This document shows positions 1 through 64,000 of a stretch of DNA of 64,000 bases, one piece after another. The notes beneath the pieces are model-generated. The model searched no databases. It was not told the DNA's origin and saw only the letters and a program-made list of their open reading frames with translations. The first letter of the stretch is position 1. Every line of letters starts with the position of its first letter. Both the position numbers and the translations under genes were made by a program. The DNA is from Actinoalloteichus fjordicus (GTDB lineage Bacteria > Actinomycetota > Actinomycetes > Mycobacteriales > Pseudonocardiaceae): positions 1,240,001-1,304,000 of the forward strand of contig NZ_CP016076.1 of the NCBI RefSeq assembly GCF_001941625.1. Reading direction: 5' to 3'.

Positions 1-279
1 GATCCCGACTCCGCAGGTCACGGCCATCCGCGCGCTCGCGATCGAGGGAGCCTGCGGGCCGTGGTCCACGCTGGCGACCAGCGCCGCCTGGAGCAGCCGC
101 GACTGCGTCTCGGTCGGCAGCGCTCCCTTCGTCAGCAGCCAGATGGTGCTCACGAAGTCGAGCCTGCCGATGAGCTGTTCGATCGGGTAGCCGCGCAGCT
201 CGATCTCGCCCGGGGCGATGCGGGTGACGGCGGTCGACCACCACGCGGTGGTGTCGGCGATGCCGGGGACCTCGGTCAT
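1..279 (-). CDS. Citryl-CoA lyase / citrate synthase-like protein (partial)
   Basis: N-terminal 93 residues of a citrate synthase-fold protein; the rest lies beyond the window edge. The translation shows the short N-terminal helix (WWSTAVTRI), the GYPIEQLIG segment and the ASVDHGPQAPS histidine motif, as in citryl-CoA lyase-type members that lack the first part of classic citrate synthase. The start codon overlaps the stop of the upstream CoA transferase (ATGA), so the two are translationally coupled. Inferred role: cleavage of the CoA thioester made by that transferase into acetyl-CoA and an oxoacid. The true substrate could be citrate, citramalate or a relative. Confidence 0.75.
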   Translation of the reverse strand, partial: MTEVPGIADTTAWWSTAVTRIAPGEIELRGYPIEQLIGRLDFVSTIWLLTKGALPTETQSRLLQAALVASVDHGPQAPSIASARMAVTCGVGI

Positions 280-1517
280 ACGGCGTCCTCCTGGTGCAGC
301 CGGGCGATCTCGTCGGGGGCGTAGCCGAGCTCGACGAGGATGTCCTCGGTGTGCTGGCCGAGCGTCGGCGGGGGCAGCACGGGCCTGCTCGGGCTGCCGT
401 CGAGGTGGATGCCGTGCCCGAGGACCCGCAGCGGGCCCGCTCCTGCCTCGCCGGGAAACGGCAGCTCGTGGACCAGCTCGCGGGCGCGGATCTGCGGACT
501 CTCCAGCATCTCCGGCACGGTCAGCACGGCGGCTGCGGGCACGCCCGCCGTGCTGAGTGCCTCCTCCCAGTGCGCGGCGGAGCGGGTGGTGAGGGCCGCC
601 TCGAGTTCGGCGGTCAGGGCGGCCCGATGCGTCTTGCGCGCCTCGCGTTCGGCGAAGCGCGGATCGGTCGCCAGTTCGGGACGACCGATGATCCGACAGA
701 GCAGTTCGAACTGCTGCTGCTTGTTGGCGGCGATGTTGAGTTCGCCGTCGGCGGTGCGGAAGGTGCCGGAGGGCGCCGCCGTGCCGTTGTCGTTGCCGAG
801 CGGGCGGGCCTGCTGATCGGCGATCAGGTGATTGGAGGCGACCCAGCCCATGGCGGTGACGGCGGTCTCCAGCATGGAGACGTCGATCATGCAGCCGGTG
901 CCGGTGCGTGCGCGGCCGAGCAGCGCGGAGGAGATCGCGAAGGCCGCCGCCAGGCCGCCCAGGGTGTCGGCGATGGGATAGCCCGCCCGCAGCGGGGCGG
1001 TGTCGGCGGTGCCGGTCACGCTCATCATCCCCGAGACGCCCTGGATGATCTGGTCGTAGGCGGGCTTGGCGCGCAACGGGCCCGTCTGACCGAAGCCGGA
1101 GATGGCGCAGTAGACCAGGCGCGGATTGATCCGCTTCAGCTCGGACCAGCCGAAGCCGAGCCGGTCGAGCACGCCCGGCCGGAAGTTCTCGCACAGCACG
1201 TCCGCGTTCGCGACGAGTCTGCGCAGCACCTCCCGGCCGGACTCCGACTTGAGATTGAGCGTGATCGAGCGCTTCTGCGCGTTCTGGGCCAGGAACGAGG
1301 CGCCGAGCTCCTGCCGGTTCAGCTCCGCCGAGGCGCCCAGCCTGCGGGCGAGATCACCGCCCTCGGGGATCTCGACCTTGACCACGTCCGCGCCGAGCAG
1401 CGCCAGCTGGTAGCAGGCGTACGGCCCGGCGAGGACGTTGGTCAGGTCGAGGACCCGGACTCCGGCGAGCGGGCCGGACCCGGCCTCGGGCGGAGTCCCG
1501 GACGAATCGTCGTTCAT
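276..1517 (-). CDS. CaiB/BaiF-family (class III) CoA transferase
   Basis: Family III CoA transferase of 413 residues, full length for the family. The N-terminus carries GVRVLDLTNVLAGPYACYQ, followed by VVKVEIPEGGD and the CENFRPGVLDRLG segment. PAYDQIIQGVSGMMSVTG holds the expected catalytic Asp. The start was chosen at the ATG that overlaps the stop of tctA; longer readings run into the membrane gene. It sits in a five-gene operon with a tricarboxylate transporter and a citryl-CoA lyase-like protein, so it probably activates the imported acid as a CoA thioester. The acid itself cannot be named from sequence. Confidence 0.88.
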   Translation of the reverse strand: MNDDSSGTPPEAGSGPLAGVRVLDLTNVLAGPYACYQLALLGADVVKVEIPEGGDLARRLGASAELNRQELGASFLAQNAQKRSITLNLKSESGREVLRRLVANADVLCENFRPGVLDRLGFGWSELKRINPRLVYCAISGFGQTGPLRAKPAYDQIIQGVSGMMSVTGTADTAPLRAGYPIADTLGGLAAAFAISSALLGRARTGTGCMIDVSMLETAVTAMGWVASNHLIADQQARPLGNDNGTAAPSGTFRTADGELNIAANKQQQFELLCRIIGRPELATDPRFAEREARKTHRAALTAELEAALTTRSAAHWEEALSTAGVPAAAVLTVPEMLESPQIRARELVHELPFPGEAGAGPLRVLGHGIHLDGSPSRPVLPPPTLGQHTEDILVELGYAPDEIARLHQEDAV

Positions 1518-3025
1518 ACCAGTGCTTTCTCTTGACGACGTCGCCGAACACGCTGGATGAGCAGGCCGACGACGACGAGCGCGAGCAGGCTGTACAGGGT
1601 GATCGAGATCGGGCTGGAGACCAGCGCCGCCGGGTCGCCCTCGCTCACGGCCATCGCTCGCCGGTACTCGGTCTCGGCGAGCGGTCCGAGGATCACGGCG
1701 ATGAGCACGGGCGCGACGGGCAGCCCGTACCGGCGCATCGCGAAGCCCAACAGGCCGATGGCCAGGACCAGCACGAGATCCAGGACCTTGCTGCTGGTGG
1801 CGTACACGCCCAGCATCGCGAACACCGTGATCCCGGCGTAGAGGTAGTGGCGGGGCACCTTCAACAGCTTGGCCCACAGGGGTGCGAAGGGCAGGTTGAG
1901 GATGAGCAGCACGACCATGCCGATGAAGAAGCTGGCCAGCAGCGCCCAGACCAGCTCGCTGGCCCGCTCGAACAGCAGCGGTCCCGGCTGAAGACCGTAC
2001 TGACGGAACGCCGCCAGCAGGATCGCCGCGGTCGCCGACGTCGGCAGGCCCAGGGCGAGCAGCGCGCCCATCGCGGTGCCCGCCGTCGCGTTCCCGGCGG
2101 CCTCGGGACCGGCGACGCCCTGGATCGCGCCCTTGCCGAACATCGGTTTCTGCCGCCGGGAGTCCAGCTTCCGTTCGGCGCCGTAGGAGAGGAAGGTCGG
2201 CACCTCGGAGCCGCCGACCGGGATGATGCCGAACGGCACGCCGATCGCCGTGCCCCGGAACCAGGCGGGCAATGCCAGCCGGAACTCCCGCCGCGACAGC
2301 CAGAGCCTGCCGGTGGAGGGGAGCAGCCGGGTGTCCTCCTTGGTGCCCCGGCGGGCGGCGACGTTGAACACCTCGCCGAGCGCGAGCAGGCCGACGGTGA
2401 TCACGACGATGTCGATGCCGTCGAACAGCTCGGGCAGCCCGCCGGTGAACCGGGCCGCTCCGGATGCGCCGTCGATGCCGACCACGGAGATGGCCAGGCC
2501 GATGACGAGCGCGGCGAGTCCTCGGATCACCGACTCGCTGACGACGGCCGAGATCGCGACGAAGGCGAAGATCGCCAGGGCGAGATACTCGGCCGGGCCG
2601 AACAGCGTGGCCAGCTGGGCGAGCCCCGGCGCGAAGAAGACCACCAGGATCGAGGCGACGATGCCGCCGATGAACGCGCCGATCGCCGAGGTCGCCAGGG
2701 CCTGGGAGGCACGTCCGCTCTTGGCCATCCGATGGCCCTCGATCGACCCGGCGATCGCCGTGCTGTTGCCGGGCGTGTTCATCAGGATGCCCGCGATCGA
2801 GTCGCCGAAGAGACCACCGAAGAGCACGCCCGAGAACATGATGAACGCGCCGATCGGGTCCAGCGAGAACGTGACCGGCAGCAGCAGCGCCACCGCCATC
2901 GCCGAGCCGAGACCGGGCAGCACGCCGACGGCGGTGCCGAGGACGGCGCCGATGAACACCCAGAGCATGTTCATCGGGGTGAGCACGGTGAGGAAGCCCT
3001 CACCGAGATTGACCAGTGACTCCAT
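1514..3025 (-). CDS. tctA: Tripartite tricarboxylate transporter, large permease TctA
   Basis: Large integral membrane subunit of a TctABC secondary transporter, 503 residues with about 11-12 hydrophobic segments. Family hallmarks are the repeated glycine-rich loops: the N-terminal [21 protein letters not shown] and its second copy around [12 protein letters not shown], plus the [12 protein letters not shown] motif near residue 90. It overlaps tctB upstream and the CoA transferase downstream by ATGA junctions. It should move a carboxylate, captured by TctC, across the cytoplasmic membrane using an ion gradient. Substrate specificity is set by TctC and is not deducible here. Confidence 0.93.
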
Positions 3026-3603
3026 CAGAGAACTCCCGCCAGGATGCCGGGGGGCAGATTGAGGCCGAGGCCTGCGGAGAAGGCGAGCTGGACGATCGAG
3101 GAGATCGCCAGCGAGAGGAAGATGTCGAACACCACGCGGCGGCTGCCCAGCGCCCGGGCGATGCCCCAGAACAGCAGCGCGCCCGAGAGCAGCCAGCCCA
3201 GCGGGTTCAGCAGGATGATGAAGACGACGACGGTCGCGACGGCACCGGCCAGGGCGCGGTGGTTGCTCCGCACCCGAGTCGGCTCCTCGTCCGCCGTGTC
3301 CACGGCGGCGTCATCGTCGGCGTGCACGGCGTGCGCGACCGGCGGGACGTCGGCGGCCTGCGTCGGCTCGGAGACCTGCGCGGGTTCGGGACGGCGCAGG
3401 ACGTCGATCGTGAGCAGGACGGCGAACACCACGCAGGCGATCGCGATGATCACCGGGAACAGCTGCGGACCCGGCGATGCGGTGTTGGCCGGCACGTCCA
3501 TGGTGACCGTACCGACGCCGAGCACGATGCCGATGATCAGCAGCAGCAGCGGGATGATCAGCCCGGTGCGGCGGCGCAGGAAGTCTGCGGCGGTCCGATT
3601 CAC
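3025..3603 (-). CDS. tctB: Tripartite tricarboxylate transporter, small subunit TctB
   Basis: Small membrane subunit of 192 residues with about four predicted transmembrane helices. The first (LIIPLLLLIIGIVLGVG) is followed by the ASPGPQLFPVIIA motif typical of TctB. An acidic linker after residue 70 (VHADDDAAVDTADEE) separates helix 2 from helices 3-4 and is longer than in many homologues. Its ATG overlaps the tctC stop and its stop overlaps the tctA start, so the three transporter genes are strictly coupled. TctB is needed together with TctA for transport. Confidence 0.88.
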   Translation of the reverse strand: MNRTAADFLRRRTGLIIPLLLLIIGIVLGVGTVTMDVPANTASPGPQLFPVIIAIACVVFAVLLTIDVLRRPEPAQVSEPTQAADVPPVAHAVHADDDAAVDTADEEPTRVRSNHRALAGAVATVVVFIILLNPLGWLLSGALLFWGIARALGSRRVVFDIFLSLAISSIVQLAFSAGLGLNLPPGILAGVL

Positions 3604-4586
3604 AGTCCCAGCTCCTCGATGATCGCATCGACCCTGGCCTGGTCCTCGCGGATGAACTCGGTGAAGTCCTCACCGGAGAGGAAGCTGTCCTCCCACTTGT
3701 TCCGGTCCAGCGCGTCGGCCCACTCCTGGGTCTGGACGGCCTCGTCGACGACCGCGATGAGCTCCCGACGCTGTTCGTCGGTGATGCCGGGCGGGGCGAC
3801 CAGGCCGCGCCAGTTGGGGAGAGCGACGTCGATGCCCTGTTCGATGAAGGTCGGGGTGTCGATCCCCTCGACCGGCTCCTCCGCCGACACGGCGAGCGCC
3901 CGGACGTTGCCCGCCTCGATCTGGTCGCGGAAGTCGTTGTAGCCGCTGACCCCGATCTCGACGGTCCGCGACAGCAGGGCGGTGAGCACCTCGCCGCCGC
4001 CCGCGTAGGCCACGTAATTGACCTGCTCGGGGTCGACGTCCGCCTCGCGGGCGACGAGCCCGGTCAACAGGTGGTCGGTGCCGCCGAGTCCGCCGCCGCC
4101 GACCGCGTGACCTTGCGGGTTCTCGCGCCATACCTCGAGGAAGTCTTCGAGAGTCTCGTACGGCGAGTCGGCCGGGACGACGATCACCTCGTAGTCCTCG
4201 GCGAGGCGGGCGATCGGCGTGGTGTCCAGCAGGTCGACCGAGGACCCGTTGACGTTGATGGCACCTTCCATCACGGTGCCGGTCATCATCAGCTGCGTCG
4301 GGTCGGCGCCGATTTCGACGAACTGCGAGAGACCGATGGTCCCTCCCGCGCCCGGCACGTTGATGACCTGGACGTTGTTGACGACGGCGCCGCCGCGCAG
4401 GGCCTGTTGGAACTCGCGGGAGGCGAGGTCCCAACCGCCGCCGGGAGCTGCGGGTGCCATGACCCGGAGGTTCGACCTCGGCGTCGCCCCGGAGGTCGAC
4501 TGGCTCGCGTCGACGGCGGCGAATCCGGTCAGCACGAGGGTGCTGACCACCCCGAGGACCGAGAGAGCCTGGCGTCTGCTCGGCAT
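3600..4586 (-). CDS. tctC: Tripartite tricarboxylate transporter solute-binding protein TctC
   Basis: Extracytoplasmic solute receptor (TctC/Bug family), 328 residues. The N-terminus [19 protein letters not shown] is an export signal with paired arginines, so Tat export is possible. No lipobox cysteine is seen, unlike many Gram-positive receptors. The mature part has the family opening [14 protein letters not shown] and the [10 protein letters not shown] loop that contacts a substrate carboxylate. ATG 4586 was preferred over upstream starts because AAGGGAG lies five bases before it. It is the first gene of the operon and is divergent from the IclR gene. Confidence 0.9.
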
Positions 4587-4620
4587 GATCACTCCCTTGT
4601 GACCTGGGTTGAACACACGA

Positions 4621-4661
4621 TGTCCACCTGGCGGACACTTATGACCGCCTGATGGTATAGT
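4621..4661 (+). promoter_or_regulatory. Probable IclR operator overlapping the iclR promoter
   Basis: In the divergent gap, TGTCCACCTGGCGGACA (4621-4637) is an imperfect inverted repeat of the kind bound by IclR-family proteins. GGACAC (4633-4638) and TATAGT (4656-4661), separated by 17 bases, resemble -35 and -10 elements of the iclR promoter, so the repeat overlaps the -35 element. This suggests autoregulation and joint control of the divergent tct operon. Confidence 0.5.
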
Positions 4662-4712
4662 CACCGTTGGTTGCGTGCAACCATGTCGCGTCTCGACGAG
4701 GAGGGGCTGGGG

Positions 4713-5519
4713 ATGAGGTCCGGTGGAGCCGACGCTCCGGAGGGCGACGGCGGCGGCATTCGCGCCGTCAGCCGGGCGTTTCGGGTGCTGGGGGCGTTCT
4801 CGGTCGACCGGATGTCGCTCGGCGTCGCCGAGATCGTCCGTGAGACCGGCCTGCCGAGGACCACCGTGCTGCGGCTGGTCGAGACCCTGCAGGCCGAGGG
4901 CATGCTGGAGTTCGGTGCCGACGGGCAGGTCAGGGTGGGCACCCGCATGATCGGCCTGGCCGCCTTCGCCGATGCCGCGTGGACGCTGCCTGCGGCGAGC
5001 CTCGTGCGGATGCGGGAGCTGGCCGCCGCGACCGGCGAGACGGTGAGCCTCTACGTGCGCCGGGGCCTGCACAGAGTGGTGGTCGGCCAGGCACCCAGTC
5101 CGAACATGCTGCGTCACGTCGTGCAGACGGGCGACGAACTGCCGATGTGGGGCGGCTCCGCAGCCCTGGTCCTGTTCGGCCTCGAGCCGCCTGCCGAGCG
5201 TGACGAGCTGATCGAGCGGACGGCCCGGTCACCGGAGTCGCAGAGCGATGCCGACACCATCCGGCGCGGCGTCGAGTCGGCCCTCGCGAACGGCTGGAGC
5301 ATCTCGCACGGGCGGCGCGAGCCGGGCAACACCGGACTCGCGGTGCCGATTCCCGCCGATCCGGCCGCAGGCGCCGACGCACCCGCCCGACGGGCGGTGC
5401 TCGCCCTCGGCGGACCCACCATCCGGTTCACCGAGGACAAGATCCCCGGTTTCGTGGCCGCGGTCCGCGCCTGCGCCGAGGACATCGCCCGCACCGGACT
5501 GCCGCCCGCCCTGCACTGA
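4713..5519 (+). CDS. IclR-family transcriptional regulator
   Basis: Regulator of 268 residues. The N-terminal winged helix (about residues 10-70) contains IRAVSRAFRVLGAFS and the recognition region VRETGLPRTTVLRLVETLQ. The C-terminal IclR effector domain follows (ETVSLYVRRG and HVVQTGDELPMWGGSAA). ATG 4713 is chosen because GAGGAGGGG lies just upstream at correct spacing; an in-frame ATG at 4683 has no such site. It is divergent from the tct operon and upstream of the RraA-like and dehydrogenase genes. It probably senses the transported acid or its breakdown product and controls both directions. Confidence 0.9.
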   Translation: MRSGGADAPEGDGGGIRAVSRAFRVLGAFSVDRMSLGVAEIVRETGLPRTTVLRLVETLQAEGMLEFGADGQVRVGTRMIGLAAFADAAWTLPAASLVRMRELAAATGETVSLYVRRGLHRVVVGQAPSPNMLRHVVQTGDELPMWGGSAALVLFGLEPPAERDELIERTARSPESQSDADTIRRGVESALANGWSISHGRREPGNTGLAVPIPADPAAGADAPARRAVLALGGPTIRFTEDKIPGFVAAVRACAEDIARTGLPPALH

Positions 5520-5607
5520 CGAGGTGACGGCCCGGCCGAGGCAGGCCTGCGCGGCCCGTGCTGATCTGCGCCGACGCCGCCGTCACCGCACGACGAGAAG
5601 GAGGATC

Positions 5608-6198
5608 GTGAACTCGATCAACGGCTATCCGTCCCCGGCCGACCTGCCGGTCGCCACCCTGTCCGACGCCATGGAACGGTTCGGGGTCGCCCACGGCATC
5701 CGGCCGTTGTGGCCCGGCGCGGCGCTGTCCGGACCCGCCTTCACCGTGTGGACCCGCCCCGGCGACAACAAGGGTCTGCACGCCGCGTTCGAGACCATCC
5801 GGCGCGGCGAGATCCTGATCGTCAACGGCGGCGGCGACGAGACACGGGCGCTGATCGGCGAACTGGTGGTGCAGAAGGCGCGGGCGCTGGAGATCGGGGG
5901 CATCGTCCTGGACGGCGCGGCCCGCGACGTGACCGAGCTTGCCGAGTTGGGCGTGCCGGTCTTCGCGCGGGCGGTCACCCCGGCCGGACCCTGGAAGACC
6001 GGGCCGTACCGGATCGGCGGGACCATCGCCGTCGGCGGCGTGCCGGTCCGACCCGGCGACTGGGTGGTCGGCGACGACGACGGTGTCGCGATCGTGCCCG
6101 CAGAGCAGCGTGCCGACGTCGTGCGGATCGCGCGGGAGCTGATCGAGGGCGAGGCGCAGCGACGCACCGCGAACCAGGGACTCGTGCCCCGTGGCTGA
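5608..6198 (+). CDS. RraA-like protein (HMG/oxaloacetate aldolase-decarboxylase family)
   Basis: Protein of 196 residues in the RraA / 4-hydroxy-4-methyl-2-oxoglutarate aldolase family. It starts at GTG 5608, after GAAGGAGG. Recognisable parts are the N-terminal PVATLSDAMERFGV, the ligand-binding GDNKGLHAAF region, the metal-site segment GGIVLDGAARDVTEL, and the C-terminal GDWVVGDDDGVAIVP. Members that act as enzymes cleave or decarboxylate 4-hydroxy-2-oxo acids to pyruvate. Placement in a carboxylate uptake and cleavage locus favours an enzyme over an RNase E inhibitor. It overlaps the following dehydrogenase by eight bases. Confidence 0.82.
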   Translation: MNSINGYPSPADLPVATLSDAMERFGVAHGIRPLWPGAALSGPAFTVWTRPGDNKGLHAAFETIRRGEILIVNGGGDETRALIGELVVQKARALEIGGIVLDGAARDVTELAELGVPVFARAVTPAGPWKTGPYRIGGTIAVGGVPVRPGDWVVGDDDGVAIVPAEQRADVVRIARELIEGEAQRRTANQGLVPRG

Positions 6199-7102
6199 GT
6201 CGCCGATCGTCTGGATTCCCCGGCCCGTCCACGATGACGCGCTGGTACTGCTGCGGGAGCACGCCGACGTCCGCCTCGGTTACGGCGAGGAGGCGACGAC
6301 GTTCGAGGAGATCGCGGACCGCGTCGTCGGAATCCTGCTCCGCACGGCGCGTGTCGACGGCGAGATGATGCGCCGAGCGCCCGCGTTGAGCATCGTCGCC
6401 CGCCACGGCGTCGGCCTCGACACGGTGGACCTCGTGACGGCCGGGCAGCGGGGGATCACGGTCACCACCACGCCGACCGCCAACACCCGATCCGTCGCCG
6501 AGCACACCATCGCGCTGCTGCTCGCCGTACGGCGGGGCATCGGGATCGCCGTCCGAGGCGAGGGCGACGTCCGAGCCTCGATCCAGGGGCGCGAGCTGGC
6601 AGGCTCGACGCTGGGCCTGATCGGCTTCGGGCGTATCGCGGCGAGCGTCGCGCACATCGCCCGCCACGGGTTCGGGATGCGGGTGCTCGCCTTCGACCCG
6701 ATGCGCTCGGCGGAGGACATCGCGGCGGACGGTGCCGAGCCCGCGACGCTGGCGGAGCTGCTCGCCGCCTCCGATGCGGTGAGCCTGCACGTGCCGCTCA
6801 CCCCCGAGACCCGCTCGCTGATCGGCCTCGACGAGCTGCTGGCCATGCCGAAGGGCGGCGTGGTGCTCAATACCTCGCGGGGCGGCACCCTCGACGAGGC
6901 GGCGCTGCTCACCGCGCTGCGACGGGGCCATCTGGCGGGTGCGGGCCTCGATGTCACGGTGGTCGAGCCGCTTCCGGCGGATCACCCGTTGCGGCAGGAG
7001 CCGACGGTGATCATCACGCCGCACGTCGGAGCGCAGACGGCCGAGGCGATGCGCCGGATGGCCACCGATGCCGCGAATCGGATCATCGAACACCTGTCGT
7101 GA
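6191..7102 (+). CDS. D-2-hydroxyacid dehydrogenase (NAD-binding)
   Basis: Dehydrogenase of 303 residues from the D-isomer-specific 2-hydroxyacid family. The nucleotide-binding motif GLIGFGRIAASVAHIA lies near residue 140. The catalytic triad is visible as Arg in VVLNTSRGGTLDEAAL, Glu in VTVVEPLPADHPL and His in ITPHVGAQTAEAM. The GTG start at 6191 lies inside the end of the RraA-like gene, so the two are coupled. It likely interconverts a 2-oxo and a 2-hydroxy acid in the same catabolic route. The phosphoglycerate dehydrogenase ACT tail is absent, which argues against serine biosynthesis. Confidence 0.85.
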   Translation: MAESPIVWIPRPVHDDALVLLREHADVRLGYGEEATTFEEIADRVVGILLRTARVDGEMMRRAPALSIVARHGVGLDTVDLVTAGQRGITVTTTPTANTRSVAEHTIALLLAVRRGIGIAVRGEGDVRASIQGRELAGSTLGLIGFGRIAASVAHIARHGFGMRVLAFDPMRSAEDIAADGAEPATLAELLAASDAVSLHVPLTPETRSLIGLDELLAMPKGGVVLNTSRGGTLDEAALLTALRRGHLAGAGLDVTVVEPLPADHPLRQEPTVIITPHVGAQTAEAMRRMATDAANRIIEHLS

Positions 7103-7474
7103 TCGCGGTCGGGGAGCGCGGGAGGTTCCACTCAGGATGACCAAGGCGGGGCCGCACTTCGTCCGATGACGACGGGCGCGATCCGCGCTCCTGCCGCGCG
7201 GGTGATCTCCTGGCGTCCCCCGGAACCGAGCTGGCGGCGCTGTGCTGACGGGCCTGCCCGTCGTCGCATGGTGATGGCGGCCGGGCGCTGGCCTGCCGCG
7301 TCACCTGTAGGCGGGAGCCGAAAGGCTCCGGCCGGCAGGGGTCGCAGGGGAGCCCTGCCTGCCGAACTACCGAAGAATCCGGCGGCGCCGCAGTCCGGGG
7401 CTGTCGATGTGGGCGGACGTGCGGGAGTCGGACACCGCCCGCACCGGGCACGGGCCGAGCGCCAGGAAGGACGG
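7103..7474. other. Intergenic region between convergent genes with a stable hairpin
   Basis: No credible gene is seen. GGAGCC (7314-7319) and GGCTCC (7324-7329) pair around a GAAA tetraloop, flanked by a second possible pairing of CCTGCC with GGCAGG. It may end transcription from either side; no U-run is present. Confidence 0.35.
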
Positions 7475-8941
7475 TCAGCGTGAGTGCTTCGCCTCCCGTT
7501 CCCAGCCTGCCGCGATGAGGACGATCACGAGATAGGCGAGGGCCGAGAAGGCGATGCCGATCAGGAACGCCGCGCCGGAGATCGCGCAGAACGCGGCGGT
7601 GCCCCCTGCGGCGAAGCCGATGATGCGGACGATGGTGGTCACCGTCGCCCCGCCTCCCTCCGGCACGGTCTCGGCGATGCGGGAGCCGAACCGGGCGGTG
7701 CGATAACAGATCCACACGATGGGGATCATGAGCAGGAACCCTGCACGCTGACTGTCGGCCACAGCCGTGTTCGAGATGAAGTCCCAGGCATAGATGAAGA
7801 CCTCCGGGTAGCGGACGAGGAGGCTGTAGGCGCCTGCGAGGACGACGAACGTCATGAGCACGACGTAGCCCGTGCCCTGCCATCGCTGCTGCTTCGCCAC
7901 GCGCGGCGTCGACCGCCCCGAGTGCCCCTGGTCGGCAGGCGTGCCTGTCGAGGGCTGTTCGGCAGCGGGCCGCCCGTCTGCTGCCGCAGGCCGTTCGGCC
8001 GCTGCGGGCTGCTCCTCGGCGGCCTCCTTCTTCCGCGCCGCTTGCTCCACCTTCGTGAGGACTCGGGTGTGACGAGCGGTCCTCGGCGCGGCGCCGGACT
8101 CGCCGGGCCGCCCGTCGGCGGAAGACGGGTCGACGACGGCCAGCGCCTCGGCGATCGACGGTCGTTCGTCGGGCTCCTTGCTCATCAGCCGAGTCAGCAG
8201 CGGCGTGAGCCTGCCTGCCAGCCGGGGCGGCGGAATCTCGCCGAACAGGACGGCCGTCAGCGTGGCGGCCGGTGTGTCGCGGCGAAAGGGGGAGATGCCC
8301 TCGACGGCCTGGTACAGCGTCACCCCGAGCGAGAACAGATCGCTGGCCGCCGTCGCCTCCTTGCCGTGCCACCGTTCCGGGGCCAGGTACTCCGAGGAGC
8401 CGAGGAATGCTCCGGTAGCCGTCAACGCCGTGTCGGTGTGGTGGACCGAGATCCCGAAGTCGGCGAGCAGGACCTCGCCCTCGGTCGTGATCATCACGTT
8501 GCCCGGTTTGACGTCGCGGTGCACGATGCCCGCCTGATGGGCCGCCCGCAGCGCCCGAAGCAGCGCAGTCGCGACGTTCGCGGTGTCCTCCACCGACAGC
8601 GGCCCATGCCGGACGAGATGTTCCTCCAACGAGCTGCCGTCGACCAGTCGCATGACGATCCACGGGATGTCGTCTTCGAGGACGACATCGTGCACGGCGA
8701 CGATGTTGGGGTGGTCGCGTAATCGGGCGGCGTTGCGAGCCTCGCGTGCGGCCCGGGCCGCACGTTCGGTGTGTTCGGCGGCGGTGACCTCTCGAGGGAG
8801 CCGCAGCTCCTTGATCGCCACATCCGTGTGCAAGACCTCGTCGCGCGCCTGCCACACCCGGCCGAACCCGCCGGAACCGAGATCGGCGACCAGCCGAAAC
8901 CGCCCGCCGATCAATCGGCCGGAGGCCGCCTGCTGCGTCAC
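7475..8941 (-). CDS. Membrane-anchored PknB-type serine/threonine protein kinase
   Basis: Kinase of 488 residues. The N-terminal catalytic domain (about 10-275) has the glycine loop GSGGFGRVW at 22-30, the ATP-binding Lys in VAIKEL at 44, the catalytic loop HRDVKPGNVM, DFGISVHH, and the APERW segment. An Ala/Pro/Glu-rich linker follows. The last 135 residues hold about four hydrophobic helices. No PASTA or other sensor domain is present, so the input is unknown. The GTG at 8941 is preceded by GGAGG; longer readings have no such site. Codon 74 is a rare TTA. It lies divergent from the YbaB/WXG100 genes. Confidence 0.88.
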   Translation of the reverse strand: MTQQAASGRLIGGRFRLVADLGSGGFGRVWQARDEVLHTDVAIKELRLPREVTAAEHTERAARAAREARNAARLRDHPNIVAVHDVVLEDDIPWIVMRLVDGSSLEEHLVRHGPLSVEDTANVATALLRALRAAHQAGIVHRDVKPGNVMITTEGEVLLADFGISVHHTDTALTATGAFLGSSEYLAPERWHGKEATAASDLFSLGVTLYQAVEGISPFRRDTPAATLTAVLFGEIPPPRLAGRLTPLLTRLMSKEPDERPSIAEALAVVDPSSADGRPGESGAAPRTARHTRVLTKVEQAARKKEAAEEQPAAAERPAAADGRPAAEQPSTGTPADQGHSGRSTPRVAKQQRWQGTGYVVLMTFVVLAGAYSLLVRYPEVFIYAWDFISNTAVADSQRAGFLLMIPIVWICYRTARFGSRIAETVPEGGGATVTTIVRIIGFAAGGTAAFCAISGAAFLIGIAFSALAYLVIVLIAAGWEREAKHSR

Positions 8942-9448
8942 TGTCCCTCCAAGAATCGACACCGGATGGCGACGGGTCAGCGTACTCAGCGCGAGCGGTG
9001 CTGCGATGTCGAAACGGTGATCTCCTCCTCGCGGCCCCCGGATGTCTCCCGGGACGGATTCCGGTCTGACCCATCCGATCGCCGCGCATCGATCCACCCC
9101 CCTCGAACAGCACTACATGGCCGCCCGCGAGTGCGGCGGTCGTCGACTCCTCGAGTGTCTGCTCGGCCGATCTCTCGTTCCTCGTCGTGGTTCCGGCGAG
9201 GCGCCGAGGTGTGACGCGTTCGGGCGAATGACGGTCGGTCGGCCCGCATTCTTCGGTGCGTCGGCGGATTAGCCTTGAGCCCGGTATGCAGGCCTGACCT
9301 GCCGCCGGAACCACGCGGTGGAGATCCTCAGAGTCGGCGCGCCGTCGTCGACGTTGTCGACCGTCGTCCTCGGTGCGGTCCGGCAAGGCGAAGCGGACGT
9401 CGTTCCGGTGTGCTCGGACGTCCGTCGACGATTCTCATGGTGGTGTGC
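8942..9448. other. Intergenic region between divergent kinase and YbaB-like genes
   Basis: About 500 bases. Open frames here have no recognisable domain, no ribosome site and poor codon bias. It presumably carries the two divergent promoters. No clear operator was found. Confidence 0.4.
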
Positions 9449-10198
9449 ATGTCTAGTCCGTCGGAGCGACGAGCCGAGCTGGAAGGACGGATGGCGACGC
9501 TCAAGGAACAGGCCGCCGTCCTGACCGAGCAGCTCGCCAGTCAGACCGAACAGTTGCAGGCCGCGCAGGAGCAGGCCTCGGCGGCGCGCGGGGCCGCGAC
9601 CTCGCCGGACGGGCTCGTCAGCATCACGGTCGACGCGACGGGCGGGATGGCGGAGCTGCGACTCGCGCCGACCGCCTTCGCCCGCAGCACTCCTGAGCGG
9701 CTCGCCCGCTCCATCTCGGACACCTTCGCCGCCGCCAAGGCCGGAGCCCAGGCCCAGGTCAGCGGCGCATTTGGCAGTCTCGCGCAGGCACCGGTGGTGG
9801 ACCTGGGCGACGTGGTCGAGGGCATGCCGTCGCTGCGCAGCCTGTTCGAGACGGCGACTCGACCACTGCAGCCTCCCGAGGAACAGCCCGGCCAGGGCGC
9901 CCCGGCACCGACGGACCGGTCGGGGCCGCCGCCTGGTGGCTTTCGGACTCCGGGGCCGCCGAACGCGGCGCCGCCGCCGGGATTCGCGCCGCACAGCCCG
10001 CCGCACCACGGCCCGCCGCACGCTCCGCCGCCCGGGCCCTTCGGCCAGCCCGCTCCGCCGCCCGGCCACGGGCCCGCCCCCGGTCGGCCGCAGCCGCCCG
10101 GCGAACCGCCCCGGTCGGCACCGCGACGGCGGCCTGCGGACGACGAGCCCGATGACGACGACGGCGGCGGCTCCATCTTTCAGAGGGGGAACTGGTGA
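9449..10198 (+). CDS. YbaB/EbfC-like protein with proline-rich tail
   Basis: Protein of 249 residues. Residues 1-45 form a probable coiled coil (repeated EQLASQTEQLQAAQEQ). Residues 50-110 match the YbaB/EbfC-like fold (DGLVSITVDATGGMAELRL, then SISDTFAAAKAGAQAQ). From about 140 on it is a low-complexity Pro/Gly/His tail. The actinobacterial YbaB-like group sits beside WXG100 genes, and here its stop overlaps the start of one. An upstream in-frame ATG at 9437 is possible. Function is not established; a chaperone or secretion-accessory role is inference from the neighbours. Confidence 0.7.
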   Translation: MSSPSERRAELEGRMATLKEQAAVLTEQLASQTEQLQAAQEQASAARGAATSPDGLVSITVDATGGMAELRLAPTAFARSTPERLARSISDTFAAAKAGAQAQVSGAFGSLAQAPVVDLGDVVEGMPSLRSLFETATRPLQPPEEQPGQGAPAPTDRSGPPPGGFRTPGPPNAAPPPGFAPHSPPHHGPPHAPPPGPFGQPAPPPGHGPAPGRPQPPGEPPRSAPRRRPADDEPDDDDGGGSIFQRGNW

Positions 10199-10524
10199 GT
10201 GACGGATACCGAGCGGATACGACGGCGCTGCGATCGGCGTCTCCGCAGTTCTCCTCGGCTGCGGACCAGCTCCGCGACGCGTTGGAGCGGCTGGAGGCGA
10301 GCATGTCCGCCGCCACGGGCGCGTGGGGCGGCGACGAGTCGGGAACGGCCTTCGGTGAGGCCTACGTGCCTGCGGCGACGGAGGGCACCAACGCCTTCAC
10401 TACGTTCGCCGAGGGACTCGACGACATCAAGGTGAATCTCGACGCCTCGGCCGAGCAGTGGGATGCCGACGACCTCGCCGCCGAACAGGCATTCAGCCGA
10501 CAGGCTGAGGGCCTGGGCTACTGA
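10195..10524 (+). CDS. WXG100-family (ESX-like) small protein
   Basis: Helical-hairpin protein of 109 residues with the WXG-type turn in TGAWGGDESG near residue 45. The arms are Ala/Glu-rich and cysteine-free, and it has the usual WXG100 length. The GTG start overlaps the end of the YbaB-like gene. Proteins of this size are exported by ESX/type VII machinery as dimers. No EccC, EccD or other ESX core gene is present in the window, so export would depend on a distant system. It is followed after 19 bases by a longer WXG-like protein, its probable partner. Confidence 0.75.
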   Translation: MSDGYRADTTALRSASPQFSSAADQLRDALERLEASMSAATGAWGGDESGTAFGEAYVPAATEGTNAFTTFAEGLDDIKVNLDASAEQWDADDLAAEQAFSRQAEGLGY

Positions 10525-10543
10525 CTGATCTCAGGAGCAAGTC

Positions 10544-11641
10544 ATGGGAATGGAACTACCCGAGTCGTTGCAGTGGGTGGCCTCGGTCGCGCTCGGCGCG
10601 GACTGGCCGGAGAGCGACGAGGACAAGCTCCGCGAGCTGGGCGCGGCCTGGTCCACGGCGGGCACCGACGTCGCCTCGGTGCTGGAGACCGCCGGTTCGG
10701 CTGCTTCGGCCGCCGTCGGGACGATGCAGGGGGATACCGCCGAACAGTTCCAGGCCTACTGGGACGAGTTCGCGGAGCACCTCGGGCAGCTCACCGAGCT
10801 GTCCGAGCAGCTGTCCACCGGCTGCGACGAGATGGCGTTGGAGGTCGAGCACGCCAAGATCAGCATCTACGTCGCGCTGGCCGCGTTGGCGATTCAGATC
10901 ATCGCGCTGCTCGCGGCGGCTGCGGCGAGTTTCGGCACCGCCTCGGCAGGCATTCCGGTCGCCCAGCTCGCCACGCAGTTCACCATCCGACAGATCCTGA
11001 TCAAGCTGTTGCAGAACATCCTGCTCAGCGTGGCCACCAACCTGGTCACCGACTACGGCATCCAGGCCTTCCAGATGGCCAGGGGCGACCGCTCCACGTT
11101 CGACAACAGCAACTTCGGCAACCACGTCGTCAACGGTGTCGTCGCGGGCATCGGCCAGACCGCGGGCGGCGCCGTCAGCGGCTTCATCCCCTCGGGCGCC
11201 AGCCGGAGCTTCGGCGGGGCGGCGTTGCAGGGTGCGGCGTCCGGGGCTGCGGGCGGCGCGGTCGGCGGTGCCGTCGACTTCGTCGGCCAGGGCGTGACGC
11301 AGGGCCAGTGGGACCCCCGCAACATCGTCGGCGGTGCGATCACCGGCAGCGTCGGCGGAGCGCAGGGCGGCATGGCGGGCCGGACCGACGCCCTGTCGGC
11401 GTCGACCCGAGGCGAGGGCGGCTACAGCACGCCTGCGAACAACCCTGCGCACGCGCGGGAGGTCTTGGAGAACGACCTCAACTGGCGGGTGGGCAACCAC
11501 ACCCCCGAGGGTGCCCCCAACCCCTACGGCAGCCGGGTCCGGGAGGACGTCGGCGACATCGGCGCTGCGGTCACCGACCAGGCAGGCAGGCACAAGCCGC
11601 AGAACGATGACAAGGAGAACTCGCTGCCGTCCGGTGACTGA
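10544..11641 (+). CDS. CpnT-N-terminal/WXG-like scaffold protein without toxin domain
   Basis: Protein of 365 residues. Residues 1-110 are helical and WXG100-like (LRELGAAWSTAGTDVASVLE, then QFQAYWDEFAEHLGQLTELS). A hydrophobic helix lies around 105-135, then a helical segment, then a Gly/Ala-rich stretch at 185-290 with ten or more GG pairs. The arrangement matches the N-terminal scaffold of CpnT-like polymorphic toxins. The last 70 residues are polar and match no nuclease, NADase or other toxin fold I know, and no immunity gene follows. It could be a non-toxic secreted structural protein or a scaffold whose toxin tip was lost. Confidence 0.6.
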   Translation: MGMELPESLQWVASVALGADWPESDEDKLRELGAAWSTAGTDVASVLETAGSAASAAVGTMQGDTAEQFQAYWDEFAEHLGQLTELSEQLSTGCDEMALEVEHAKISIYVALAALAIQIIALLAAAAASFGTASAGIPVAQLATQFTIRQILIKLLQNILLSVATNLVTDYGIQAFQMARGDRSTFDNSNFGNHVVNGVVAGIGQTAGGAVSGFIPSGASRSFGGAALQGAASGAAGGAVGGAVDFVGQGVTQGQWDPRNIVGGAITGSVGGAQGGMAGRTDALSASTRGEGGYSTPANNPAHAREVLENDLNWRVGNHTPEGAPNPYGSRVREDVGDIGAAVTDQAGRHKPQNDDKENSLPSGD

Positions 11642-11663
11642 TCACCGAGACGAGGCGGGTCGC

Positions 11664-11705
11664 CGGAGCCCTGGAACAGCGGTTACGTCCTGTTCCGGGC
11701 TCCGG
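11664..11705 (+). terminator. Stem-loop terminator after the WXG locus
   Basis: CGGAGCCCTGGAACAG pairs with CTGTTCCGGGCTCCG around a ten-base loop with one bulge, 23 bases after the preceding stop codon. Confidence 0.65.
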
Positions 11706-11722
11706 CATCCCTGCCGACGTGG

Positions 11723-11751
11723 CGAGGCGGGCACCCCCAGGGCCCGCCTCG
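11723..11751 (-). terminator. Stem-loop terminator of the glycosidase gene
   Basis: A perfect ten-base stem, CGAGGCGGGC with GCCCGCCTCG and a nine-base loop, lies just beyond the minus-strand stop at 11754. With the stem at 11664-11705 it insulates two convergent genes. Confidence 0.65.
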
Positions 11752-11753
11752 GC

Positions 11754-13226
11754 TCACTCGGCGGCGAGGGTGAACACCGCAGTCGCGTGCGGGCCGACGG
11801 TGAGTCGGCCCGCCTGCACCGGCCGGGACACCGGCGGCCTCGATCCCGTGGTGACGTCCACGAAGGACAGCGTCCCGCTCGCCTCGTCGAGGTCCAGGGC
11901 CACCTCGGCGGCACCCTTGTTGATGATCAAGATCTTGCGTTCGCCCTCCGTGGTGTGGACGGCCTGCACGAACAATCGTGCGTCGACGAACTGCGGGTAG
12001 CCCGCCCTCGCCTCGACGTGCGTGTCACCGGGCCCGAAGTGGTCCAGAAGCAGTTTCGTGACCTGGTAACGGGCATTGGGCTCGCCGGTGTCCCAGTCGA
12101 CGAGCGTCACGCCGGGGATCATGCTCGGGTAGTCCATGAACTCGGCGACCCCGACGAGGTCGATGCCCAGCTCCACGCAGCGGGCCCAGAGATAGGCGTG
12201 CACCGATCCGCTGAGCGTCCAGTACCAGTCCGGGATCTGCGGGTCGGGGTTCATCAGATCGGCGAGGTAGGTGCCGATCTCGTTCAGGAATGTCTTCGTG
12301 TTCGGGGACAGTCGGATTCGGATCGAGTCGATGAACCTGACCTGATCGAGGAAGGCGTCGACCTGGGCGAAGAACGTGCTGTTCCAGGTCTCCTCGCCCG
12401 CGTTGCCCTCGGGGGAGAACGGATTGATGATCTGCGGCGTGGCGTAGAAGTGGTAGGAGACGGCGTCGAGCGGGATGCCGGACCGGTGGTTCACCGGGTC
12501 CAGGAAGTACCAGAAGTACTCCGGGTCGTGGTGCACATGGCTCAAAGACAGACCGACGAACCGCATCTCCGGGTCCAGCGGCCGTAGCCGCTCTACGACG
12601 GCGTCATAGAGGCGGGTGTAGGTCTCCGGCGATATCCCAAGGTTCCAGTCGGGCTCGCAGAGCACCTCCCAGTAGGCGAACCGATAGCGGTGGCCGGACT
12701 CGTGGCGGACCCCGTTCTCGTCGGTGAATCCGCCAGCGATGTACCAGCTCGCGACGCGGAAGAAGTAGTCCGCGACCTCGGTGAACGTCTCGTCTCGTAA
12801 TCCGCTGCTGTTCTCGTACTCCCAGTGGATGGTGTCGGGGTCGGTGGAGTACTCGGGAGGAGTGGTGAGCATCCAGCCCGGGATGGTCGCGAAGTTCGCG
12901 ACGACCGGGCGGCCTTCGCTCGCCTTGACGAAGTCCTCGACGAAGGGGTCGAGGTTGCCGAAGTTCCACGACGTGCCCGCCTCGGTGGGCGGCTCCAGCG
13001 CGGGCACCGAGAGCGTCGGATGCGTGAACCAGGGCAGGAAGCGCACGTAGTCGGCTCGCAACTCACGAAGCGCTTCGAAGACTCGATCATGAATCGGCGA
13101 GTCGCGCCGCATCGGCGGTGCGGTCCAGATGTGGGTGGTGAGCACGGTCTTCGACACGGAGGTCGGGTTGGTCCAGTCCACCGTTACCGAAGGGGTCGGC
13201 GGGACGGGGACGTCGATATCGGTCAT
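11754..13226 (-). CDS. GH39-like (clan GH-A) glycoside hydrolase
   Basis: Protein of 490 residues without signal peptide, therefore intracellular. The (beta/alpha)8 part contains YWEVLCEPDWNLG (around residue 195), whose Glu fits the clan GH-A acid/base, and FLNEIGTYL (around 310), whose Glu fits the nucleophile. DAVSYHFYATP lies between them. A C-terminal beta-sandwich of about 100 residues follows, as in GH39 beta-xylosidases. Family placement is from motif order, so another clan A family is possible. Codon 143 is TTA. It is divergent from a TetR gene, with a perfect palindrome between, and so is likely substrate-induced. Confidence 0.7.
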   Translation of the reverse strand: MTDIDVPVPPTPSVTVDWTNPTSVSKTVLTTHIWTAPPMRRDSPIHDRVFEALRELRADYVRFLPWFTHPTLSVPALEPPTEAGTSWNFGNLDPFVEDFVKASEGRPVVANFATIPGWMLTTPPEYSTDPDTIHWEYENSSGLRDETFTEVADYFFRVASWYIAGGFTDENGVRHESGHRYRFAYWEVLCEPDWNLGISPETYTRLYDAVVERLRPLDPEMRFVGLSLSHVHHDPEYFWYFLDPVNHRSGIPLDAVSYHFYATPQIINPFSPEGNAGEETWNSTFFAQVDAFLDQVRFIDSIRIRLSPNTKTFLNEIGTYLADLMNPDPQIPDWYWTLSGSVHAYLWARCVELGIDLVGVAEFMDYPSMIPGVTLVDWDTGEPNARYQVTKLLLDHFGPGDTHVEARAGYPQFVDARLFVQAVHTTEGERKILIINKGAAEVALDLDEASGTLSFVDVTTGSRPPVSRPVQAGRLTVGPHATAVFTLAAE

Positions 13227-13361
13227 GGCTGGGCGGTCCTTTCGTCGGCCTGCTGCTTTGGGCGCACGGCGATCAGCGCAAGCCCGGCAACCGAAGGCGC
13301 GGATGACGCCCTCAGGTCTTCGGTGTCGCCGGGGTGATCACCGGTATGCCGAGCATACGCA

Positions 13362-13398
13362 CGTTCTATACAAACGTACAAGACGTTTGTATAGAACG
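13362..13398. promoter_or_regulatory. Perfect 16-bp inverted repeat, likely TetR operator
   Basis: CGTTCTATACAAACGT (13362-13377) and ACGTTTGTATAGAACG (13383-13398) are exact reverse complements around ACAAG. A further half-like site, AGACGTTTGTGTGAC, follows at about 13408-13422. The repeat is AT-rich against its surroundings and lies between divergent glycosidase and TetR genes. It most likely binds that TetR protein and controls both promoters. Confidence 0.75.
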
Positions 13399-13442
13399 CA
13401 TGTGTGAGACGTTTGTGTGACTCGTGCCGGTACCATGCCCGC

Positions 13443-14021
13443 ATGGGACAGCGAGACGACCTGTTGGCCGGGGCGCGTCAGTGCCTGATCGAGAAGGGCT
13501 ACGCCCACACGACCGCGCGGGACATCGTCGCCGTCACCGGAGCGAACCTCGCCTCCATCGGGTACCACTTCGGCACCAAGGACGCGCTGCTCAACGCGGC
13601 CGTCATGGAGACGTTCACCGAGTGGGGCAGCTCCATCGAGGGCGCCGCCGCGTTCCTGCCGGGCACCACGCCGGAGTCCCGCCTCGAGGCTTTCCTGACC
13701 GGCCTGCTGGCGACCGCTCCTGAACAGCGGTCGATGATGGTGGCGAGCACTCAGGCCCTTGCCCAGGCCGAATTCGCCCCCGACGTGCGCGAGCAGCTGG
13801 CGGCGACCTTCGTCAAGGTCCGCAGTGACCTGGCCGCCATGGTGCTCGGGGTGGCACCAGACGTCGTGACGCAGGAGCAGGCCCGCACGACCGGCTCGTT
13901 GGCCCTGACCCTGATCAACGGCGCCATGTCGCAGTGGCTGGTCGACGCAGCGGCGGCGCCGAGGGCCGGAGAGCTGGTCGAGGCGATACGCAGTCTCGCC
14001 GGGTCGTCGCCGCGAGGATGA
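13443..14021 (+). CDS. TetR-family transcriptional regulator
   Basis: Regulator of 192 residues. The N-terminal helix-turn-helix has ARQCLIEKGYAHTTARDIV and GANLASIGYHFGTKDALLNAAV, the canonical TetR pattern, followed by a helical ligand domain. ATG 13443 was chosen over GTG 13404 because the longer start would lie in the operator region. The gene is divergent from the GH39-like glycosidase and downstream of the palindrome at 13362-13398. Inferred role: local repressor of the glycosidase and of itself. Confidence 0.88.
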   Translation: MGQRDDLLAGARQCLIEKGYAHTTARDIVAVTGANLASIGYHFGTKDALLNAAVMETFTEWGSSIEGAAAFLPGTTPESRLEAFLTGLLATAPEQRSMMVASTQALAQAEFAPDVREQLAATFVKVRSDLAAMVLGVAPDVVTQEQARTTGSLALTLINGAMSQWLVDAAAAPRAGELVEAIRSLAGSSPRG

Positions 14022-14494
14022 CCGGCCGGGCCGCCGCCTGATCCTCTCGCGCTGAATCACCGCGTTGAGGACGGCAGCGACCGCAGGCGGCGGATCGCCG
14101 TCGAGTTCGGTGCGGTGGCAGCACAGTCGGACGCGGAGCCGGGCGGCCGGGTCGAGCCTGGTCCTCGGCGGGCCGCCGATGCCCCGTCGGATGAGGACGT
14201 CGTGCTCCACTGCGGAGTGGCAGGCCGAGTGCGCCCGCATCGTGGTGAGGTGTTCCGTCTGCAGACCGCCGACCCCTATCGACCCGCCTGCCCGGCACCC
14301 GGCCAACCCCACCCCAGACTTCTCGCCGGGCGCCCCCTAGTTCGTTGACCTGCCTCACCGGGGCTGAGCACACTTCCGGGCGAAGGATCATCCGGCGTTC
14401 GCCGGTGGCTCGACGGCGCCGTGCCGTCGCCGACCGCCCGTCGCCGTGGTGGACGGCCCGAGTCTCGGGCCTGCCCGCGCGAAAGGAGGAATCC
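14022..14494 (+). other. Intergenic region upstream of the sugar genes
   Basis: About 470 bases marking the left border of the biosynthetic cluster. I see no gene with a recognisable domain or ribosome site. It presumably carries the promoter of the epimerase gene. Confidence 0.35.
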
Positions 14495-14551
14495 GTGCCT
14501 GCGAAGGAGGAATCCGTGCCCGGCTCGTCGGATTCGGTGACGGTCGCATGA
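14495..14551 (+). CDS. Possible 18-residue leader peptide coupled to the epimerase gene
   Basis: A GTG at 14495 follows GAAAGGAGG at ideal spacing and opens an 18-codon frame (VPAKEESVPGSSDSVTVA). Its TGA overlaps the ATG of the epimerase gene as ATGA. A 21-base unit (AAGGAGGAATCCGTGCC plus flanks) is repeated in tandem and in frame, giving a second ribosome site and GTG at 14516. The epimerase ATG has no good site of its own, so reinitiation from this short frame is plausible. Confidence 0.45.
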   Translation: MPAKEESVPGSSDSVTVA

Positions 14552-15153
14552 AGGCGCGGGAACTCACCGTCGAGGGAGCCTTCGAGTTCAGTCCCGACGT
14601 CTTCCCCGACGAACGAGGCGAGTTCGTCTCGCACTATCAGGAGCCCGCGTTCGTGGCGGCGCTCGGTCATCCGCTGTTCCCGATCGCGCAGGTCAGTCAG
14701 AGCCGGTCCCGCCGGGGCGTGCTGCGCGGCATCCACTTCACCAGGACACCGCCGGGCACGGCGAAATACGTCCACTGTCCGCAGGGCAGCGCGCTGGACT
14801 TCGTCGTCGATCTCCGGCTCGGCTCGCCGACCTTCGGTCGGTGGGACACCGTCGCGCTGAACTCCACGGACTACCGAGGCGTGTACTTCCCACCGGGCGT
14901 GGGCCACGCCTTCGTGGCGCTGGAGGACGACACGCTGATCCACTATCTGTTGTCCGAGAACTATTCGCCGGGCAACGAACTCGCCCTGTCGCCGTTCGAT
15001 CCCGAGATCGGACTGGAGCTGCCCGAGCGGCTGCCCGTGATCCAGTCCGAGCGGGACCGCGCTGCCCTGTCGTTGGCCGAGGCCCGGGCACAGGGCCTGC
15101 TGCCCGATCACGCCGCGTGTCTGGAGATCCAGCAGGGCTATCGCGTGTCGTGA
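14548..15153 (+). CDS. dTDP-4-keto-6-deoxyhexose 3,5- or 5-epimerase (EvaD/RmlC-like)
   Basis: Cupin-fold epimerase of 201 residues. It has the RmlC-type signatures FEFSPDVFPDERGEFVSHYQ, SRSRRGVLRGIHF (containing the catalytic His), a DFVVDLRLGSPTFG segment, and YFPPGVGHAFVALEDD. It converts the D-configured 4-keto sugar to the L series in deoxysugar pathways. With the 2,3-dehydratase and aminotransferase here, and the C-methyltransferase and ketoreductase at 41.4-43.7 kb, it completes a vancosamine-type set. Whether it acts at C5 only or at C3 and C5 cannot be told. Confidence 0.88.
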   Translation: MKARELTVEGAFEFSPDVFPDERGEFVSHYQEPAFVAALGHPLFPIAQVSQSRSRRGVLRGIHFTRTPPGTAKYVHCPQGSALDFVVDLRLGSPTFGRWDTVALNSTDYRGVYFPPGVGHAFVALEDDTLIHYLLSENYSPGNELALSPFDPEIGLELPERLPVIQSERDRAALSLAEARAQGLLPDHAACLEIQQGYRVS

Positions 15154-15329
15154 TGTCGCGACGTCCGCGCGCGGGCGTGGGCACCTCGTCCTCGTCTGGT
15201 GTCGCGTCGACGACCGTGTCCGCTGTTCGCCCTGATCGTCGTGACCCGCGCCGGGCCGCCTGCCTCCGGGTCGCGTTGCGACGTCGTGGCATCGACGTCG
15301 CACCGCTGTCGAACCGCTAAGGAGCCCTC

Positions 15330-16832
15330 ATGTCAGCCCCTTCTCGTCCGTCGGCGCGAGCGAGGATCGCCGAGCCGCTGAGCATCGGGGGAGTCCAGTT
15401 CGCGGACGTCACGGAGTTTCATCGATGGTTCGCCGGGGTGGCCGACCGCACGCACATGACGGTGGAGCGGCTCGGGCTGGCCGAGCTGACCGGGTGGGCG
15501 CAGGACGAGGCCACGGGCATCATCCGGCACCACAGCGGGAAGTTCTTCAGCGTCGAGAGCCTGGACGTCCGGGTCACCAGCGGCCCGGTGCCGCAGTGGT
15601 CGCAGCCGATCATCAACCAGCCCGAGGTGGGCATCCTCGGCATCCTGATCAAGGACTTCGACGGCGTGCCGCACTGCCTGATGCAGGCCAAGCACGAACC
15701 GGGCAACCACAACGGTCTCCAGCTGTCGCCGACCGTGCAGGCGACCAAGAGCAACTACACGCGAGTCCACGGCGGACGCTCGGTCCCCTACCTGGACTAC
15801 TTCCGCAACCCGGCCGCCGCCGACGTCATCGCCGACACCCGCCAGTCGGAACAGGGCTCGTGGTTCTACCGCAAACGCAATCGCAACATGATCGTCCAGG
15901 TGCCTGAGAACGGCGCTGCCGCCGACGACCTCACCCTGGAGGACGGCTTCTGCTGGCTGACCCTCGGCCAGGTCTACGAGCTGCTCAGAGTTCCCGACCT
16001 GGTGAACATGGACGCCAGGACCGTGCTGGCCTGCCTGCCGTTCGCGGGCGTCGACGTCGTCGTCTCGGACAACGCCCCGGCGGAGCAGACGGCCTGCCTG
16101 ACCTCGGCCGTCGGGGCGAGCACCGACTTCGAGTCGGCCTTGGCGCGGTCTCGGGTGGCCGAGCGCGGCCTGCACACGACCGGTGACGTGTTGAGCTGGA
16201 TCACCGACACGCGCATCCGCACCGATCTGCACGCCGAGCGGGGTCCGCTGGCCGAGCTACGCGGATGGCAGCACGACGGTGCCAGGATCTTCCATGAGAC
16301 GGGCCGGTTCTTCGACGTCATCGGGGTCGGCGTCGACGCGGGCGGCCGGGAGATCGCGAGCTGGACTCAGCCGATGATCGAGCAGATCGGCACCGGGGTG
16401 GTCGCGTTCCTGGTGAAGCCGATCGACGGGGTGCTGCACGTGCTGATGCACGCGCGCACCGAACCCGGATACACCGATGTGACGGAGCTGGCGCCCACGG
16501 TGCAGTGCGTGCCGCAGAACTACGACGTGCTGCCCGCCGCCGCCCGCCCGCCGTTCCTCGACGAGGTCCTCGACGCGGCACCGGAGAGGATCAGGTTCGA
16601 CACGATCCTCTCCGAGGAAGGCGGACGCTTCTTCGGCGCCCGCAACCGCTACCTCGTGGTGGAGACCGACCTCGAGGCCCTGCCGGCGCAGGGTGACTAT
16701 CGGTGGCTCACCCTGCACCAGCTCGCCGAGTTGATGCGGCACAGCTTCTATCTCAACGTGCAGGCACGCAGCCTGGTCGTGTGCCTGCGGAGTCTGGCTA
16801 CAGCATCTCCAGGACCTCGCGGAGCGTACTGA
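15330..16832 (+). CDS. NDP-hexose 2,3-dehydratase (EvaA/TylX3-like)
   Basis: Protein of 500 residues built of two homologous halves: [24 protein letters not shown] resembles the later [24 protein letters not shown]. Each half carries [11 protein letters not shown]- or [11 protein letters not shown]-like and QLSPTVQ- or ELAPTVQ-like motifs, as in tandem-repeat NDP-hexose 2,3-dehydratases. The enzyme removes the C2 hydroxyl of a dTDP-4-keto-6-deoxyhexose to give the 3,4-diketo intermediate, committing the pathway to 2-deoxysugars. The 3' end overlaps the convergent aminotransferase by 35 bases. Confidence 0.93.
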
Positions 16833-17907
16833 TCACCTCGTCCTGCACCTTCTGCGACAGCGAGGGATACATCGGCAGCGAGAAGATCTCGCCCGCCAGC
16901 TCCTCGGTGACCGGCAGTGCGCCGCGCTCGTAGCCGAGGTGGGCGAAGCCGGTCATGGTGTGCACCGGCCAGGGGTAGCTGATGTTGAGGTGGATGTCGC
17001 GTTCCTTCAGCCGCGCGATGATGTCGTCGCGTCGCGGGTGCCGGACCACGTAGACGTAGTAGACGTGCTCGTTGCCCGCCGCCACCGAGGGCAGCACCAG
17101 GTCGGTGTCGGCCAGGCCCTCGGCGTAGCGCTCGGCCACCGCCCGCCGTCGGGCGACGTAGTCGTCCAGCCTGGGCAGCTTGCGGCGCAGGATCTCGGCG
17201 TGCACCTCGTCCAGCCTGCTGTTGCTGCCGGGGGTCTCGACGACGTAGTAGACGTCGTCCATGCCGTAGTACCGAGCGCGCCGCAGATTGCGGTCGACGA
17301 TCGCATCCGAGGTGACGGCCGCTCCGCCGTCGCCGTAGGCGCCGAGGACCTTGGTGGGATAGAAGGAGAACGCGGCCGCCTTGCCCATGGTCCCGGCGAG
17401 CCGTCCGTGGTGGCGGGCGCCGTGGGCCTGCGCGCAGTCCTCCAGGATCACCAGCCCGTGCTCGGCGGCGATGCGCTCCAGCGGGGCCATGTCGACGCAC
17501 TGGCCGTAGAGATGGACGGGCAGCAGACACCGGGTGCGCGGGGTGATCGCCGCCGCCACCTGCTCGACGTCCATGAGGAAGTCGTCGCGTCGGACGTCGA
17601 CGAAGACCGGAACGGCGCCGACGGCGTCGATCGCGACCACGGTCGGCGCCGCGGTGTTGGACACGGTGATGACCTCGTCGCCGGGGCCGACGCCCAATGC
17701 CTGGAGCGCGAGGCGGACCGCGTTGGTCCCGTTGTCGAGGCTGACGCAGTGTTCGACGCCGTGGTAGGCGGCGAACTCCGCCTCGAAGCCCCGCACACTG
17801 GCGCCGAGGACCAGTTGACCGGAGCCGAACACCGTCTCGACGGCATCGAGTATCTCGGCGCGCTCGTTCTCGTATTCCGGTAGATAATCCCACACTCGAG
17901 TCGTCAT
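16798..17907 (-). CDS. DegT/DnrJ/EryC1-family NDP-sugar 3-aminotransferase (EvaB-like)
   Basis: PLP-dependent sugar aminotransferase of 369 residues. [11 protein letters not shown] holds the PLP-contacting Asp, and [16 protein letters not shown] holds the Schiff-base Lys. The C-terminal [13 protein letters not shown] matches the DegT family. Sequence features resemble C3 aminotransferases acting on 3-keto-2-deoxy sugars. It would install the 3-amino group after the 2,3-dehydratase. It is transcribed on the minus strand, tail-to-tail with the dehydratase gene, while the glycosyltransferase diverges from its start. Confidence 0.9.
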
Positions 17908-18433
17908 GGTGGCCCCTTTCCTGTTATTCGCAGGGAACATAATGGGCGCCGGAAAACCCGAGCAACCCCTAGCCGTCCTCGGCCGGCGGTCGGCCCCAGA
18001 CCTGGTCGATTCCGCTTGTGTGGGCCGCGTCGGCGGGATAGCGTCCGCGCCCTTCGAAACAGGGAGCTCGTCGGGACCAGGGTGGACATCTGAGCTGGTG
18101 ACGGTCCCGTGGCTGCGGGTGGGCCACCCTTGATCAGGAGATGTGAGCGCCGTCACCAATGGCCGCCGGTGGTTCGGCATTCGATTTCTCCAACGGCGTC
18201 CTTCGAATCTGATCTAGGGGTGTCCACCGTCGGATCTCGTCATTTAGCGTGACACTCGTCGACGTCGAGGCGGTTCGGCATCCGAAGAAATCGGTCAGTG
18301 CGGGCGGTCGGCTGCTGCGAAGCCTGCGACGGCCCGGTGCGCGTCGTGCGGACACCAGGACGAGGCCGCGTATGTCGGTCGTCGCGGGCACCAGAGGTCC
18401 GGAGCGTGATGCCCGGAGAACGGAGTGATCGAG
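17908..18433. promoter_or_regulatory. Divergent promoter region of aminotransferase and glycosyltransferase genes
   Basis: About 525 bases with AT-richer patches and no gene. GGTTCGGCAT occurs at 18171-18180 and again about 100 bases later. TCGATTT (18181) and TCGAATC (18203) lie 22 bases apart, two helical turns, a spacing compatible with SARP direct repeats. A SARP gene lies 1.2 kb downstream. The binding assignment is speculative. Confidence 0.35.
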
Positions 18434-19627
18434 ATGGGGCAGCACTTCCTGTTCATGAGCCACCCGGACCACGGACACGTGCTCCCGAACCTCGCCGTGG
18501 TGACCGCCCTGGTCGAGAGAGGCCACCGCGTCACCTATCTGACAGGCGAGACGATGGTGGACCTCGTGACGGAGGCGGGCGCCACCGCACTGGTCTACGA
18601 CTCCCGCTATCGGCAGGCCAACTTCACCGACGTCGCCTACGACCCGCTCTACCTGATGACGCTGCTGCTCAGCGAGAGCGCCGCGATGCTGGATCGGGCG
18701 GGTGACCGGCTGGTCGACGACCGGCCGGACGCCATCGCCTACGACATCTCCATGCTCTACGCGGGCCGGATCCTCGCCAGGAAGTGGAGCATCCCGGCCG
18801 TACAGCTCATCCCGATGTTCGCCTCCAACGGCAATTACTCCTACATCAACTCGATCTACAACTCCGACGGCGCCGAGCAGTCCATGCCCGACTGGGTGGG
18901 CGAGCAGCTCGCCAGGATCGCCGCGCTGATGGACACCCACGGGATCGAGGGTTCGCCGCAGGAACTGTGGTGGGAGGTCCCCGACTTCAGCGTGGTGAAC
19001 ATTCCGCAGTCCTTCCAGATCGAGGGCGACACCTTCGACGAGCGCTTCGCCTTCGTCGGCCCCTGCCTGGGGCAGCGGGCCTTCTTCGGCGAGTGGAGCC
19101 CGCCCTCGAGCGGCCTGCCGGTGGTGCTGATCTCCTTCGGCGCCGTCTTCAACGAGCATGCCGACTTCTTCCGCGAGTGCGTGCGAGCCTTCACCGGGGT
19201 GCCCTGGCATGCGGTGATCACCGTGGCGGGCGGGATGGACCCGGCGGAACTGGGACCGCTGCCGCCCAACGTCGAGGTGCACCGCTGGGTCCCGCACGTC
19301 GCGGTCCTCGAGCACGCCGAGGTCGCCGTCACCCACGGCGGCATGGGCACGGTGATGGAGGCCCTGCACGCAGGCACCCCGATGGTCGTCGTCCCGACCT
19401 CCTCCATCGACGGCGTGACCGCGAACCGGCTGGCGGAGCTGAGCCTCGGCCGCACCATGCAGCCCGAGGACGTCACGGCCGACCGGCTGATCACGGCCGT
19501 GCTCGACGTCGCGGCCGACGAGTCGATCCGACGCAGCACGCAGCAGATGCGCGAGCAGATCCGCGCGGCGGGCGGAGCGCCCCGGGCGGCGGACGAGATC
19601 GAGAAGTACCTGGCACGGACGGTCTGA
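18434..19627 (+). CDS. MGT-family glycosyltransferase (macrolide type)
   Basis: GT-B glycosyltransferase of 397 residues. The N-terminal acceptor half opens with FLFMSHPDHGHVLPNLAVV, including the catalytic-type His. The C-terminal donor half has VLISFGAVFNE and the signature VTHGGMGTVMEALHAGTPMVV, with TSSIDGVTANRLAELSLG after it. ATG 18434 is preferred because CGGAG lies at workable spacing. It is the only glycosyltransferase in the window, so a monoglycosylated product is likely. It should transfer the amino-C-methyl deoxysugar encoded around it. Its stop overlaps the SARP start. Confidence 0.92.
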   Translation: MGQHFLFMSHPDHGHVLPNLAVVTALVERGHRVTYLTGETMVDLVTEAGATALVYDSRYRQANFTDVAYDPLYLMTLLLSESAAMLDRAGDRLVDDRPDAIAYDISMLYAGRILARKWSIPAVQLIPMFASNGNYSYINSIYNSDGAEQSMPDWVGEQLARIAALMDTHGIEGSPQELWWEVPDFSVVNIPQSFQIEGDTFDERFAFVGPCLGQRAFFGEWSPPSSGLPVVLISFGAVFNEHADFFRECVRAFTGVPWHAVITVAGGMDPAELGPLPPNVEVHRWVPHVAVLEHAEVAVTHGGMGTVMEALHAGTPMVVVPTSSIDGVTANRLAELSLGRTMQPEDVTADRLITAVLDVAADESIRRSTQQMREQIRAAGGAPRAADEIEKYLARTV

Positions 19628-21210
19628 TGGCGGGCGTGATCGAGTTTCGGATCATGGGGCCGCTCACCGTCCTGCGCGACGGCGAGGCGGTGCGCTTCGA
19701 CGGTGCGCGGGAGCGCGCGGTGCTGTCGATGCTCGTGCTGGAGGCCAATCGGGTCGTCAGCGTCGGCAGACTCATCGACGCCGTGTGGGCGGGCGCTCCG
19801 CCCAAGAGCGCCCGCGCTCAGATCGCCACCTGCGTGTCCAGGCTTCGCCGTGCCCTCGGCCAGCAGGCGGGCGGTCGGGCCACGAGCCGGGACGACGTGA
19901 TCACCACCGCCAACCCCGGCTACACGCTCAACGCCGATCCCGACGCGATCGACTGGGCCCGATTCCGGGCGCTGGTGACCGCAGCCCGCCGGGAGGCCTC
20001 CGCAGGCGGCAGGCAGCAGGCGGTCTCGATCCTGCGCGACGCGTTGTCCCTGCGTCGCGGCGTCGCCTTCGAGGGCGTCCACGGGATGCGCTGCGAGGCG
20101 GCCGGGCTGGAGGAGGCCCATCTCGACGCGGTGGAGAGCTGCGTCGAGATGGAGCTGGAGCTGGGTGCTCATCAGAAGGTCATCGCGGAGCTGACTCCGG
20201 TGGTCACGGAGCATCCGTTGCGGGAACGGGCCCGCGTGCAGCTGATGCTGGCCCAGTACCGGGCGGGCAGGCGGGCGGAGGCACTGCGCACCTATCACGA
20301 CGCGCGACGTCAGCTCATCGAGCAGATCGGCCTCGAACCCGGCCCCGAGTTGCGACAGCTGCACGAGCGCATCCTGCGCGACGCAGCCGACCTGACCCCG
20401 TCGCCCGTCAGCGCCCCCGGCCAGGACCGACAGTTCGTCGTCCCCTCCCAACTGCCGCCCCAGGCGCTGCCCTTCGCGGGCCGGGTCGAGGCGGAGCGGG
20501 AGTTGGACGCCGCCCTTGCTCCGCGCGCCGAGACGGCCTCGCCCTCGCCGGTGATCCTCGCCGGGCCCTCGGGCGTCGGCAAGACGGCACTGGCACTGCG
20601 GTGGGCGCATCGCACTCTCGACCTCTTCCCCGACGGTCAGCTGTTCGCCGACCTGGGCGACGGCGATCCGGCGTCGAGCCTGCGGCCGAGCATCGTGCTG
20701 GACCGGTTCCTACGCGGCCTCGGCGTGCCGGACCGGGCCATCCCGGCCGACCTGGTCGAGAAGACGGCGCTGTTCCGTTCCATGACCGCCCACCGCAGGC
20801 TGCTCGTCGTCCTGGACGGTGCGAGCGACGCCGACCAGGTGTTGCCGCTGCTGCCGGGCGGCATCCACTGTCGAGTGATCATCACGAGTCGCGACGCCCT
20901 GGACGACCTGGTGGCGCGGCAGGGCGCGTTCCGCAGCTTCGTCGGCCCCCTGCGCCCGGAGGAGTCCCGGGAACTGCTCGTCATGCTCGTGGGCCGAGCC
21001 AGGGTGGCGGCCGAGCCGTCGGCGGCGGGCAGGCTCGCGCTCAGTTCTCGCGGCTTCCCGATGGCGCTGCGCATGGCGGCGGCGCGCCTGTCCTCCCATC
21101 CACCGAGATCCCTGGAGGAGCTGGCCCCGTCGCTGCCGCTGCATCGCGAGGAGCTGGAGGACCTGCAACTGGATCTCGGCGGCAGGCGGACGCGGCCGAG
21201 CTTCGCCTAG
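19627..21210 (+). CDS. SARP-family activator with NB-ARC-type ATPase domain
   Basis: Activator of 527 residues. Residues 1-100 form the OmpR-like winged helix (FRIMGPLTVLRDG, then RLIDAVWAGAPPKSARAQI). Residues 105-250 are the bacterial transcriptional activation domain. From 280 an ATPase module follows, with Walker A GPSGVGKTALALRW near 318 and Walker B-like LLVVLDGASD. The protein ends without the TPR region found in AfsR, so it is an intermediate-size SARP. ATGA overlap with the glycosyltransferase indicates coupling. It is a likely pathway activator. Confidence 0.88.
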   Translation: MAGVIEFRIMGPLTVLRDGEAVRFDGARERAVLSMLVLEANRVVSVGRLIDAVWAGAPPKSARAQIATCVSRLRRALGQQAGGRATSRDDVITTANPGYTLNADPDAIDWARFRALVTAARREASAGGRQQAVSILRDALSLRRGVAFEGVHGMRCEAAGLEEAHLDAVESCVEMELELGAHQKVIAELTPVVTEHPLRERARVQLMLAQYRAGRRAEALRTYHDARRQLIEQIGLEPGPELRQLHERILRDAADLTPSPVSAPGQDRQFVVPSQLPPQALPFAGRVEAERELDAALAPRAETASPSPVILAGPSGVGKTALALRWAHRTLDLFPDGQLFADLGDGDPASSLRPSIVLDRFLRGLGVPDRAIPADLVEKTALFRSMTAHRRLLVVLDGASDADQVLPLLPGGIHCRVIITSRDALDDLVARQGAFRSFVGPLRPEESRELLVMLVGRARVAAEPSAAGRLALSSRGFPMALRMAAARLSSHPPRSLEELAPSLPLHREELEDLQLDLGGRRTRPSFA

Positions 21211-21437
21211 GGGCGTGGCGCGCGGGTGCGGAACCCTGGATCGCTCGGGGCTCCGTAGCGTTCAAGGTCAGCATGGCACCCCTGCCTGCGAGTGCGGCGA
21301 GCATGGGAACAGTCCGCCGCTGGTTGTCTGGGTCGCAACCACAAGGGCCGGCAGGGGAAGGTCCGACAGAAGAGCGTGAGAGGCGGCTTTCTCGGGTGAA
21401 GGTCGGCGTTCATTGCCTGTGAGGCAGGGACTGTGGA

Positions 21438-21968
21438 TTGGTCAACGCCGGTAATCTCCCGTGCGTGGAGTTGCTGGACTACGAGGACTACATCCGCGCC
21501 TTGCATCGACGGCGCATGTCGGCCGGAGTCCTGTTCCATCACGCCGATGGACGTGTCCTGCTCGTCGAGACCACATATAAGACCGAGTGGGAGATCCCCG
21601 GCGGCGCCGTGGAAGCCGAGGAATCACCATGGGCCACGGCGGCCAGAGAAGTTCATGAGGAACTTGGCTGGTCACGCAGGCTGGGCGGGCTGCTGGTCAT
21701 CAACCACGTTCCCGCGTCCGGTGCAATGCCCGAAGGGATGGCATTCATCTTCGACGGTGGGCAGATCGACGACTCCGACGTCGCCCCGATCCAGTCGAAC
21801 GACTCGGAGATCAGGTCCGCAGGCTTGTACACGCTCCACGACGCGGCGCAACTGGTGAAGACCGCACTGCACCGGACGATAAGCGTCGGCATGGCTGCGC
21901 TCAGAGGCGACGGCCGTCCCGTTCTGTGCGACGCCGGGCACCCGGCCGCCCCGACTGAGGAGACCTGA
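21438..21968 (+). CDS. NUDIX hydrolase
   Basis: Protein of about 176 residues. The NUDIX box is complete: GGAVEAEESPWATAAREV continues into HEELGW, matching GX5EX7REUXEEXGU, around residues 54-77. The substrate, a nucleoside diphosphate derivative, cannot be predicted. The start is uncertain: TTG 21438, GTG 21465 and TTG 21471 are in frame. It lies at the head of a short patch of damaged genes inside the biosynthetic cluster, is probably not part of the pathway, and itself looks intact. Confidence 0.8.
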   Translation: MVNAGNLPCVELLDYEDYIRALHRRRMSAGVLFHHADGRVLLVETTYKTEWEIPGGAVEAEESPWATAAREVHEELGWSRRLGGLLVINHVPASGAMPEGMAFIFDGGQIDDSDVAPIQSNDSEIRSAGLYTLHDAAQLVKTALHRTISVGMAALRGDGRPVLCDAGHPAAPTEET

Positions 21969-21970
21969 AC

Positions 21971-22141
21971 GTGCCGCTCGCCGTGAACCTGGCACGGCTG
22001 CGCAAGGCGGGCAACCTTTCTCAAGCGGACGTCCTCACCCTCGGGAGATGGCCGCACTCGACATCCCCGCCAGCCTCCCGGTCGTCCAACACCGCCGGAC
22101 GTCGCGACGCGCGGACGGAACTCCCATGCGGCACATGGTAA
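21971..22141 (+). pseudogene. Truncated HTH (XRE-like) gene remnant
   Basis: A GTG three bases after the NUDIX stop opens a 56-codon frame beginning PLAVNLARLRKAGNLSQADV. This matches the first helices of an XRE-type helix-turn-helix, but the remainder (WPHSTSPPASRSS) loses any resemblance. It looks like the start of a regulator gene whose body was lost by deletion or frame change. A short functional peptide is possible but less likely. Confidence 0.45.
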
Positions 22142-22190
22142 GCATCTTCCCGTCAAACAAGTGGACTCTCACCTACGAGGTAGGGCACTG

Positions 22191-22370
22191 ATGGGCTACC
22201 TCATGCGTCGCGCGACCTCTGGCGACGTGGATCGCGCGGCCCACATCATCGAGCGGCGGACCGAATGGTTGAAGTCGCGGGGCTGTGATCAATGGTCTGA
22301 TCCCGTCGGGCAACCGCGTGATCGCATGGCGGCTGCGATCGAAGTCGGCAGAATCTCGGAGGGATCGAGT
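22191..22370 (+). pseudogene. Truncated GNAT acetyltransferase remnant
   Basis: ATG 22191 begins about 50 residues typical of a GNAT N-terminus (RRATSGDVDRAAHIIERRTE, then WLKSRGCDQW and MAAAIEVGR). Similarity stops there; the frame runs on to 22646 through unrelated codons that overlap the next gene. The acetyl-CoA binding motif is absent, so the product cannot be active. Confidence 0.55.
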
Positions 22371-22373
22371 GGT

Positions 22374-22407
22374 CCGCCGATCAGAATATTCGGCTCTGAT
22401 CAGGCGG
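22374..22407. promoter_or_regulatory. Inverted repeat upstream of the GntR-HD gene
   Basis: CCGCCGATCAGA and TCTGATCAGGCGG are near-perfect reverse complements (one extra base) about ten bases apart, ending 14 bases before the GntR-HD start. They are a probable operator for autoregulation. Confidence 0.5.
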
Positions 22408-22420
22408 ATAGGCTCATGTC

Positions 22421-23297
22421 ATGCAGCCACTCGACCCGGACGACCCTCGGAGCCCCTCCGTCAAGATTGCGGCGATCATCCGCGCGGCGATCCTCTCCGG
22501 CGAGCTCGAACCAGAGGCGCAACTACCGACTGGGGACGAATTGGCGAAGTTCTTCGGTGTCACCGGAGCAACGGTCAGCTCGGCGATTCGCACGGTGCGG
22601 GACGAGGGTTTCGTGCAGAGTCGACCCGGAGGCGGTGTGTATGTGACTGGACAGGCAAGCCTGCCGGTCCCCGAGGGCCAAGTGCATCCGCTGGTCGGTC
22701 TGGGCGCCTTCCTGCATGAGGCCGGACACCTGAAGAACCTGCCTCGCTCCGGCTGGCAGCTTCTCGGCATCCAGCAGCCGGAGAGCGTGGCCGAGCACTC
22801 CTTCCGAGTCGGCATCATCGGAATGGCGCTCGCGGCGATGGAAGGCGCCGATCCTGGGAGAACCGCAGCTCTGTGCCTCATGCACGACGTACCCGAGACT
22901 CGCATCGGCGATGTGCCCTCCGTCGGCCGGGCCTACGTCACCACTGCCGTCCCACAGGCTGTGACGGCCCATCAGACGGCAGCACTGCCGGCTGAACTCG
23001 CGACCGTCTTCCAGGGGCTGACCGCAGAGTACGAAGACACCGAGACCCTTGGAGTCCAAGGTCGCCCACGATGCCGACAAGATCGAGACCTTGTTGCAGG
23101 CGAGGGAGTACGCGACGCAGGGGTACGCCACCGAGCCCTGGCAGGACACGTCGATCCAGGCGCTGCGTACCGAGTCCGCGAAACAGCTTGCTCAGGCGAT
23201 CACGGCATCCGATGCGCGTGGCTGGTGGATGAACTTCGCGTCGAGCTATCAGGAACTGCGGGCCACCACCCGCGCCCGGCAGGGGCTGAAGCCGTGA
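22421..23297 (+). pseudogene. GntR HTH-HD-domain (YfbR-like) fusion, frameshifted
   Basis: Residues 1-75 form a GntR winged helix (AAIIRAAILSGELEPEAQLP, then VSSAIRTVRDEGFVQSRPGG). An HD phosphohydrolase domain resembling YfbR 5'-deoxynucleotidase follows (AGHLKNLPRSGW, VAEHSFRVGIIGMAL, LMHDVPETRIGDVPS). The first frame then turns to nonsense after EYEDTETL. The continuation VAHDADKIETLLQAREYATQ is found in the +1 frame from 23049 and ends at 23297. One extra base near 23046-23048 explains this. It could be real decay, a sequencing error or a programmed shift; the last metal Asp of the HD site lies after the break. Confidence 0.65.
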
Positions 23298-23330
23298 TCA
23301 CCGTTCGGGCTGCGTGTTCAGCAGGCCCGA

Positions 23331-24944
23331 TCACCCCCGGCAGAGCACCGCGTCGACGGCCTTGACCAGGTCGTCGGCGGCGGGGACGCCCTCGGCGCAG
23401 CGCCAGGCGACGTGGCCGTCCGGGCGGATGAGCACCGCGCCGGTGTCGGTGAGCCCGTACTCCTTCGCCCAGGTCGGTGAGGTCGGGAAGGCCGGATCGT
23501 CCGGCGAGATCAGCAGCACGTCCAGCGGGACGTCCAGCCGGTCGGCCGCCTGTGCTGCGGCGACGTCCCAACCGCTGCCCGCCGGGCTCAGCAGGGTGAG
23601 CGAGGTGCCCAACAGGTCCAGCGTGGACACCTGTCGTCCCCGGTGCGAGAGCCAGACGTGGGGCGCACGATGGCCGGGCCGGGCGGTCGGCAGATAGGTC
23701 TCGTACGGGTCTTCCGGTGCCGGGGCCTGCGTTCCGTCCGCGATGACGGCGGGCGATTCGTACCGGTAGCCCAGCACGAGGCCCTCCGCACGGCGCCGAT
23801 GCGCCTGAAGGTCGCCCGCCTCCTGCATCGTGAGGCGGTCCTCCATCATGTCGATGGTGATGAGCGCGTTGCGCAGGCTCTCCTGAACCGTCCAGTCCGC
23901 GACCGGGCGGCGCTCGGTCGAGTAGGTGTCCAACAGGGCGTCCCCTGCCTCGCCGCGCAGGACCGAGGCCAGCTTCCACGCCAGGTTGTGCGCGTCCTGG
24001 ATGCCGCAGTTCATCCCGAAGCCGCCCTGCGGCGTGGCCACGTGTGCCGCGTCGCCGACCAGGAACACCCGACCGCTGCGGAACTCCTCGGCGACCACGG
24101 CCTGCTGAATCCAGGGCAGCATCCCGACGATCCGCACGGGGAGGTCGGCGACGCCGACGGCGGCCCGCACCAGTTCGATGCAGCTCTCGTGGGTGAAGTC
24201 GCTCGCGCTCTCGCCCTGGTCGGGCTCGTAGCCGGTCTGCAGGGTCCACCGCCGTCTGTTGTCCACCGACTCCACCGCGCAGTAGACCTCGCCGTAGACG
24301 AAGTACAGCGCGCCGAGGCGATCGTGCAGCAGGGTGCCGAGGTCGGCGTCGAACAGGACGCTGACCATGTGGCTCAACGGCGGCGGGCCGGTCACGGCGA
24401 CGCCCAGTGACTCGCGGACGCCGCTGCGGCTGCCGTCAGCGGCCACGACGTAGCGGGCGCGGACCTGCCGTTCTCCGTCGGCGTCGGCGATCGTGGCGGT
24501 GACGCCGTCGTCGTCGACCGCCAGCCGCGTCATCCGGGTGGCGAAGCGGACCTCGCCCCCGGGCAGCGACTCGGCCAGCTCGCGGAGGATGACCTCGAAG
24601 CCGTCCTGGGCGCAGATGTAGTTGTAGGTGGGGCTCTGGGGCGCGTCCTCGTGGATGCGCGCGACCTCGCGGCGGAAGTCGGGCGACGTCAGTGTCGGGC
24701 CGATGCCCAGCGCGAGGCTGTCGTCGCGCGGCAGCCCGGCCTCCTCCACCGCGGACTGCACGCCCCAGGACCGGACGATCTCCATCGTCCTGGTGGACAC
24801 GAGCCGCGCCTTCGGGAAGATCGACGTCCCCTCGTGCTTCTCGACGAGCAACGAGGAGACCCCGTGCCGGGAGAGCTCGATCGAGGTGGCAAGGCCGACG
24901 GGCCCGCCGCCGACGATCAGGACCTCGACCTCGTTCTCTGTCAT
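23331..24944 (-). CDS. FAD-dependent aromatic/polyketide hydroxylase (PHBH fold)
   Basis: Monooxygenase of 537 residues. It has the N-terminal Rossmann motif VLIVGGGPVGLATSIELSRHG, the mid-domain DG motif YVVAADGSRSGVRESLG, and FLVGDAAHVATPQGGFGMN, which binds the FAD ribityl chain. A C-terminal thioredoxin-like domain follows (from about 410), as in PgaE-type polyketide hydroxylases. It uses NADPH and oxygen to hydroxylate or epoxidise a substrate. The start could also be the TTG at 24980; neither has a clear ribosome site. Being divergent from the core operon makes it a late tailoring candidate. Confidence 0.87.
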   Translation of the reverse strand: MTENEVEVLIVGGGPVGLATSIELSRHGVSSLLVEKHEGTSIFPKARLVSTRTMEIVRSWGVQSAVEEAGLPRDDSLALGIGPTLTSPDFRREVARIHEDAPQSPTYNYICAQDGFEVILRELAESLPGGEVRFATRMTRLAVDDDGVTATIADADGERQVRARYVVAADGSRSGVRESLGVAVTGPPPLSHMVSVLFDADLGTLLHDRLGALYFVYGEVYCAVESVDNRRRWTLQTGYEPDQGESASDFTHESCIELVRAAVGVADLPVRIVGMLPWIQQAVVAEEFRSGRVFLVGDAAHVATPQGGFGMNCGIQDAHNLAWKLASVLRGEAGDALLDTYSTERRPVADWTVQESLRNALITIDMMEDRLTMQEAGDLQAHRRRAEGLVLGYRYESPAVIADGTQAPAPEDPYETYLPTARPGHRAPHVWLSHRGRQVSTLDLLGTSLTLLSPAGSGWDVAAAQAADRLDVPLDVLLISPDDPAFPTSPTWAKEYGLTDTGAVLIRPDGHVAWRCAEGVPAADDLVKAVDAVLCRG

Positions 24945-25245
24945 GCGGCTGAGGATCGCCGCTGCGATCTCGCTGGTCAATCGCCGAGTATCGAAACGAG
25001 AAGACCGTGATAACCGGCCCGGCTAGCGTTCGGTCTCAAGCGAGGCGGACATGACGCTTGAGAACTACGAGCCTGCGAACGCGCTGGTCGAGGGCATCGC
25101 TGCCCCTGCACGACCGGGGTCCGCGCCGCCAGACGCGTTCGAGGTGAATCCGGTGCGGTGCATCCCATCGACGGAGCCACGGTGAGGACGACGACGCCCC
25201 CGCCTGTCCGTGAATGTGACGAACCGCCGACGGCTGGAGACGAGG
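24945..25245. promoter_or_regulatory. Divergent promoter region of the polyketide operon
   Basis: About 300 bases between the divergent FAD hydroxylase and ketoreductase genes. No gene is seen. The promoter of the 12-kb core operon must lie here, but I cannot assign -10 and -35 elements with confidence. Confidence 0.4.
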
Positions 25246-25995
25246 ATGCTTTTCCCCGAAGGCTCGGTGGCCTTGGTGACCGGCGGTTCACGCGGGATCG
25301 GCCGCGCCGCCGCACTCGACCTGGCAAGCGAGGGCGCCCACGTCCTGGTGAACTACGCCCGCTCCGAGAGCGATGCGAAGGAGACCGTCGCCGAGATCGA
25401 GGAGGCGGGCGGCAAGGCCACGGCGATCTGCGCCGACGTCACCGACGAGACCGCGGTCCGCGAGATGTTCCAGACCGTCCGATCGGTGCACGGCAGGCTC
25501 GACGTGCTGGTGACCAGCGCCGGGATCACCCGAGACCGACACCTGGTCGCCATGAGCCTCGCGCAGTTCCGCGAGCCGATGGACGTCAACGTCACCGGCA
25601 CCTTCCTGTCCTGCCGTGAGGGGCTGCGCATCATGCAGCACCAGCGCAGCGGCGCGATCGTGACGCTGTCCTCCTCCAGCGGCCTGGACGGCGGGTTCCC
25701 CGGACAGACGAACTACGTGGCGTCGAAGGGGGCGATCATCTCCTTCACCAAGGCGCTGGCCTACGAGGCCGCCCCGCACGGCGTGCGGGCGAACGTGGTC
25801 GCGCCCGGCTTCGTCGCCACGGACATGACCCGCGCGCTGTCCGGCCCCATCCGCAAGCAGTACGAGTCCCGAATCCGACTCGGCCGGATGGGACGCCCGG
25901 ACGAGATCGCGCGACTCGTGAGCTTCCTGGCTTCCGAGAACGCCTCCTACGTCACCGGGGCGGTGCTCGTCGCCAACGGCGGCGGGCTCGGCTAG
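25246..25995 (+). CDS. 3-oxoacyl-ACP reductase (FabG-like ketoreductase)
   Basis: Short-chain dehydrogenase of 249 residues. Cofactor motif TGGSRGIGRAAALDLASEG lies near residue 10, with the NADPH-type Arg after it. NAG is replaced by TSAG in LVTSAGITRDRHL. The catalytic Ser-Tyr-Lys set is seen in VTLSSSSGLDGG and NYVASKGAIISF. GADVLVANGGGLG-like ending is typical of FabG. ATG 25246 follows GAGACGAGG. As the first gene of the core operon it should reduce beta-keto groups on the ACP-bound chain. Confidence 0.93.
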   Translation: MLFPEGSVALVTGGSRGIGRAAALDLASEGAHVLVNYARSESDAKETVAEIEEAGGKATAICADVTDETAVREMFQTVRSVHGRLDVLVTSAGITRDRHLVAMSLAQFREPMDVNVTGTFLSCREGLRIMQHQRSGAIVTLSSSSGLDGGFPGQTNYVASKGAIISFTKALAYEAAPHGVRANVVAPGFVATDMTRALSGPIRKQYESRIRLGRMGRPDEIARLVSFLASENASYVTGAVLVANGGGLG

Positions 25996-26031
25996 CGGAG
26001 CGTCACCCGAAACGACCGGCAAGGAGAGAAG

Positions 26032-26334
26032 ATGACCATCGACGAGTTGCGGGCGCGTGCAGGCGAGCGGAAGCAGACCTGTGCCCAGATCAAGAAGATG
26101 ATCGTGTCGCGGCTGGACCTGCCGATCGAGCCAGAGTGGATCAGCGACGACCAGCCGCTGTTCGGCCGGGGCCTCGAACTGGACAGCCTCGACGTCCTGG
26201 AGCTCTACGTCGCCATCGAGGCCGAGTTCGGTGTGGCGCTCTACGACAGCGACATGTCCGTGTTCGGCTCGGTCTCCAGGCTCGCCGACTCCGTCAACCC
26301 TGCGCTGCGGACGGCGCAGGCAGCCGTGGCATGA
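26032..26334 (+). CDS. Acyl carrier protein
   Basis: Carrier protein of 100 residues. The phosphopantetheine site is Ser52 in GLELDSLDVLELYVAIEAEF; the surrounding acidic helix is the usual recognition surface. An N-terminal extension of about 15 residues precedes helix 1. A good ribosome site (AAGGAGA) lies upstream. It is the only free ACP in the window and should carry the chain built by the KS-CLF fusion. Its stop overlaps the dehydratase start. Confidence 0.93.
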   Translation: MTIDELRARAGERKQTCAQIKKMIVSRLDLPIEPEWISDDQPLFGRGLELDSLDVLELYVAIEAEFGVALYDSDMSVFGSVSRLADSVNPALRTAQAAVA

Positions 26335-26879
26335 CGAGCACCGACGTGGAGCCGGACGTGACTCCGGAGACGAGTTCCGCCGCGAGCCCGGAGGCGAGTT
26401 CGGCGCCGAGCGCCGAGAAGCCCAAGACGCTCACCAATCTCAGCAACGACCAGATCAAGGAACTGATCCCGCACCGGTGGCCGATGCTGCTGCTGGACCG
26501 GATCGAGAAGGTCGAGCCCGGCGTCGAGGGCGTGGCGATCAAGAACGTCGCCGGGACCGAGTTCTGGTTCCAAGGACACTTCCCGGACGAGGCGATCCTG
26601 CCCGGCATCGTCGTCATCGAGGCGATGGCCCAGCTGGCGGGCGTCGTCTTCTCGCTGGCAGGCGCGGGAAAGATCAGTTATCTCACCGGAGTCCGGTCGA
26701 TGCGCTTCAAGAAGCGGATCGTGCCCGGCGACCGGATCGTGCTCTCCGCCGTGCGCACCGCAGGCGCGCGCGGTGTCGGCGAGTACCGCGTCGTGGCCAG
26801 GACGGACGACCAGGTCGCCGCCGAGGGCGTCATCACGATCACCGACCCCGGCGCCAACAACACGTTGAGAAAGGTGTGA
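26331..26879 (+). CDS. FabZ-like 3-hydroxyacyl-ACP dehydratase
   Basis: Single hot-dog-fold protein of 182 residues. The first 35 residues are Ser/Glu/Pro-rich and non-homologous. The core begins IKELIPHRWPMLLLDRIEKV. The active site is in FQGHFPDEAILPGIVVIEAM, with the FabZ-type His and Glu, followed by AQLAGVVF. It would dehydrate 3-hydroxyacyl-ACP to 2-enoyl-ACP. With a ketoreductase but no enoyl reductase in the operon, conjugated double bonds are expected. Confidence 0.93.
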   Translation: MTSTDVEPDVTPETSSAASPEASSAPSAEKPKTLTNLSNDQIKELIPHRWPMLLLDRIEKVEPGVEGVAIKNVAGTEFWFQGHFPDEAILPGIVVIEAMAQLAGVVFSLAGAGKISYLTGVRSMRFKKRIVPGDRIVLSAVRTAGARGVGEYRVVARTDDQVAAEGVITITDPGANNTLRKV

Positions 26880-26882
26880 CGA

Positions 26883-27947
26883 ATGGAATCCGCACTCACC
26901 CCGGTTCATCCTGAGGGAACCGTCTACGGCCAGGTGCTGGAGGCCTCCGTCCCGCTGCGCTACACGACGACCGAGGCCGAGTACGAGGCGATCCGCGGCC
27001 GGGCCGCCGTGCTGGACCTCGGCGGGTCGCGGCTCGTGCAGGTGCGCGGCTCCTCGGCAGGCGACTTCCTCCAGCGCGTGCTGGCCCGCGACGTCGAGTA
27101 CCTGACGTCCGAGCGCTCCACCACGAGCCTGATCCTCGATGAGACGGGCGCGATCGTCGATCAGGTCGTGGTCTGGGGCCGAGAGGACGGCGCGATCCTG
27201 GAGAGCTCCTGCGGCGCGGGCACTCGGCTGATCGAGTACCTCCGGTCGCAGAACGCGGACGAGGTCGAGATCGTCGACCGCTCCGACGAGCTGACCGTCA
27301 TCGCCGTCGAGGGCCCGTACTCCTGGGGCGTCATCGGCAGGCTGATCGACAGCGAGCTGGCCGCGCTTCCGCTGGACAGCGTCGTGGACACCCAGTGGGA
27401 CGGCGCCGACATCCTGTTCGGCCGCACCGGTTCCAGCGGCGAGTACGGCTACAAGGTCGTCGCCGCGCACGAGACCGCCAAGAAGCTGTGGACGCAGGCC
27501 TGTGAGCACGCGGTCCCCGCCGGGCAGGACGTGCTGGAGCTGGCGATGCTGGAGGTCCGCCAGCCGGTGGTCCGCCACGAGGCGCCTGCGGGCACCGGGG
27601 TCCTGGAGGTCGGCGCGGGCTGGCTCGTGGACATCACCAAGGAGTCCTTCGTCGGGCGGGACGCCGTGCTCGCGGCCTTCGCCGAGCAGAGCGGCCCCCG
27701 GACCATCGGCTTCCGGGGCGGCGACGCCGTTCCCGCGCCGGGCACGCGGGTGCTGGCCGCCGGGCAGGACATCGGCGAGGTCGTGCACGCCGTGTACAGC
27801 GTCGGCCTCGGGGCCGCGCTCGGGCTCGCCAGGGTCGAGTCCGATCTCGCGGCCGCCGGGCTGGACCTGACGGCGGGCGACGCGGAGATCGAGACGCTGA
27901 CCAGCCCGTACGTCTCGCCCAAGAGCTGGAGCATTCCGATCGTCTGA
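26883..27947 (+). CDS. GcvT-like folate-binding protein (aminomethyltransferase family)
   Basis: Protein of 354 residues in the GcvT/DmdA/YgfZ superfamily. Family features include YEAIRGRAAVLDLGGSRLVQV near the start, FLQRVLARDVEYL, SGEYGYKVVAA, and LVDITKESFVGRDAVL. The C-terminal domain (PGTRVLAAGQDIGEVV, then YVSPKSWSIPIV) is also conserved. Known relatives transfer one-carbon units to or from tetrahydrofolate; YgfZ-type relatives have other roles. No other glycine-cleavage gene is nearby and it sits between the dehydratase and KS genes of one operon, so a pathway-specific role (demethylation, C1 transfer or a non-folate reaction) is likely but unknown. Confidence 0.8.
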   Translation: MESALTPVHPEGTVYGQVLEASVPLRYTTTEAEYEAIRGRAAVLDLGGSRLVQVRGSSAGDFLQRVLARDVEYLTSERSTTSLILDETGAIVDQVVVWGREDGAILESSCGAGTRLIEYLRSQNADEVEIVDRSDELTVIAVEGPYSWGVIGRLIDSELAALPLDSVVDTQWDGADILFGRTGSSGEYGYKVVAAHETAKKLWTQACEHAVPAGQDVLELAMLEVRQPVVRHEAPAGTGVLEVGAGWLVDITKESFVGRDAVLAAFAEQSGPRTIGFRGGDAVPAPGTRVLAAGQDIGEVVHAVYSVGLGAALGLARVESDLAAAGLDLTAGDAEIETLTSPYVSPKSWSIPIV

Positions 27948-27976
27948 TCGCTTGATCGTCTAGGAGGAACACGAGC

Positions 27977-30304
27977 ATGGCGCTGCGACCAGTCGTCATC
28001 ACCGGACTCGGTGTCATCTGTGCCATCGGCCGTGATCCGGTCGAGTTCTGGGCGCGGCTGACCTCCGGGGACAGCGGCATCACGCCGATCTCGGACGGGG
28101 CCTACGCGGCTTTCGACGCCCGCTTCGCCGGGCAGGTCCCCACCGAGTGGATCACTGATCAACTCCCGGCGGGCGACGCCGACCTCGATCGGACCGCTCA
28201 ACTGGCCCTGGTCGCGGCGCGGCAGGCCGTCGCGGGCGCCGGGCTGGCGTCCGACGTCGTGGACGGCGACCGCTTCGGCATCGTGCTCGGCAAGTGTCAG
28301 GCGACGCCGGACGCCGAGGGCCGATACCAGCCGATGCACCGCACCGGCGACGTGGTCGCGGGCCGACTCGGCGCTCGCGGACCGCGCATCCTGGTGTCGA
28401 CCGCCTGTGCGGCAGGCGGCAACGCGGTGGGCCTGGCCAGGGACAAGATCCTCACCGGGGAGGCCGACGTCGTGCTGGCGGGCGGCGTCGACCCCCTGCT
28501 GTTCGGCACCTACGCCGGGTTCGCCGGTCTTCAGGCGCTGAGCACCGGGCCGTGCAGGCCCTACAGCACCTCCGACGGCCTGAACCTCGGCGAGGGCGCC
28601 GCCTTCCTGGTGGTCGAGCCGCTGGATCGGGTGCTGGCTCGGGGCGGGACGCCGCTGGCCGAGGTCGCGGGCTACGGGCTCTCGGCCGACGCCTACCACG
28701 CGACCGCTCCCGATCCCACCGGTCGCGGCGGTGCCAGCGCGATGCGTCGGGCGTTCGCGGACGCGGGCATGACGGCCGAGGACGTCAGCTACGTCTCCGG
28801 GCACGGCACCGGCACGCCCGCCAATGACTCGATGGAGATCAAGGTCATGCGCACCGTGTTCGGCGATCGTGCCGGACAGGTGCCGACCAGCAGCATCAAG
28901 TCGTTCCTCGGGCACACCCTCGGTGCGGCGGGCGCCGTGGAGGCGGTGGCCAGCGTGCTCGCGCTGCGGCACGGGACGGCCCCGCCCACCATCGGCTTCG
29001 ACGAGGCTCCGGAGAACGACGCGACCGAGAACGCGGCAGCCGACCCGGCGACCGCGCCCGCCGAGTCGGGCCCGCCGCCGTTGGACTTCGTGCCGAACAC
29101 CGCGCGGTCCTTCCCGATCGACACGGTGGTCTCCAACAACTACGCGTTCGGCGGGAACAACGTCTCGCTGGTGCTCACCACCCCGCGTGGCGAACGGGAG
29201 TACGAGGAGCTGCCGCGAACGCCGGTCGTCATCAGCGGTCTCGGACCGGTGAGCGGACTGGGCATCGGCGTCGCGGACCTCGCCGAGGCGATCGCCACCG
29301 GCAGACAGGCCGCCGGGCAGGTCCCGTCGCTGACCGGGCGGACCTTCGCGCCGCGTTCCCTGTGGCGGCACATGAACGACCTGTCCCGCCTCGCCATCGC
29401 CGCCTCGCGGCTGGCCTGGGAGGACGCCGCCCTGAAGCTGCCGAGGGCTGCCATGGAGGACATCGGCGTGATCTTCGCGACCGCGGCGGGCTCCGTGGAG
29501 AGCACCGGCGGGTTCGACGAGAGCGTCGCGGCCAACCCGAACAAGCCCTCGGTGCTGAGCTTCTCCAACGTCGTGCTCAACGCCACGGGCGGCGCGGTCT
29601 GCCAGACCCTCGGTCTGCGCGGACCCACCACCACCATCTGCAACGGCGGCGCCTCCGCCTCGATCGCACTGGACTGCGCGGTCGAGACGATCCGGTCGGG
29701 CAAGGCCGAGGTCGTGCTGGTCGTGGCCGCCGACGAGACGGCGGAGCCTGCCCCCGAGGCACCCGGCACCACGCCCTACGGCCGGGATCACGACGGCACG
29801 ATTCCCGGCTCCGGCGCGGTGGCCTTCGTGGTGGAGTCCGCCGAACACTGCCGGGCCCGAGGCGGCAGGCCCTACGCCGAGATCCTCGGCACCCGCCACG
29901 CGGCGAGTGACGGAGCCGACGGCGACGGCGAGCTGATCAGGCGCAGCCTCGACGGTCTGTCCGTCGCCGACGTCGGTCTGGTGGTCGGCGCAGGCACCGG
30001 CGGCAGCGCCGACGCCGACGAGGCGGCCGTGCTGTTCGACGCCGTTCCCGACGGGCTGCTCACCAGCCCGGTCGGCCAGACCGGAGACTGCCAGGCCGCG
30101 TCCGGCGCGATGAACCTCGCGGTGGCCGCCATGGCCGTCCGCGACGGCGTCGCACCCGCGCTGGTCGGGCTCACCAGCCCTCGATTCGGCGCCATGGACC
30201 GCTATGTGACCAAGCCGGAGATGGCGGGCGAGGTGACCTCGGCGCTCGCGCTGACCTCGGCGCCTGGTTCGCTGCGGGGCACGATCCTGCTGGGGAAGCC
30301 GTGA
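27977..30304 (+). CDS. Fused ketosynthase-chain length factor (KS-CLF) protein
   Basis: Single polypeptide of 775 residues with two thiolase-fold halves. Residues 1-405 form an active KS: Cys144 in VSTACAAGGNA, His276 in SGHGTGTPAN, His313 in FLGHTLGAAG. A linker rich in Ala/Pro/Glu follows. Residues 414-775 form a second KS-like half that begins VVISGLGPVSGLG. There the active Cys is replaced (ICNGGASASIAL aligns Gly at its place) and both His motifs are lost (VGAGTGGSADADEAA and VGQTGDCQAASG), as expected for a chain length factor. It should catalyse iterative malonyl condensation. Confidence 0.88.
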   Translation: MALRPVVITGLGVICAIGRDPVEFWARLTSGDSGITPISDGAYAAFDARFAGQVPTEWITDQLPAGDADLDRTAQLALVAARQAVAGAGLASDVVDGDRFGIVLGKCQATPDAEGRYQPMHRTGDVVAGRLGARGPRILVSTACAAGGNAVGLARDKILTGEADVVLAGGVDPLLFGTYAGFAGLQALSTGPCRPYSTSDGLNLGEGAAFLVVEPLDRVLARGGTPLAEVAGYGLSADAYHATAPDPTGRGGASAMRRAFADAGMTAEDVSYVSGHGTGTPANDSMEIKVMRTVFGDRAGQVPTSSIKSFLGHTLGAAGAVEAVASVLALRHGTAPPTIGFDEAPENDATENAAADPATAPAESGPPPLDFVPNTARSFPIDTVVSNNYAFGGNNVSLVLTTPRGEREYEELPRTPVVISGLGPVSGLGIGVADLAEAIATGRQAAGQVPSLTGRTFAPRSLWRHMNDLSRLAIAASRLAWEDAALKLPRAAMEDIGVIFATAAGSVESTGGFDESVAANPNKPSVLSFSNVVLNATGGAVCQTLGLRGPTTTICNGGASASIALDCAVETIRSGKAEVVLVVAADETAEPAPEAPGTTPYGRDHDGTIPGSGAVAFVVESAEHCRARGGRPYAEILGTRHAASDGADGDGELIRRSLDGLSVADVGLVVGAGTGGSADADEAAVLFDAVPDGLLTSPVGQTGDCQAASGAMNLAVAAMAVRDGVAPALVGLTSPRFGAMDRYVTKPEMAGEVTSALALTSAPGSLRGTILLGKP

Positions 30305-31029
30305 ACTCGGCGCCGTTCGACCTCGCCGAGACCGACCGACTCCTGAGCACCACCCGGTCGGTCCGGCGCAGGCTGGACCTGGACACCCCGGTGCCGAGGG
30401 AGCTGATCGAGGAGTCGCTGCGCCTGGCGGTGCAGGCGCCGACCGCCGACAACGCGCAGAACTGGCGTTGGCTGGTGATCACCGATCCGGAGACCAAGGA
30501 GTCGCTGGCCGAGCTGTTCCGCCGGGCCTGGCGGTTCCACAAGGCCGAGATCTCCACGAAGTCGGGCAGGCGGCGGAACTCGCCGCAGGCCCGCCGCAAC
30601 GAGGAGTCGGCCGCCGCGCTGCCTGCGGCCGTCGCCAGGGTGCCCGCGCTGATCCTGCCCTGTGTCGTGGGCAGGCCGCCGGATGCCGCGACGATCGACG
30701 CCGAGTGGGAACGCCTCAACGCGCACAAGCCCGCCGACGATCCGGCTCACCAGGTGCGGCTCGGACAGCTGCGGGCGAGCACGTTCTACGGCTCGATCTT
30801 TCCGGCGATCTGGTCCCTGCAACTGGCCCTGCGCAGCCGAGGGCTCGGCAGCACGATCACCTGCATGCACCTGCCCTTCGCGCGGCAGGCGGCGGAGCTG
30901 CTCGGCATCCCGTCCGGCGTGACGCAGGTCTGCATGGTGCCCGTCGCGTACACGCTCGGCACGAATTTCCGACCGGCGGAGCGCATCGACGCCGGCCAGC
31001 GCACGTTCTGGGAGGGGTGGGGGAAGTGA
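30301..31029 (+). CDS. Nitroreductase-family oxidoreductase
   Basis: Protein of 242 residues with the nitroreductase fold. The FMN-phosphate region TTRSVRRRLDLDTPVP, the LRLAVQAPTADNAQNWRWLV motif and the later LQLALRSRGLGST motif are clear. The family uses FMN and NAD(P)H for nitro, quinone or enone reduction, or runs as an oxidase. ATGA-type overlaps join it to the KS-CLF gene and the following FAD enzyme. In this operon it may act on an enone or polyene, or may oxidise a ring. Confidence 0.87.
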   Translation: MNSAPFDLAETDRLLSTTRSVRRRLDLDTPVPRELIEESLRLAVQAPTADNAQNWRWLVITDPETKESLAELFRRAWRFHKAEISTKSGRRRNSPQARRNEESAAALPAAVARVPALILPCVVGRPPDAATIDAEWERLNAHKPADDPAHQVRLGQLRASTFYGSIFPAIWSLQLALRSRGLGSTITCMHLPFARQAAELLGIPSGVTQVCMVPVAYTLGTNFRPAERIDAGQRTFWEGWGK

Positions 31030-32267
31030 CCCACGACGACGTCGACGTGGTCGTGATCGGCGGCGGCATCGCCGGATCGGCCTCGGCGAGCAACCTGGCC
31101 GCGCACGGTCTGTCGGTCCTGATGCTGGAGAAGCAGAAGACCTACACGGACCTGGTGCGTGGCGAGTGGCTCGCGCCATGGGGGATTCGCGAGACCCAGC
31201 TCCTCGGGGTCGACGACGCCTTCGCGGCGGGCGGTGCCTGGGAGATCCGCGAGTGGGTCCAGTGGGACGAGGTCGTGCACCCCGACGACGCGATGGCCGT
31301 GGACATGACCCGCTTCCTGCCGGAGGTCGGCGGCCCGCAGTCCTTCCCGCACTGGGGCGTCTGCGAGGCCGTGACGGAGCAGGCCGTGCGCCTGGGTGCG
31401 CAGGTGGTGATGGGCGCGTCCAAGATCGAGGTCACGGCAGGCCGGGAGCCGTCGGTGCGATACCGCACCAGCGAGGGCGAGCACGAGGTCCGGGCCCGCA
31501 TGGTGCTCGGCGCCAGCGGCCGGGCCTGTGCGGTCGGCAGGCAGATCGGCGTCAGCACCACCACCGAGGTCCACCACTGGGGCGCCGGAATGCTCGTGGA
31601 GGGCTTGGACGACTGGCCGGTCGACGTGCAGGCGATGGGCACCGAGGGCGACGTCATGTTCATGGTGTTCCCGCAGGGCTACGGCCGGGCGCGGCTCTAC
31701 CTGAACTTCGCCACGGGCGACCAGGAGAAGTATCGCGGTGCAGACCGCGTCGAGCGTTTCCTTGCCGCCTATGACCTCGCCGCACTGCCCGACGGCGGTA
31801 AAGCGGTTCAGGCAGCGAAACAGGCCGGGCCGTTGGTGGTGTGGCCGTCGGTGGTGAGCATCACCGACCAGAAGCCGTTGGCCGAGGGCGTGGTGCTCAT
31901 CGGCGACGAGGCCGGAACCAGCGACACCATCCTCGGCACCGGGCTCTCCACGAGCCTGCGGGATGCGCGGATGGTGTGTGAGGTGCTGACCGGTGGCGAC
32001 GACTGGTCGCAGGAGGCCTTCGAGCCGTTCATCTCCGAGCGCAACGCCCGGATGGAGCGACTGCACTACGGCGCGAAGATCATGACGAAGCTACAGGTGG
32101 AGTTCGGGCCGCACGCCGTAGAACGGCGCAGGCGGGCCCGCAGGCTGATGACCGAGAACGACGCCTTCCAGGTCACCGGCCTGCTGAACATGGTCGGCCC
32201 GGAGAACGTGCCGGAGTTCGGGTTCAGCGAGTTCTTCGCCGAGCGGCTGCTGAGGGAGACGGTGTGA
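31026..32267 (+). CDS. FAD-dependent monooxygenase
   Basis: Flavoprotein of 413 residues. The N-terminal motif VVVIGGGIAGSASASNLAAHG binds FAD. GEWLAPWGIRETQLLGV follows, and the second FAD motif is seen as VVLIGDEAGTSDTILGTGLS. It resembles the geranylgeranyl reductase/squalene epoxidase side of the family, lacks the WxWxIP motif of flavin halogenases, and has no C-terminal thioredoxin-like domain. With the following epoxide hydrolase it suggests epoxidation then opening. GTG 31026 overlaps the nitroreductase stop. Confidence 0.8.
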   Translation: MTHDDVDVVVIGGGIAGSASASNLAAHGLSVLMLEKQKTYTDLVRGEWLAPWGIRETQLLGVDDAFAAGGAWEIREWVQWDEVVHPDDAMAVDMTRFLPEVGGPQSFPHWGVCEAVTEQAVRLGAQVVMGASKIEVTAGREPSVRYRTSEGEHEVRARMVLGASGRACAVGRQIGVSTTTEVHHWGAGMLVEGLDDWPVDVQAMGTEGDVMFMVFPQGYGRARLYLNFATGDQEKYRGADRVERFLAAYDLAALPDGGKAVQAAKQAGPLVVWPSVVSITDQKPLAEGVVLIGDEAGTSDTILGTGLSTSLRDARMVCEVLTGGDDWSQEAFEPFISERNARMERLHYGAKIMTKLQVEFGPHAVERRRRARRLMTENDAFQVTGLLNMVGPENVPEFGFSEFFAERLLRETV

Positions 32268-33127
32268 CCAACAAGAAGCTGCACGTCAACGGCGTCGACA
32301 TCGCGTTCGTCGACGAGGGCCATGGCGATCCCGTGCTGCTGCTGCACGGCTTTCCCGACTCCTCCTACCTGTGGCGGAATCAGATTCCGGCCCTTCTCGA
32401 CGCGGGATACCGGGTCATCGCGCCCGATCTGCGCGGGTTCGGCGAGTCGAGCAAGCCGCAGGAGATCGAGGCCTACACCCTGCGCACCATCATCAACGAC
32501 GTGGTCGCGCTGACCCAGGCGCTGGACATCCAGAAGGCCCACGTCGTCGGCCACGACTGGGGCGCCGCGGTGGCGTGGATGTACGCCTTCCTCATGCCTC
32601 GGCGGGTCGACCACCTCGCCGTGCTGTCGGTGGGCCACCCGGCGACCTCGCTGACTCCGTCGATCGCGCAGCGGGAGCTGTCCTGGTACATGCTCTACTA
32701 CCAGTTCCCCGGCGTCAGCGAGCAGCTGCTGCGGCGCAACGGATGGCGACTGTTCAAGCAGATCATCGGCGGCGAGGGCGACCACGCGCGCTACCTGCGG
32801 GAACTGGCCAAGCCGGGCGCGCTGACCGCGGGGCTGAACTGGTACCGCGCCAACCGATCGCCCGCCGCCGAACTGGAGCCGCAGGGCAACTTCCCGCCGG
32901 TGCTGTCGCCGACGCTGGGCATCTGGTCCAGCGGTGACAAGGCCCTGCTGGAGGAGGGCATGGCCGAGTCGGGCAGGCACGTCAAGGGACCGTGGCGCTA
33001 CGAGCGCATCGAGGGCGCCAGCCACTGGATTCCGCTGGACGCCCCCGAGCGGGTCAACGAACTCCTCCTCGGCTTCCTGGGCACCCAGCAGGCCAGTGGG
33101 GCGACGCGGCGCCGCCGGCGGCTGTAG
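32264..33127 (+). CDS. Alpha/beta-fold epoxide hydrolase
   Basis: Hydrolase of 287 residues. HGFPDSSYLW at 28-37 gives the oxyanion-hole motif. VVGHDWGAAVAW places Asp98, not Ser, as nucleophile, the mark of epoxide hydrolases and dehalogenases. The acid lies near LGIWSSGDKALL and the catalytic His in GASHWIPLDAPE. The GTG start overlaps the FAD monooxygenase stop. Inferred job: opening of an epoxide formed by that enzyme. The haloacid/haloalkane dehalogenase alternative is less likely in this context. Confidence 0.87.
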   Translation: MTNKKLHVNGVDIAFVDEGHGDPVLLLHGFPDSSYLWRNQIPALLDAGYRVIAPDLRGFGESSKPQEIEAYTLRTIINDVVALTQALDIQKAHVVGHDWGAAVAWMYAFLMPRRVDHLAVLSVGHPATSLTPSIAQRELSWYMLYYQFPGVSEQLLRRNGWRLFKQIIGGEGDHARYLRELAKPGALTAGLNWYRANRSPAAELEPQGNFPPVLSPTLGIWSSGDKALLEEGMAESGRHVKGPWRYERIEGASHWIPLDAPERVNELLLGFLGTQQASGATRRRRRL

Positions 33128-33164
33128 AGAGTGCCGAGGTTCTCCAGAGTCAGGAGGTCAGATC

Positions 33165-34067
33165 ATGCTCGCGTTTCTCTTTCCCGGTCAGGGCACGCTC
33201 CGCGTGGGAATGGGGGCGCGGCTGCGGGCCAGGAAGGTCGCGGCCGACGTGTTCGCCAGGGCCGACGAACTCCTGCCCGCGCCGGTCTCGGCCCTCTGCG
33301 CGTCCGGGCCGACGAGCGCGCTGATCGCGACCGAGAACGCCCAGCCCGCCGTCACGGTGTGCAATCTGGCGGCCCTGGCGGTGCTGGCGGAGGAGGGCCA
33401 CGAGCCCGAGATCGTCGCCGGGCACAGCGTCGGGGAGATCAGCGCGCTGCACGCGGCCGGGGTGCTCGATCTGGCGGGCACGCTCCGGCTGGTCTCCACG
33501 CGGGCGCGGCTGATGGCCGAGTGCGGCGGCCTCGGCGGGATGACCGCCGTGCGGGGGATGCAGCAGGCGGAGGTGGAGGCGCTGGTCGCCGAGGCGTCCA
33601 CTCCCGACGAACCGCTGGTGGTGGGGCTGGAGAACGCGCAGGAGAACGTGGTCGTGTCGGGCTCCCGCGCGGCGATCGAGCGATTCGTGACCGCAGTGGA
33701 CAGCCCGGGGAAGGTCCGCCCGCTGGAGGTCAGCGACGCCTTCCACTCGCCGCTGATGGCACCCGTCGCGCAGCGGTGGGCCGATGCGGTGCGCGCGGAG
33801 CCGATGGCCGCGCCGCGCATCCCGGTGATCCCCAATGCGACCGCCGAACCGACCACCGACCTCGACGTCGTGCGGGACTGTCTGATCGAGCAGCTCACCC
33901 GCCGGGTGCGGTGGGCGGAGACGATGACCAGGATCGAGGGCGCCACCTGCGTCGAGGTCGGTGACAGCAAGACCCTCACCGCCCTGCTGCGCGGCACCCC
34001 GACCCGCTGCGTCAGCATGGCCGACCCGTCGGCGGCACGCAGGCTCGTCAAGGCCGGGGCCGCATGA
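33165..34067 (+). CDS. Malonyl-CoA:ACP acyltransferase-like protein
   Basis: Acyltransferase of 300 residues. FLFPGQGTLRVGMG opens the protein; the nucleophile is Ser88 in GHSVGEISAL, and the catalytic His is in DAFHSPLMAP. The NVVVSGSRAAIE motif also fits. The Arg expected for malonate binding appears in STRARLMAE. A dedicated acyltransferase is uncommon in aromatic type II clusters, which borrow FabD, but occurs in reducing type II systems. GTG-free ATG start after CAGGAGG; the stop overlaps the first AcpS-like gene. Confidence 0.9.
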   Translation: MLAFLFPGQGTLRVGMGARLRARKVAADVFARADELLPAPVSALCASGPTSALIATENAQPAVTVCNLAALAVLAEEGHEPEIVAGHSVGEISALHAAGVLDLAGTLRLVSTRARLMAECGGLGGMTAVRGMQQAEVEALVAEASTPDEPLVVGLENAQENVVVSGSRAAIERFVTAVDSPGKVRPLEVSDAFHSPLMAPVAQRWADAVRAEPMAAPRIPVIPNATAEPTTDLDVVRDCLIEQLTRRVRWAETMTRIEGATCVEVGDSKTLTALLRGTPTRCVSMADPSAARRLVKAGAA

Positions 34068-34609
34068 ACCGGGCGGGCTCGGCCGTCGTCCGTTTCGCGG
34101 GGCTGACCGAGCCGCAGCAGCTCCTCGTGGGCCTGTCGGCTCGACGGCCCGCTGATACAGAGCCCGTCGCACCGGACGGCGCGGATGCCGGACGGGGTGC
34201 GGCGAGTCCGTCCGACCGGGCACCCGGCCGGGGCGAGCCGGTGTCGATCGACGAGGTGTTCACCCGCGCCGAGCGGCTGCGTTCCGGCGCGGGCCGCACC
34301 CTGGAGCACTGGGCGGGCAGGCTGGCGGCGAAGTACGCGGTGCTGCGCCTGCTGGCCGTGGCGGAGACGGCAGAGCACCTCGGTCAGGCGGAGGTGCTTC
34401 CGCAGCCGTCGCCGATGTGCGCGGCGACCGCCGCGTGCCTGCACGGCCATCCGCCGAGGGTCCGGCTCAGCGGCGATCTCGCCCGCCGAGCGGCGGAGCG
34501 CGGCGGAGAGCAGATCCGGGTGTCGATCAGCCACACCCGCGACACGGCGCTGTCGGTGGCCATCGCCTCGGCGCCCTTACCGGAAGACCACCATTGCGAG
34601 GCGGCGTGA
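34064..34609 (+). CDS. AcpS-like protein lacking metal-binding motifs
   Basis: Protein of 181 residues. From about 60 on it follows holo-ACP synthase: VFTRAERLRSGAGRTLEHWA, RLAAKYAVLRLL, PPRVRLSGDLARRAAE, and VSISHTRDTALSVAIAS at the end. The N-terminal GVDIVE-type Asp motif is absent, replaced by a 60-residue low-complexity lead. In the K-E-A motif the Mg-binding Glu is Tyr91. The SHT motif (Ser156-His157-Thr158) is kept. Alone it is probably inactive. A second AcpS-like gene at 36264 has the opposite pattern. TTA occurs at 34577-34579. Confidence 0.75.
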   Translation: MNRAGSAVVRFAGLTEPQQLLVGLSARRPADTEPVAPDGADAGRGAASPSDRAPGRGEPVSIDEVFTRAERLRSGAGRTLEHWAGRLAAKYAVLRLLAVAETAEHLGQAEVLPQPSPMCAATAACLHGHPPRVRLSGDLARRAAERGGEQIRVSISHTRDTALSVAIASAPLPEDHHCEAA

Positions 34610-35472
34610 ACGTGGAACTCATCGAGATCGTTCGAGCGCACCTGGCGGCCTGGCAGACCGGTGACGCCTCGGCCGTCGCGGACTCCGTCGCCTCGTTCAG
34701 CGACCCGGACACCGAGGAGCCGATCGCCGGCGACGCGCTTCTCGCCCACGCCGAGCAGGTGCTCGCGCGGTTCGCCGGACTGCGGATCGAGATCGAGCAG
34801 CTGGTCCCCTCGGCGGAGGTCGTCCTGGTCTCCTGGCGGCTCACCGCCGATCACCGCTCCTCATACCTCGGGATGCCCGCCACCGGCGGCGCCGTCGCGG
34901 TGCGCGGCACCGACGTGGTCACCGCCGACGCCGACGGGGCGCACGTGGTGCGGACCTTCGACCGGCTCGCCGTGGCCGCCGCCCTGGGCTTCGAGGCTCG
35001 GTTCACCCCTGCCGCCGACGGTGATCGGGAGTTCGGCGTCAGCTCCCGGACCTCGGTGGGGCGCACGACGCCGCCGGGCGTGCTCGCCCTGACCTGGCTG
35101 GAGATCCGCGACGACGCGGAGGCCGCCGACGTCGATCTGCTGAGCGTGGAGGTCGTCAAGTCGCTGCGGGCCTCCCAGGGCTTCCTGGGCGCCTCGACCT
35201 TCGACATCGGCCGCCGGAAGTTCACCCTGACGGCCTTCGACCGGGCGGAGTCGGTGCGGGCCGTGCACGCCAGACCGCATCAACGGGCGATGCGCCGGTT
35301 CTTCAAGAGCGGACTCTGCACGCGGGCGCTGACCAGCATCTGGGAGCCCACCGCGATCCGGGAGTACGCGCGGTGCCCGGAGTGCGACTCGGTCGTCACG
35401 ATGCACGGCGTCGAGCCCGGTGCCGCCGCGTGCGACTGCGGATGGGCCCCGGAGCCAGAACCCCTACTGTGA
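34606..35472 (+). CDS. SnoaL-like/ABM-like fusion with C-terminal Cys cluster
   Basis: Protein of 288 residues in three parts. Residues 1-130 resemble SnoaL-type polyketide cyclase (IVRAHLAAWQTGDASAVAD, later YLGMPATGGAVAVRGTDVV, then VRTFDRLAVAAALGF). Residues 150-250 look like a dimeric alpha/beta barrel of the antibiotic biosynthesis monooxygenase type (LALTWLEIRDDAE, VEVVKSLRASQGFLGASTF). The tail has Cys257, Cys260, Cys276 and Cys278 in CPEC and CDCG, a likely zinc site. Cyclase and cofactor-free oxygenase functions may be linked. I do not know this architecture; the second-domain call is tentative. Confidence 0.6.
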   Translation: MNVELIEIVRAHLAAWQTGDASAVADSVASFSDPDTEEPIAGDALLAHAEQVLARFAGLRIEIEQLVPSAEVVLVSWRLTADHRSSYLGMPATGGAVAVRGTDVVTADADGAHVVRTFDRLAVAAALGFEARFTPAADGDREFGVSSRTSVGRTTPPGVLALTWLEIRDDAEAADVDLLSVEVVKSLRASQGFLGASTFDIGRRKFTLTAFDRAESVRAVHARPHQRAMRRFFKSGLCTRALTSIWEPTAIREYARCPECDSVVTMHGVEPGAAACDCGWAPEPEPLL

Positions 35473-35484
35473 CTGGAGCGCTTC

Positions 35485-36267
35485 ATGACGTTGTTCACCG
35501 CAGACCACCGGCTTGACGGCGGTGCCGGGCCTACCGCAGTGTTCGTCTCCGCCCTGTTCGCCGGTGGCTGGATCTGGGATCACCCGTATCAGGCGCTGTC
35601 GGACGCGGGCTGGTCGGTCCTGCGCACCAATCAGCCCGTCTGCGCGGTGGACAGCAAGGTCGCGGGGTCGATCGAGCGGCTCGGCGACGCGATGCTGGCG
35701 GTCTGTGACGCGGCAGGCGTCGAGGACCTCGTGGTCTGCGCCAACTCGCTGGGCGGGCTCGTCGCGATCGATCTGGCCCTGCGGTTCCCCGACCGGGTGC
35801 GCGGCATCGTGGTCAGCGGTGCGCCCGGCCTGACCGCCGACCCGGACGTAGGACTCAGCATGGACCGTCGAGCCGGGGTCAAGCCCAGCGGACCCGAGTT
35901 CGAGGCGCGGATGATGGCGGCGTTGTTCCATTCCGGACGCCACTTCAGCGACGAGCAGCTCGCGGAGACGGGAACGCTGCTGGAGCAGCCGAACTCGATG
36001 CTGAGCATGGCCCGCAGCCTTCGTGCGACGCGGTCCTATCCGGTGCAGGCCGCGTTGGAGACGGTGCGCTGCCCGTCGCTGTACCTATGGGGCAGACACG
36101 ATCGGATGACGCCGGTCGACGCCTGGGTCGACGTCGTCGAGGCCCATCCCACCAGCGACATGGTCCTCATCGAGGACTGCGGTCATATCCCGATGCTCGA
36201 ACGCGGAGATGAGTATTCTTCTCATCTAGCGCGGTTCATGACAAAGTTCGCGAGCGTGCCTGCGTGA
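35485..36267 (+). CDS. Alpha/beta hydrolase (serine esterase/thioesterase-like)
   Basis: Hydrolase of 260 residues. The nucleophile is Ser88 in VVCANSLGGLVAI; the acid is in LYLWGRHDRMTP and the His in EDCGHIPMLE, giving a complete triad. It starts with VFVSALFAGGWIWD in place of the usual HG oxyanion motif. In a PKS operon with no other thioesterase, chain release or lactone/ester handling is the natural guess. The stop overlaps the second AcpS-like gene. Confidence 0.82.
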   Translation: MTLFTADHRLDGGAGPTAVFVSALFAGGWIWDHPYQALSDAGWSVLRTNQPVCAVDSKVAGSIERLGDAMLAVCDAAGVEDLVVCANSLGGLVAIDLALRFPDRVRGIVVSGAPGLTADPDVGLSMDRRAGVKPSGPEFEARMMAALFHSGRHFSDEQLAETGTLLEQPNSMLSMARSLRATRSYPVQAALETVRCPSLYLWGRHDRMTPVDAWVDVVEAHPTSDMVLIEDCGHIPMLERGDEYSSHLARFMTKFASVPA

Positions 36268-36818
36268 CGACGGTGGCGGTACTGCTCGGGGTGGACATAG
36301 TGGAGAGAGGCCGACTGAGACGCATGCTCTCAGACCTCGGCGACGTCTACCTCCGACAGGTCGCCACGCCGTCCGAGCGAAAGCTGCACACGGGCGCCGC
36401 CGACGCCGCCCCCGACTTCGCCGTCAAGGAATGCCTGATCAAGGCGGTCGGCGGCCGTCCGGACGGATTCAGCTGGCATGACTTCGAACGAGCGTCTGCC
36501 GTCGGGTCCGTCCCGCCGCCTGCCCCTGCGGTCCCCGCGCAGGCCGAGGAGATCGACGACGAGGTCACTGCGCTGCTCGACGAGGCGGCGGCAGGCCTCG
36601 GCGCGGCCACCGGGTTCGCACTGACCACCACCGACACCTACGCCGTGCGCGGCGCGAGCCGCACCGCCGCACTGGCGCGGCTGGCACCCGGTCAGGGCGG
36701 GTTGAGCGTCACCGGCGCCGCCCGCTGGGGCCTGGACGAGAGCGTGCTCGTCGCACTGGCCGTGGTGACGACTTCCGCGAAGACGATGACCAAGAAGGGA
36801 GCACCAGGATGTCCTTAG
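36264..36818 (+). CDS. AcpS-like protein lacking the C-terminal SHT motif
   Basis: Protein of 184 residues. The N-terminus matches holo-ACP synthase: LLGVDIVERGRL places the Mg-binding Asp11 and Glu14, and DFAVKECLIKAVGGRPDGFS has Lys55-Glu56 of the K-E-A motif. The C-terminal half is divergent, with an Ala/Pro/Glu insertion at about 75-100, and no Ser-His-Thr motif. This is the reverse of the gene at 34064, which keeps SHT but lacks the metal ligands. Either a heteromeric phosphopantetheinyl transferase or a repurposed fold is possible. Confidence 0.68.
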   Translation: MTTVAVLLGVDIVERGRLRRMLSDLGDVYLRQVATPSERKLHTGAADAAPDFAVKECLIKAVGGRPDGFSWHDFERASAVGSVPPPAPAVPAQAEEIDDEVTALLDEAAAGLGAATGFALTTTDTYAVRGASRTAALARLAPGQGGLSVTGAARWGLDESVLVALAVVTTSAKTMTKKGAPGCP

Positions 36819-37852
36819 CTCAAGCCCCTGCTGAGACGGTCGTGAGACCGGGCGAATCCATCCAGCAAGCGCTCGACAGCGCGGGGGCGGGCGCCACCGT
36901 CCGACTCACCGAGGGTACCTACGCCGAACATCTGTTGATCAGACACAGCGGGGTGACACTCGTCGGCGACGGCGCCGAGCGGACCGTCCTGATTCCCGGC
37001 GGGACGGCTCCCGACGGGATACCCGAGCTGACGGATGCCACCACGGAGGTCTCCAGCGGCATCGTCATCCACGCCGAGGGCGTCACCGGCATCACGCTGC
37101 GCGGCCTGACCGTGCAGGGCTTCAGCGGCGCGGGCGTGTACGCGCACACCACCTCCGACCTCGACTTCGAGGACCTCGTGGTGCGGGACAACGAACTCTG
37201 GGGCGTCTACGTCCGCGAGTCCGGCGGCGTGCGCGTGCTGCGCTGCACCGCGTCCGGCAGCCGATACGGCGGCATCGCCCTCAGCTTCTGCTCCCGCTCC
37301 GACGCGCTGATCGAGGACAACGACACCTTCGACAACGCCTTCGGGATCTTCGTCGACAACGCCTCGTTCGCCCAGGTACGACGCAACCGCAGTCACGGCA
37401 ACGCCGCAGGCGTCCTGGTGCTCAACCAGGCCTACCCCGGTGAGCCGCCCGGTGGCGCGACCGACAACCTCGTAGCCGACAACGACCTGTATGACAACGG
37501 CCTGTCGGCAGGCGTCGAGCCCGAGGGGCTCGGCGCGGCGGGTCCGCCGATCTCCGGGGTCGGCGTCGGTCTGATCGGCGCCTGTCGCACCACGGTCGTC
37601 GGCAACCGCATCGTCGATCACCGACCCAGCGGGCCCTCGGTCATCGGCGGCGCGGTGGCGATGGCCTCCTCCACGGAGTGGGGCGGCGGCGAGGTCGCGG
37701 ACAACAAGGTGCTGTGGAACCGCATCACCGGCAACGAGCCGCTGGACGTCGACGTCAGTGACGGCCTCGAACGCCAGTACTTCGAGAACAACGTCGTGGA
37801 CCGCACCTCGCCCGAGCACATCGAGGGCTGTTCCTCAGGAGGCGCCCGATGA
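36809..37852 (+). CDS. Right-handed parallel beta-helix repeat protein
   Basis: Protein of 347 residues with short repeats of about 22 residues: ITLRGLTVQGFSGAGVYAHT, LDFEDLVVRDNELWGVYVRE, VLRCTASGSRYGGIALS, and so on. This is the NosD/pectate-lyase-like beta-helix. The opening VVRPGESIQQALDSAGAGAT is the family cap. No signal peptide is seen, so it is cytoplasmic, unusual for carbohydrate-active beta-helices. The start overlaps the AcpS-like gene and the third codon is TTA. It may be a cyclase, isomerase or epimerase acting on the polyketide or sugar; no catalytic residues can be assigned. Confidence 0.8.
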   Translation: MSLAQAPAETVVRPGESIQQALDSAGAGATVRLTEGTYAEHLLIRHSGVTLVGDGAERTVLIPGGTAPDGIPELTDATTEVSSGIVIHAEGVTGITLRGLTVQGFSGAGVYAHTTSDLDFEDLVVRDNELWGVYVRESGGVRVLRCTASGSRYGGIALSFCSRSDALIEDNDTFDNAFGIFVDNASFAQVRRNRSHGNAAGVLVLNQAYPGEPPGGATDNLVADNDLYDNGLSAGVEPEGLGAAGPPISGVGVGLIGACRTTVVGNRIVDHRPSGPSVIGGAVAMASSTEWGGGEVADNKVLWNRITGNEPLDVDVSDGLERQYFENNVVDRTSPEHIEGCSSGGAR

Positions 37853-38787
37853 CTCCCACCCTGGTGTGCGAGGGTCTGGAGAAGCGCTACGGCGACAACC
37901 TCGCCGTGGACGACGTGGGCTTCCAGATCGAGCCCGCGCAGGCGTACGGCCTGCTCGGCCCCAACGGGGCAGGCAAGAGCACGACGGTGTCCATGCTGGT
38001 CGGCCTGCTGCGACCCGACAAGGGAACCGTGCGGATCTGCGGTGCCGACCTGGCGGGCGACCCGATGAAGGCCAAGGCGCACATCGGGTACGTGCCGCAG
38101 GAGATCGCGCTGTTCCCCGAGCTCACCGGCCGGGAGAACCTGCGCTACTTCGGCAGGCTCTACGGCCTGTCCCGACGTGACCTGCGCAGACGCATCGACG
38201 AGGTCCTGGAACTGGTCACGCTGACCGACCGCGCCGACGAGAAGATCAGCGGCTATTCCGGCGGTATGAAGCGGCGGATCAACATCGGCGCCGCGCTGCT
38301 GCACGAGCCCAAGATCCTCGTGCTCGACGAGCCGACGGTCGGCGTGGACCCGCAGAGTCGCAAGGCGATCCTCGACGGCGTGGAACTCCTCGTCCAGCAG
38401 GGCATGAGCCTGCTCTACATCTCCCACTACATGGAGGAGGTCGAGCGGATCAGCCACCGGGTCGGCGTCATCGACCGAGGCAGGCTGGTGGCCGAGGGCA
38501 CCCGTAAGGAGCTGGTCTCCCGGCTCGGCACCGCCGACCGCGTGGAGCTGGTGCTGGACGGCGACCTCACCACTGCGGCGGAGAAGCTGCGGACCGTGGA
38601 GGGCGTCACCGAGGCCGTCGTGGTCGACGGCTCGACCGTCCGGCTGGTCGCCAAGGACGGCAGACACCTGCTGCCGTCGCTGATCGGCGCCGTCGAGGGC
38701 TCGGCGGCCGTCACCGGCGTCGAGGTGGTCGAACCCGACCTCGAAGCGGCCTTCCTGCACCTGACCGGCAGCAAGCTGAGGGACTGA
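37849..38787 (+). CDS. ABC exporter ATP-binding protein (DrrA type)
   Basis: ATPase of 312 residues. Walker A is GPNGAGKSTTVSMLVGLL, the signature is YSGGMKRRINIGAALLHEP, and Walker B is ILVLDEPTVGVDPQS, with the switch His in LLYISHYMEE. The C-terminal 80 residues match the DrrA-type extension. ATGA overlap with the beta-helix gene and a two-base gap to the permease tie it to the biosynthetic operon. Likely exports the glycosylated product and gives self-resistance. Confidence 0.93.
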   Translation: MTPTLVCEGLEKRYGDNLAVDDVGFQIEPAQAYGLLGPNGAGKSTTVSMLVGLLRPDKGTVRICGADLAGDPMKAKAHIGYVPQEIALFPELTGRENLRYFGRLYGLSRRDLRRRIDEVLELVTLTDRADEKISGYSGGMKRRINIGAALLHEPKILVLDEPTVGVDPQSRKAILDGVELLVQQGMSLLYISHYMEEVERISHRVGVIDRGRLVAEGTRKELVSRLGTADRVELVLDGDLTTAAEKLRTVEGVTEAVVVDGSTVRLVAKDGRHLLPSLIGAVEGSAAVTGVEVVEPDLEAAFLHLTGSKLRD

Positions 38788-38789
38788 TC

Positions 38790-39968
38790 ATGCTGAGAGC
38801 ACTGCTGGTGGTCAGCGGCCACGAGCTGCGCACCCGGCTTCGTGACGGCACGGCGCTGTTGATCGCCCTGGTCGCCCCGGTGGCGTTGGCCTCGATGTTC
38901 GGCTTCGCCCTCGGCGGCGACGATCCGCCGCTGCGGGCCACGATCGGCATCGTCGACCTCGACGGCGGCGAGTTCCCGGCCAGCGTCCAGAGCGAGGCGC
39001 TGGACTCCGAGGAACTCGAGGGCATCCTCACGTTAGAGGCCTTCGACGCCGAGGACGAGGCTCGCACCGCACTGGACGAGGGCGCGATCGGCGCCGCGAT
39101 CGTGTTCCCCCCCGGCTTCAGCGACAGCGTCGGCGACGGCCGAGGCGGCGAGGTCGACGTCATGACCTCCGAGGCCGCGCCGTTGGCGGGCGTCGTCGCC
39201 ACGAGCATGGTCGACCGGATCTCGGCACTCGTCGAGGCACGCACCCTGGCGGTGCGGGCCTCGCTGGACGCGGGCGTGCCCAGTGACGAGGTCGGGGAGT
39301 TCGTCGAGGCCAACGGCGCCGAAGGCCCCGCGCTGACCTTGAACAGCGACCCGATGACCGGGGGCAGCATCGACTCCTCGGTCTACTACGGGTCGGGCAT
39401 GGCCGTGCTGTTCGCCTTCCTCGTCGTGGGCACCTCCGCGCGGAGTCTGCTCACCGAGCGGCAGAACGGGACGCTCAGCCGCATCAGGGCGGCACCGGTT
39501 CCACCGTGGACGGCCGTGGCGGGGAAGGGGCTCGTCGGCTTCGGCCTCGCGTTGACCAGCATGTGCGTCACGTGGGGCTCGTCGGTGCTGTTGTTCGGGA
39601 CGAGCTGGGGTGATCCACTCGCCGTGTTCGCGCTGTGCGCCGCACACGCGCTCGCGGCGACGGCGATCACGATGCTCATCGCCAGCGGCGCCAAGACCGA
39701 CGCACAGGCCGACGGCTTCAACCTGGGCATCGCCTTCGTCTTCGCGGTTCTGGGCGGCAGCCTCGTCCCGCTCTACAACCTGCCGGACGTCCTCCAGACG
39801 CTGGCGCTGATCACGCCGAACGGGTGGGCGTCCACCGGCCTGTCCGAACTCGCCGTCTCCGGCGGCGGCATCGGCGCGGTCGCGGTTCCTCTCGCCGTGA
39901 TCGGCGGGATCGCGCTGGTCACGGGTGCGCTCGCCGCGCTCCGCTTTCGGAAAGGACTCTTCGGATGA
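38790..39968 (+). CDS. ABC-2 type exporter permease (first)
   Basis: Permease of 392 residues. One helix near the N-terminus (ALLIALVAPVALASMFGFAL) is followed by an extracytoplasmic region of about 150 residues and then five helices, as in ABC-2 drug exporters. The central SSVYYGSGMAVLFAFLVVG and RIRAAPVPPWTAVAGK segments are typical. Codon 82 is TTA (39033-39035), a possible bldA checkpoint for export. It pairs with the following permease, which overlaps it by ATGA. Confidence 0.88.
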   Translation: MLRALLVVSGHELRTRLRDGTALLIALVAPVALASMFGFALGGDDPPLRATIGIVDLDGGEFPASVQSEALDSEELEGILTLEAFDAEDEARTALDEGAIGAAIVFPPGFSDSVGDGRGGEVDVMTSEAAPLAGVVATSMVDRISALVEARTLAVRASLDAGVPSDEVGEFVEANGAEGPALTLNSDPMTGGSIDSSVYYGSGMAVLFAFLVVGTSARSLLTERQNGTLSRIRAAPVPPWTAVAGKGLVGFGLALTSMCVTWGSSVLLFGTSWGDPLAVFALCAAHALAATAITMLIASGAKTDAQADGFNLGIAFVFAVLGGSLVPLYNLPDVLQTLALITPNGWASTGLSELAVSGGGIGAVAVPLAVIGGIALVTGALAALRFRKGLFG

Positions 39969-41110
39969 CGCTGCGTGCCGTCGGCGCGCTGGTCGCCGCC
40001 AACCTTCGCCGCCAGACCCGCGACCGGATGGGTCTGTTCTTCATGGTGGTGATGCCGTTCATCGCCATCATCTTCGTCGGACTCGCCATGGGCGGCAGCT
40101 CCTCGGGAGCACAGATCCCGGTCGGCGTCGTCGCCCAGGACGTCGACGAGACGGGCGAGGCGATCCTCGCGGAGCTGCGGAACAACTCCTCGCTGGCCGT
40201 CGAGGACGTCGAGAGCGCGGATGCGCTGGGCGACGCCGTCCGGCAGGGCTCACTCGCGGCGGGACTGGTGATTCCCAGCGGCTCCACCGAACTCGACCTG
40301 GTCATGACCCAGATGAACGGCACTGGAATGGCCGCCCGCAGCGCCATCGACGCCTCGCTCGGCAAGGTGTCGGCGGTGCTGGAGGCCACGCGGGCAGCCA
40401 CCTCGGCGGGTTCGTCCCCTGAGCAGGCCGCCGCCGACGTCCGTGCCGCGCAGGAGGAGGCGGTCGCCGTCACGGTGAGCACCTCCGGCTCCGGGGACGG
40501 CACGCCCACCGGCTTCGCCTACACCGCGCCCGCCAACCTGCTGCTGTTCACCTTCATCAACTCGATGGCGGTGGCGGCGGCACTCGTGGAGAGCCGCAGG
40601 CTGGGCATGACGCGGCGCACCCTGGCCGCCCCGGTCAGTCAGCGGGCCGTCCTGCTCGGCGAGGCCGTCAGCAGGCTGCTCGTCGCGGTGGCGCAGGCCC
40701 TGCTCATCACCGTGGTGAGCAGCCTGATGTTCGGCACCAGCTGGGGCGATCCGCTGGCGGTCATCGCGATCGTCGGAGCGTTCTGCCTGGTAGCCACGGG
40801 CGCGGCGATGCTGGTCGGCAGCCTGGCGAAGTCGAGTTCGCATCCGCCCGCGATCGGGCCGCCCATCGGCATCATCCTCGGCATGCTCGGCGGCTGCTTC
40901 TGGCCGAGGGAGGTCGCGCCCGACGCGCTCAACGCGGTCGGCTACGTCTTCCCGCACGCCTGGGCGATGGACGCGCTGCTCACCCTGACCACGCCCGGCA
41001 CCGGAGTCGGGCAGGTGATGCTCGAACTGGGCGTCCTGTTGGCGATGGCCGTGGTGATGATGGTCATCGCCATCACGGTGTTCCGCCGCCGGAACCTGGT
41101 CGTGAGCTGA
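39965..41110 (+). CDS. ABC-2 type exporter permease (second)
   Basis: Permease of 381 residues with the same layout: N-terminal helix (LFFMVVMPFIAIIFVGLAMG), a soluble loop to about residue 180, then five helices. SRRLGMTRRTLAAPVSQRAV is the conserved cytoplasmic loop. The two permeases probably form a heterodimer served by the DrrA-like ATPase. It is the last gene of the long plus-strand transcript and a strong hairpin follows 44 bases later. Confidence 0.88.
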   Translation: MTLRAVGALVAANLRRQTRDRMGLFFMVVMPFIAIIFVGLAMGGSSSGAQIPVGVVAQDVDETGEAILAELRNNSSLAVEDVESADALGDAVRQGSLAAGLVIPSGSTELDLVMTQMNGTGMAARSAIDASLGKVSAVLEATRAATSAGSSPEQAAADVRAAQEEAVAVTVSTSGSGDGTPTGFAYTAPANLLLFTFINSMAVAAALVESRRLGMTRRTLAAPVSQRAVLLGEAVSRLLVAVAQALLITVVSSLMFGTSWGDPLAVIAIVGAFCLVATGAAMLVGSLAKSSSHPPAIGPPIGIILGMLGGCFWPREVAPDALNAVGYVFPHAWAMDALLTLTTPGTGVGQVMLELGVLLAMAVVMMVIAITVFRRRNLVVS

Positions 41111-41153
41111 GGCGATCACACCGCCGACACCCGGTTCCGGTCGGACCTGACGA

Positions 41154-41191
41154 GACCCCGGCTGCCGCCTTTCCCGGCGGCGGCCGGGGTC
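41154..41191 (+). terminator. Strong stem-loop terminator after the exporter genes
   Basis: GACCCCGGCTGCCGCC pairs with GGCGGCGGCCGGGGTC with one mismatch and a six-base loop. It closes the core operon and may also serve the convergent ketoreductase gene at 41414. Confidence 0.75.
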
Positions 41192-41413
41192 TTCGCGTGT
41201 TCGCCGAGGGCGGTTTCTCGCCTGTTCGGCGGGCCGAGACCGTTCGCCCGTTGGGCGGGCCGGGGTGCGGCGGACCTGTTGCGGTGCTCGGTCGACGTGC
41301 CGCCCGGTCTGCCGCGGTCGGCGGCCTTGTCGGGCTGGAGGACGGGAGCGGCACGTCGACCGTGGCCGGCTGTTTGCTGCCTGTCGAGCGGTTCCTGGTT
41401 CGGCCTTGCCGGA

Positions 41414-42481
41414 TCAGGACCGCGGCGAGAGGGACTCCTCGTGCGCGGTCTCCTCGATCAGAGCAGCCACCGTGTGCTTCAGCGCCGCGCGCAGCTCGAC
41501 TCCCGCCTGCCAGCCCGTCACCGTCCGGAATCGGGTCGGGTCGGCGATGATGCTGCGAAAGTCCATCTCCGTCGCGTGCACGGGGGCGGGCACCGACACG
41601 ACGTCCACCGCAGGGCGACCGGTCTGCTCGGCGACCACCGCAGCGATTGCGGTGAACAGTGCGCGGACGGTCGTGCCTCGTCCGGTCCCGATCAGCCAGT
41701 GCGTGCCCGAGAGCGCGTCGGCATGATCGACGCAGGCCAGGACGGCCTCGGCGGCGTCCCGGACGTGGAGCAGGTCCCGTTCGGTCTCGCCGCCGTCCCA
41801 CACGGTCAGCGGCTCGCCCGCCAACGCGCGTCGAGCCATCGCCGTCACCACGCCCCGGTCGGCGGCGTGCGGGGCGGCGCCGAACACCGTGGGCAGGCGC
41901 AGCGACACGCCTCGGAGCACGCCATCGGCGGTGGCGTCCGTCAACACCTTCTCGGCGGCCGACTTCTGCCGGTCGTAGACCGTCGCAGGCTCGTCCACCT
42001 CGGTGCCGTCGACGAGACCCGAGCCGCCTGCACCGAGCTGTGAGGTCGAGCCCGGCACCACGACGATCGGCGGCGGTCCCGGTCGCGGGTTCGACCGGAG
42101 GATGCGTACGAGATCACGGGTCACTCCGACGTTGGTCCGCTCGCTGTGCGGGTCCGCCTCGGCGGCCCGCCACGTCCCGCCGCCCGTGTAGAGCAGCAGA
42201 TTGAGCACGACGTCCGCGTCCGCCACTGCCTCGGCCAACGCCCCGGTGTCGGTGAGATCGGCGGTGATCACCTCCGCGTCCACGGCTTCCGGCGGCACCG
42301 GGCTCGGCCCCCTGGCCAGCAGCCGCAGCCGGGCCGGGCGGCGGGCCAGCGCCGCCGCCACGGCCGAGCCGATGAAGCCGGAGGCGCCCAGCACCGCGAT
42401 GCGCCGAGCCGGGTTCGCCGTCTCGGTGCCGTCGATGTCGTGCCGTGCTGCCGTGTCGACGAGTGCTGCCGTGTCGACCAT
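41414..42481 (-). CDS. NDP-4-keto-deoxyhexose reductase (EvaE-like, extended SDR)
   Basis: Extended short-chain dehydrogenase of 355 residues. The Rossmann motif is RRIAVLGASGFIGSAVAAAL. VVVVPGSTSQLGAGG and VYDRQKSAAEKVLTD hold the catalytic Ser/Thr and the YxxxK pair. GERDLLHVRDAAEAV-like text (ETERDLLHVRDAAEAVLACV) is typical of sugar 4-ketoreductases. ATG 42481 was chosen; a TTG at 42505 would overlap the methyltransferase stop. It should set the C4 stereochemistry of the aminosugar in the last step before transfer. Confidence 0.87.
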   Translation of the reverse strand: MVDTAALVDTAARHDIDGTETANPARRIAVLGASGFIGSAVAAALARRPARLRLLARGPSPVPPEAVDAEVITADLTDTGALAEAVADADVVLNLLLYTGGGTWRAAEADPHSERTNVGVTRDLVRILRSNPRPGPPPIVVVPGSTSQLGAGGSGLVDGTEVDEPATVYDRQKSAAEKVLTDATADGVLRGVSLRLPTVFGAAPHAADRGVVTAMARRALAGEPLTVWDGGETERDLLHVRDAAEAVLACVDHADALSGTHWLIGTGRGTTVRALFTAIAAVVAEQTGRPAVDVVSVPAPVHATEMDFRSIIADPTRFRTVTGWQAGVELRAALKHTVAALIEETAHEESLSPRS

Positions 42482-42497
42482 GGAGCCGCCCGCGTGC

Positions 42498-43724
42498 TCA
42501 GACAAGGTGCACGGTCGGGACGTAGAGGATCCACTGTCCGCCGGAGTCGCGGAACGCCTGTTCCTTGGCCATGATCTCCTCGGCGTGGTTCCAGGCGAAC
42601 AACAGCGCGTACTGCGGGTAGTCCTCGTGGAAGGCCGACGGCGGCCGAACCGGCAGGTGCGCCCCCGGCGTCAGCTTCCCCTGCTTGGCGGGCGTCGTGT
42701 CGCAGACGAAGGAGACCAGGTCCGGCCCGATGCCGAGGTAGTTGGTCACCGTCGCGCTCTTCGCCGTCGCCCCGTAGCCGACGACCCGGTTGCCCTTGTC
42801 CCGCTGCTCCCGCAGGAACGTGAGCAGGTCGTCCCGGTTCTTCTCGACCCGAGTCCGGAAGTCGGTCAGCGTCGCGAGATCGGTCAGCTTCGCGGCCTCC
42901 TCCGCCGCGAGCAGTTCGGTCACCGCCGAGGTCCGCTGCCGTGCTCCCGGCCGGGCCAGGGTGTAGCGGACCTCGCCGCCGTGGACGGCGAGCCGCTCGA
43001 CGTCGACGAGTTCGAGGCCGTGCCGCCGGGCCATCTCGTCGACCGAGCGGGCGGTGAAGAAGTAGAAGTGCTCGTCGTAGATCTGATCGAAGGAGGCCCG
43101 CTCGACGATCTCGGCGAAGTAGGGGTCTTCGAAGACGAAGACGCCGTTCGGCGCGAGCAGCGTCGTCACACCCCGGAGGATCGACTCCATGTAGGGGATG
43201 TGACACAGGGTGTTGGCGGCGTAGATGACGTCCGCAGGCCCGTCCGAGGTACGGATGGACGTGGCGGTCGACTCCTCGAAGAAGGCCTTGCGCACCCGGA
43301 TGCCCTTGGTGGCGGCCAGTTCGGCGACTCCGCCGGACGGTTCGACGCCGAGGTGCCGGACGCCTGCCGTGGCGATGGTGTGCAGCATCGTCCCGTCATT
43401 GGAGCCGAGTTCCACGATGAACGGGTCGTCGCCGGTCAGCTCGGTGTTCAGGAAACGCTGCGCAAGGCCTTCGAAGTGCGCCCGCATCACGGTCGATCCC
43501 GAGGACAGGTATGGGTAGTCCTCGTGGAACATCTTCTCCCTGGGGACCTCCTCCATGAGCTGCACCATGTCGCACGTCTGGCAGATCCCCACGGCGAGCC
43601 GGAAGAAGAACTCCTGTGCCTCCTCGCCCGGCGTCACGAACGCGTCAGATGCCGGCTGCTTCCCGAAGTCGATGAACTCGTTGACCGTATCTCCGCAGAT
43701 CCGGCACGACGATGTGGTTGACAT
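42498..43724 (-). CDS. NDP-hexose C3-methyltransferase (EvaC/TylCIII-like)
   Basis: SAM-dependent C-methyltransferase of 408 residues. The N-terminal zinc domain has CRICGDTVNEFIDFG and ICQTCDMVQLME. The SAM site is IVELGSNDGTMLHTIATAG, and YDEHFYFFTARSVDEMARRHG follows. The C-terminal nucleotide-binding-like domain includes VVGYGATAKSATVTNYLGI. It adds the branch methyl at C3 of the keto sugar. The start is fixed by AAGGAG six bases before ATG 43724. Together with the amino-transferase this argues for a vancosamine-like sugar. Confidence 0.93.
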   Translation of the reverse strand: MSTTSSCRICGDTVNEFIDFGKQPASDAFVTPGEEAQEFFFRLAVGICQTCDMVQLMEEVPREKMFHEDYPYLSSGSTVMRAHFEGLAQRFLNTELTGDDPFIVELGSNDGTMLHTIATAGVRHLGVEPSGGVAELAATKGIRVRKAFFEESTATSIRTSDGPADVIYAANTLCHIPYMESILRGVTTLLAPNGVFVFEDPYFAEIVERASFDQIYDEHFYFFTARSVDEMARRHGLELVDVERLAVHGGEVRYTLARPGARQRTSAVTELLAAEEAAKLTDLATLTDFRTRVEKNRDDLLTFLREQRDKGNRVVGYGATAKSATVTNYLGIGPDLVSFVCDTTPAKQGKLTPGAHLPVRPPSAFHEDYPQYALLFAWNHAEEIMAKEQAFRDSGGQWILYVPTVHLV

Positions 43725-43941
43725 ATGACACTCCTTGTAGTCCCTGATGCTGTCTCGGGCGTCCGATCCCGAGGCGAGTACGCAGGTGCGGGGGCATGGT
43801 CGGCGGCGGTGACCGATGTCGATCGATCCGGTGTGCCGCCGGAGTTCGGGGAGGGGCCCGGTTGTGCAGGCCCGCGCCTCGTGTCGGTGTCCGATCTGCG
43901 TCACTCGACGCCGGGTCGTCCGGCGCGAGCGCGATCAGACG

Positions 43942-46815
43942 TCACCTCGTGGCGGCCGCGTTCGTCACGGCGGGCAGGTCGTTCCTGCTCTTCACGCCGA
44001 GCTTGCGGTAGACCCGGGTCAGATGCTGTTCGACGGTGCTGACCGTGACGTAGAGCTGATCGCTGATCTCGCGGTTCGTGTGTCCGATCGCCGCCAGCTC
44101 AGCGACCCGGCGCTCCGATTCGCTGAGGGAGTGCAGTCCGATGACCTCGGCATCCCGACCCGTCCTCGCGGCTCCGACGTCCTGATCACCGGTGTGCGTG
44201 CCCGTGGGCGCGGGCAGGCGGCCGATGCCCGCTTCGGTCGCCTCCGCGCGTGGCCGGCCACGGGCCGGGTCCGAGTCGCCCGCCTGGCGCAGCTGGTTGA
44301 GGTCGCGCAATGCCCTGGCGAGTGTCAACCGGTCGCCGGAGCTGCGCAGACAGTCGATCGCCTGACGCAGCAGTGCGTTGCGCTGCGCGGGTTCGCTGCT
44401 GGCCGCCAAGGTCCGCAGCGAGATCCCCCTGGTCCGCTCGTCGACGGTCCCGACGCGCTCGAGCTGCTGCCTGACGAGATCACGAGCCACCCTGGGCCTG
44501 CTGAGCTGGAGGTTGGCCTCCGCAAGGCCGCTGCGCCACGGCACCAGCATGGGGAAGTCGATGTCCCATTCCTTCATCAGTCGGCCGCAGCGCTGGAAGT
44601 CGTTGATCGCGGCCAGCACCCGCCCGGCGGCCAGGTGATGGTGGCCTCTGGCATGCAGGTAACGCAGTCCCCACTGCGTGGTGAACGTCGATTCCCCGAC
44701 CCGATGCCGCAGCGCCTCCGCAGCCCTCTCGTGCTGCTCCAGAGCGGTCGCGGCCAGCACCAGAGTCCCCAGCGGATAGCCGATCTGGACGCCCCAGCCG
44801 CGCGGGGGCAGCCGGTGGAACGCGGCCTCGGCGTGTTCGACTGCTGTGACGGCGTCGCCGCGCCGGAGCAGGATGTCCGCGTGCAGTGCGCCCAGGACGG
44901 CCTGCCACGTGACCTCGCCCCGACGATCGGCCTCCGAGGCGAGGCGTCGGCACCACCAGGCTGCGCGATCCGGCTGCCCGCCGTAGACCAGGGTCTGGAT
45001 CGCCGTTGCCGCGATCTCCAGTGCCATGCCGCCGAAGCGGCAGCTCTGCAGGATGTGCTCGGCGCTGGCGACGGCTGCGCCGTCCCCGCCGTGCGCCCAG
45101 ACGGTGGCCAGCATCCGCGTCGTGTCGACGAGCGGGTCCTCGCCCGCGGGCGGCGACGTCGTGCTGAGCGCGCCGAAGACGTCCTGGGCCGAGCCGAAGA
45201 CCCACTCGTATGCGATGCGCAGCTCCGCCGACGTCTGCGCGTCGATCCCGCCAGGTGCGGCGAGCAGCGTGTCCAATGCCTTCGCCGCCGTCGTGCGGTT
45301 GCCGTTCCACACCGCGTGCCGCACCACGGTCACTGCATCGCGCGTCGCGAGCCTGCCGTCCTCCAGCGCGGGAAGCAGCTCGGCGAGGTGCAGCGCGGCC
45401 GCCGACGGATTCACGCTCCACAGCGCCCTGATCAGCGACACCGAGATCTTGAGCCGCTCGTCCTCGTGCTCGGTGCTGCGCAACGCCAGGTCGAGGCACC
45501 GCACCGCGATGTGTACCTCGTCGCCGATGAGTGCCTGTTCGGCGGCGTCGCGCAGGACGCCGACCGACCAGTCCGCGTCGACCTCGTCCGCCGCGATGAG
45601 GTGCGCGGCGACCTTCGGCGCCGCGGCGCCGTCCTGGTGCAGCAGCTCGGCTGCGTGCAGATGCAGGAGGGGACGCTCCACCGAGGGCAGGCCGTCCAAC
45701 ACCGCCTTGGTCGCGGCCGGGTGTCGGAAGGCACCGTCCTGCAACAAGCCCGCCGAGGTCAGGATCTCGACGATGCGACCGGCGGTCTCCGGGATCAGCC
45801 CCGCCAGCCTGCCGATCAGCGCGGGGGTGGCCTGGGTACCGAGCACGGCCACCGCGCGCGCCACCCCGAGCAGATCGGGGTCCCAGCGGTGCAGACAGGC
45901 CTGGACGGCCCTCGCGAAGGCGGCACCCACCACCGGCTGCGGATCGTCGTCGGCGGTCGATGCCGAGGACTCGCCGCTCTCGTAGTCCTCCAACAGCGCA
46001 TTGAGCAGCATCGGGTTGCCGCCGGTGAGGTCCGCGTAAGCGGGCGCGAGGCGGCCGGCGTTCGTCGCGGACATCGACTCGCCCAGTAGATCGGTGATCT
46101 CCTCGATCGACAACGGCCCGAGCCTGATTCGGTGATGCCTGCGACGGGTGAGATCGGCATAGAAGAGCGGCAACGTCGTCTGCAGGTACTCCCATTCGTT
46201 CAACACGAGCAGGATCGATGCGGACTGCATTCGGCGGCGCAGATAGAGGAGAAGTTGTAAGGAAGAGCTGTCAGCGAACTGGACGTCGTCGATGCAGACG
46301 ACGACGGGGCGCCTGCGCGCCAGTTTCAGCAGTGCGGCGCAGATCTCCTGGAGGATACGAGCCCCGGTGTGGTGGATCGACCGGATGTCAGGCCCGACAT
46401 CCTCGACGGTGAGCGTCTCGGCAGTGACGAGTCGCGATACCTGGTCGGTGACCTCCGGCGGTACGTCGGAACTGTAGAAGAGCTGCTCGACCACACCCAT
46501 CTGCAGGACGCATTCGGCGCGTGATCCGGTGGCGCTGAGTACGAGTGCACCGGATTCACTTGCGTACCGTGACAGTCGATGCAGTAATTCGGTCTTGCCA
46601 CTCGCCGGACCTCCGGTGACGAGTGCCAATCGACCGTTGTGGGTGCTACTCTCGTCTAATAAGGATCTGAGTATTCGCAATGCTTCGCGGTGACCCGAAT
46701 AAGCCATGCCGTTACCCCCAGCTGGCGAGTCGAGTGGGACGTCGTAGGGAAGTCGGCGATCGTAGACCGGCCACTGATCGGGTGCAGGAAATGGGTCGCC
46801 GACGGTATTCAGCAC
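43942..46815 (-). CDS. LAL-type LuxR regulator with two consecutive TTA codons
   Basis: Large ATP-binding regulator of 957 residues. Walker A lies at about 68-78 (LVTGGPASGKTELLHRL), Walker B near VVCIDDVQFADSSSLQLLL. A long helical middle follows, and the C-terminal LuxR helix-turn-helix is LSESERRVAELAAIGHTNRE with SDQLYVTVSTVEQHLTRVY after it. Start GTG 46815; ATG 46708 is an alternative that begins at the usual LAL N-terminus. Codons 52 and 53 (46657-46662) are both TTA, so translation should depend on the rare Leu-UUA tRNA. Likely pathway activator. Confidence 0.9.
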   Translation of the reverse strand: MLNTVGDPFPAPDQWPVYDRRLPYDVPLDSPAGGNGMAYSGHREALRILRSLLDESSTHNGRLALVTGGPASGKTELLHRLSRYASESGALVLSATGSRAECVLQMGVVEQLFYSSDVPPEVTDQVSRLVTAETLTVEDVGPDIRSIHHTGARILQEICAALLKLARRRPVVVCIDDVQFADSSSLQLLLYLRRRMQSASILLVLNEWEYLQTTLPLFYADLTRRRHHRIRLGPLSIEEITDLLGESMSATNAGRLAPAYADLTGGNPMLLNALLEDYESGESSASTADDDPQPVVGAAFARAVQACLHRWDPDLLGVARAVAVLGTQATPALIGRLAGLIPETAGRIVEILTSAGLLQDGAFRHPAATKAVLDGLPSVERPLLHLHAAELLHQDGAAAPKVAAHLIAADEVDADWSVGVLRDAAEQALIGDEVHIAVRCLDLALRSTEHEDERLKISVSLIRALWSVNPSAAALHLAELLPALEDGRLATRDAVTVVRHAVWNGNRTTAAKALDTLLAAPGGIDAQTSAELRIAYEWVFGSAQDVFGALSTTSPPAGEDPLVDTTRMLATVWAHGGDGAAVASAEHILQSCRFGGMALEIAATAIQTLVYGGQPDRAAWWCRRLASEADRRGEVTWQAVLGALHADILLRRGDAVTAVEHAEAAFHRLPPRGWGVQIGYPLGTLVLAATALEQHERAAEALRHRVGESTFTTQWGLRYLHARGHHHLAAGRVLAAINDFQRCGRLMKEWDIDFPMLVPWRSGLAEANLQLSRPRVARDLVRQQLERVGTVDERTRGISLRTLAASSEPAQRNALLRQAIDCLRSSGDRLTLARALRDLNQLRQAGDSDPARGRPRAEATEAGIGRLPAPTGTHTGDQDVGAARTGRDAEVIGLHSLSESERRVAELAAIGHTNREISDQLYVTVSTVEQHLTRVYRKLGVKSRNDLPAVTNAAATR

Positions 46816-47089
46816 GATTCATAGAACGCCGTTGATGCCCCCAGATGGCCGGTCGCTTCCCGGCGGGAGCCTAACACACGATTGGCCGAGGTCAAGTGTT
46901 CCTAGTGCTGTTCTGACCAGCTGCTCGCCAGCCAAGGAGTTACCAGTGTGCACCCGGGCGAGCCGCCGCCGCAGATGTCTTCCGGGTAGTCGAGTAGCCG
47001 GTCAAGGATACGCTTAGTGAGGTCCACTGGATCTTCAACAATGGTAGCTGTCCTGGACAGCTAGTGGCTTCTGTGCTAGGGGGGAAGAG
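46816..47089. promoter_or_regulatory. AT-richer divergent promoter region upstream of the LAL gene
   Basis: About 270 bases with clearly lower GC than the surroundings. It should carry the LAL promoter on the minus strand and a promoter for the small frames at 47090-47488 on the plus strand. No operator was identified. Confidence 0.4.
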
Positions 47090-47338
47090 GTGGTCGACGT
47101 GATCGTCTCCGGTCCTGTGTGGCCGCCTGGTGGACGTCTTATTCGGGCGCCCCCGATTGCGCTCCGTGCACCTCTCGTCGAAGCGGTGAAGCATGGATTG
47201 CCGGTGGCCATACTGTTTATTGCCGAATGGTTACCGACGGTTCGTGCTCGGGTCGCCCGTCGTGTTGTCCGAAACTGCTGGGAACCGACTGCGGAAGGCG
47301 CGCGTCATAGTCGAGCCGGAGTGTTCCTCAACAGATAA
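47090..47338 (+). CDS. Doubtful small hypothetical protein
   Basis: Open frame of 82 residues starting at GTG after GGGGGGAAGAG. It has one hydrophobic stretch (GLPVAILFIAEWLP) followed by an Arg-rich segment. I know no homologue. The spacing of the ribosome site is poor and codon bias is weak. Its stop lies 12 bases before the better-supported small frame at 47351. Confidence 0.25.
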   Translation: MVDVIVSGPVWPPGGRLIRAPPIALRAPLVEAVKHGLPVAILFIAEWLPTVRARVARRVVRNCWEPTAEGARHSRAGVFLNR

Positions 47339-47350
47339 AAGGAGTGTTCA

Positions 47351-47488
47351 GTGAAATCGGCTCACTACTCTCGTCCCCAGCCGGACGCGACGCCGCAGGC
47401 GCCCGGCGCGCCGACGGCGGCCCCATGCCTCGGCACGAAGCCCGTGCCGGTGTTGATCAGCAGCCCTGCCGCCGATGCGCCGACGTAG
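47351..47488 (+). CDS. Small peptide gene (45 residues) with strong ribosome site
   Basis: GTG 47351 follows AAAAGGAG at ideal spacing, a site as good as that of the C-methyltransferase gene. The 45-residue product has a Pro/Ala-rich middle and a single Cys (TAAPCLGTKPVPVLISS) and ends SPAADAPT. No known precursor or regulator family is recognised. It lies at the right border of the cluster, divergent from the LAL gene. It may encode a small peptide, or the site may be fortuitous. Confidence 0.4.
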   Translation: MKSAHYSRPQPDATPQAPGAPTAAPCLGTKPVPVLISSPAADAPT

Positions 47489-47627
47489 AGCCGCCCCACG
47501 CGGCGGGGTCGAGCCGTGCGACCACCACCGGGCGCGCGCCCGGCGTCTGCCGCCGACGCGCGGGCCTCATTCCGTTCGTACGCCGGGTGCGGCTGCACGT
47601 CCGATTGCGGCGCTAGGCTCACCGGCC

Positions 47628-48305
47628 ATGCGTCGTGTCACCGGGAAACAGGTCGTCGACACCAGTGCGGCCGACTTCGACGAGCTGGTGTCACGACACG
47701 AGGGCGTCGTTTTGGACGTGGGCACCGGCGATGGCAAGCACGCCTACCACGTCGCCCGCCGCCGACCCGCCGAGCTGGTGGTCGGTCTCGACGCGGCGAA
47801 GGACAACCTGCGCCGGATCGCGGCCAAGGCGGCGGCGAAGCCCGCCAAGGGCGGCGTGTCCAACCTGCTGTACGTGTGGGCAGGCGTGGAACGACTGCCC
47901 GCCGAACTGCACAGCGTCACCGAGGTGCACGTCCTGATGCCCTGGGGCAGCCTGCTGCGCGGCATGCTCGGCTCCGACCTGACGATGCTGCGTGACCTGG
48001 CGGCCGTCTGCGTGCCGAACGCCGAGTTCCTGATCACCCTGAACCTGCATGCCTGGCGGCCCGCCGTGCCGGAGGTCGGGACGCATCCGGAGCCGACGCC
48101 CGCCTCCGCACTGCGTGACCTGGCCCCGGTGCTCGCCGCCCAGCGGTGGCGGCTCGACGAGGCCGACTACCTCGATGCCGAGGAGATCGACGCACTGGCC
48201 ACCTCGTGGACCAGGCGACTCAACTCCTCCCGCGATCAGCTCGACGTCCTGGCGCTGCGCGGTGTGATCAACGCGAGGGACGCGGGCGGGGGCGACGGTG
48301 CATGA
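47628..48305 (+). CDS. 16S rRNA (adenine-1408-N1)-methyltransferase family protein (KamB/NpmA type)
   Basis: Methyltransferase of 225 residues. Motif I is VVLDVGTGDGKHAYHVARRR, then LVVGLDAAKDNLRRI, the NLLYVWAGVERLPAEL segment, and VLMPWGSLLRGML. These motifs match the m1A1408 methyltransferases that confer kanamycin/apramycin-type resistance. Both key tryptophans of the family appear to be present (in VWAGVE and TSWTRRL). Chromosomal homologues without a linked aminoglycoside cluster are common in actinomycetes, so it need not be the self-resistance gene of this cluster. Confidence 0.82.
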   Translation: MRRVTGKQVVDTSAADFDELVSRHEGVVLDVGTGDGKHAYHVARRRPAELVVGLDAAKDNLRRIAAKAAAKPAKGGVSNLLYVWAGVERLPAELHSVTEVHVLMPWGSLLRGMLGSDLTMLRDLAAVCVPNAEFLITLNLHAWRPAVPEVGTHPEPTPASALRDLAPVLAAQRWRLDEADYLDAEEIDALATSWTRRLNSSRDQLDVLALRGVINARDAGGGDGA

Positions 48306-48963
48306 TCGAGTCGGGCCGCCCCGGTGTTGTTCGAGGCCTTGTCATCCTCTCGTCCTGCCAGTCTGGCTGCCAGCCAGCCGCGGGCCCCGGCAACAGTGAC
48401 GCCCTCGCGGAGCACGTCGCGGAGCACCGGCTCGTCGCTCCCGCGATGTGCCAGCTCCGCGACCGTGAACTCCAGGGGCCGGACGTCGTTGCCGATCCAC
48501 CTGGTCACCTCGGCGGCGAGGTCGTCGACCTGGCCCTCCCAGCGATCATCGTCCACGTCGTCGGGTCGGATCAGCAGCGGATCGACGTCGCTCGTCGGCA
48601 CCATCGAACCTCGGGCCGCCGAGCCGAAGATCGCAGCGTAGCGGGGCGGGGTCGACCACGACGTCAGGCGATTCCCGAGACGTTCGAGGAACGTCTCGCG
48701 AAGCCGAGCGAGCGCGATGACGTCTCCGCCGCGAGATGATCACGATTGAGGCGACAGGCGTAAGCGCTGCCGATCCTCGCTGTGTGCACGGTGCCCTGCT
48801 CGGTCAATCGTCTCAACACCTTGCGGATCCCCGCTTGGGAGAACTGCGGGAGCGCGCGGTGCAGCTGCCCGGTCGTGAACGTGACTCGATGCCGGGCCAG
48901 CACTGCCAGGATGTCGCCGTCGAGAGTGGCCGTGATCGTGGCGAACGGGCGGCTCAGCTCCAT
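48236..48963 (-). pseudogene. HTH-nucleotidyltransferase (MNT fold) gene, frameshifted
   Basis: The first frame (from ATG 48963) gives a winged-helix-like start (LARHRVTFTTGQLHRALPQF, then GIRKVLRRLTEQGTVH) and ends at RDHLAAE before turning to nonsense. The adjacent frame continues with VIALARLRETFLERLGNRLT, then the nucleotidyltransferase motif YAAIFGSAARGSMVPTSDVD, and runs to 48236. A one-base change near 48720 explains the break. The GS and DxD residues are intact. The two halves could be separate proteins, but the second has no good start. It overlaps the convergent methyltransferase by 70 bases. Confidence 0.7.
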
Positions 48964-49002
48964 CGGCCCTCCCGGTCGCCTCGGTCAGACAGTGCGGCGT
49001 CC

Positions 49003-49034
49003 GCACTATTGTGCGGAAGGCCGCACAATAGTGC
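49003..49034. promoter_or_regulatory. Perfect 14-bp palindrome upstream of the nucleotidyltransferase gene
   Basis: GCACTATTGTGCGG (49003-49016) and CCGCACAATAGTGC (49021-49034) are exact complements around AAGG. A second repeat, AGTGCGG-CGT-CCGCACT, overlaps its left side (about 48991-49007). They lie 40-70 bases before the minus-strand start at 48963 and probably form its operator. Confidence 0.65.
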
Positions 49035-49122
49035 AGCCTTCGCATGGTGTGCCCCGCGTGCAGGCCTGCCCATCATCGTGGGCGCAGGCCGGGCCATGTC
49101 GGCCCCGATCGGGTTGCGCCGC

Positions 49123-50271
49123 TCAGCGCGAGGGACGTTCGTTGAGTGCGAGGACGAAGTCGTAGGCACTCCGGCGCGACCAGCCCGGCTGCGCGGCGAG
49201 GGCGAGGGCGATGGTCCTTGCGGAGACCGAGTCGGCCAACAGTGCGTTGACCAGGCTGGTCGGGTCCACCCGGGGGAGCAGGTCGGTGTCCTGCTCGGCG
49301 TCCACCCGACACAGCACGTCGCCCCGCTCCGGAGCCCGAAGCTCGGTGGCGGGCCCCCACCACGGTCGCTCGGCGCCCGCAGGCGTCGCGCTCACCACGG
49401 CCACCCGCCGGGGCCCCGCCTGCCGGTCGACCTCCGCCAGCACTCGGGGCAGCTCGGCGGCCGGTGCGCCGAAGACGACGGCGGTGCCGGGATGCGCGGC
49501 GACCAGCCGAGACACCTCGCGAGGCGGGAGTCGGCCTGCCGACAACACCGGCGTCGTCTGCGGTGAGACCGCCGAGACGGCCAGCTCCGGCGGCAGCCCG
49601 AGCACCTCCACGGCAGGACGGATCGGCGCGGCGAGGACTGCCGTCACCGACGGATCGGTGACGTCCGATGTGGACACGGCGAGCACTCGGCCGCCCGCCG
49701 CGAGGCAGGCCGCAGCCTCGGCCGCTCGCCCGGCTCGGGCGCCGTGCGCGGCGACGACCGCGCGAGCCGCAGCGTCCTCGGCGATCACCAGATCGGCGGC
49801 GGCGCACTCCACGGCCAGTCGATGCTCTCGGCCGGGCCCCGCGCGGAACCGGACCAGGACCCCGCCCGGCGGCCCCGGTGCGCGCTCGACCAGCACGTCG
49901 ATCTCGGCCGTCGGCTCCGCCGCCTGCCGCATCAGCTCGCGCGGCAGTCCCGCCGCCGAGAGATCCGCATCGGTGGCCAGGGTGTCGGGGAGTCGCTCCG
50001 AACTGCGCCGCACCACCGCTGACGACCCGGGCTGCCACAGTGAGTTCCCCGTGGCGTGCACGACGGCCTCGACGCCGCCTGCGGAGATGGTGATCCGCAG
50101 CGGCCCGGCCACCGCGGACTCGGCGGGCCCGACGGACTCGGCGGCCACCCCGATGACGCAGGTCGCCCTGGCGGTGATGTCGGCGTCCGTCGAGAACTCC
50201 AGCGTCTTGGCGTGGGTTCCCCGGACGGCGGCGTGGCCTCGGCAGCGCAGCCGCAGGACCTCGATCGACAT
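49123..50271 (-). CDS. DUF371 domain protein with RsmI-like C-terminal region
   Basis: Protein of 382 residues. Residues 1-140 match DUF371 (RCRGHAAVRGTHAKTLEFS, then ITARATCVIGVAAES). The rest follows the RsmI rRNA methylase in order: AADLVIAEDAAARAVVAAHG, GGRVLAVSTSDVTDPSVTAV, VEVLGLPPELAVSAVS, GTAVVFGAPAAELPRVLAEV, and a C-terminal RRSAYDFVLAL. Key glycines and the Asp of the SAM loop are altered, so methylation activity is doubtful. Function unknown; the DUF371 call rests on a conserved GH-x-TH-x-TLEF pattern. Confidence 0.65.
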   Translation of the reverse strand: MSIEVLRLRCRGHAAVRGTHAKTLEFSTDADITARATCVIGVAAESVGPAESAVAGPLRITISAGGVEAVVHATGNSLWQPGSSAVVRRSSERLPDTLATDADLSAAGLPRELMRQAAEPTAEIDVLVERAPGPPGGVLVRFRAGPGREHRLAVECAAADLVIAEDAAARAVVAAHGARAGRAAEAAACLAAGGRVLAVSTSDVTDPSVTAVLAAPIRPAVEVLGLPPELAVSAVSPQTTPVLSAGRLPPREVSRLVAAHPGTAVVFGAPAAELPRVLAEVDRQAGPRRVAVVSATPAGAERPWWGPATELRAPERGDVLCRVDAEQDTDLLPRVDPTSLVNALLADSVSARTIALALAAQPGWSRRSAYDFVLALNERPSR

Positions 50272-50756
50272 GATCAGCTCGCCTCCCACGCCGTGCCGTG
50301 CCCGCCTGGCCGGATGGAGCATAGCCGGCAGCCGGACGTCCGAGCGCCGGATGTGTCCGATCCGCCCGCCCGTCGGTGCCCCTCGGATCGGGGCCGATCC
50401 GTTCCGAGCGGACATGACCAGCCCACCAGACAGCCGTTCCTGCTGAGGCGGAACTGGGCTTGGGTTGGCAGGAGCGGGGGTGAATCCGGGTGTGAGAACG
50501 ATCGCGCCTCGTGCTCGAAGATGCGAACGGGTGTCCCTGGCCCGGTACGGCAGCCTTGCCGATCAGGTCTGGCTGAGCATCGAGAACGGGCGACGTGAGC
50601 AGATCGCCACCCGTGGTCCGCTCCAGGGCCCGGCGTCGTGGAGGCGGGAGCGGATTCGCCCCATTCATTCAGACAGTCGACCGGCGCCGTTCCGGTCTCT
50701 GCTGGACATCGCCTGAGTAGACCGGCTCGTGACGCCGGGTGACCTGCGCCCGCTGC
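50272..50756. other. Intergenic region
   Basis: About 485 bases between two minus-strand genes. An open frame at 50465-50716 on the plus strand has no recognisable domain and was not called. No repeat or hairpin of note is seen. Confidence 0.35.
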
Positions 50757-50963
50757 CTAGTCGCGGAACGATCCGTCGGCTCTGCGGGCGTGGAACTTGA
50801 GCCGGTGTCTGCACTGCGGACACCGCTGCTGGAAGACGCGGACCATCGCCAGCAGCAGCCACGCGACCCCCAAGGTCACCAGGTACAGCAGGCCTAAGGC
50901 CAGCTTTCGGCCACCCTGGACGATGCCCGGCTCCGTACAGAACCGGCAGTCACGACACCCCAT
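50757..50963 (-). CDS. Small zinc-ribbon-like membrane protein
   Basis: Protein of 68 residues. CRDCRFC at the N-terminus and RCPQCRHR near the C-terminus flank one hydrophobic helix (LALGLLYLVTLGVAWLLLAM). The two Cys pairs could form one zinc site at the membrane face, as in LITAF-like or double-zinc-ribbon small proteins. ATG 50963 is preferred because GGGGTGAC precedes it; a longer frame to 51026 is possible. Function unknown. Confidence 0.6.
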   Translation of the reverse strand: MGCRDCRFCTEPGIVQGGRKLALGLLYLVTLGVAWLLLAMVRVFQQRCPQCRHRLKFHARRADGSFRD

Positions 50964-51286
50964 GTCACCCCTTGCTCGTCGACCGGCGGTGAGCGCCCGG
51001 ATCTTCGTCCATTCAATCCTGTCCACCGTGTCATGAAAACTCGGCGGGGGTCGGTCCTCTGGTCGGGCCGGACAGGTCGTACTCGATCTCTGCCGGTCAC
51101 GAGGCCGTGGTCGGCGGGGTGGCGGCGTTGATCACCGCGGCGTCGATCGACGTGTAGTTGATCGACGAGGTCCTGCCGCCTCGGCGCGGACCGGTCCGAG
51201 GTCCGCAGGCCGCCTGATCTCCCGCGCAAGGCGGGCGCAGGCGCCGGGCGTCCGCGCGCGACCGCCGCGACAATTCTGCGCCTTAG

Positions 51287-51313
51287 GCAAAATTGCGGAC
51301 CGGGCAATATTGC
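51287..51313. promoter_or_regulatory. Tandem AT-rich palindromic sites upstream of a TetR gene
   Basis: GCAAAATTGC (51287-51296) and GCAATATTGC (51304-51313), the second a perfect palindrome, sit 33-59 bases before the TetR start with centres 17 bases apart. Related half sites (CAATTCTGCG, CCGCAAGAT) flank them. Probable binding sites of the TetR protein at 51346. Confidence 0.6.
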
Positions 51314-51345
51314 GCAGCCCGCAAGATTATGGTTAGGCTTCCGTC

Positions 51346-51975
51346 ATGACCACGTCGCGGGACACCGGCCCAGGACTGCGCGAGCGCAAGAAGCAGCAGA
51401 CTCGGGAGACGCTGAGCTGGGCCGCGCTTCGGCTGACGGTGGAACGCGGCCTGGACGCGGTCCTGATCGAGGACATCGCCGCCGAGGCGGGGGTGTCGCC
51501 GCGCACGTTCAACAACTACTTCGAGGGCAAGGCCGAGGCCGTCGTCTGGCGGCATTTCGACCGGGCGGCACGCATGGCCGATCTCCTCCGCGAGCGCCCG
51601 GCCGAGGAACCGTTGTGGGACGCCGTCATCCACGCCGTCCACGCCGTCCACGCCCACGCAGGCGACGAGCAGCGGAGTCCCGATCCGGAGTGGACCGCCG
51701 GGGTCGCGCTGCTGGTCGGCGAGCCCGCGTTGCAGGGCGCGTTCCTGAAGGCGAGCGCCGCCGCCGACCGGGAACGGGCGCTGGCGATCGGCGAGCGCAC
51801 CGGCACCGACCCCGACAAGGACATGTATCCGACACTGGTGTCTGCCGCGATCGGCTCGGCGATCGACGTCGCCACGCGCCACTGGCTGCGAGCCGATCCG
51901 CCCGTTCCGCTCGGCGGGCTGCTGCGCGCCGCGCTCGCCGAGATCACGGCGGGCCTGCCGGAGCCCGGCCGCTAG
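51346..51975 (+). CDS. TetR-family transcriptional regulator
   Basis: Regulator of 209 residues. The DNA-binding part reads RERKKQQTRETLSWAALRLT and EDIAAEAGVSPRTFNNYFEGK, and the helical ligand domain follows. The FNNYF variant is common in actinobacterial TetR proteins that control flavin monooxygenases or exporters. The next gene, 180 bases on, is an FAD monooxygenase. Operator-like palindromes precede it, so it probably represses itself and that gene. Confidence 0.9.
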   Translation: MTTSRDTGPGLRERKKQQTRETLSWAALRLTVERGLDAVLIEDIAAEAGVSPRTFNNYFEGKAEAVVWRHFDRAARMADLLRERPAEEPLWDAVIHAVHAVHAHAGDEQRSPDPEWTAGVALLVGEPALQGAFLKASAAADRERALAIGERTGTDPDKDMYPTLVSAAIGSAIDVATRHWLRADPPVPLGGLLRAALAEITAGLPEPGR

Positions 51976-52155
51976 GCAGCGCGCCCCGCCACCCTGACCA
52001 GCCTCGCCACAGGCTGCCTCTCCTCGCCGACGCCGAGTTCGGCGCACACCTCGCCCCCGGAACACGCAGCTCTGACCCCTACCGCCCGGACGCCCCGTCC
52101 GGGCGGCGATCTCGCCATGCCCTGATTCGGCAGGGCGAAGCAAGGAGGCATCCCG

Positions 52156-53805
52156 ATGACCATCAATGCGACTGCCCGCGACGAGACCGAGCCAGACGAG
52201 CTGACCGCACGCGACTCGCTGTCGGACGTTTTGATCGTCGGCGCCGGGCCCAACGGTCTGCTGCTCGCCTGCGAGCTGGCGCAGGCGGGCGTGCGCCCGA
52301 TCGTGGTGGAGCGCCTGACCGAGCCGTCGAGCAGGCCGAAGGCCAACGGCCTCATCGGCCGGGTCGTGCAGGCGCTGGACTATCGAGGCCTTGCCGGGCG
52401 GTTCAGCGGCCACGACCGATCGCCGTTCCGGCTGCCCGGCTTCCAGTTCGGCGCCATGCCGTTAGATCTGTCCACGATGGATGACCACGACCTCTTCGCC
52501 CTGCCGATTCCGCAGCGTCGGATGGAGGAGGTGTTGACCGAGCGCGCGGGGGAGCTGGGCGTGGAGATCCGGCGCGGTCATGAGCTGATCGCTCTGCGCC
52601 AGGACGCCGAGCGCGTGATCGCCGAGATCGACGGGCCCGACGGCCGCCACGAGATCGCCGCGCGATTCCTGGTCGGCGCCGACGGCGGACGCAGCGCCGT
52701 CCGCAGACTGAGCGGCATCGACTTCCCCGGCATCACCGACAGCGGCTTCGTCCAGCGCAGCGGGCAGGTCGTCATCGCCCCGCCGGTCGCCGTCCCCGAG
52801 TCGGGTGAGCTGGAGATCGCCGGAGTGGGCAGGCTGCAGCCCAGGACCTTCACCCGCACCGAGACCGGGATGTTCGCCTACGGCATGTTCCAGCCGGGGC
52901 TGTACCGCGTCACCGTATACGAGTCGGCCGCCAGGCCGGTGCCGGCCGGCACCGTCATGCCGATCGAGGAGCTGCGGGACGCGGCGCGGCGCGTGCTCGG
53001 CGGCGACGTTCCCATGAGCGAGCCCGCCGACGGAGTGCCGTCGATCCTGGAACGGTCGACCAGCGCGAACTCCCGGCAGGCCGAGCACTACCGGCAGGGT
53101 CGGGTGTTCCTGGTGGGCGATGCGGCGCATGTGCACTCCTCCGTCGGCGGCCCAGGCCTGAACCTGGGGATGCAGGACGCGCTGAACCTCGGCTGGAAGC
53201 TGGCGGCCGAGATCGACGGCCGGGCCCCGGCCGGGCTGCTCGACACCTATGAGAGCGAACGCCATCCGGTGGGACGTCGGGTCGTCATGCACACGCGCGC
53301 CCAGACGGCGCTGCTCGCGGCGGGCCCGAACGTCACCGCGCTGCGGGAGCTGTTCGGGGAGCTGCTCGACGACGAGACGAACGTCCGGCGGATCGCCGAT
53401 CTGATGGCAGGCGCCGACATTCGCTACGACACCCGCCTCGGCGACGGCTCGCACCCGCTGGTCGGGCGCTGGATGCCGGACCTCGTCCTGCGGCGCGGCG
53501 ACACCGCGACGAGCGTTGCCGCGCTGCTGCGCGACGGCAGGCCGGTGCTGCTGGACCTCGCGGGGCACGCCGAGCTGCTCGAGGTCGCGGCGCAGTGGGC
53601 AGGCCGGGTGGAGGCGGTCAGCGCCGTCATCGGGTGCGGCGACCGCGATGCCGGGGACGCCCCCGAGGCGGCGGCGCCTGCCCGCGTGATCCTGATCCGG
53701 CCGGACGGGTATGTCGCCTGGGCGGCCGACTCGGCGGGGCCCGCGACGGCCGAGGACCTGCGCGACGCCCTCACCGGCTGGTGCGGCGTGCCGGAGCGGT
53801 GTTGA
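52156..53805 (+). CDS. FAD-dependent aromatic-ring hydroxylase (Rox/PgaE-like)
   Basis: Monooxygenase of 549 residues. FAD motifs are DVLIVGAGPNGLLLACELAQ, RFLVGADGGRSAVRRLSG, and FLVGDAAHVHSSVGGPGLN. The C-terminal thioredoxin-like domain (VLIRPDGYVAWAAD) is present. It resembles antibiotic-inactivating rifampicin monooxygenases and polyketide hydroxylases. With the upstream TetR it suggests an inducible detoxification unit independent of the central cluster. The start follows AAGGAGG at good spacing. Codon 103 is TTA. Confidence 0.87.
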   Translation: MTINATARDETEPDELTARDSLSDVLIVGAGPNGLLLACELAQAGVRPIVVERLTEPSSRPKANGLIGRVVQALDYRGLAGRFSGHDRSPFRLPGFQFGAMPLDLSTMDDHDLFALPIPQRRMEEVLTERAGELGVEIRRGHELIALRQDAERVIAEIDGPDGRHEIAARFLVGADGGRSAVRRLSGIDFPGITDSGFVQRSGQVVIAPPVAVPESGELEIAGVGRLQPRTFTRTETGMFAYGMFQPGLYRVTVYESAARPVPAGTVMPIEELRDAARRVLGGDVPMSEPADGVPSILERSTSANSRQAEHYRQGRVFLVGDAAHVHSSVGGPGLNLGMQDALNLGWKLAAEIDGRAPAGLLDTYESERHPVGRRVVMHTRAQTALLAAGPNVTALRELFGELLDDETNVRRIADLMAGADIRYDTRLGDGSHPLVGRWMPDLVLRRGDTATSVAALLRDGRPVLLDLAGHAELLEVAAQWAGRVEAVSAVIGCGDRDAGDAPEAAAPARVILIRPDGYVAWAADSAGPATAEDLRDALTGWCGVPERC

Positions 53806-53864
53806 GCACGACCGGGATTCCCGGGCAGGTGCGCGCCTGCGGCGATGGGGTGTCGCCTCGATCC

Positions 53865-53900
53865 GAGTCCGAGTCCGAGTCCGAGTCCGAGTCCGAGTCC
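53865..53900. repeat. Hexanucleotide microsatellite (GAGTCC)6
   Basis: Six uninterrupted copies of GAGTCC, 36 bases, in the gap after the FAD monooxygenase. It encodes no protein in a credible frame. The surrounding 340 bases (53806-54145) hold no gene. Confidence 0.9.
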
Positions 53901-54149
53901 GCGCCACGCCTGCCGCCCCGCGCCGGTCTGGCGACGGGGCGTGAAACCGCAACCGGGAGAGACCGATCTCCCGTCGACTCCGGCGAGGGGCAGGCGGCCT
54001 TCGCCGGGCCGACGCGACGGCAGACGTCGGCGTCCCCGCCGATCGACACGAGCACCTCGGGGGTCGGCGGGGCGGCATCGAGGACGGCGCGTCCGTCGCT
54101 CGTCCCGCCGCGACGCGGTTCAGCCGGGCACGTCCATGCGCTGCGGCGT

Positions 54150-54638
54150 CGAGTCTTCCGTGGACACTGCTCCGTCCCTCCACCTTCGCGACCAATCTGT
54201 TGTACTCCGCTCCCGTGATCGCGGCGGGCGGGCCGATCCCCGACCCGGCGGCAGGCGCCCGCCAGGGCGTCATCGATCCCGTCGACGTGGCCGCCGTCGC
54301 GGCCGAGGTGCTCACGGGGGAGGGGCACGCCGGGCAGACCTACACCCTGACCGGTCCGCAGCTGCTGACTCTCGACGAACAGGCCGAGATCCTCAGCCGA
54401 CTCCTGGACCGGCCGATCTCCACCGTCGACCTGCCGTTGGCGGCGGCACGCGAGCAGTTGTTCGCGGCGGGCCGCTCCACCGCCGCTGCGGACATCGCGA
54501 TGACCGGCGTCGCCTGGGTGCGGACCGGGCACAACGCCGTCGTGACCGACGACGTCGAACGCCTGCTGGGGGCGTCCGCCGACCGACTTCGAGTCCTGGG
54601 CGCGGGCCCATCGGGCGGCTCTGCTCGCGGGCGCATGA
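54150..54638 (+). pseudogene. NmrA-like NAD(P)-binding protein, truncated and frameshifted
   Basis: The preserved part starts at LPWTLLRPSTFATN, the middle of an NmrA/atypical SDR protein. It continues through GVIDPVDVAAVAAEVLTGEG and YTLTGPQLLTLDEQAEILS to VVTDDVERLLG. There one extra G in a run of five (near 54572) shifts the frame. The conserved ending PPTDFESWARAHRAALLAGA is found in the +1 frame, stopping at 54638. The N-terminal cofactor-binding half is missing. Clearly a decayed gene. Confidence 0.7.
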
Positions 54639-54799
54639 CGCCCGGCCGACGCCCGGATCGTCGTCATCGATCCACTGTGGACCCGTCCTGCACTGGTCGG
54701 CCCTCTCCTTCCCTTGCCGTCCGCTGAAGTGATAGTCGACTGTCGATTAACTGGTAACGTCGATGCGGAGATCACCAGGGCAGGGGAAGGGTAGGGGCG

Positions 54800-56002
54800 A
54801 TGGCCGGAGCGCCGGAGATGCCACTGCACATGCGACGGGTGCAGTTCGACCCGGTCGAGGAGCTCGGCCGCTCGCGGGAGACCGAGGGCGTGCGACGCCT
54901 GGTGACGTCGTTTGCGCCGCCGCTGTATCTGGTGACCAGGTTCGAGGACGTGCGGGAGGCGCTCGCCGACACGACCCGGTTCAGCAACGCCCAGTTGCAG
55001 CCGCCGACTCCGTCCGACGGGCCCGGTTACAGCGAGGAGGAACTGGCGGCGCTGCGGGCGGGGAACCTGCTCGCCCTCGACCCGCCCGACCACAGTCGAC
55101 TGCGGCGGATGCTCACCCCGGAGTTCACCATGCGCAGGATGCGCAGGCTGGAGCCTCGGGTCCTCGAGATCGTGGACGCGGCGCTGGACGACCTGGAACG
55201 GGCGGGCCGTCCTGCGGACGTGGTGGAGTACGTCGCCCTGCCGGTGCCCTCACTGGTCATCTGCGAGCTGCTGGGCGTGCCGTACTCCGATCGCGCGGAG
55301 TTCCAGCAGCGCAGCAGTCTCATGCTCGATCTGTCGGCCTCGATCGAGGAGCGCAAGACGGCGGAGCTGGAGACGCGGGAGTACCTCGGACACCTCGTCG
55401 AGGCCGCTCGGCGGGAGCCCGGCGAGGACCTGCTGGGCATGCTGGTGCGGGAACACGGTGCCGAGCTCACCTCGGCCGAGCTGACGGGCATCGCCACGAT
55501 CCTGCTGGTCGCCGGGCACGAGACGACGGCGAACATGCTCGGGCTCGGCACGCTGGCGCTGCTGCGGAATCCGGCGCAGGCGGCCATGGTGCGCGACGAT
55601 CCGGGGCAAGTGGACGCTGCGGTCGAGGAGTTGCTGCGCTGGCTGACGGTCGTGCATGCAGGCGCGCCGAGGACGACGACGACCGAGGTCACGATCGCAG
55701 GCCACACCATCCCGGCAGGCGAGCAGGTGGTCCTGGCGTTGTCGTCGGCCAATCGCGACCCGGCGCTCATCGACGACCCCGATCGGTTCGACATCACCAG
55801 AGGGGCGCCCGGCCACGTCGCCTTCGGCCACGGCCTGCATCACTGTCTCGGGGCGCCGCTCGCCCGGATGGAGCTGCGCATCGCCTTCCCCGCCCTGCTG
55901 CGACGGTTCCCCGACCTCGCGGTCGCGCTCCCCGCCGAGGAGATCGAGTTCCGGGCGTCCCATGCGGTCTACGGCGTGCGATCGCTGCCCGTCACCTGGT
56001 GA
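54800..56002 (+). CDS. Cytochrome P450
   Basis: P450 of 400 residues, typical for soluble bacterial CYPs. The I-helix motif is LVAGHETTANMLG, the ExxR motif is VEELLRWLTVV, and the heme loop is FGHGLHHCLGAPLAR with Cys349 as ligand. The sequence resembles the CYP105/CYP107 group. No ferredoxin gene is adjacent. It is followed by a TetR gene on the same strand. The start ATG follows GGGTAGGGG. It is 7 kb from the cluster and probably unrelated to it. Confidence 0.93.
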   Translation: MAGAPEMPLHMRRVQFDPVEELGRSRETEGVRRLVTSFAPPLYLVTRFEDVREALADTTRFSNAQLQPPTPSDGPGYSEEELAALRAGNLLALDPPDHSRLRRMLTPEFTMRRMRRLEPRVLEIVDAALDDLERAGRPADVVEYVALPVPSLVICELLGVPYSDRAEFQQRSSLMLDLSASIEERKTAELETREYLGHLVEAARREPGEDLLGMLVREHGAELTSAELTGIATILLVAGHETTANMLGLGTLALLRNPAQAAMVRDDPGQVDAAVEELLRWLTVVHAGAPRTTTTEVTIAGHTIPAGEQVVLALSSANRDPALIDDPDRFDITRGAPGHVAFGHGLHHCLGAPLARMELRIAFPALLRRFPDLAVALPAEEIEFRASHAVYGVRSLPVTW

Positions 56003-56301
56003 GCGCACGTCGGCGGGCCGTGGTGCGGACGCGGGGCACCGCGCAGGCGTGACCCCGTCGGCCGGTCCTCGGCGTCGGGACGGCTGTGCCGACCACCGAG
56101 TCTCCATCGCTCACCCGACGCGGAGGGTCCTGCCTCGGCGAGGGACGCCGAGCCCCCGAGGTCGCCGGCGGTGCACACCGCACCGCCCCGGGCGCGGGCC
56201 GTGGCGGGCGGCCGCTCGGGGCGAATCGGGGCGGCTGCTCTCGCGCCGTCCCAGGGATTCGGTGGTCCGCCCGGCGGGCGTCGAGCTGTTAACGTGCGCG
56301 G

Positions 56302-56895
56302 ATGCCGGTGCCGCACGAGCAGGTACTCCGGGCCGATGCGGCACGGAACTATGAACGCATCGTCGTGGCGGCGGGTCGGGCCTTCGAGGAGGCCGGGCCC
56401 GCCGTGACGCTGGAGGAGGTCGCGCGCCGCGCGGGTGTGGGCGTGGCGACGGTCTACCGCCGCTTCCGCAGTCGCGATCAGCTGGTGCGTGCCGTCTTCA
56501 CCCACCTCCTCACGGAGGTCGAGCCCGCCGCAGTGGAGACCGACGACCCGTGGCAGGACCTGGTGGGCTTCCTCCACGCCACCGTCGACGTGCTGGCGGG
56601 GCGCGAGGTGATCCTCGCGCTGGCTCGCGAGGCCGACTCGATCGACGTGCGGGTGTTCGACCGCTGTGTCCGGTTGATCAGCAGGCTCGTGCAGCGTGCC
56701 GTGGCGGCCGGGCTCGTCCGGCCGGAGCTGGAGGCCAGAGACGTGGCCGCCGTCATCGTCATGATTCTCGCCGTGGTGCACCCCGACGACGTGGACGGCG
56801 CCGATCGCAGGCGCTACCTGACCCTGCTCACCGACGGTCTGCGTCCCGCGCCCACCACCCTGCCGCCTGCCTCGACCACGCGGACCTGGGACTGA
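56302..56895 (+). CDS. TetR-family transcriptional regulator
   Basis: Regulator of 197 residues. The helix-turn-helix reads NYERIVVAAGRAFEEAGPAV and EEVARRAGVGVATVYRRFRS, followed by SRDQLVRAVF. The ligand domain has a conserved helical pattern (VQRAVAAGLVRPELEARDVA) like many TetR_C proteins of unknown ligand. It lies 300 bases after the P450 gene, which it may control. No palindrome was found next to it. Confidence 0.9.
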   Translation: MPVPHEQVLRADAARNYERIVVAAGRAFEEAGPAVTLEEVARRAGVGVATVYRRFRSRDQLVRAVFTHLLTEVEPAAVETDDPWQDLVGFLHATVDVLAGREVILALAREADSIDVRVFDRCVRLISRLVQRAVAAGLVRPELEARDVAAVIVMILAVVHPDDVDGADRRRYLTLLTDGLRPAPTTLPPASTTRTWD

Positions 56896-57566
56896 GCAGG
56901 TCCGGTATGGGCCTCGCCTCCCGCGCCGAGAGGCGAGGTGGTCCGCGACGTGGAACGGACTCGGCGGCCTGCCTGTCGAGGCAGCAGCTCCGCCGGTGGG
57001 TCGGGGCCGCCTCCGGAACCTGCGTGACGGCAGCGTCCCGGCGCGCAACCGCGCGCGATCGCCGCCCGTGCCGTGGACGAGGACAGCCGTCGTCGCTCCT
57101 GCCTGCCCCGTGATCGGGGCGGCAGACCGACGACAACCAACCGACGACAACCAGCTGTTCCGACATGCCTGCGCCACGATCGCCTGAGCGAGCGCGGCGG
57201 GAACCGGTTCGCGGTCCGGTGCCGTCGGCAGGCCCTTCGCGGGCGGATGCGCCTTCCTGACCGAGGCACCCGGGCGGACCGCTGCGGACAGTGGTCGACC
57301 GGTCGCAGCAGGTCGACGGTCCGGCCTCGTCCTCGTCGCCGTCCGCAGCCTGCGGTACCCCGGAGCGGTATTCCCCGTCGCAGGGCCGAGGCTCTCCTGC
57401 CCCGTCGGCCACGAAGGCGGTCCCAGCCTGTGCGCCGCCGGGAACGCCGTCCGATGCGGTACCCCCCTTGGGTACATCGTCGCTGGTGACGGGGGTGGAA
57501 GTCGCGGCCTCAAAGTACCGGTACGGGGTATCCTCGGATCGAGGTGCCCCGAACGAGGAGATGGAC
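56896..57566. other. Intergenic region upstream of csoR
   Basis: About 670 bases without a credible gene; frames on both strands have no domain or ribosome site. Near its right end, GGTACCCCCCTTGGGTAC (57458-57475) is an interrupted inverted repeat of the TACCC/GGGTA kind bound by CsoR, a possible autoregulatory site. Confidence 0.45.
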
Positions 57567-57848
57567 ATGCGTGGATACACCGAAGGTAAGGACGGCTACC
57601 TCAAGCGACTGCGTCGGATCGAGGGTCAGATTCGCGGGCTACAGCGAATGGTGGAGGCCGACGAGTACTGCATCGACGTGCTCACCCAGATCTCCGCCGC
57701 CACCAAGGCGCTTCAATCGGTGTCCATCGGCCTGATCGACGAGCATCTCAAGCACTGCGTCGCCGAGGCGATTGCCGAGGGCGGCGACACGGCCACCGAG
57801 AAGGTCCGTGAGGCCAGCGAGGCCGTTGCCCGGCTGGTGCGTTCCTGA
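57567..57848 (+). CDS. csoR: Copper-sensing repressor CsoR
   Basis: Four-helix repressor of 93 residues. It starts KDGYLKRLRRIEGQIRGLQR, the DNA-binding N-terminal helix of the CsoR/RcnR family. The copper ligands are Cys35, His60 and Cys64 (in DEYCIDVL and EHLKHCV), the CsoR pattern. ATG 57567 is preferred because GAGGAG lies six bases before it. A perfect CsoR-type operator lies before the copper ATPase gene 600 bases downstream. It should release DNA when it binds Cu(I). Confidence 0.92.
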   Translation: MRGYTEGKDGYLKRLRRIEGQIRGLQRMVEADEYCIDVLTQISAATKALQSVSIGLIDEHLKHCVAEAIAEGGDTATEKVREASEAVARLVRS

Positions 57849-58458
57849 CTCTTCTTCCTGGTCGAATCCGCAGGTCACCGGCGTATCGGGGCTCGCCGGT
57901 CCCTGCCCGTGATCGAACGGGTCTCATCCGCGATCGGCCGCGTCCGGAGTGAGGTCCGCGCCTGCCGCAGGCGTGCCGTTCCTCGCACAGGCGCGCTCGG
58001 CACCGGCCTGCCGGTCGATTCGCCGCGAAGTGGCGGGTACCGCGATGACGCCGAATCCCGCCACCGGGTGCTCTCGTTCCCGGCCCGGTTCGGCGGCCGC
58101 TGCTCGGTCGTCGAGCGGCGCCGGGTCGGCCTGCGTGAGCGGCGTCCGACCTGCCCGCACGAGACTGCCGATCTGACGTGACCGTGCTCCTGTGTTCGCG
58201 CCGCTGAGCACTCCGGCCCGGTGTCGCTGCTCGGGCCTGCGCCGTGCCGCGCCGACGCGGCGGACCGGGACGCAGAGTCGGTGCCCGGATCGTCGTCCGG
58301 CGGCGCGACGAAGACGATCTCGGGCTGCGCGAATCGCCCCAGGCCGTCAGGCTGACCGTGATGACGGGTGTGATTCGTCCCCGGTCGCCTGGCTGCCGTG
58401 TCTGCGCCAGGCGGCCGGGCGGTGCCGCCAGAGTGAGAGATCCGCGTCAGGCGTAAGC
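57849..58458. other. Intergenic region between csoR and the copper ATPase gene
   Basis: About 600 bases. ACCGGCG (57877-57883) and CGCCGGT (57894-57900) may form a terminator for csoR. No gene is seen; long frames on either strand are low-complexity. Confidence 0.4.
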
Positions 58459-58485
58459 CCAACATACCCCTAGGGGGTATGTTGG
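58459..58485. promoter_or_regulatory. CsoR operator in the copper ATPase promoter
   Basis: CCAACATACCCC and GGGGTATGTTGG are exact complements flanking TAG. The core ATACCCCTAGGGGGTAT is the known actinobacterial CsoR binding pattern. It ends 21 bases before the ATPase start, so bound CsoR would block transcription. Confidence 0.9.
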
Positions 58486-58506
58486 TCTGGGGCGAGGGAG
58501 GCAGTG

Positions 58507-60678
58507 ATGAGCGAGCGTCACCAGAGCGATCGACGTCCGGCAGCGCGCGACGACGTGAGCGAGCACCGGGGCGGCGCGGCGAGCCGACGAGTAGGCGATG
58601 CGGAACCTGACGACGGCGGGATGCGCGGCGTCGCCACGGACCATCGCGCCGCTGACGGCCACCACGGCTCGGGTCAGCACGGCTCCGATCACGGCGGCTC
58701 CGGCCACGGCGACCACGCCGCCGCCTTCCGCGACCGGTTCTGGCTGAGTCTGGTCCTCTCGGTGCCGGTGGTCTTCGCCAGCCACCTGGTGGCCGAGCTG
58801 CTGGGTTATGAGGTCGCGCCGGGCGCGACCTGGATGCCGCCGGTGCTCGGCACGCTCGTCTTCGTCTATGGAGGCAGCCCGTTCCTGACCGGCGCCGTCA
58901 CCGAGCTGCGGGCTCGGCAGCCGGGGATGATGACGCTCGTCGCCCTGGCGATCTCCGTCGCCTTCGTGGCCAGCGGGCTGACCACCCTGGGCATCGGCGG
59001 TCTCGACCTGGACTTCTGGTGGGAGCTGGTCCTGCTGGTGGTGATCATGCTGCTCGGACACTGGCTGGAGATGCGGGCGCTGGGCCAGGCCACCGGGGCG
59101 CTGGGAGCCCTCGCGGAACTCCTCCCCGACAGCGCGGAGCGCATCGAGGCAGACGGCACGATGCACCCCGTCGCGCTGACCGACCTGGCCGTCGGAGATC
59201 TGGTGCTGGTGCGCTCCGGCGGCCGGGTACCCGCCGACGGCGTGGTGATCGACGGCGCCGCCGACGTCGACGAGTCGATGATCACCGGCGAGTCCGCGAC
59301 CGTGCGTCGGGCGGCCGGGGAGCGGGTGGTCGCGGGCACGGTGGCGACGGACTCCGCCCTGCGCGTCCGGGTCTCCGCCGTCGGCGAGGACACGGCGTTG
59401 GCGGGCATCGCGCGGCTGGTCGAACAGGCGCAGTCCTCGCGGTCCCGCGCGCAGGCGCTGGCCGATCGCGCCGCGGCGGCGTTGTTCTGGTTCGCGCTCG
59501 GCGCGGGCATCCTCACCTTCGTGGTGTGGTCGCTGATCGGCGAGGCGACCACGGCCGTGGAGCGCACCGTCACGGTCCTGGTCATCGCCTGCCCGCATGC
59601 CCTCGGCCTGGCCATTCCGCTGGTGATCGCGATCTCCACGGCGATGTCGGCCAAGGCGGGCATCCTGGTCAAGGACCGACTGGCGCTGGAGCGGATGCGG
59701 ACCGTGGACGCGGTGCTGTTCGACAAGACGGGCACCCTGACCAAGGGGAGTCCCGCCGTCACGGAGGTCGTCCCGGTCGCGGGCGTCTCGCGGGCGGAGC
59801 TGCTCGCCCTGGCTGCGTCGGCGGAGCTGGACTCCGAGCATCCCCTGGCCAGGGCCGTCGTCGCGGCGGCTCGTGAGTCGGGCGAGGTGCCCGCCGCGCA
59901 GGACTTCCGCTCGCTCACCGGCCGAGGTGTGCAGGCCGTGGTGGACGGCGCGACCATCGCCGTCGGCGGCCCGGCCCTGCTGCGGGAACACGACATCGAG
60001 CCGCCCCCCGACCTGACTGCGGCGACCGACGAGTGGACCGGGCGCGGCGCAGGCGTCCTGCACGTGCTCCGAGACGGTGTGGTGATCGGTGCGGTGGCGC
60101 TGGCCGACGAGATCCGACCCGAGTCACGGGAGGCCGTCGCGGCCCTGCATGCCGAGGGCGTCCGGGTCGTGATGATCACCGGGGACACACGCGGCGTCGC
60201 GGAGGCGGTCGCGGGCGAACTGGGCGTCGACGAGGTGTTCGCCGAGGTGCTGCCCGCCGACAAGGACGGCGCCGTCGTGGAGTTGCAGCAACGCGGGCAT
60301 CGGGTGGCGATGGTCGGCGACGGTGTCAACGACGCGCCCGCACTGGCCAGGGCCGATGTCGGCATCGCCATCGGGGCGGGCACGGACGTGGCCGTCGAGT
60401 CGGCCGGGGTGGTGCTCGCCTCCGACGATCCGCGTGCGGTGCTCGCCGTGCGCAGACTGTCCATGGCGAGCTACCGCAAGATGTGGCAGAACCTCGCCTG
60501 GGCCACCGCGTACAACCTGATCACGGTGCCGCTGGCCGCGGGCGTCCTCGCGGGCGTCGGCTTCGTGCTGCCACCCGCCCTCGGTGCGGTGGCGATGAGC
60601 CTGTCGACGATCGTGGTGGCGTTGAACGCCCAGCTCCTGCGGCGGGTCCGGTTGACGGAGGCGGCGGCCGGACGGTAG
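58507..60678 (+). CDS. copB: Copper-translocating P1B-type ATPase (CopB type)
   Basis: P-type ATPase of 723 residues. The N-terminus is His-rich (HHGSGQHGSDHGGSGHGDH) in place of CxxC metal-binding domains. The membrane metal site is CPHALGLAIP (Cys362), the CPH form of P1B-3 (CopB) pumps. Phosphorylation is at Asp406 in FDKTGTLTKG. TGESATV, SEHPLARAVV and MVGDGVNDAPALA are the actuator and nucleotide motifs. About eight transmembrane helices. ATG 58507 follows GGGAGG. It exports copper and is under the CsoR operator just upstream. Confidence 0.93.
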   Translation: MSERHQSDRRPAARDDVSEHRGGAASRRVGDAEPDDGGMRGVATDHRAADGHHGSGQHGSDHGGSGHGDHAAAFRDRFWLSLVLSVPVVFASHLVAELLGYEVAPGATWMPPVLGTLVFVYGGSPFLTGAVTELRARQPGMMTLVALAISVAFVASGLTTLGIGGLDLDFWWELVLLVVIMLLGHWLEMRALGQATGALGALAELLPDSAERIEADGTMHPVALTDLAVGDLVLVRSGGRVPADGVVIDGAADVDESMITGESATVRRAAGERVVAGTVATDSALRVRVSAVGEDTALAGIARLVEQAQSSRSRAQALADRAAAALFWFALGAGILTFVVWSLIGEATTAVERTVTVLVIACPHALGLAIPLVIAISTAMSAKAGILVKDRLALERMRTVDAVLFDKTGTLTKGSPAVTEVVPVAGVSRAELLALAASAELDSEHPLARAVVAAARESGEVPAAQDFRSLTGRGVQAVVDGATIAVGGPALLREHDIEPPPDLTAATDEWTGRGAGVLHVLRDGVVIGAVALADEIRPESREAVAALHAEGVRVVMITGDTRGVAEAVAGELGVDEVFAEVLPADKDGAVVELQQRGHRVAMVGDGVNDAPALARADVGIAIGAGTDVAVESAGVVLASDDPRAVLAVRRLSMASYRKMWQNLAWATAYNLITVPLAAGVLAGVGFVLPPALGAVAMSLSTIVVALNAQLLRRVRLTEAAAGR

Positions 60679-60888
60679 CCGCGCCGAGGGCAGGGCATCA
60701 GCGTGTCGAGGCCTGGCGGAAGCAGATCGCGGCGCAGATCCAAGGCTGCCAGCTCGAGCACCTCGCCGCGCGCGGGGATCGACGTCGGGTGGATCGAGGC
60801 TTCACGTTGTTCGTGGCGCACCTCGTCGGCTCCGCCGCTCCTGGCGTACCGGCGAGGCCGACACCCGGCCTGGCTGACTTCGGTGTCC

Positions 60889-61551
60889 TCACCCGGTCGA
60901 GCCGGACGGCTCCCACTCCGCGCAGTACTCGACGTGGATCTCGCGGCCGTCGGCCAGCGTGCCGTCCGTCGAGTGGAACGCGGTGCGCAGGCCTGGCCGC
61001 CCTGGATGCGTCGAGGCGTGGCGCGGCCCGTGTTCGGCGACATCGAGAAAGCGTCCGGCGGTCTCCCGGAACACCGGTGCGCTTCCGATGAGGAACAACG
61101 TCTCGGCATGAATCCGTTGGCGGAACCGGTCCCGGTTCTCCCGATGGTGCCGCGCCGCATGATCGACCGCGACCTCGCCGAGCCGCGCTGCCTCCGGCAG
61201 GCTCGCGGTCTGCGGCAGGCCGGTGTCGAGCTTCGCCCGCACCCGCCGCCAACGGGACGGCCGGAACTGTCGCGAGTGATGCAGCAGCACCAGATCGAGC
61301 CGTCTGCCCGGCTCGCCGTGCGCCGCAGGCCGGGGACCACCCCGGAGCGGCAGGTGGATCAGCGAGCGGGCCGAGCGCGCGGCGAGCAGCCACAGCCCGC
61401 CGAGCAGTCGGGCGCCCGCCTGATCGAGGTAGACGTGCAGATGTCGGTCGTGATCGACGAGCACGGTGCGGGTCGGCGGCGACGCGGGCCGGATGACGCG
61501 GATCTCCTCCGGTCCCGACCGGGCCCGGTGCACCCTGATCGGCAGCCTCAT
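60889..61551 (-). CDS. Hypothetical protein
   Basis: Protein of about 220 residues starting MRLPIRVHRARSGPEEIRVI. It has a hydrophobic patch (AGARLLGGLWLLAARSARSL) and a His/Arg-rich middle (RRVRAKLDTGLPQTAS, then DHAARHHRENRDRFRQRIHA). The C-terminus is acidic with HVEYCAEWEPSGS. Codon bias is good. I do not recognise the family. It stands alone between the copper ATPase and a small gene on the other strand, and the start is uncertain. Confidence 0.5.
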   Translation of the reverse strand: MRLPIRVHRARSGPEEIRVIRPASPPTRTVLVDHDRHLHVYLDQAGARLLGGLWLLAARSARSLIHLPLRGGPRPAAHGEPGRRLDLVLLHHSRQFRPSRWRRVRAKLDTGLPQTASLPEAARLGEVAVDHAARHHRENRDRFRQRIHAETLFLIGSAPVFRETAGRFLDVAEHGPRHASTHPGRPGLRTAFHSTDGTLADGREIHVEYCAEWEPSGSTG

Positions 61552-61702
61552 CGGCGTGCGGAGACGACGTCGACGCCGGTCATGGGCCGCGCGACCTCCT
61601 GGGGTCTCGAGTCTCGGGCTACGAAAGAGACGTCGCCGAGCGACCTCGGGTTCCGTCGCGCCGCCCGATGACTGTTTCCTCTGCCCGGACGGCGGCACCC
61701 CG

Positions 61703-61891
61703 ATGTCCGCCGACCTCGTCGAAGGGGAGGAGTACGTCCTCCTGCTGACGGCTTTCGAGGACGGACGCCACGTCCTGGTCGACACCACCCAGGGCTACTA
61801 CGAGGTCGAAGGCTCCAGCGCGGTGGCCCGGGAGGGCGACGAGGTCGCGCTGTCGGCCGAGTCCCTCGCCGCACTCGACCTCACCGGCTGA
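61703..61891 (+). CDS. Small hypothetical protein
   Basis: Acidic protein of 62 residues (SADLVEGEEYVLLLTAFEDG, then HVLVDTTQGYYEVEGSS). It looks like a small beta-rich fold. Just upstream in the same frame the codons read CFLCPDGG, so a longer form with a Cys pair is possible, but no start codon for it is seen. No ribosome site stands out. Family unknown. Confidence 0.4.
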   Translation: MSADLVEGEEYVLLLTAFEDGRHVLVDTTQGYYEVEGSSAVAREGDEVALSAESLAALDLTG

Positions 61892-62005
61892 GGGCCCCGG
61901 ACCGAGCTCGCCGCCTGCGGCAGCCGACCCGCTCATCCGAGCGGACCCTGGCCAGCGTCCGAGCCCGCTTCGAGTCACGCGCAGGCGGCGAGCCGGGATT
62001 CGTTC

Positions 62006-63928
62006 TCAGCGCCCGGCAGGCTCCTGGGTGTGCTGCGGAAGCGACTCTACGAACTCCGTGAGCACCTCGTACACCTCGTCGACGTCGGTGCGCACGGTGA
62101 CGGAGGTGCCGTCGGTGAGCTGTATTACGAACTTGCCGCCGCCGGTCATGAGCGACTTCCGTTCGCCCCCGAGGATGTCCTGCGTCCGGAGCCACCGCGC
62201 GTCCGGCCTGGCGAACAACGCCTCCGGGCCGTTCGCCAGCAGATCGTTGAGTCGCTTGCGCCCCGCCTGCCCCGCCTGTCCCATGGCTCCGGCGAGACTC
62301 TGACTGGCCAACCCGCCTGCCTTCAACGGGATCAGCAGCAGGCCGGCGTCGGTCACGAAGCCGTCCCACATCTTCTTGAACGCCATGATCGCGGGTGCCA
62401 CGGCCGTCAACCGAGGCACGCCTGCCTGCGCCTGTCGGGCGGGGTCCGGCGGTGCGGGCCTGCGCACGAAGTCCAGCGGAACGCCCAGCTGGTTCAGCTT
62501 CGCGACGAGCTGCCCGACCAGTGCGGGGTTGGCGACGGCCGGACCGATGAGATCGTCCGGCGACAGCTCGCCCGCCGGGCCGATGACCCGCCACGGACCG
62601 CCCCAGTTCAACTCGTGTCGGGCCCGGCCCTGACTGACCAGCGCCGCCACGACGACGTCACCGAGCAGCTCCGTCATCGCGCTGCGCATGGCATCGGCGG
62701 CCTCATGAGGATCGACGCCGTCCCGCAGCAGCGGCCCGAGCAGGCGAGGCGTCTCGCCGCGTCCCACCGCCTGCAGAATCTCGCCGAGGGTGCCGCTGGG
62801 CGCTGCGCCGGATTCGTGGGCCGCCCGCGCGAGCGTCTCGGCGCCCTTGAACGCCGACTCGGCCGCACCGACCCGGACGATGTCCGCCCAGCTCGCGCGC
62901 GGGCCGATCTCCCCGTTGATGTACAGCGCTCCCTCGGCGGCGGGCAGCACCTGCGCCGGGTTCAGCACGATCGCCCATGCCGGACGCGCGTCGGGCGGCG
63001 CCGGATTGTCCGGCAGCGCCTGGATCGCGGCGATCCGGCGGCGGATCGTCGGGTGACTGTCGAACACGGAACTCGGCTCGGTGTCCAGAACCTGCGGCTC
63101 GACCTCGGCCATGATCCGCTGCTGCTCGGGATGATCCAGGAAGGTGCGGAAGCCGAGCAGGATGTCGGGAGTGCGCTTCGAGAGGACGGGCAGGTGGAGG
63201 AATCGCTCGCCGAAGGCGTTCCAGAACAGGCTCATCGTCGCGATCTTGCGCAGGGCGTCGATCGCCGTTCGCTGCCCCGCCGCCGCCACCGAGTAGGCGT
63301 CCGCCTGGAGTTCCTGAGTGCGTCGAGCCGACTGCGAGATCACCCGGTACAGCCACGCGTACCCGTTGAGCACCCACCGGGCCGGTCCGGAGTCGAGACG
63401 AGACACCGTCCTGCTCAGCGTCTCGGCGCCCCGGTAGCTGATCGCGAGCATCCTGGTGTGGCCGCCGCCGTAATGGCCGAGTTCGTGGGCGAGCACCGAC
63501 CGCAGCTCGGAGACGTTCAGCCCGGCCAGCAGCGGCAGCCCGATCATCATGTACCGCCTGCCGGCACGCAGACCGAGACCGCGCGCGTCCTCCTGCACGG
63601 CAGCGTTGATCTCCGGAACCAGGATGATCTCGTCCGGCGGGCGGGTCTGGGCGCGCGCGGCGAGTTCGTCGACCACCTGCCAGAGCGCGGGCTGCTCCTG
63701 ACGGGTCATCCTCGGTCCGTCCGGCGGTGTGAGTCGCGTGCGTAGTGCCTGGACCAGGGCGAAGCCCAGCGCCACCATGAGCCCGAGGCTCACGATAGCC
63801 AGGTAGATCCCGCCGCGTCCGCCGACGACGATGCCCGCGACGACGCCGCCGACGCCGAGCGCGACGACGAAGACGGGGAACAACGCCAGTAACAGCACGG
63901 CGAGGAACGCGCGTACAGAGCCACGCAT
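62006..63928 (-). CDS. M48-family zinc metallopeptidase, membrane-anchored
   Basis: Protein of 640 residues. Two N-terminal helices (8-32 and 40-62) anchor it. The zinc motif is HELGH at 148-152 (LAHELGHYGGGHTRM), and the third ligand is in the TQELQADAYSVAAAG region. SVFDSHPTIRRRIAAIQALP is the conserved M48 post-domain. The C-terminal 300 residues, with no clear homologue, make it about twice the length of HtpX. It probably faces the cytoplasm and degrades or processes membrane proteins. ATG after TAGGAGG. Confidence 0.88.
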   Translation of the reverse strand: MRGSVRAFLAVLLLALFPVFVVALGVGGVVAGIVVGGRGGIYLAIVSLGLMVALGFALVQALRTRLTPPDGPRMTRQEQPALWQVVDELAARAQTRPPDEIILVPEINAAVQEDARGLGLRAGRRYMMIGLPLLAGLNVSELRSVLAHELGHYGGGHTRMLAISYRGAETLSRTVSRLDSGPARWVLNGYAWLYRVISQSARRTQELQADAYSVAAAGQRTAIDALRKIATMSLFWNAFGERFLHLPVLSKRTPDILLGFRTFLDHPEQQRIMAEVEPQVLDTEPSSVFDSHPTIRRRIAAIQALPDNPAPPDARPAWAIVLNPAQVLPAAEGALYINGEIGPRASWADIVRVGAAESAFKGAETLARAAHESGAAPSGTLGEILQAVGRGETPRLLGPLLRDGVDPHEAADAMRSAMTELLGDVVVAALVSQGRARHELNWGGPWRVIGPAGELSPDDLIGPAVANPALVGQLVAKLNQLGVPLDFVRRPAPPDPARQAQAGVPRLTAVAPAIMAFKKMWDGFVTDAGLLLIPLKAGGLASQSLAGAMGQAGQAGRKRLNDLLANGPEALFARPDARWLRTQDILGGERKSLMTGGGKFVIQLTDGTSVTVRTDVDEVYEVLTEFVESLPQHTQEPAGR

Positions 63929-64000
63929 CTCGGCCTCCTAGGAGAAGGGAAGTGAATCGCGACAGTGCTCAACCGGGGCGGGTGCGTGCCGACGGGTGAT

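Follow-up and report, generated by a model that had tools for sequence, protein, structure and literature searches.

Two AcpS-like proteins with complementary residue losses as a candidate two-polypeptide phosphopantetheinyl transferase in an actinomycete polyketide gene cluster

The window analyzed here, a 64,000-nt stretch of the Actinoalloteichus fjordicus genome, contains two genes for proteins that resemble the holo-ACP synthase AcpS, each with only part of its active site, which raises the question of whether the two products form a single phosphopantetheinyl transferase (PPTase). All of the features discussed below lie on the forward strand. The original prediction of two AcpS-like ORFs with complementary motif losses was borne out: acpA (34064..34609) encodes a 181-aa AcpS-fold subunit that is putatively the CoA-binding, N-lobe-like half of such an enzyme, and acpB (36264..36818) encodes a 184-aa AcpS-fold subunit that is putatively the Mg-binding, catalytic, and ACP-docking, C-lobe-like half. 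The same operon encodes the core synthase, a fused KS-CLF protein (27977..30304) with two ketosynthase stretches. An ACP gene (26032..26334; PF00550, 35.4 bits), whose product is the presumed substrate, retains an intact DSL serine motif, with Ser52 (26185-26187) lying in ELDSL.

We compared 30 clusters carrying the pair, with the loci L061 and L062 left out of this set. KS-CLF is a single long open frame in 29 of them, the exception (L038) stopping at a contig edge. With translation starts picked by our script, acpA overlaps the malonyl transferase gene (33165..34067; fabD model, 191.7 bits, below the cut-off of 260.9) by 4 bases in 30/30 clusters, and acpB overlaps the alpha/beta hydrolase gene (35485..36267; PF00561) by 4 bases in 27/30. 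acpA and acpB are separate genes in all 30 clusters, with one or two other genes between them, and no natural A-B fusion was found among these clusters. The point in common with cispentacin-type type II polyketide synthase clusters is that the NCBIfam models of the cispentacin proteins AmcB, AmcE, AmcF, and AmcG match the ACP, dehydratase, and KS-CLF, all below the curated cut-offs.

AcpA carries the CoA-side residues of AcpS. Its SISHT motif (34523..34537) is conserved as SxSH in 30/30 clusters, followed by Thr in 26, Ala in 3, and Gly in 1, and Arg86 (34319..34321), the equivalent of AcpS Arg53, is present in 29/30. As described in the original prediction, GVDIVE is missing and the Tyr of AAKYA (Tyr91; 34334..34336) occupies the position of the Mg-binding Glu58; across the clusters this position is Tyr in 14, Arg in 12, His in 2, Leu in 1, Gln in 1, and Glu in none. 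In the same clusters, the first strand contains neither Asp nor any other acidic residue. AcpA also has an element absent from AcpS, C-x5-C-x2-[GS]-H-P-P (34418..34456), which is present in 30/30 clusters and faces a gap in the AcpS profile alignment.

AcpB is the reverse case: GVDIVE and VKEC are present and SHT is missing, again as described, and RWG stands where SHT is expected. Asp11 (36294..36296; Mg, Asp8 equivalent) and Lys55, Glu56, and Lys60 (36426..36443; Lys57, Glu58, and Lys62 equivalents) are each conserved in 30/30 clusters. Arg17 (36312..36314), the equivalent of the ACP-docking Arg14, is likewise conserved in 30/30 and is found in 39 of 44 other AcpS proteins. The Arg-Trp-Gly in the SHT region (36723..36731) is found in 29/30, the exception being the frame-shifted locus L058. 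A loss that the original prediction did not point out is that of Arg53, where AcpB has Asp (36417..36419) and the clusters have Thr in 16, Ala in 10, Asp in 2, Leu in 1, Ser in 1, and Arg in none.

Descent of both proteins from AcpS is indicated by several comparisons. Residues 62-168 of AcpA and 8-80 of AcpB match NCBIfam AcpS models at 30.8 and 38.5 bits, respectively, both below the curated cut-offs. Since AcpA has no match above any Pfam cut-off and AcpB barely exceeds that of the Pfam ACPS family (25.6 bits versus 25), the pair can escape routine annotation. Profile comparison with AcpS gave 98.7% for AcpA and 98.2% for AcpB. The AcpA profile scored 95.9 with AcpS, 42.4 with Sfp N-lobes, and 16.2 with Sfp C-lobes, and the AcpB profile scored 85.9 with AcpS, 36.3 with Sfp C-lobes, and 14.4 with Sfp N-lobes. 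In predicted structures (pLDDT, 81.9 for AcpA and 87.3 for AcpB), both proteins take the AcpS fold; the best PDB matches of AcpB are AcpS, and those of AcpA are the PPT domains of fungal FAS and AcpS. The AcpA and AcpB profiles barely recognize each other, so the two need not be sister duplicates; this weak mutual match also counts against a two-subunit reading.

To what extent do these losses set the pair apart from ordinary AcpS? The 44 distinct other AcpS sequences that we fetched provide the comparison. All four of Asp8, Glu58, Arg53, and SxxH occur in one chain in 33/44, a combination that neither AcpA nor AcpB contains; 11/44 lack Arg53 or His, and none lacks Asp or Glu. The absence of SHT from AcpB, which could have served as the key argument, stands as an observation but is weakened as an argument because His is also absent from 8/44 of the other AcpS proteins, a share that may be overstated, as all eight entered through the AcpB search. 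Judged by these alignments, the informative losses are those of Asp and Glu in AcpA and of Arg53 in AcpB. This pattern recurs in 30 clusters, whereas Asp8 and Glu58 are found in 44/44 of the other AcpS proteins and Arg53 is found in 41/44; it is not due to chance, and the partial and complementary homology of AcpA and AcpB to AcpS is real.

The residues retained by AcpB raise the possibility that it is an active transferase by itself, as a homo-oligomer. The roles of Arg53 and His would then fall to different basic residues, such as the Arg in RWG, and AcpA would be a non-catalytic partner for stability or ACP specificity. The invariance of its Asp, Glu, and both Lys residues, together with the near-invariance of RWG, is in line with this idea, as is the dispensability of His in AcpS, where it is naturally missing from some sequences and a His108 mutant shows a modest loss of activity (PMC11436758). 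However, AcpS cannot do without its Arg53 equivalent (PMC11436758), and AcpA retains the very CoA-side residues that AcpB is missing, although a protein serving just as a scaffold would have no need of them; we consider this explanation unlikely.

The pair is also tightly linked in its distribution. AcpA lies just upstream of AcpB at 26/28 AcpB loci, the remaining two being weak matches with no cluster. Among 390 genomes of the family, AcpB was found in 20/20 AcpA-positive genomes, in one of them frame-shifted, the AcpB search having covered these 20 genomes and the genome of the divergent pair G093. Clusters retaining only one of the genes, which would have spoken against a joint function, were thus not encountered. 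In a sample of 396 genomes across the phylum, the pair was found in one, that of the window itself; at E <= 1e-8, there were 12 further AcpA matches (maximum, 43 bits versus 219 for the window) and 99 further AcpB matches (maximum, 50 bits versus 211). Because the best ~10 first-look candidates per genome were scored in the 396-genome scan and in the 390-genome AcpA scan, absence in these scans is not strict. Among 100 relatives, 5 contained the pair, 7 others gave weak AcpA matches and 2 gave weak AcpB matches, and the weak matches in all nine read as canonical AcpS. The linkage extends to the smaller cluster of G093, which encodes KR, ACP, GcvT, KS-CLF, nitroreductase, AT, AcpA, hydrolase, and AcpB. 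In G093, AcpA has Leu at the Arg53 position, leaving both of its proteins without Arg53, an exception that counts against the two-subunit reading.

AcpB is frame-shifted at two loci (L058 and G696), by either assembly error or decay, and its mean distance is 0.450, versus 0.251-0.338 for six other genes; its dN/dS is the highest among eight genes in 3/7 species pairs, while that of the ACP is the lowest in 6/7 and third lowest in the seventh. The frame shifts and dN/dS of AcpB weigh against a two-subunit enzyme, and the frame shifts and distance would suit functionless, decaying AcpS duplicates. However, over the seven species pairs dN/dS was 0.09-0.35 for AcpA and 0.18-0.59 for AcpB, thus below 0.6 in every pair. 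Both genes are under purifying selection. With the invariance of the motifs and the retention of both genes in 30/30 clusters, decay is highly improbable. The correlation between the A and B distance matrices with the other genes held constant was 0.42 (28/30 loci; L038 and L058 dropped), the highest for AcpB and fourth of 21 gene pairs; it is not decisive, and the rank itself tells somewhat against the two-subunit reading.

Other parts of the host genome encode an AcpS as well as three enzymes of the Sfp type, by which the ACP could be loaded; this also counts against a dedicated transferase. Both proteins may then be AcpS folds repurposed, for example, for binding a CoA-thioester or an acyl-ACP, and the new invariant Cys-Cys-His-Pro-Pro element of AcpA would be consistent with such a change. 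Repurposing does not predict, however, that nearly all of the catalytic and docking residues are kept once across the pair, and the ACP in the window retains its serine motif; we regard this explanation as rather improbable.

Half of an active site in each protein and their joint occurrence in related clusters suggest that the pair is probably one enzyme of two subunits. The earlier idea of a heteromeric transferase gains support from this co-occurrence and from a complementarity that extends to Arg53, Lys62, and Arg14. We consider it quite probable that AcpA and AcpB together constitute one two-polypeptide PPTase whose dedicated substrate is the ACP of this type II-like polyketide cluster with its fused KS/CLF. 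The CoA-binding face would belong to AcpA, whose Arg53 equivalent and Ser-x-Ser-His would contact the nucleotide and the phosphates. AcpB would contribute the Asp and Glu that bind Mg, the Lys for catalysis, and, in helix 1, the Arg for docking of the ACP. Because the complete active site would then exist only at the A/B interface, the functional enzyme would most likely be a 1:1 heterodimer laid out like the two lobes of Sfp, which seems likelier than a mixed trimer.

This division of residues fits the chain-wise supply reported for AcpS and the residue order of human PPT. In AcpS, a docked inhibitor contacts residues from two chains, namely Lys63 in chain A and Arg46, Phe50, and Arg54 in chain B; alanine mutants of Arg54/53 and Lys63/62 are inactive (PMC11436758). 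The Asp preceding the carrier serine forms a pair with Arg15, which lies in helix 1 of one subunit (PMC9338922). In human PPT, CoA is bound by Arg47, Arg86, Ser110, and His111 and Mg by Asp129 and Glu181, while Lys185 acts as a catalyst (PMC2148441), the assignment of these residues to lobes being our own, from residue order.

Among known systems, group I PPTases (AcpS; PF01648) share their fold, sequence descent, and active-site residues with the pair, being the best profile partner of both proteins, the top structural match of AcpB, and among the best of AcpA. Unlike the pair, AcpS is a single protein that forms homotrimers with all residues in each chain, whereas here the residues are divided between two proteins, both with inserts. 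Group II PPTases (Sfp, EntD, and human PPT) likewise have a CoA half with Arg and Ser-His and a Mg half with Asp, Glu, and Lys, a parallel that G093 breaks at Arg53, but they are single polypeptides, whereas the pair is encoded by two genes with sequences closer to AcpS. Group III domains of fungal FAS are the top structural matches of AcpA, which, in contrast, is not fused to a megasynthase. KS/CLF of type II polyketide synthases is an earlier example of a heterodimer in which an active and an inactive paralogue complement each other (PMC13311259), although this is another enzyme family and in the present cluster KS and CLF are fused in one chain.

An origin by the splitting of an Sfp-type gene was rejected, since AcpA and AcpB are each much closer to AcpS than to the lobes of Sfp. 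Two elements have Sfp-type look-alikes: the Cys-Cys-His element of AcpA resembles one in 7/19 fetched Sfp-type N-lobes (7/7 of a subtype that we term SCO6673-like and 0/12 others), and the RW of AcpB is similar to the GR[WY] that precedes the last strand of 7/19 Sfp-type C-lobes (7/8 of a subtype that we term EntD-like and 0/11 others). The look-alikes belong to different Sfp subtypes, and an AcpS-based origin leaves both elements unexplained.

No split, heteromeric, or inactive-partner PPTase was described among the matches listed in the open-access literature, where papers on this polyketide cluster were also not found. The excerpts of an extensive survey in which AlphaFold3 was applied to heterodimers from gene clusters (PMC13311259) contain no PPTase case, and a 2014 paper speculated that a heteromeric complex might be the acting form of two PPTases that serve the antimycin cluster (PMC3909215). 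Three PPTase classes have been described (PMC4103896, PMC2148441), each of which, as we read these sources, has the complete residue set in one kind of chain. We lean toward viewing the pair as a fourth architecture, an obligate heterodimer of incomplete AcpS-derived proteins that reached an Sfp-like division of labor independently; the best reading of the split would be that it in effect repeats the origin of Sfp, minus the fusion. If so, the separate genes would preserve a step on the way from the homo-oligomeric AcpS to the fused Sfp type. For the old question of how duplication of AcpS gave rise to Sfp-type enzymes, a heteromeric PPTase would naturally take the place of the intermediate. 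The pair would also offer a two-part enzyme with interchangeable halves and one intended carrier protein. The clusters with the pair occur in many actinomycete genera, whose polyketide cluster this fourth architecture would serve.

The polyketide operon in the window lies on the forward strand and begins with a ketoreductase (KR) gene at 25210. Family matches place after it, all on the same strand, genes for an ACP (26032), a FabZ-like dehydratase, a GcvT-like protein of the aminomethyltransferase-like, folate-binding family (26883-27947), a fused ketosynthase/chain length factor (KS-CLF) in a single 775-aa protein (27977-30304), a nitroreductase-family protein, an FAD enzyme, an alpha/beta hydrolase (32264), a malonyl transferase (AT) directly upstream of AcpA (34064-34609), a SnoaL-like protein, a second alpha/beta hydrolase (35485), AcpB (36264-36818) and a right-handed beta-helix protein (36809-37852). 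The three following genes are read, from their sequences, as an ABC exporter. The originally predicted positions and motifs of AcpA and AcpB were verified on the window sequence. With starts picked by script, AT overlapped AcpA by 4 bases in all 30 clusters compared (the window, L027, L028, L030 and L035-L060) and the hydrolase overlapped AcpB by 4 bases in 27, which suggests coupled translation.

Both the KS-CLF, as one long open frame, and the GcvT-like gene were present in the operon in 29 of the 30 clusters, L038 stopping at a contig edge. By reading, the first KS-CLF half carries ketosynthase Cys/His motifs and the second apparently lacks the active-site Cys. The beta-helix gene follows AcpB in 29/30 clusters and is absent in the order-level relative G093. 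Genes for a DegT aminotransferase, an EryCIII-like glycosyltransferase, an NAD-dependent epimerase and a C-methyltransferase flank the operon (16798-18180, 18425-19627 and 41414-43904), so the product may carry a modified sugar.

AcpA and AcpB are both AcpS proteins, each recognized through a different half; AcpS is the group I phosphopantetheinyl transferase (PPTase). The NCBIfam AcpS models matched residues 62-168 of AcpA (30.8 bits) and 8-80 of AcpB (38.5 bits), both far under the curated cut-offs; in Pfam, AcpB scored 25.6 bits (cut-off 25) and the sole match of AcpA was a weak one to 4PPT_N (E 0.27). Profiles of five relatives each matched solved AcpS structures. AlphaFold2 models of the single chains, from 15 of the 30 sequences, had pLDDT values of 81.9 (AcpA) and 87.3 (AcpB), and their best PDB matches were fungal FAS PPT and AcpS structures for AcpA and AcpS for AcpB. 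Model residues 3-9 of AcpA (4-10 of the protein) make up the first strand, so that AcpA has a complete AcpS fold in which the GVDIVE strand is altered to GSAxVxF, with an acidic residue at protein positions 1-11 in none of the 30 sequences. AcpA residues ~25-60 (34136-34243) form a linker insert whose length varies greatly within the genus; the total length is 152 aa in G001 and 231 in G002 (both relatives), and 181 in the window.

Residues were numbered after B. subtilis AcpS, with positions in AcpA and AcpB set by alignment. Across the 30 clusters, the Glu58 position of AcpA held Tyr (14), Arg (12), His (2), Leu (1) or Gln (1); Arg53 was kept in 29 (Leu in one), the Lys62 position was Arg in 29 (Ala in one), and SxSH was invariant. 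AcpB kept Asp8, Arg14, Lys57, Glu58 and Lys62 in every cluster; its Arg53 position held Thr (16), Ala (10), Asp (2), Leu (1) or Ser (1), and RWG replaced SHT in 29 (all except the frame-shifted L058). The complementary motif loss originally predicted was thus borne out, AcpA lacking the Glu and an acidic first-strand residue throughout and AcpB lacking SHT. Among 44 distinct other AcpS, a non-random control in that most were weak matches from the AcpA and AcpB searches, Asp8, Glu58 and Lys62 were each present in 44, Arg53 in 41, Arg14 in 39 and the His in 36, all eight His-less proteins coming via one AcpB search; Asp, Glu, Arg53 and His occurred together in 33. Asp and Glu were therefore never lost in this set, and His loss by itself is tolerated.

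The pair is conserved as a syntenic unit. Scanning a one-genome-per-species collection (84,980 species per its description) with the AcpB alignment returned 28 loci, 26 of which, all in actinomycetes (Nonomuraea, Herbidospora, Lentzea, Saccharothrix, Prauserella, Microbispora, Actinokineospora, Acrocarpospora and one record named Nocardia), had AcpA ~2 kb upstream in unchanged gene order. The remaining two (L061 and L062) matched AcpB at 30 and 41% over <80 residues, and neither AcpA nor polyketide genes were found around them. In the reverse search, whose species partly coincide with those of the scan, AcpA was detected in 20 of 390 genomes of the family, and in all 20 AcpB lay within ~2.4 kb, on the contig and strand of AcpA, one copy (G696) being frame-shifted. 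The smaller cluster of G093 retains KR, ACP, GcvT, KS-CLF, nitroreductase, AT, AcpA, hydrolase and AcpB. Nei-Gojobori dN/dS in seven species pairs was 0.09-0.35 for AcpA and 0.18-0.59, always <1, for AcpB, which ranked highest of eight genes in 3/7 pairs. The AcpB frame shifts in L058 and G696 (L156, L159), genomes in which AcpA is open, may be sequencing errors or recent losses.

The AcpS active site lies between subunits, as originally stated: in a 2024 study (PMC11436758), an inhibitor was docked between chain A (Lys63) and chain B (Phe41, Arg46, Phe50, Arg54 and Lys87), alanine mutants of Arg54/53 and Lys63/62 were inactive, and a His108 mutant had a modest effect. Helix 1 of one subunit docks the carrier protein, Arg15 contacting the Asp that precedes the serine (PMC9338922). 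AcpB carries the chain-A kind of residues and AcpA the chain-B kind, and this complementarity points to one shared site.

Group II (Sfp-type) PPTases show the same split inside a single chain. According to PMC2148441, human PPT holds CoA by Arg47, Arg86, Ser110 and His111 and Mg by Asp129 and Glu181, with Lys185 as catalyst and a hinge at Glu133, which puts Asp129 near the lobe junction; from residue order and homology, we read the CoA residues as N-lobe and the Mg/Lys residues as C-lobe. The AcpA profile scored 95.9 against AcpS, 42.4 against Sfp N-lobes and 16.2 against C-lobes; AcpB scored 85.9, 14.4 and 36.3, respectively. The AcpA motif C-x5-C-x2-[GS]HPP (34418-34456), invariant in 30/30 clusters and possibly a metal site, is akin to C-x1/2-CG-xx-HG-x-P in 7/19 N-lobes, and the AcpB RW, before the last strand, is akin to GR[WY] in 7/19 C-lobes. 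The two sets of seven belong to different subtypes, which we call SCO6673-like and EntD-like, respectively, so the likeness is only suggestive; it may reflect convergence or exchange.

The simplest explanation for the tight co-occurrence of AcpA and AcpB, together with their complementary loss and retention of residues, is a two-polypeptide PPTase. The case is weakened by G093, in which Arg53 is missing from both proteins, by the tolerated His loss, by an AcpA/AcpB rate correlation that is suggestive only, and by the PPTases encoded elsewhere in the host genome, one an AcpS and three of the Sfp type, owing to which ACP loading need not depend on the pair. It is also weakened by the profile comparison (3% probability), in which AcpA and AcpB did not recognize each other, so that simple duplication is at most a possible origin. 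Our search of the open-access literature, outside which most subscription papers fall, found no described split or heteromeric PPTase. By descent the pair is an AcpS; it would function in the manner of Sfp, and it fits neither definition in full.
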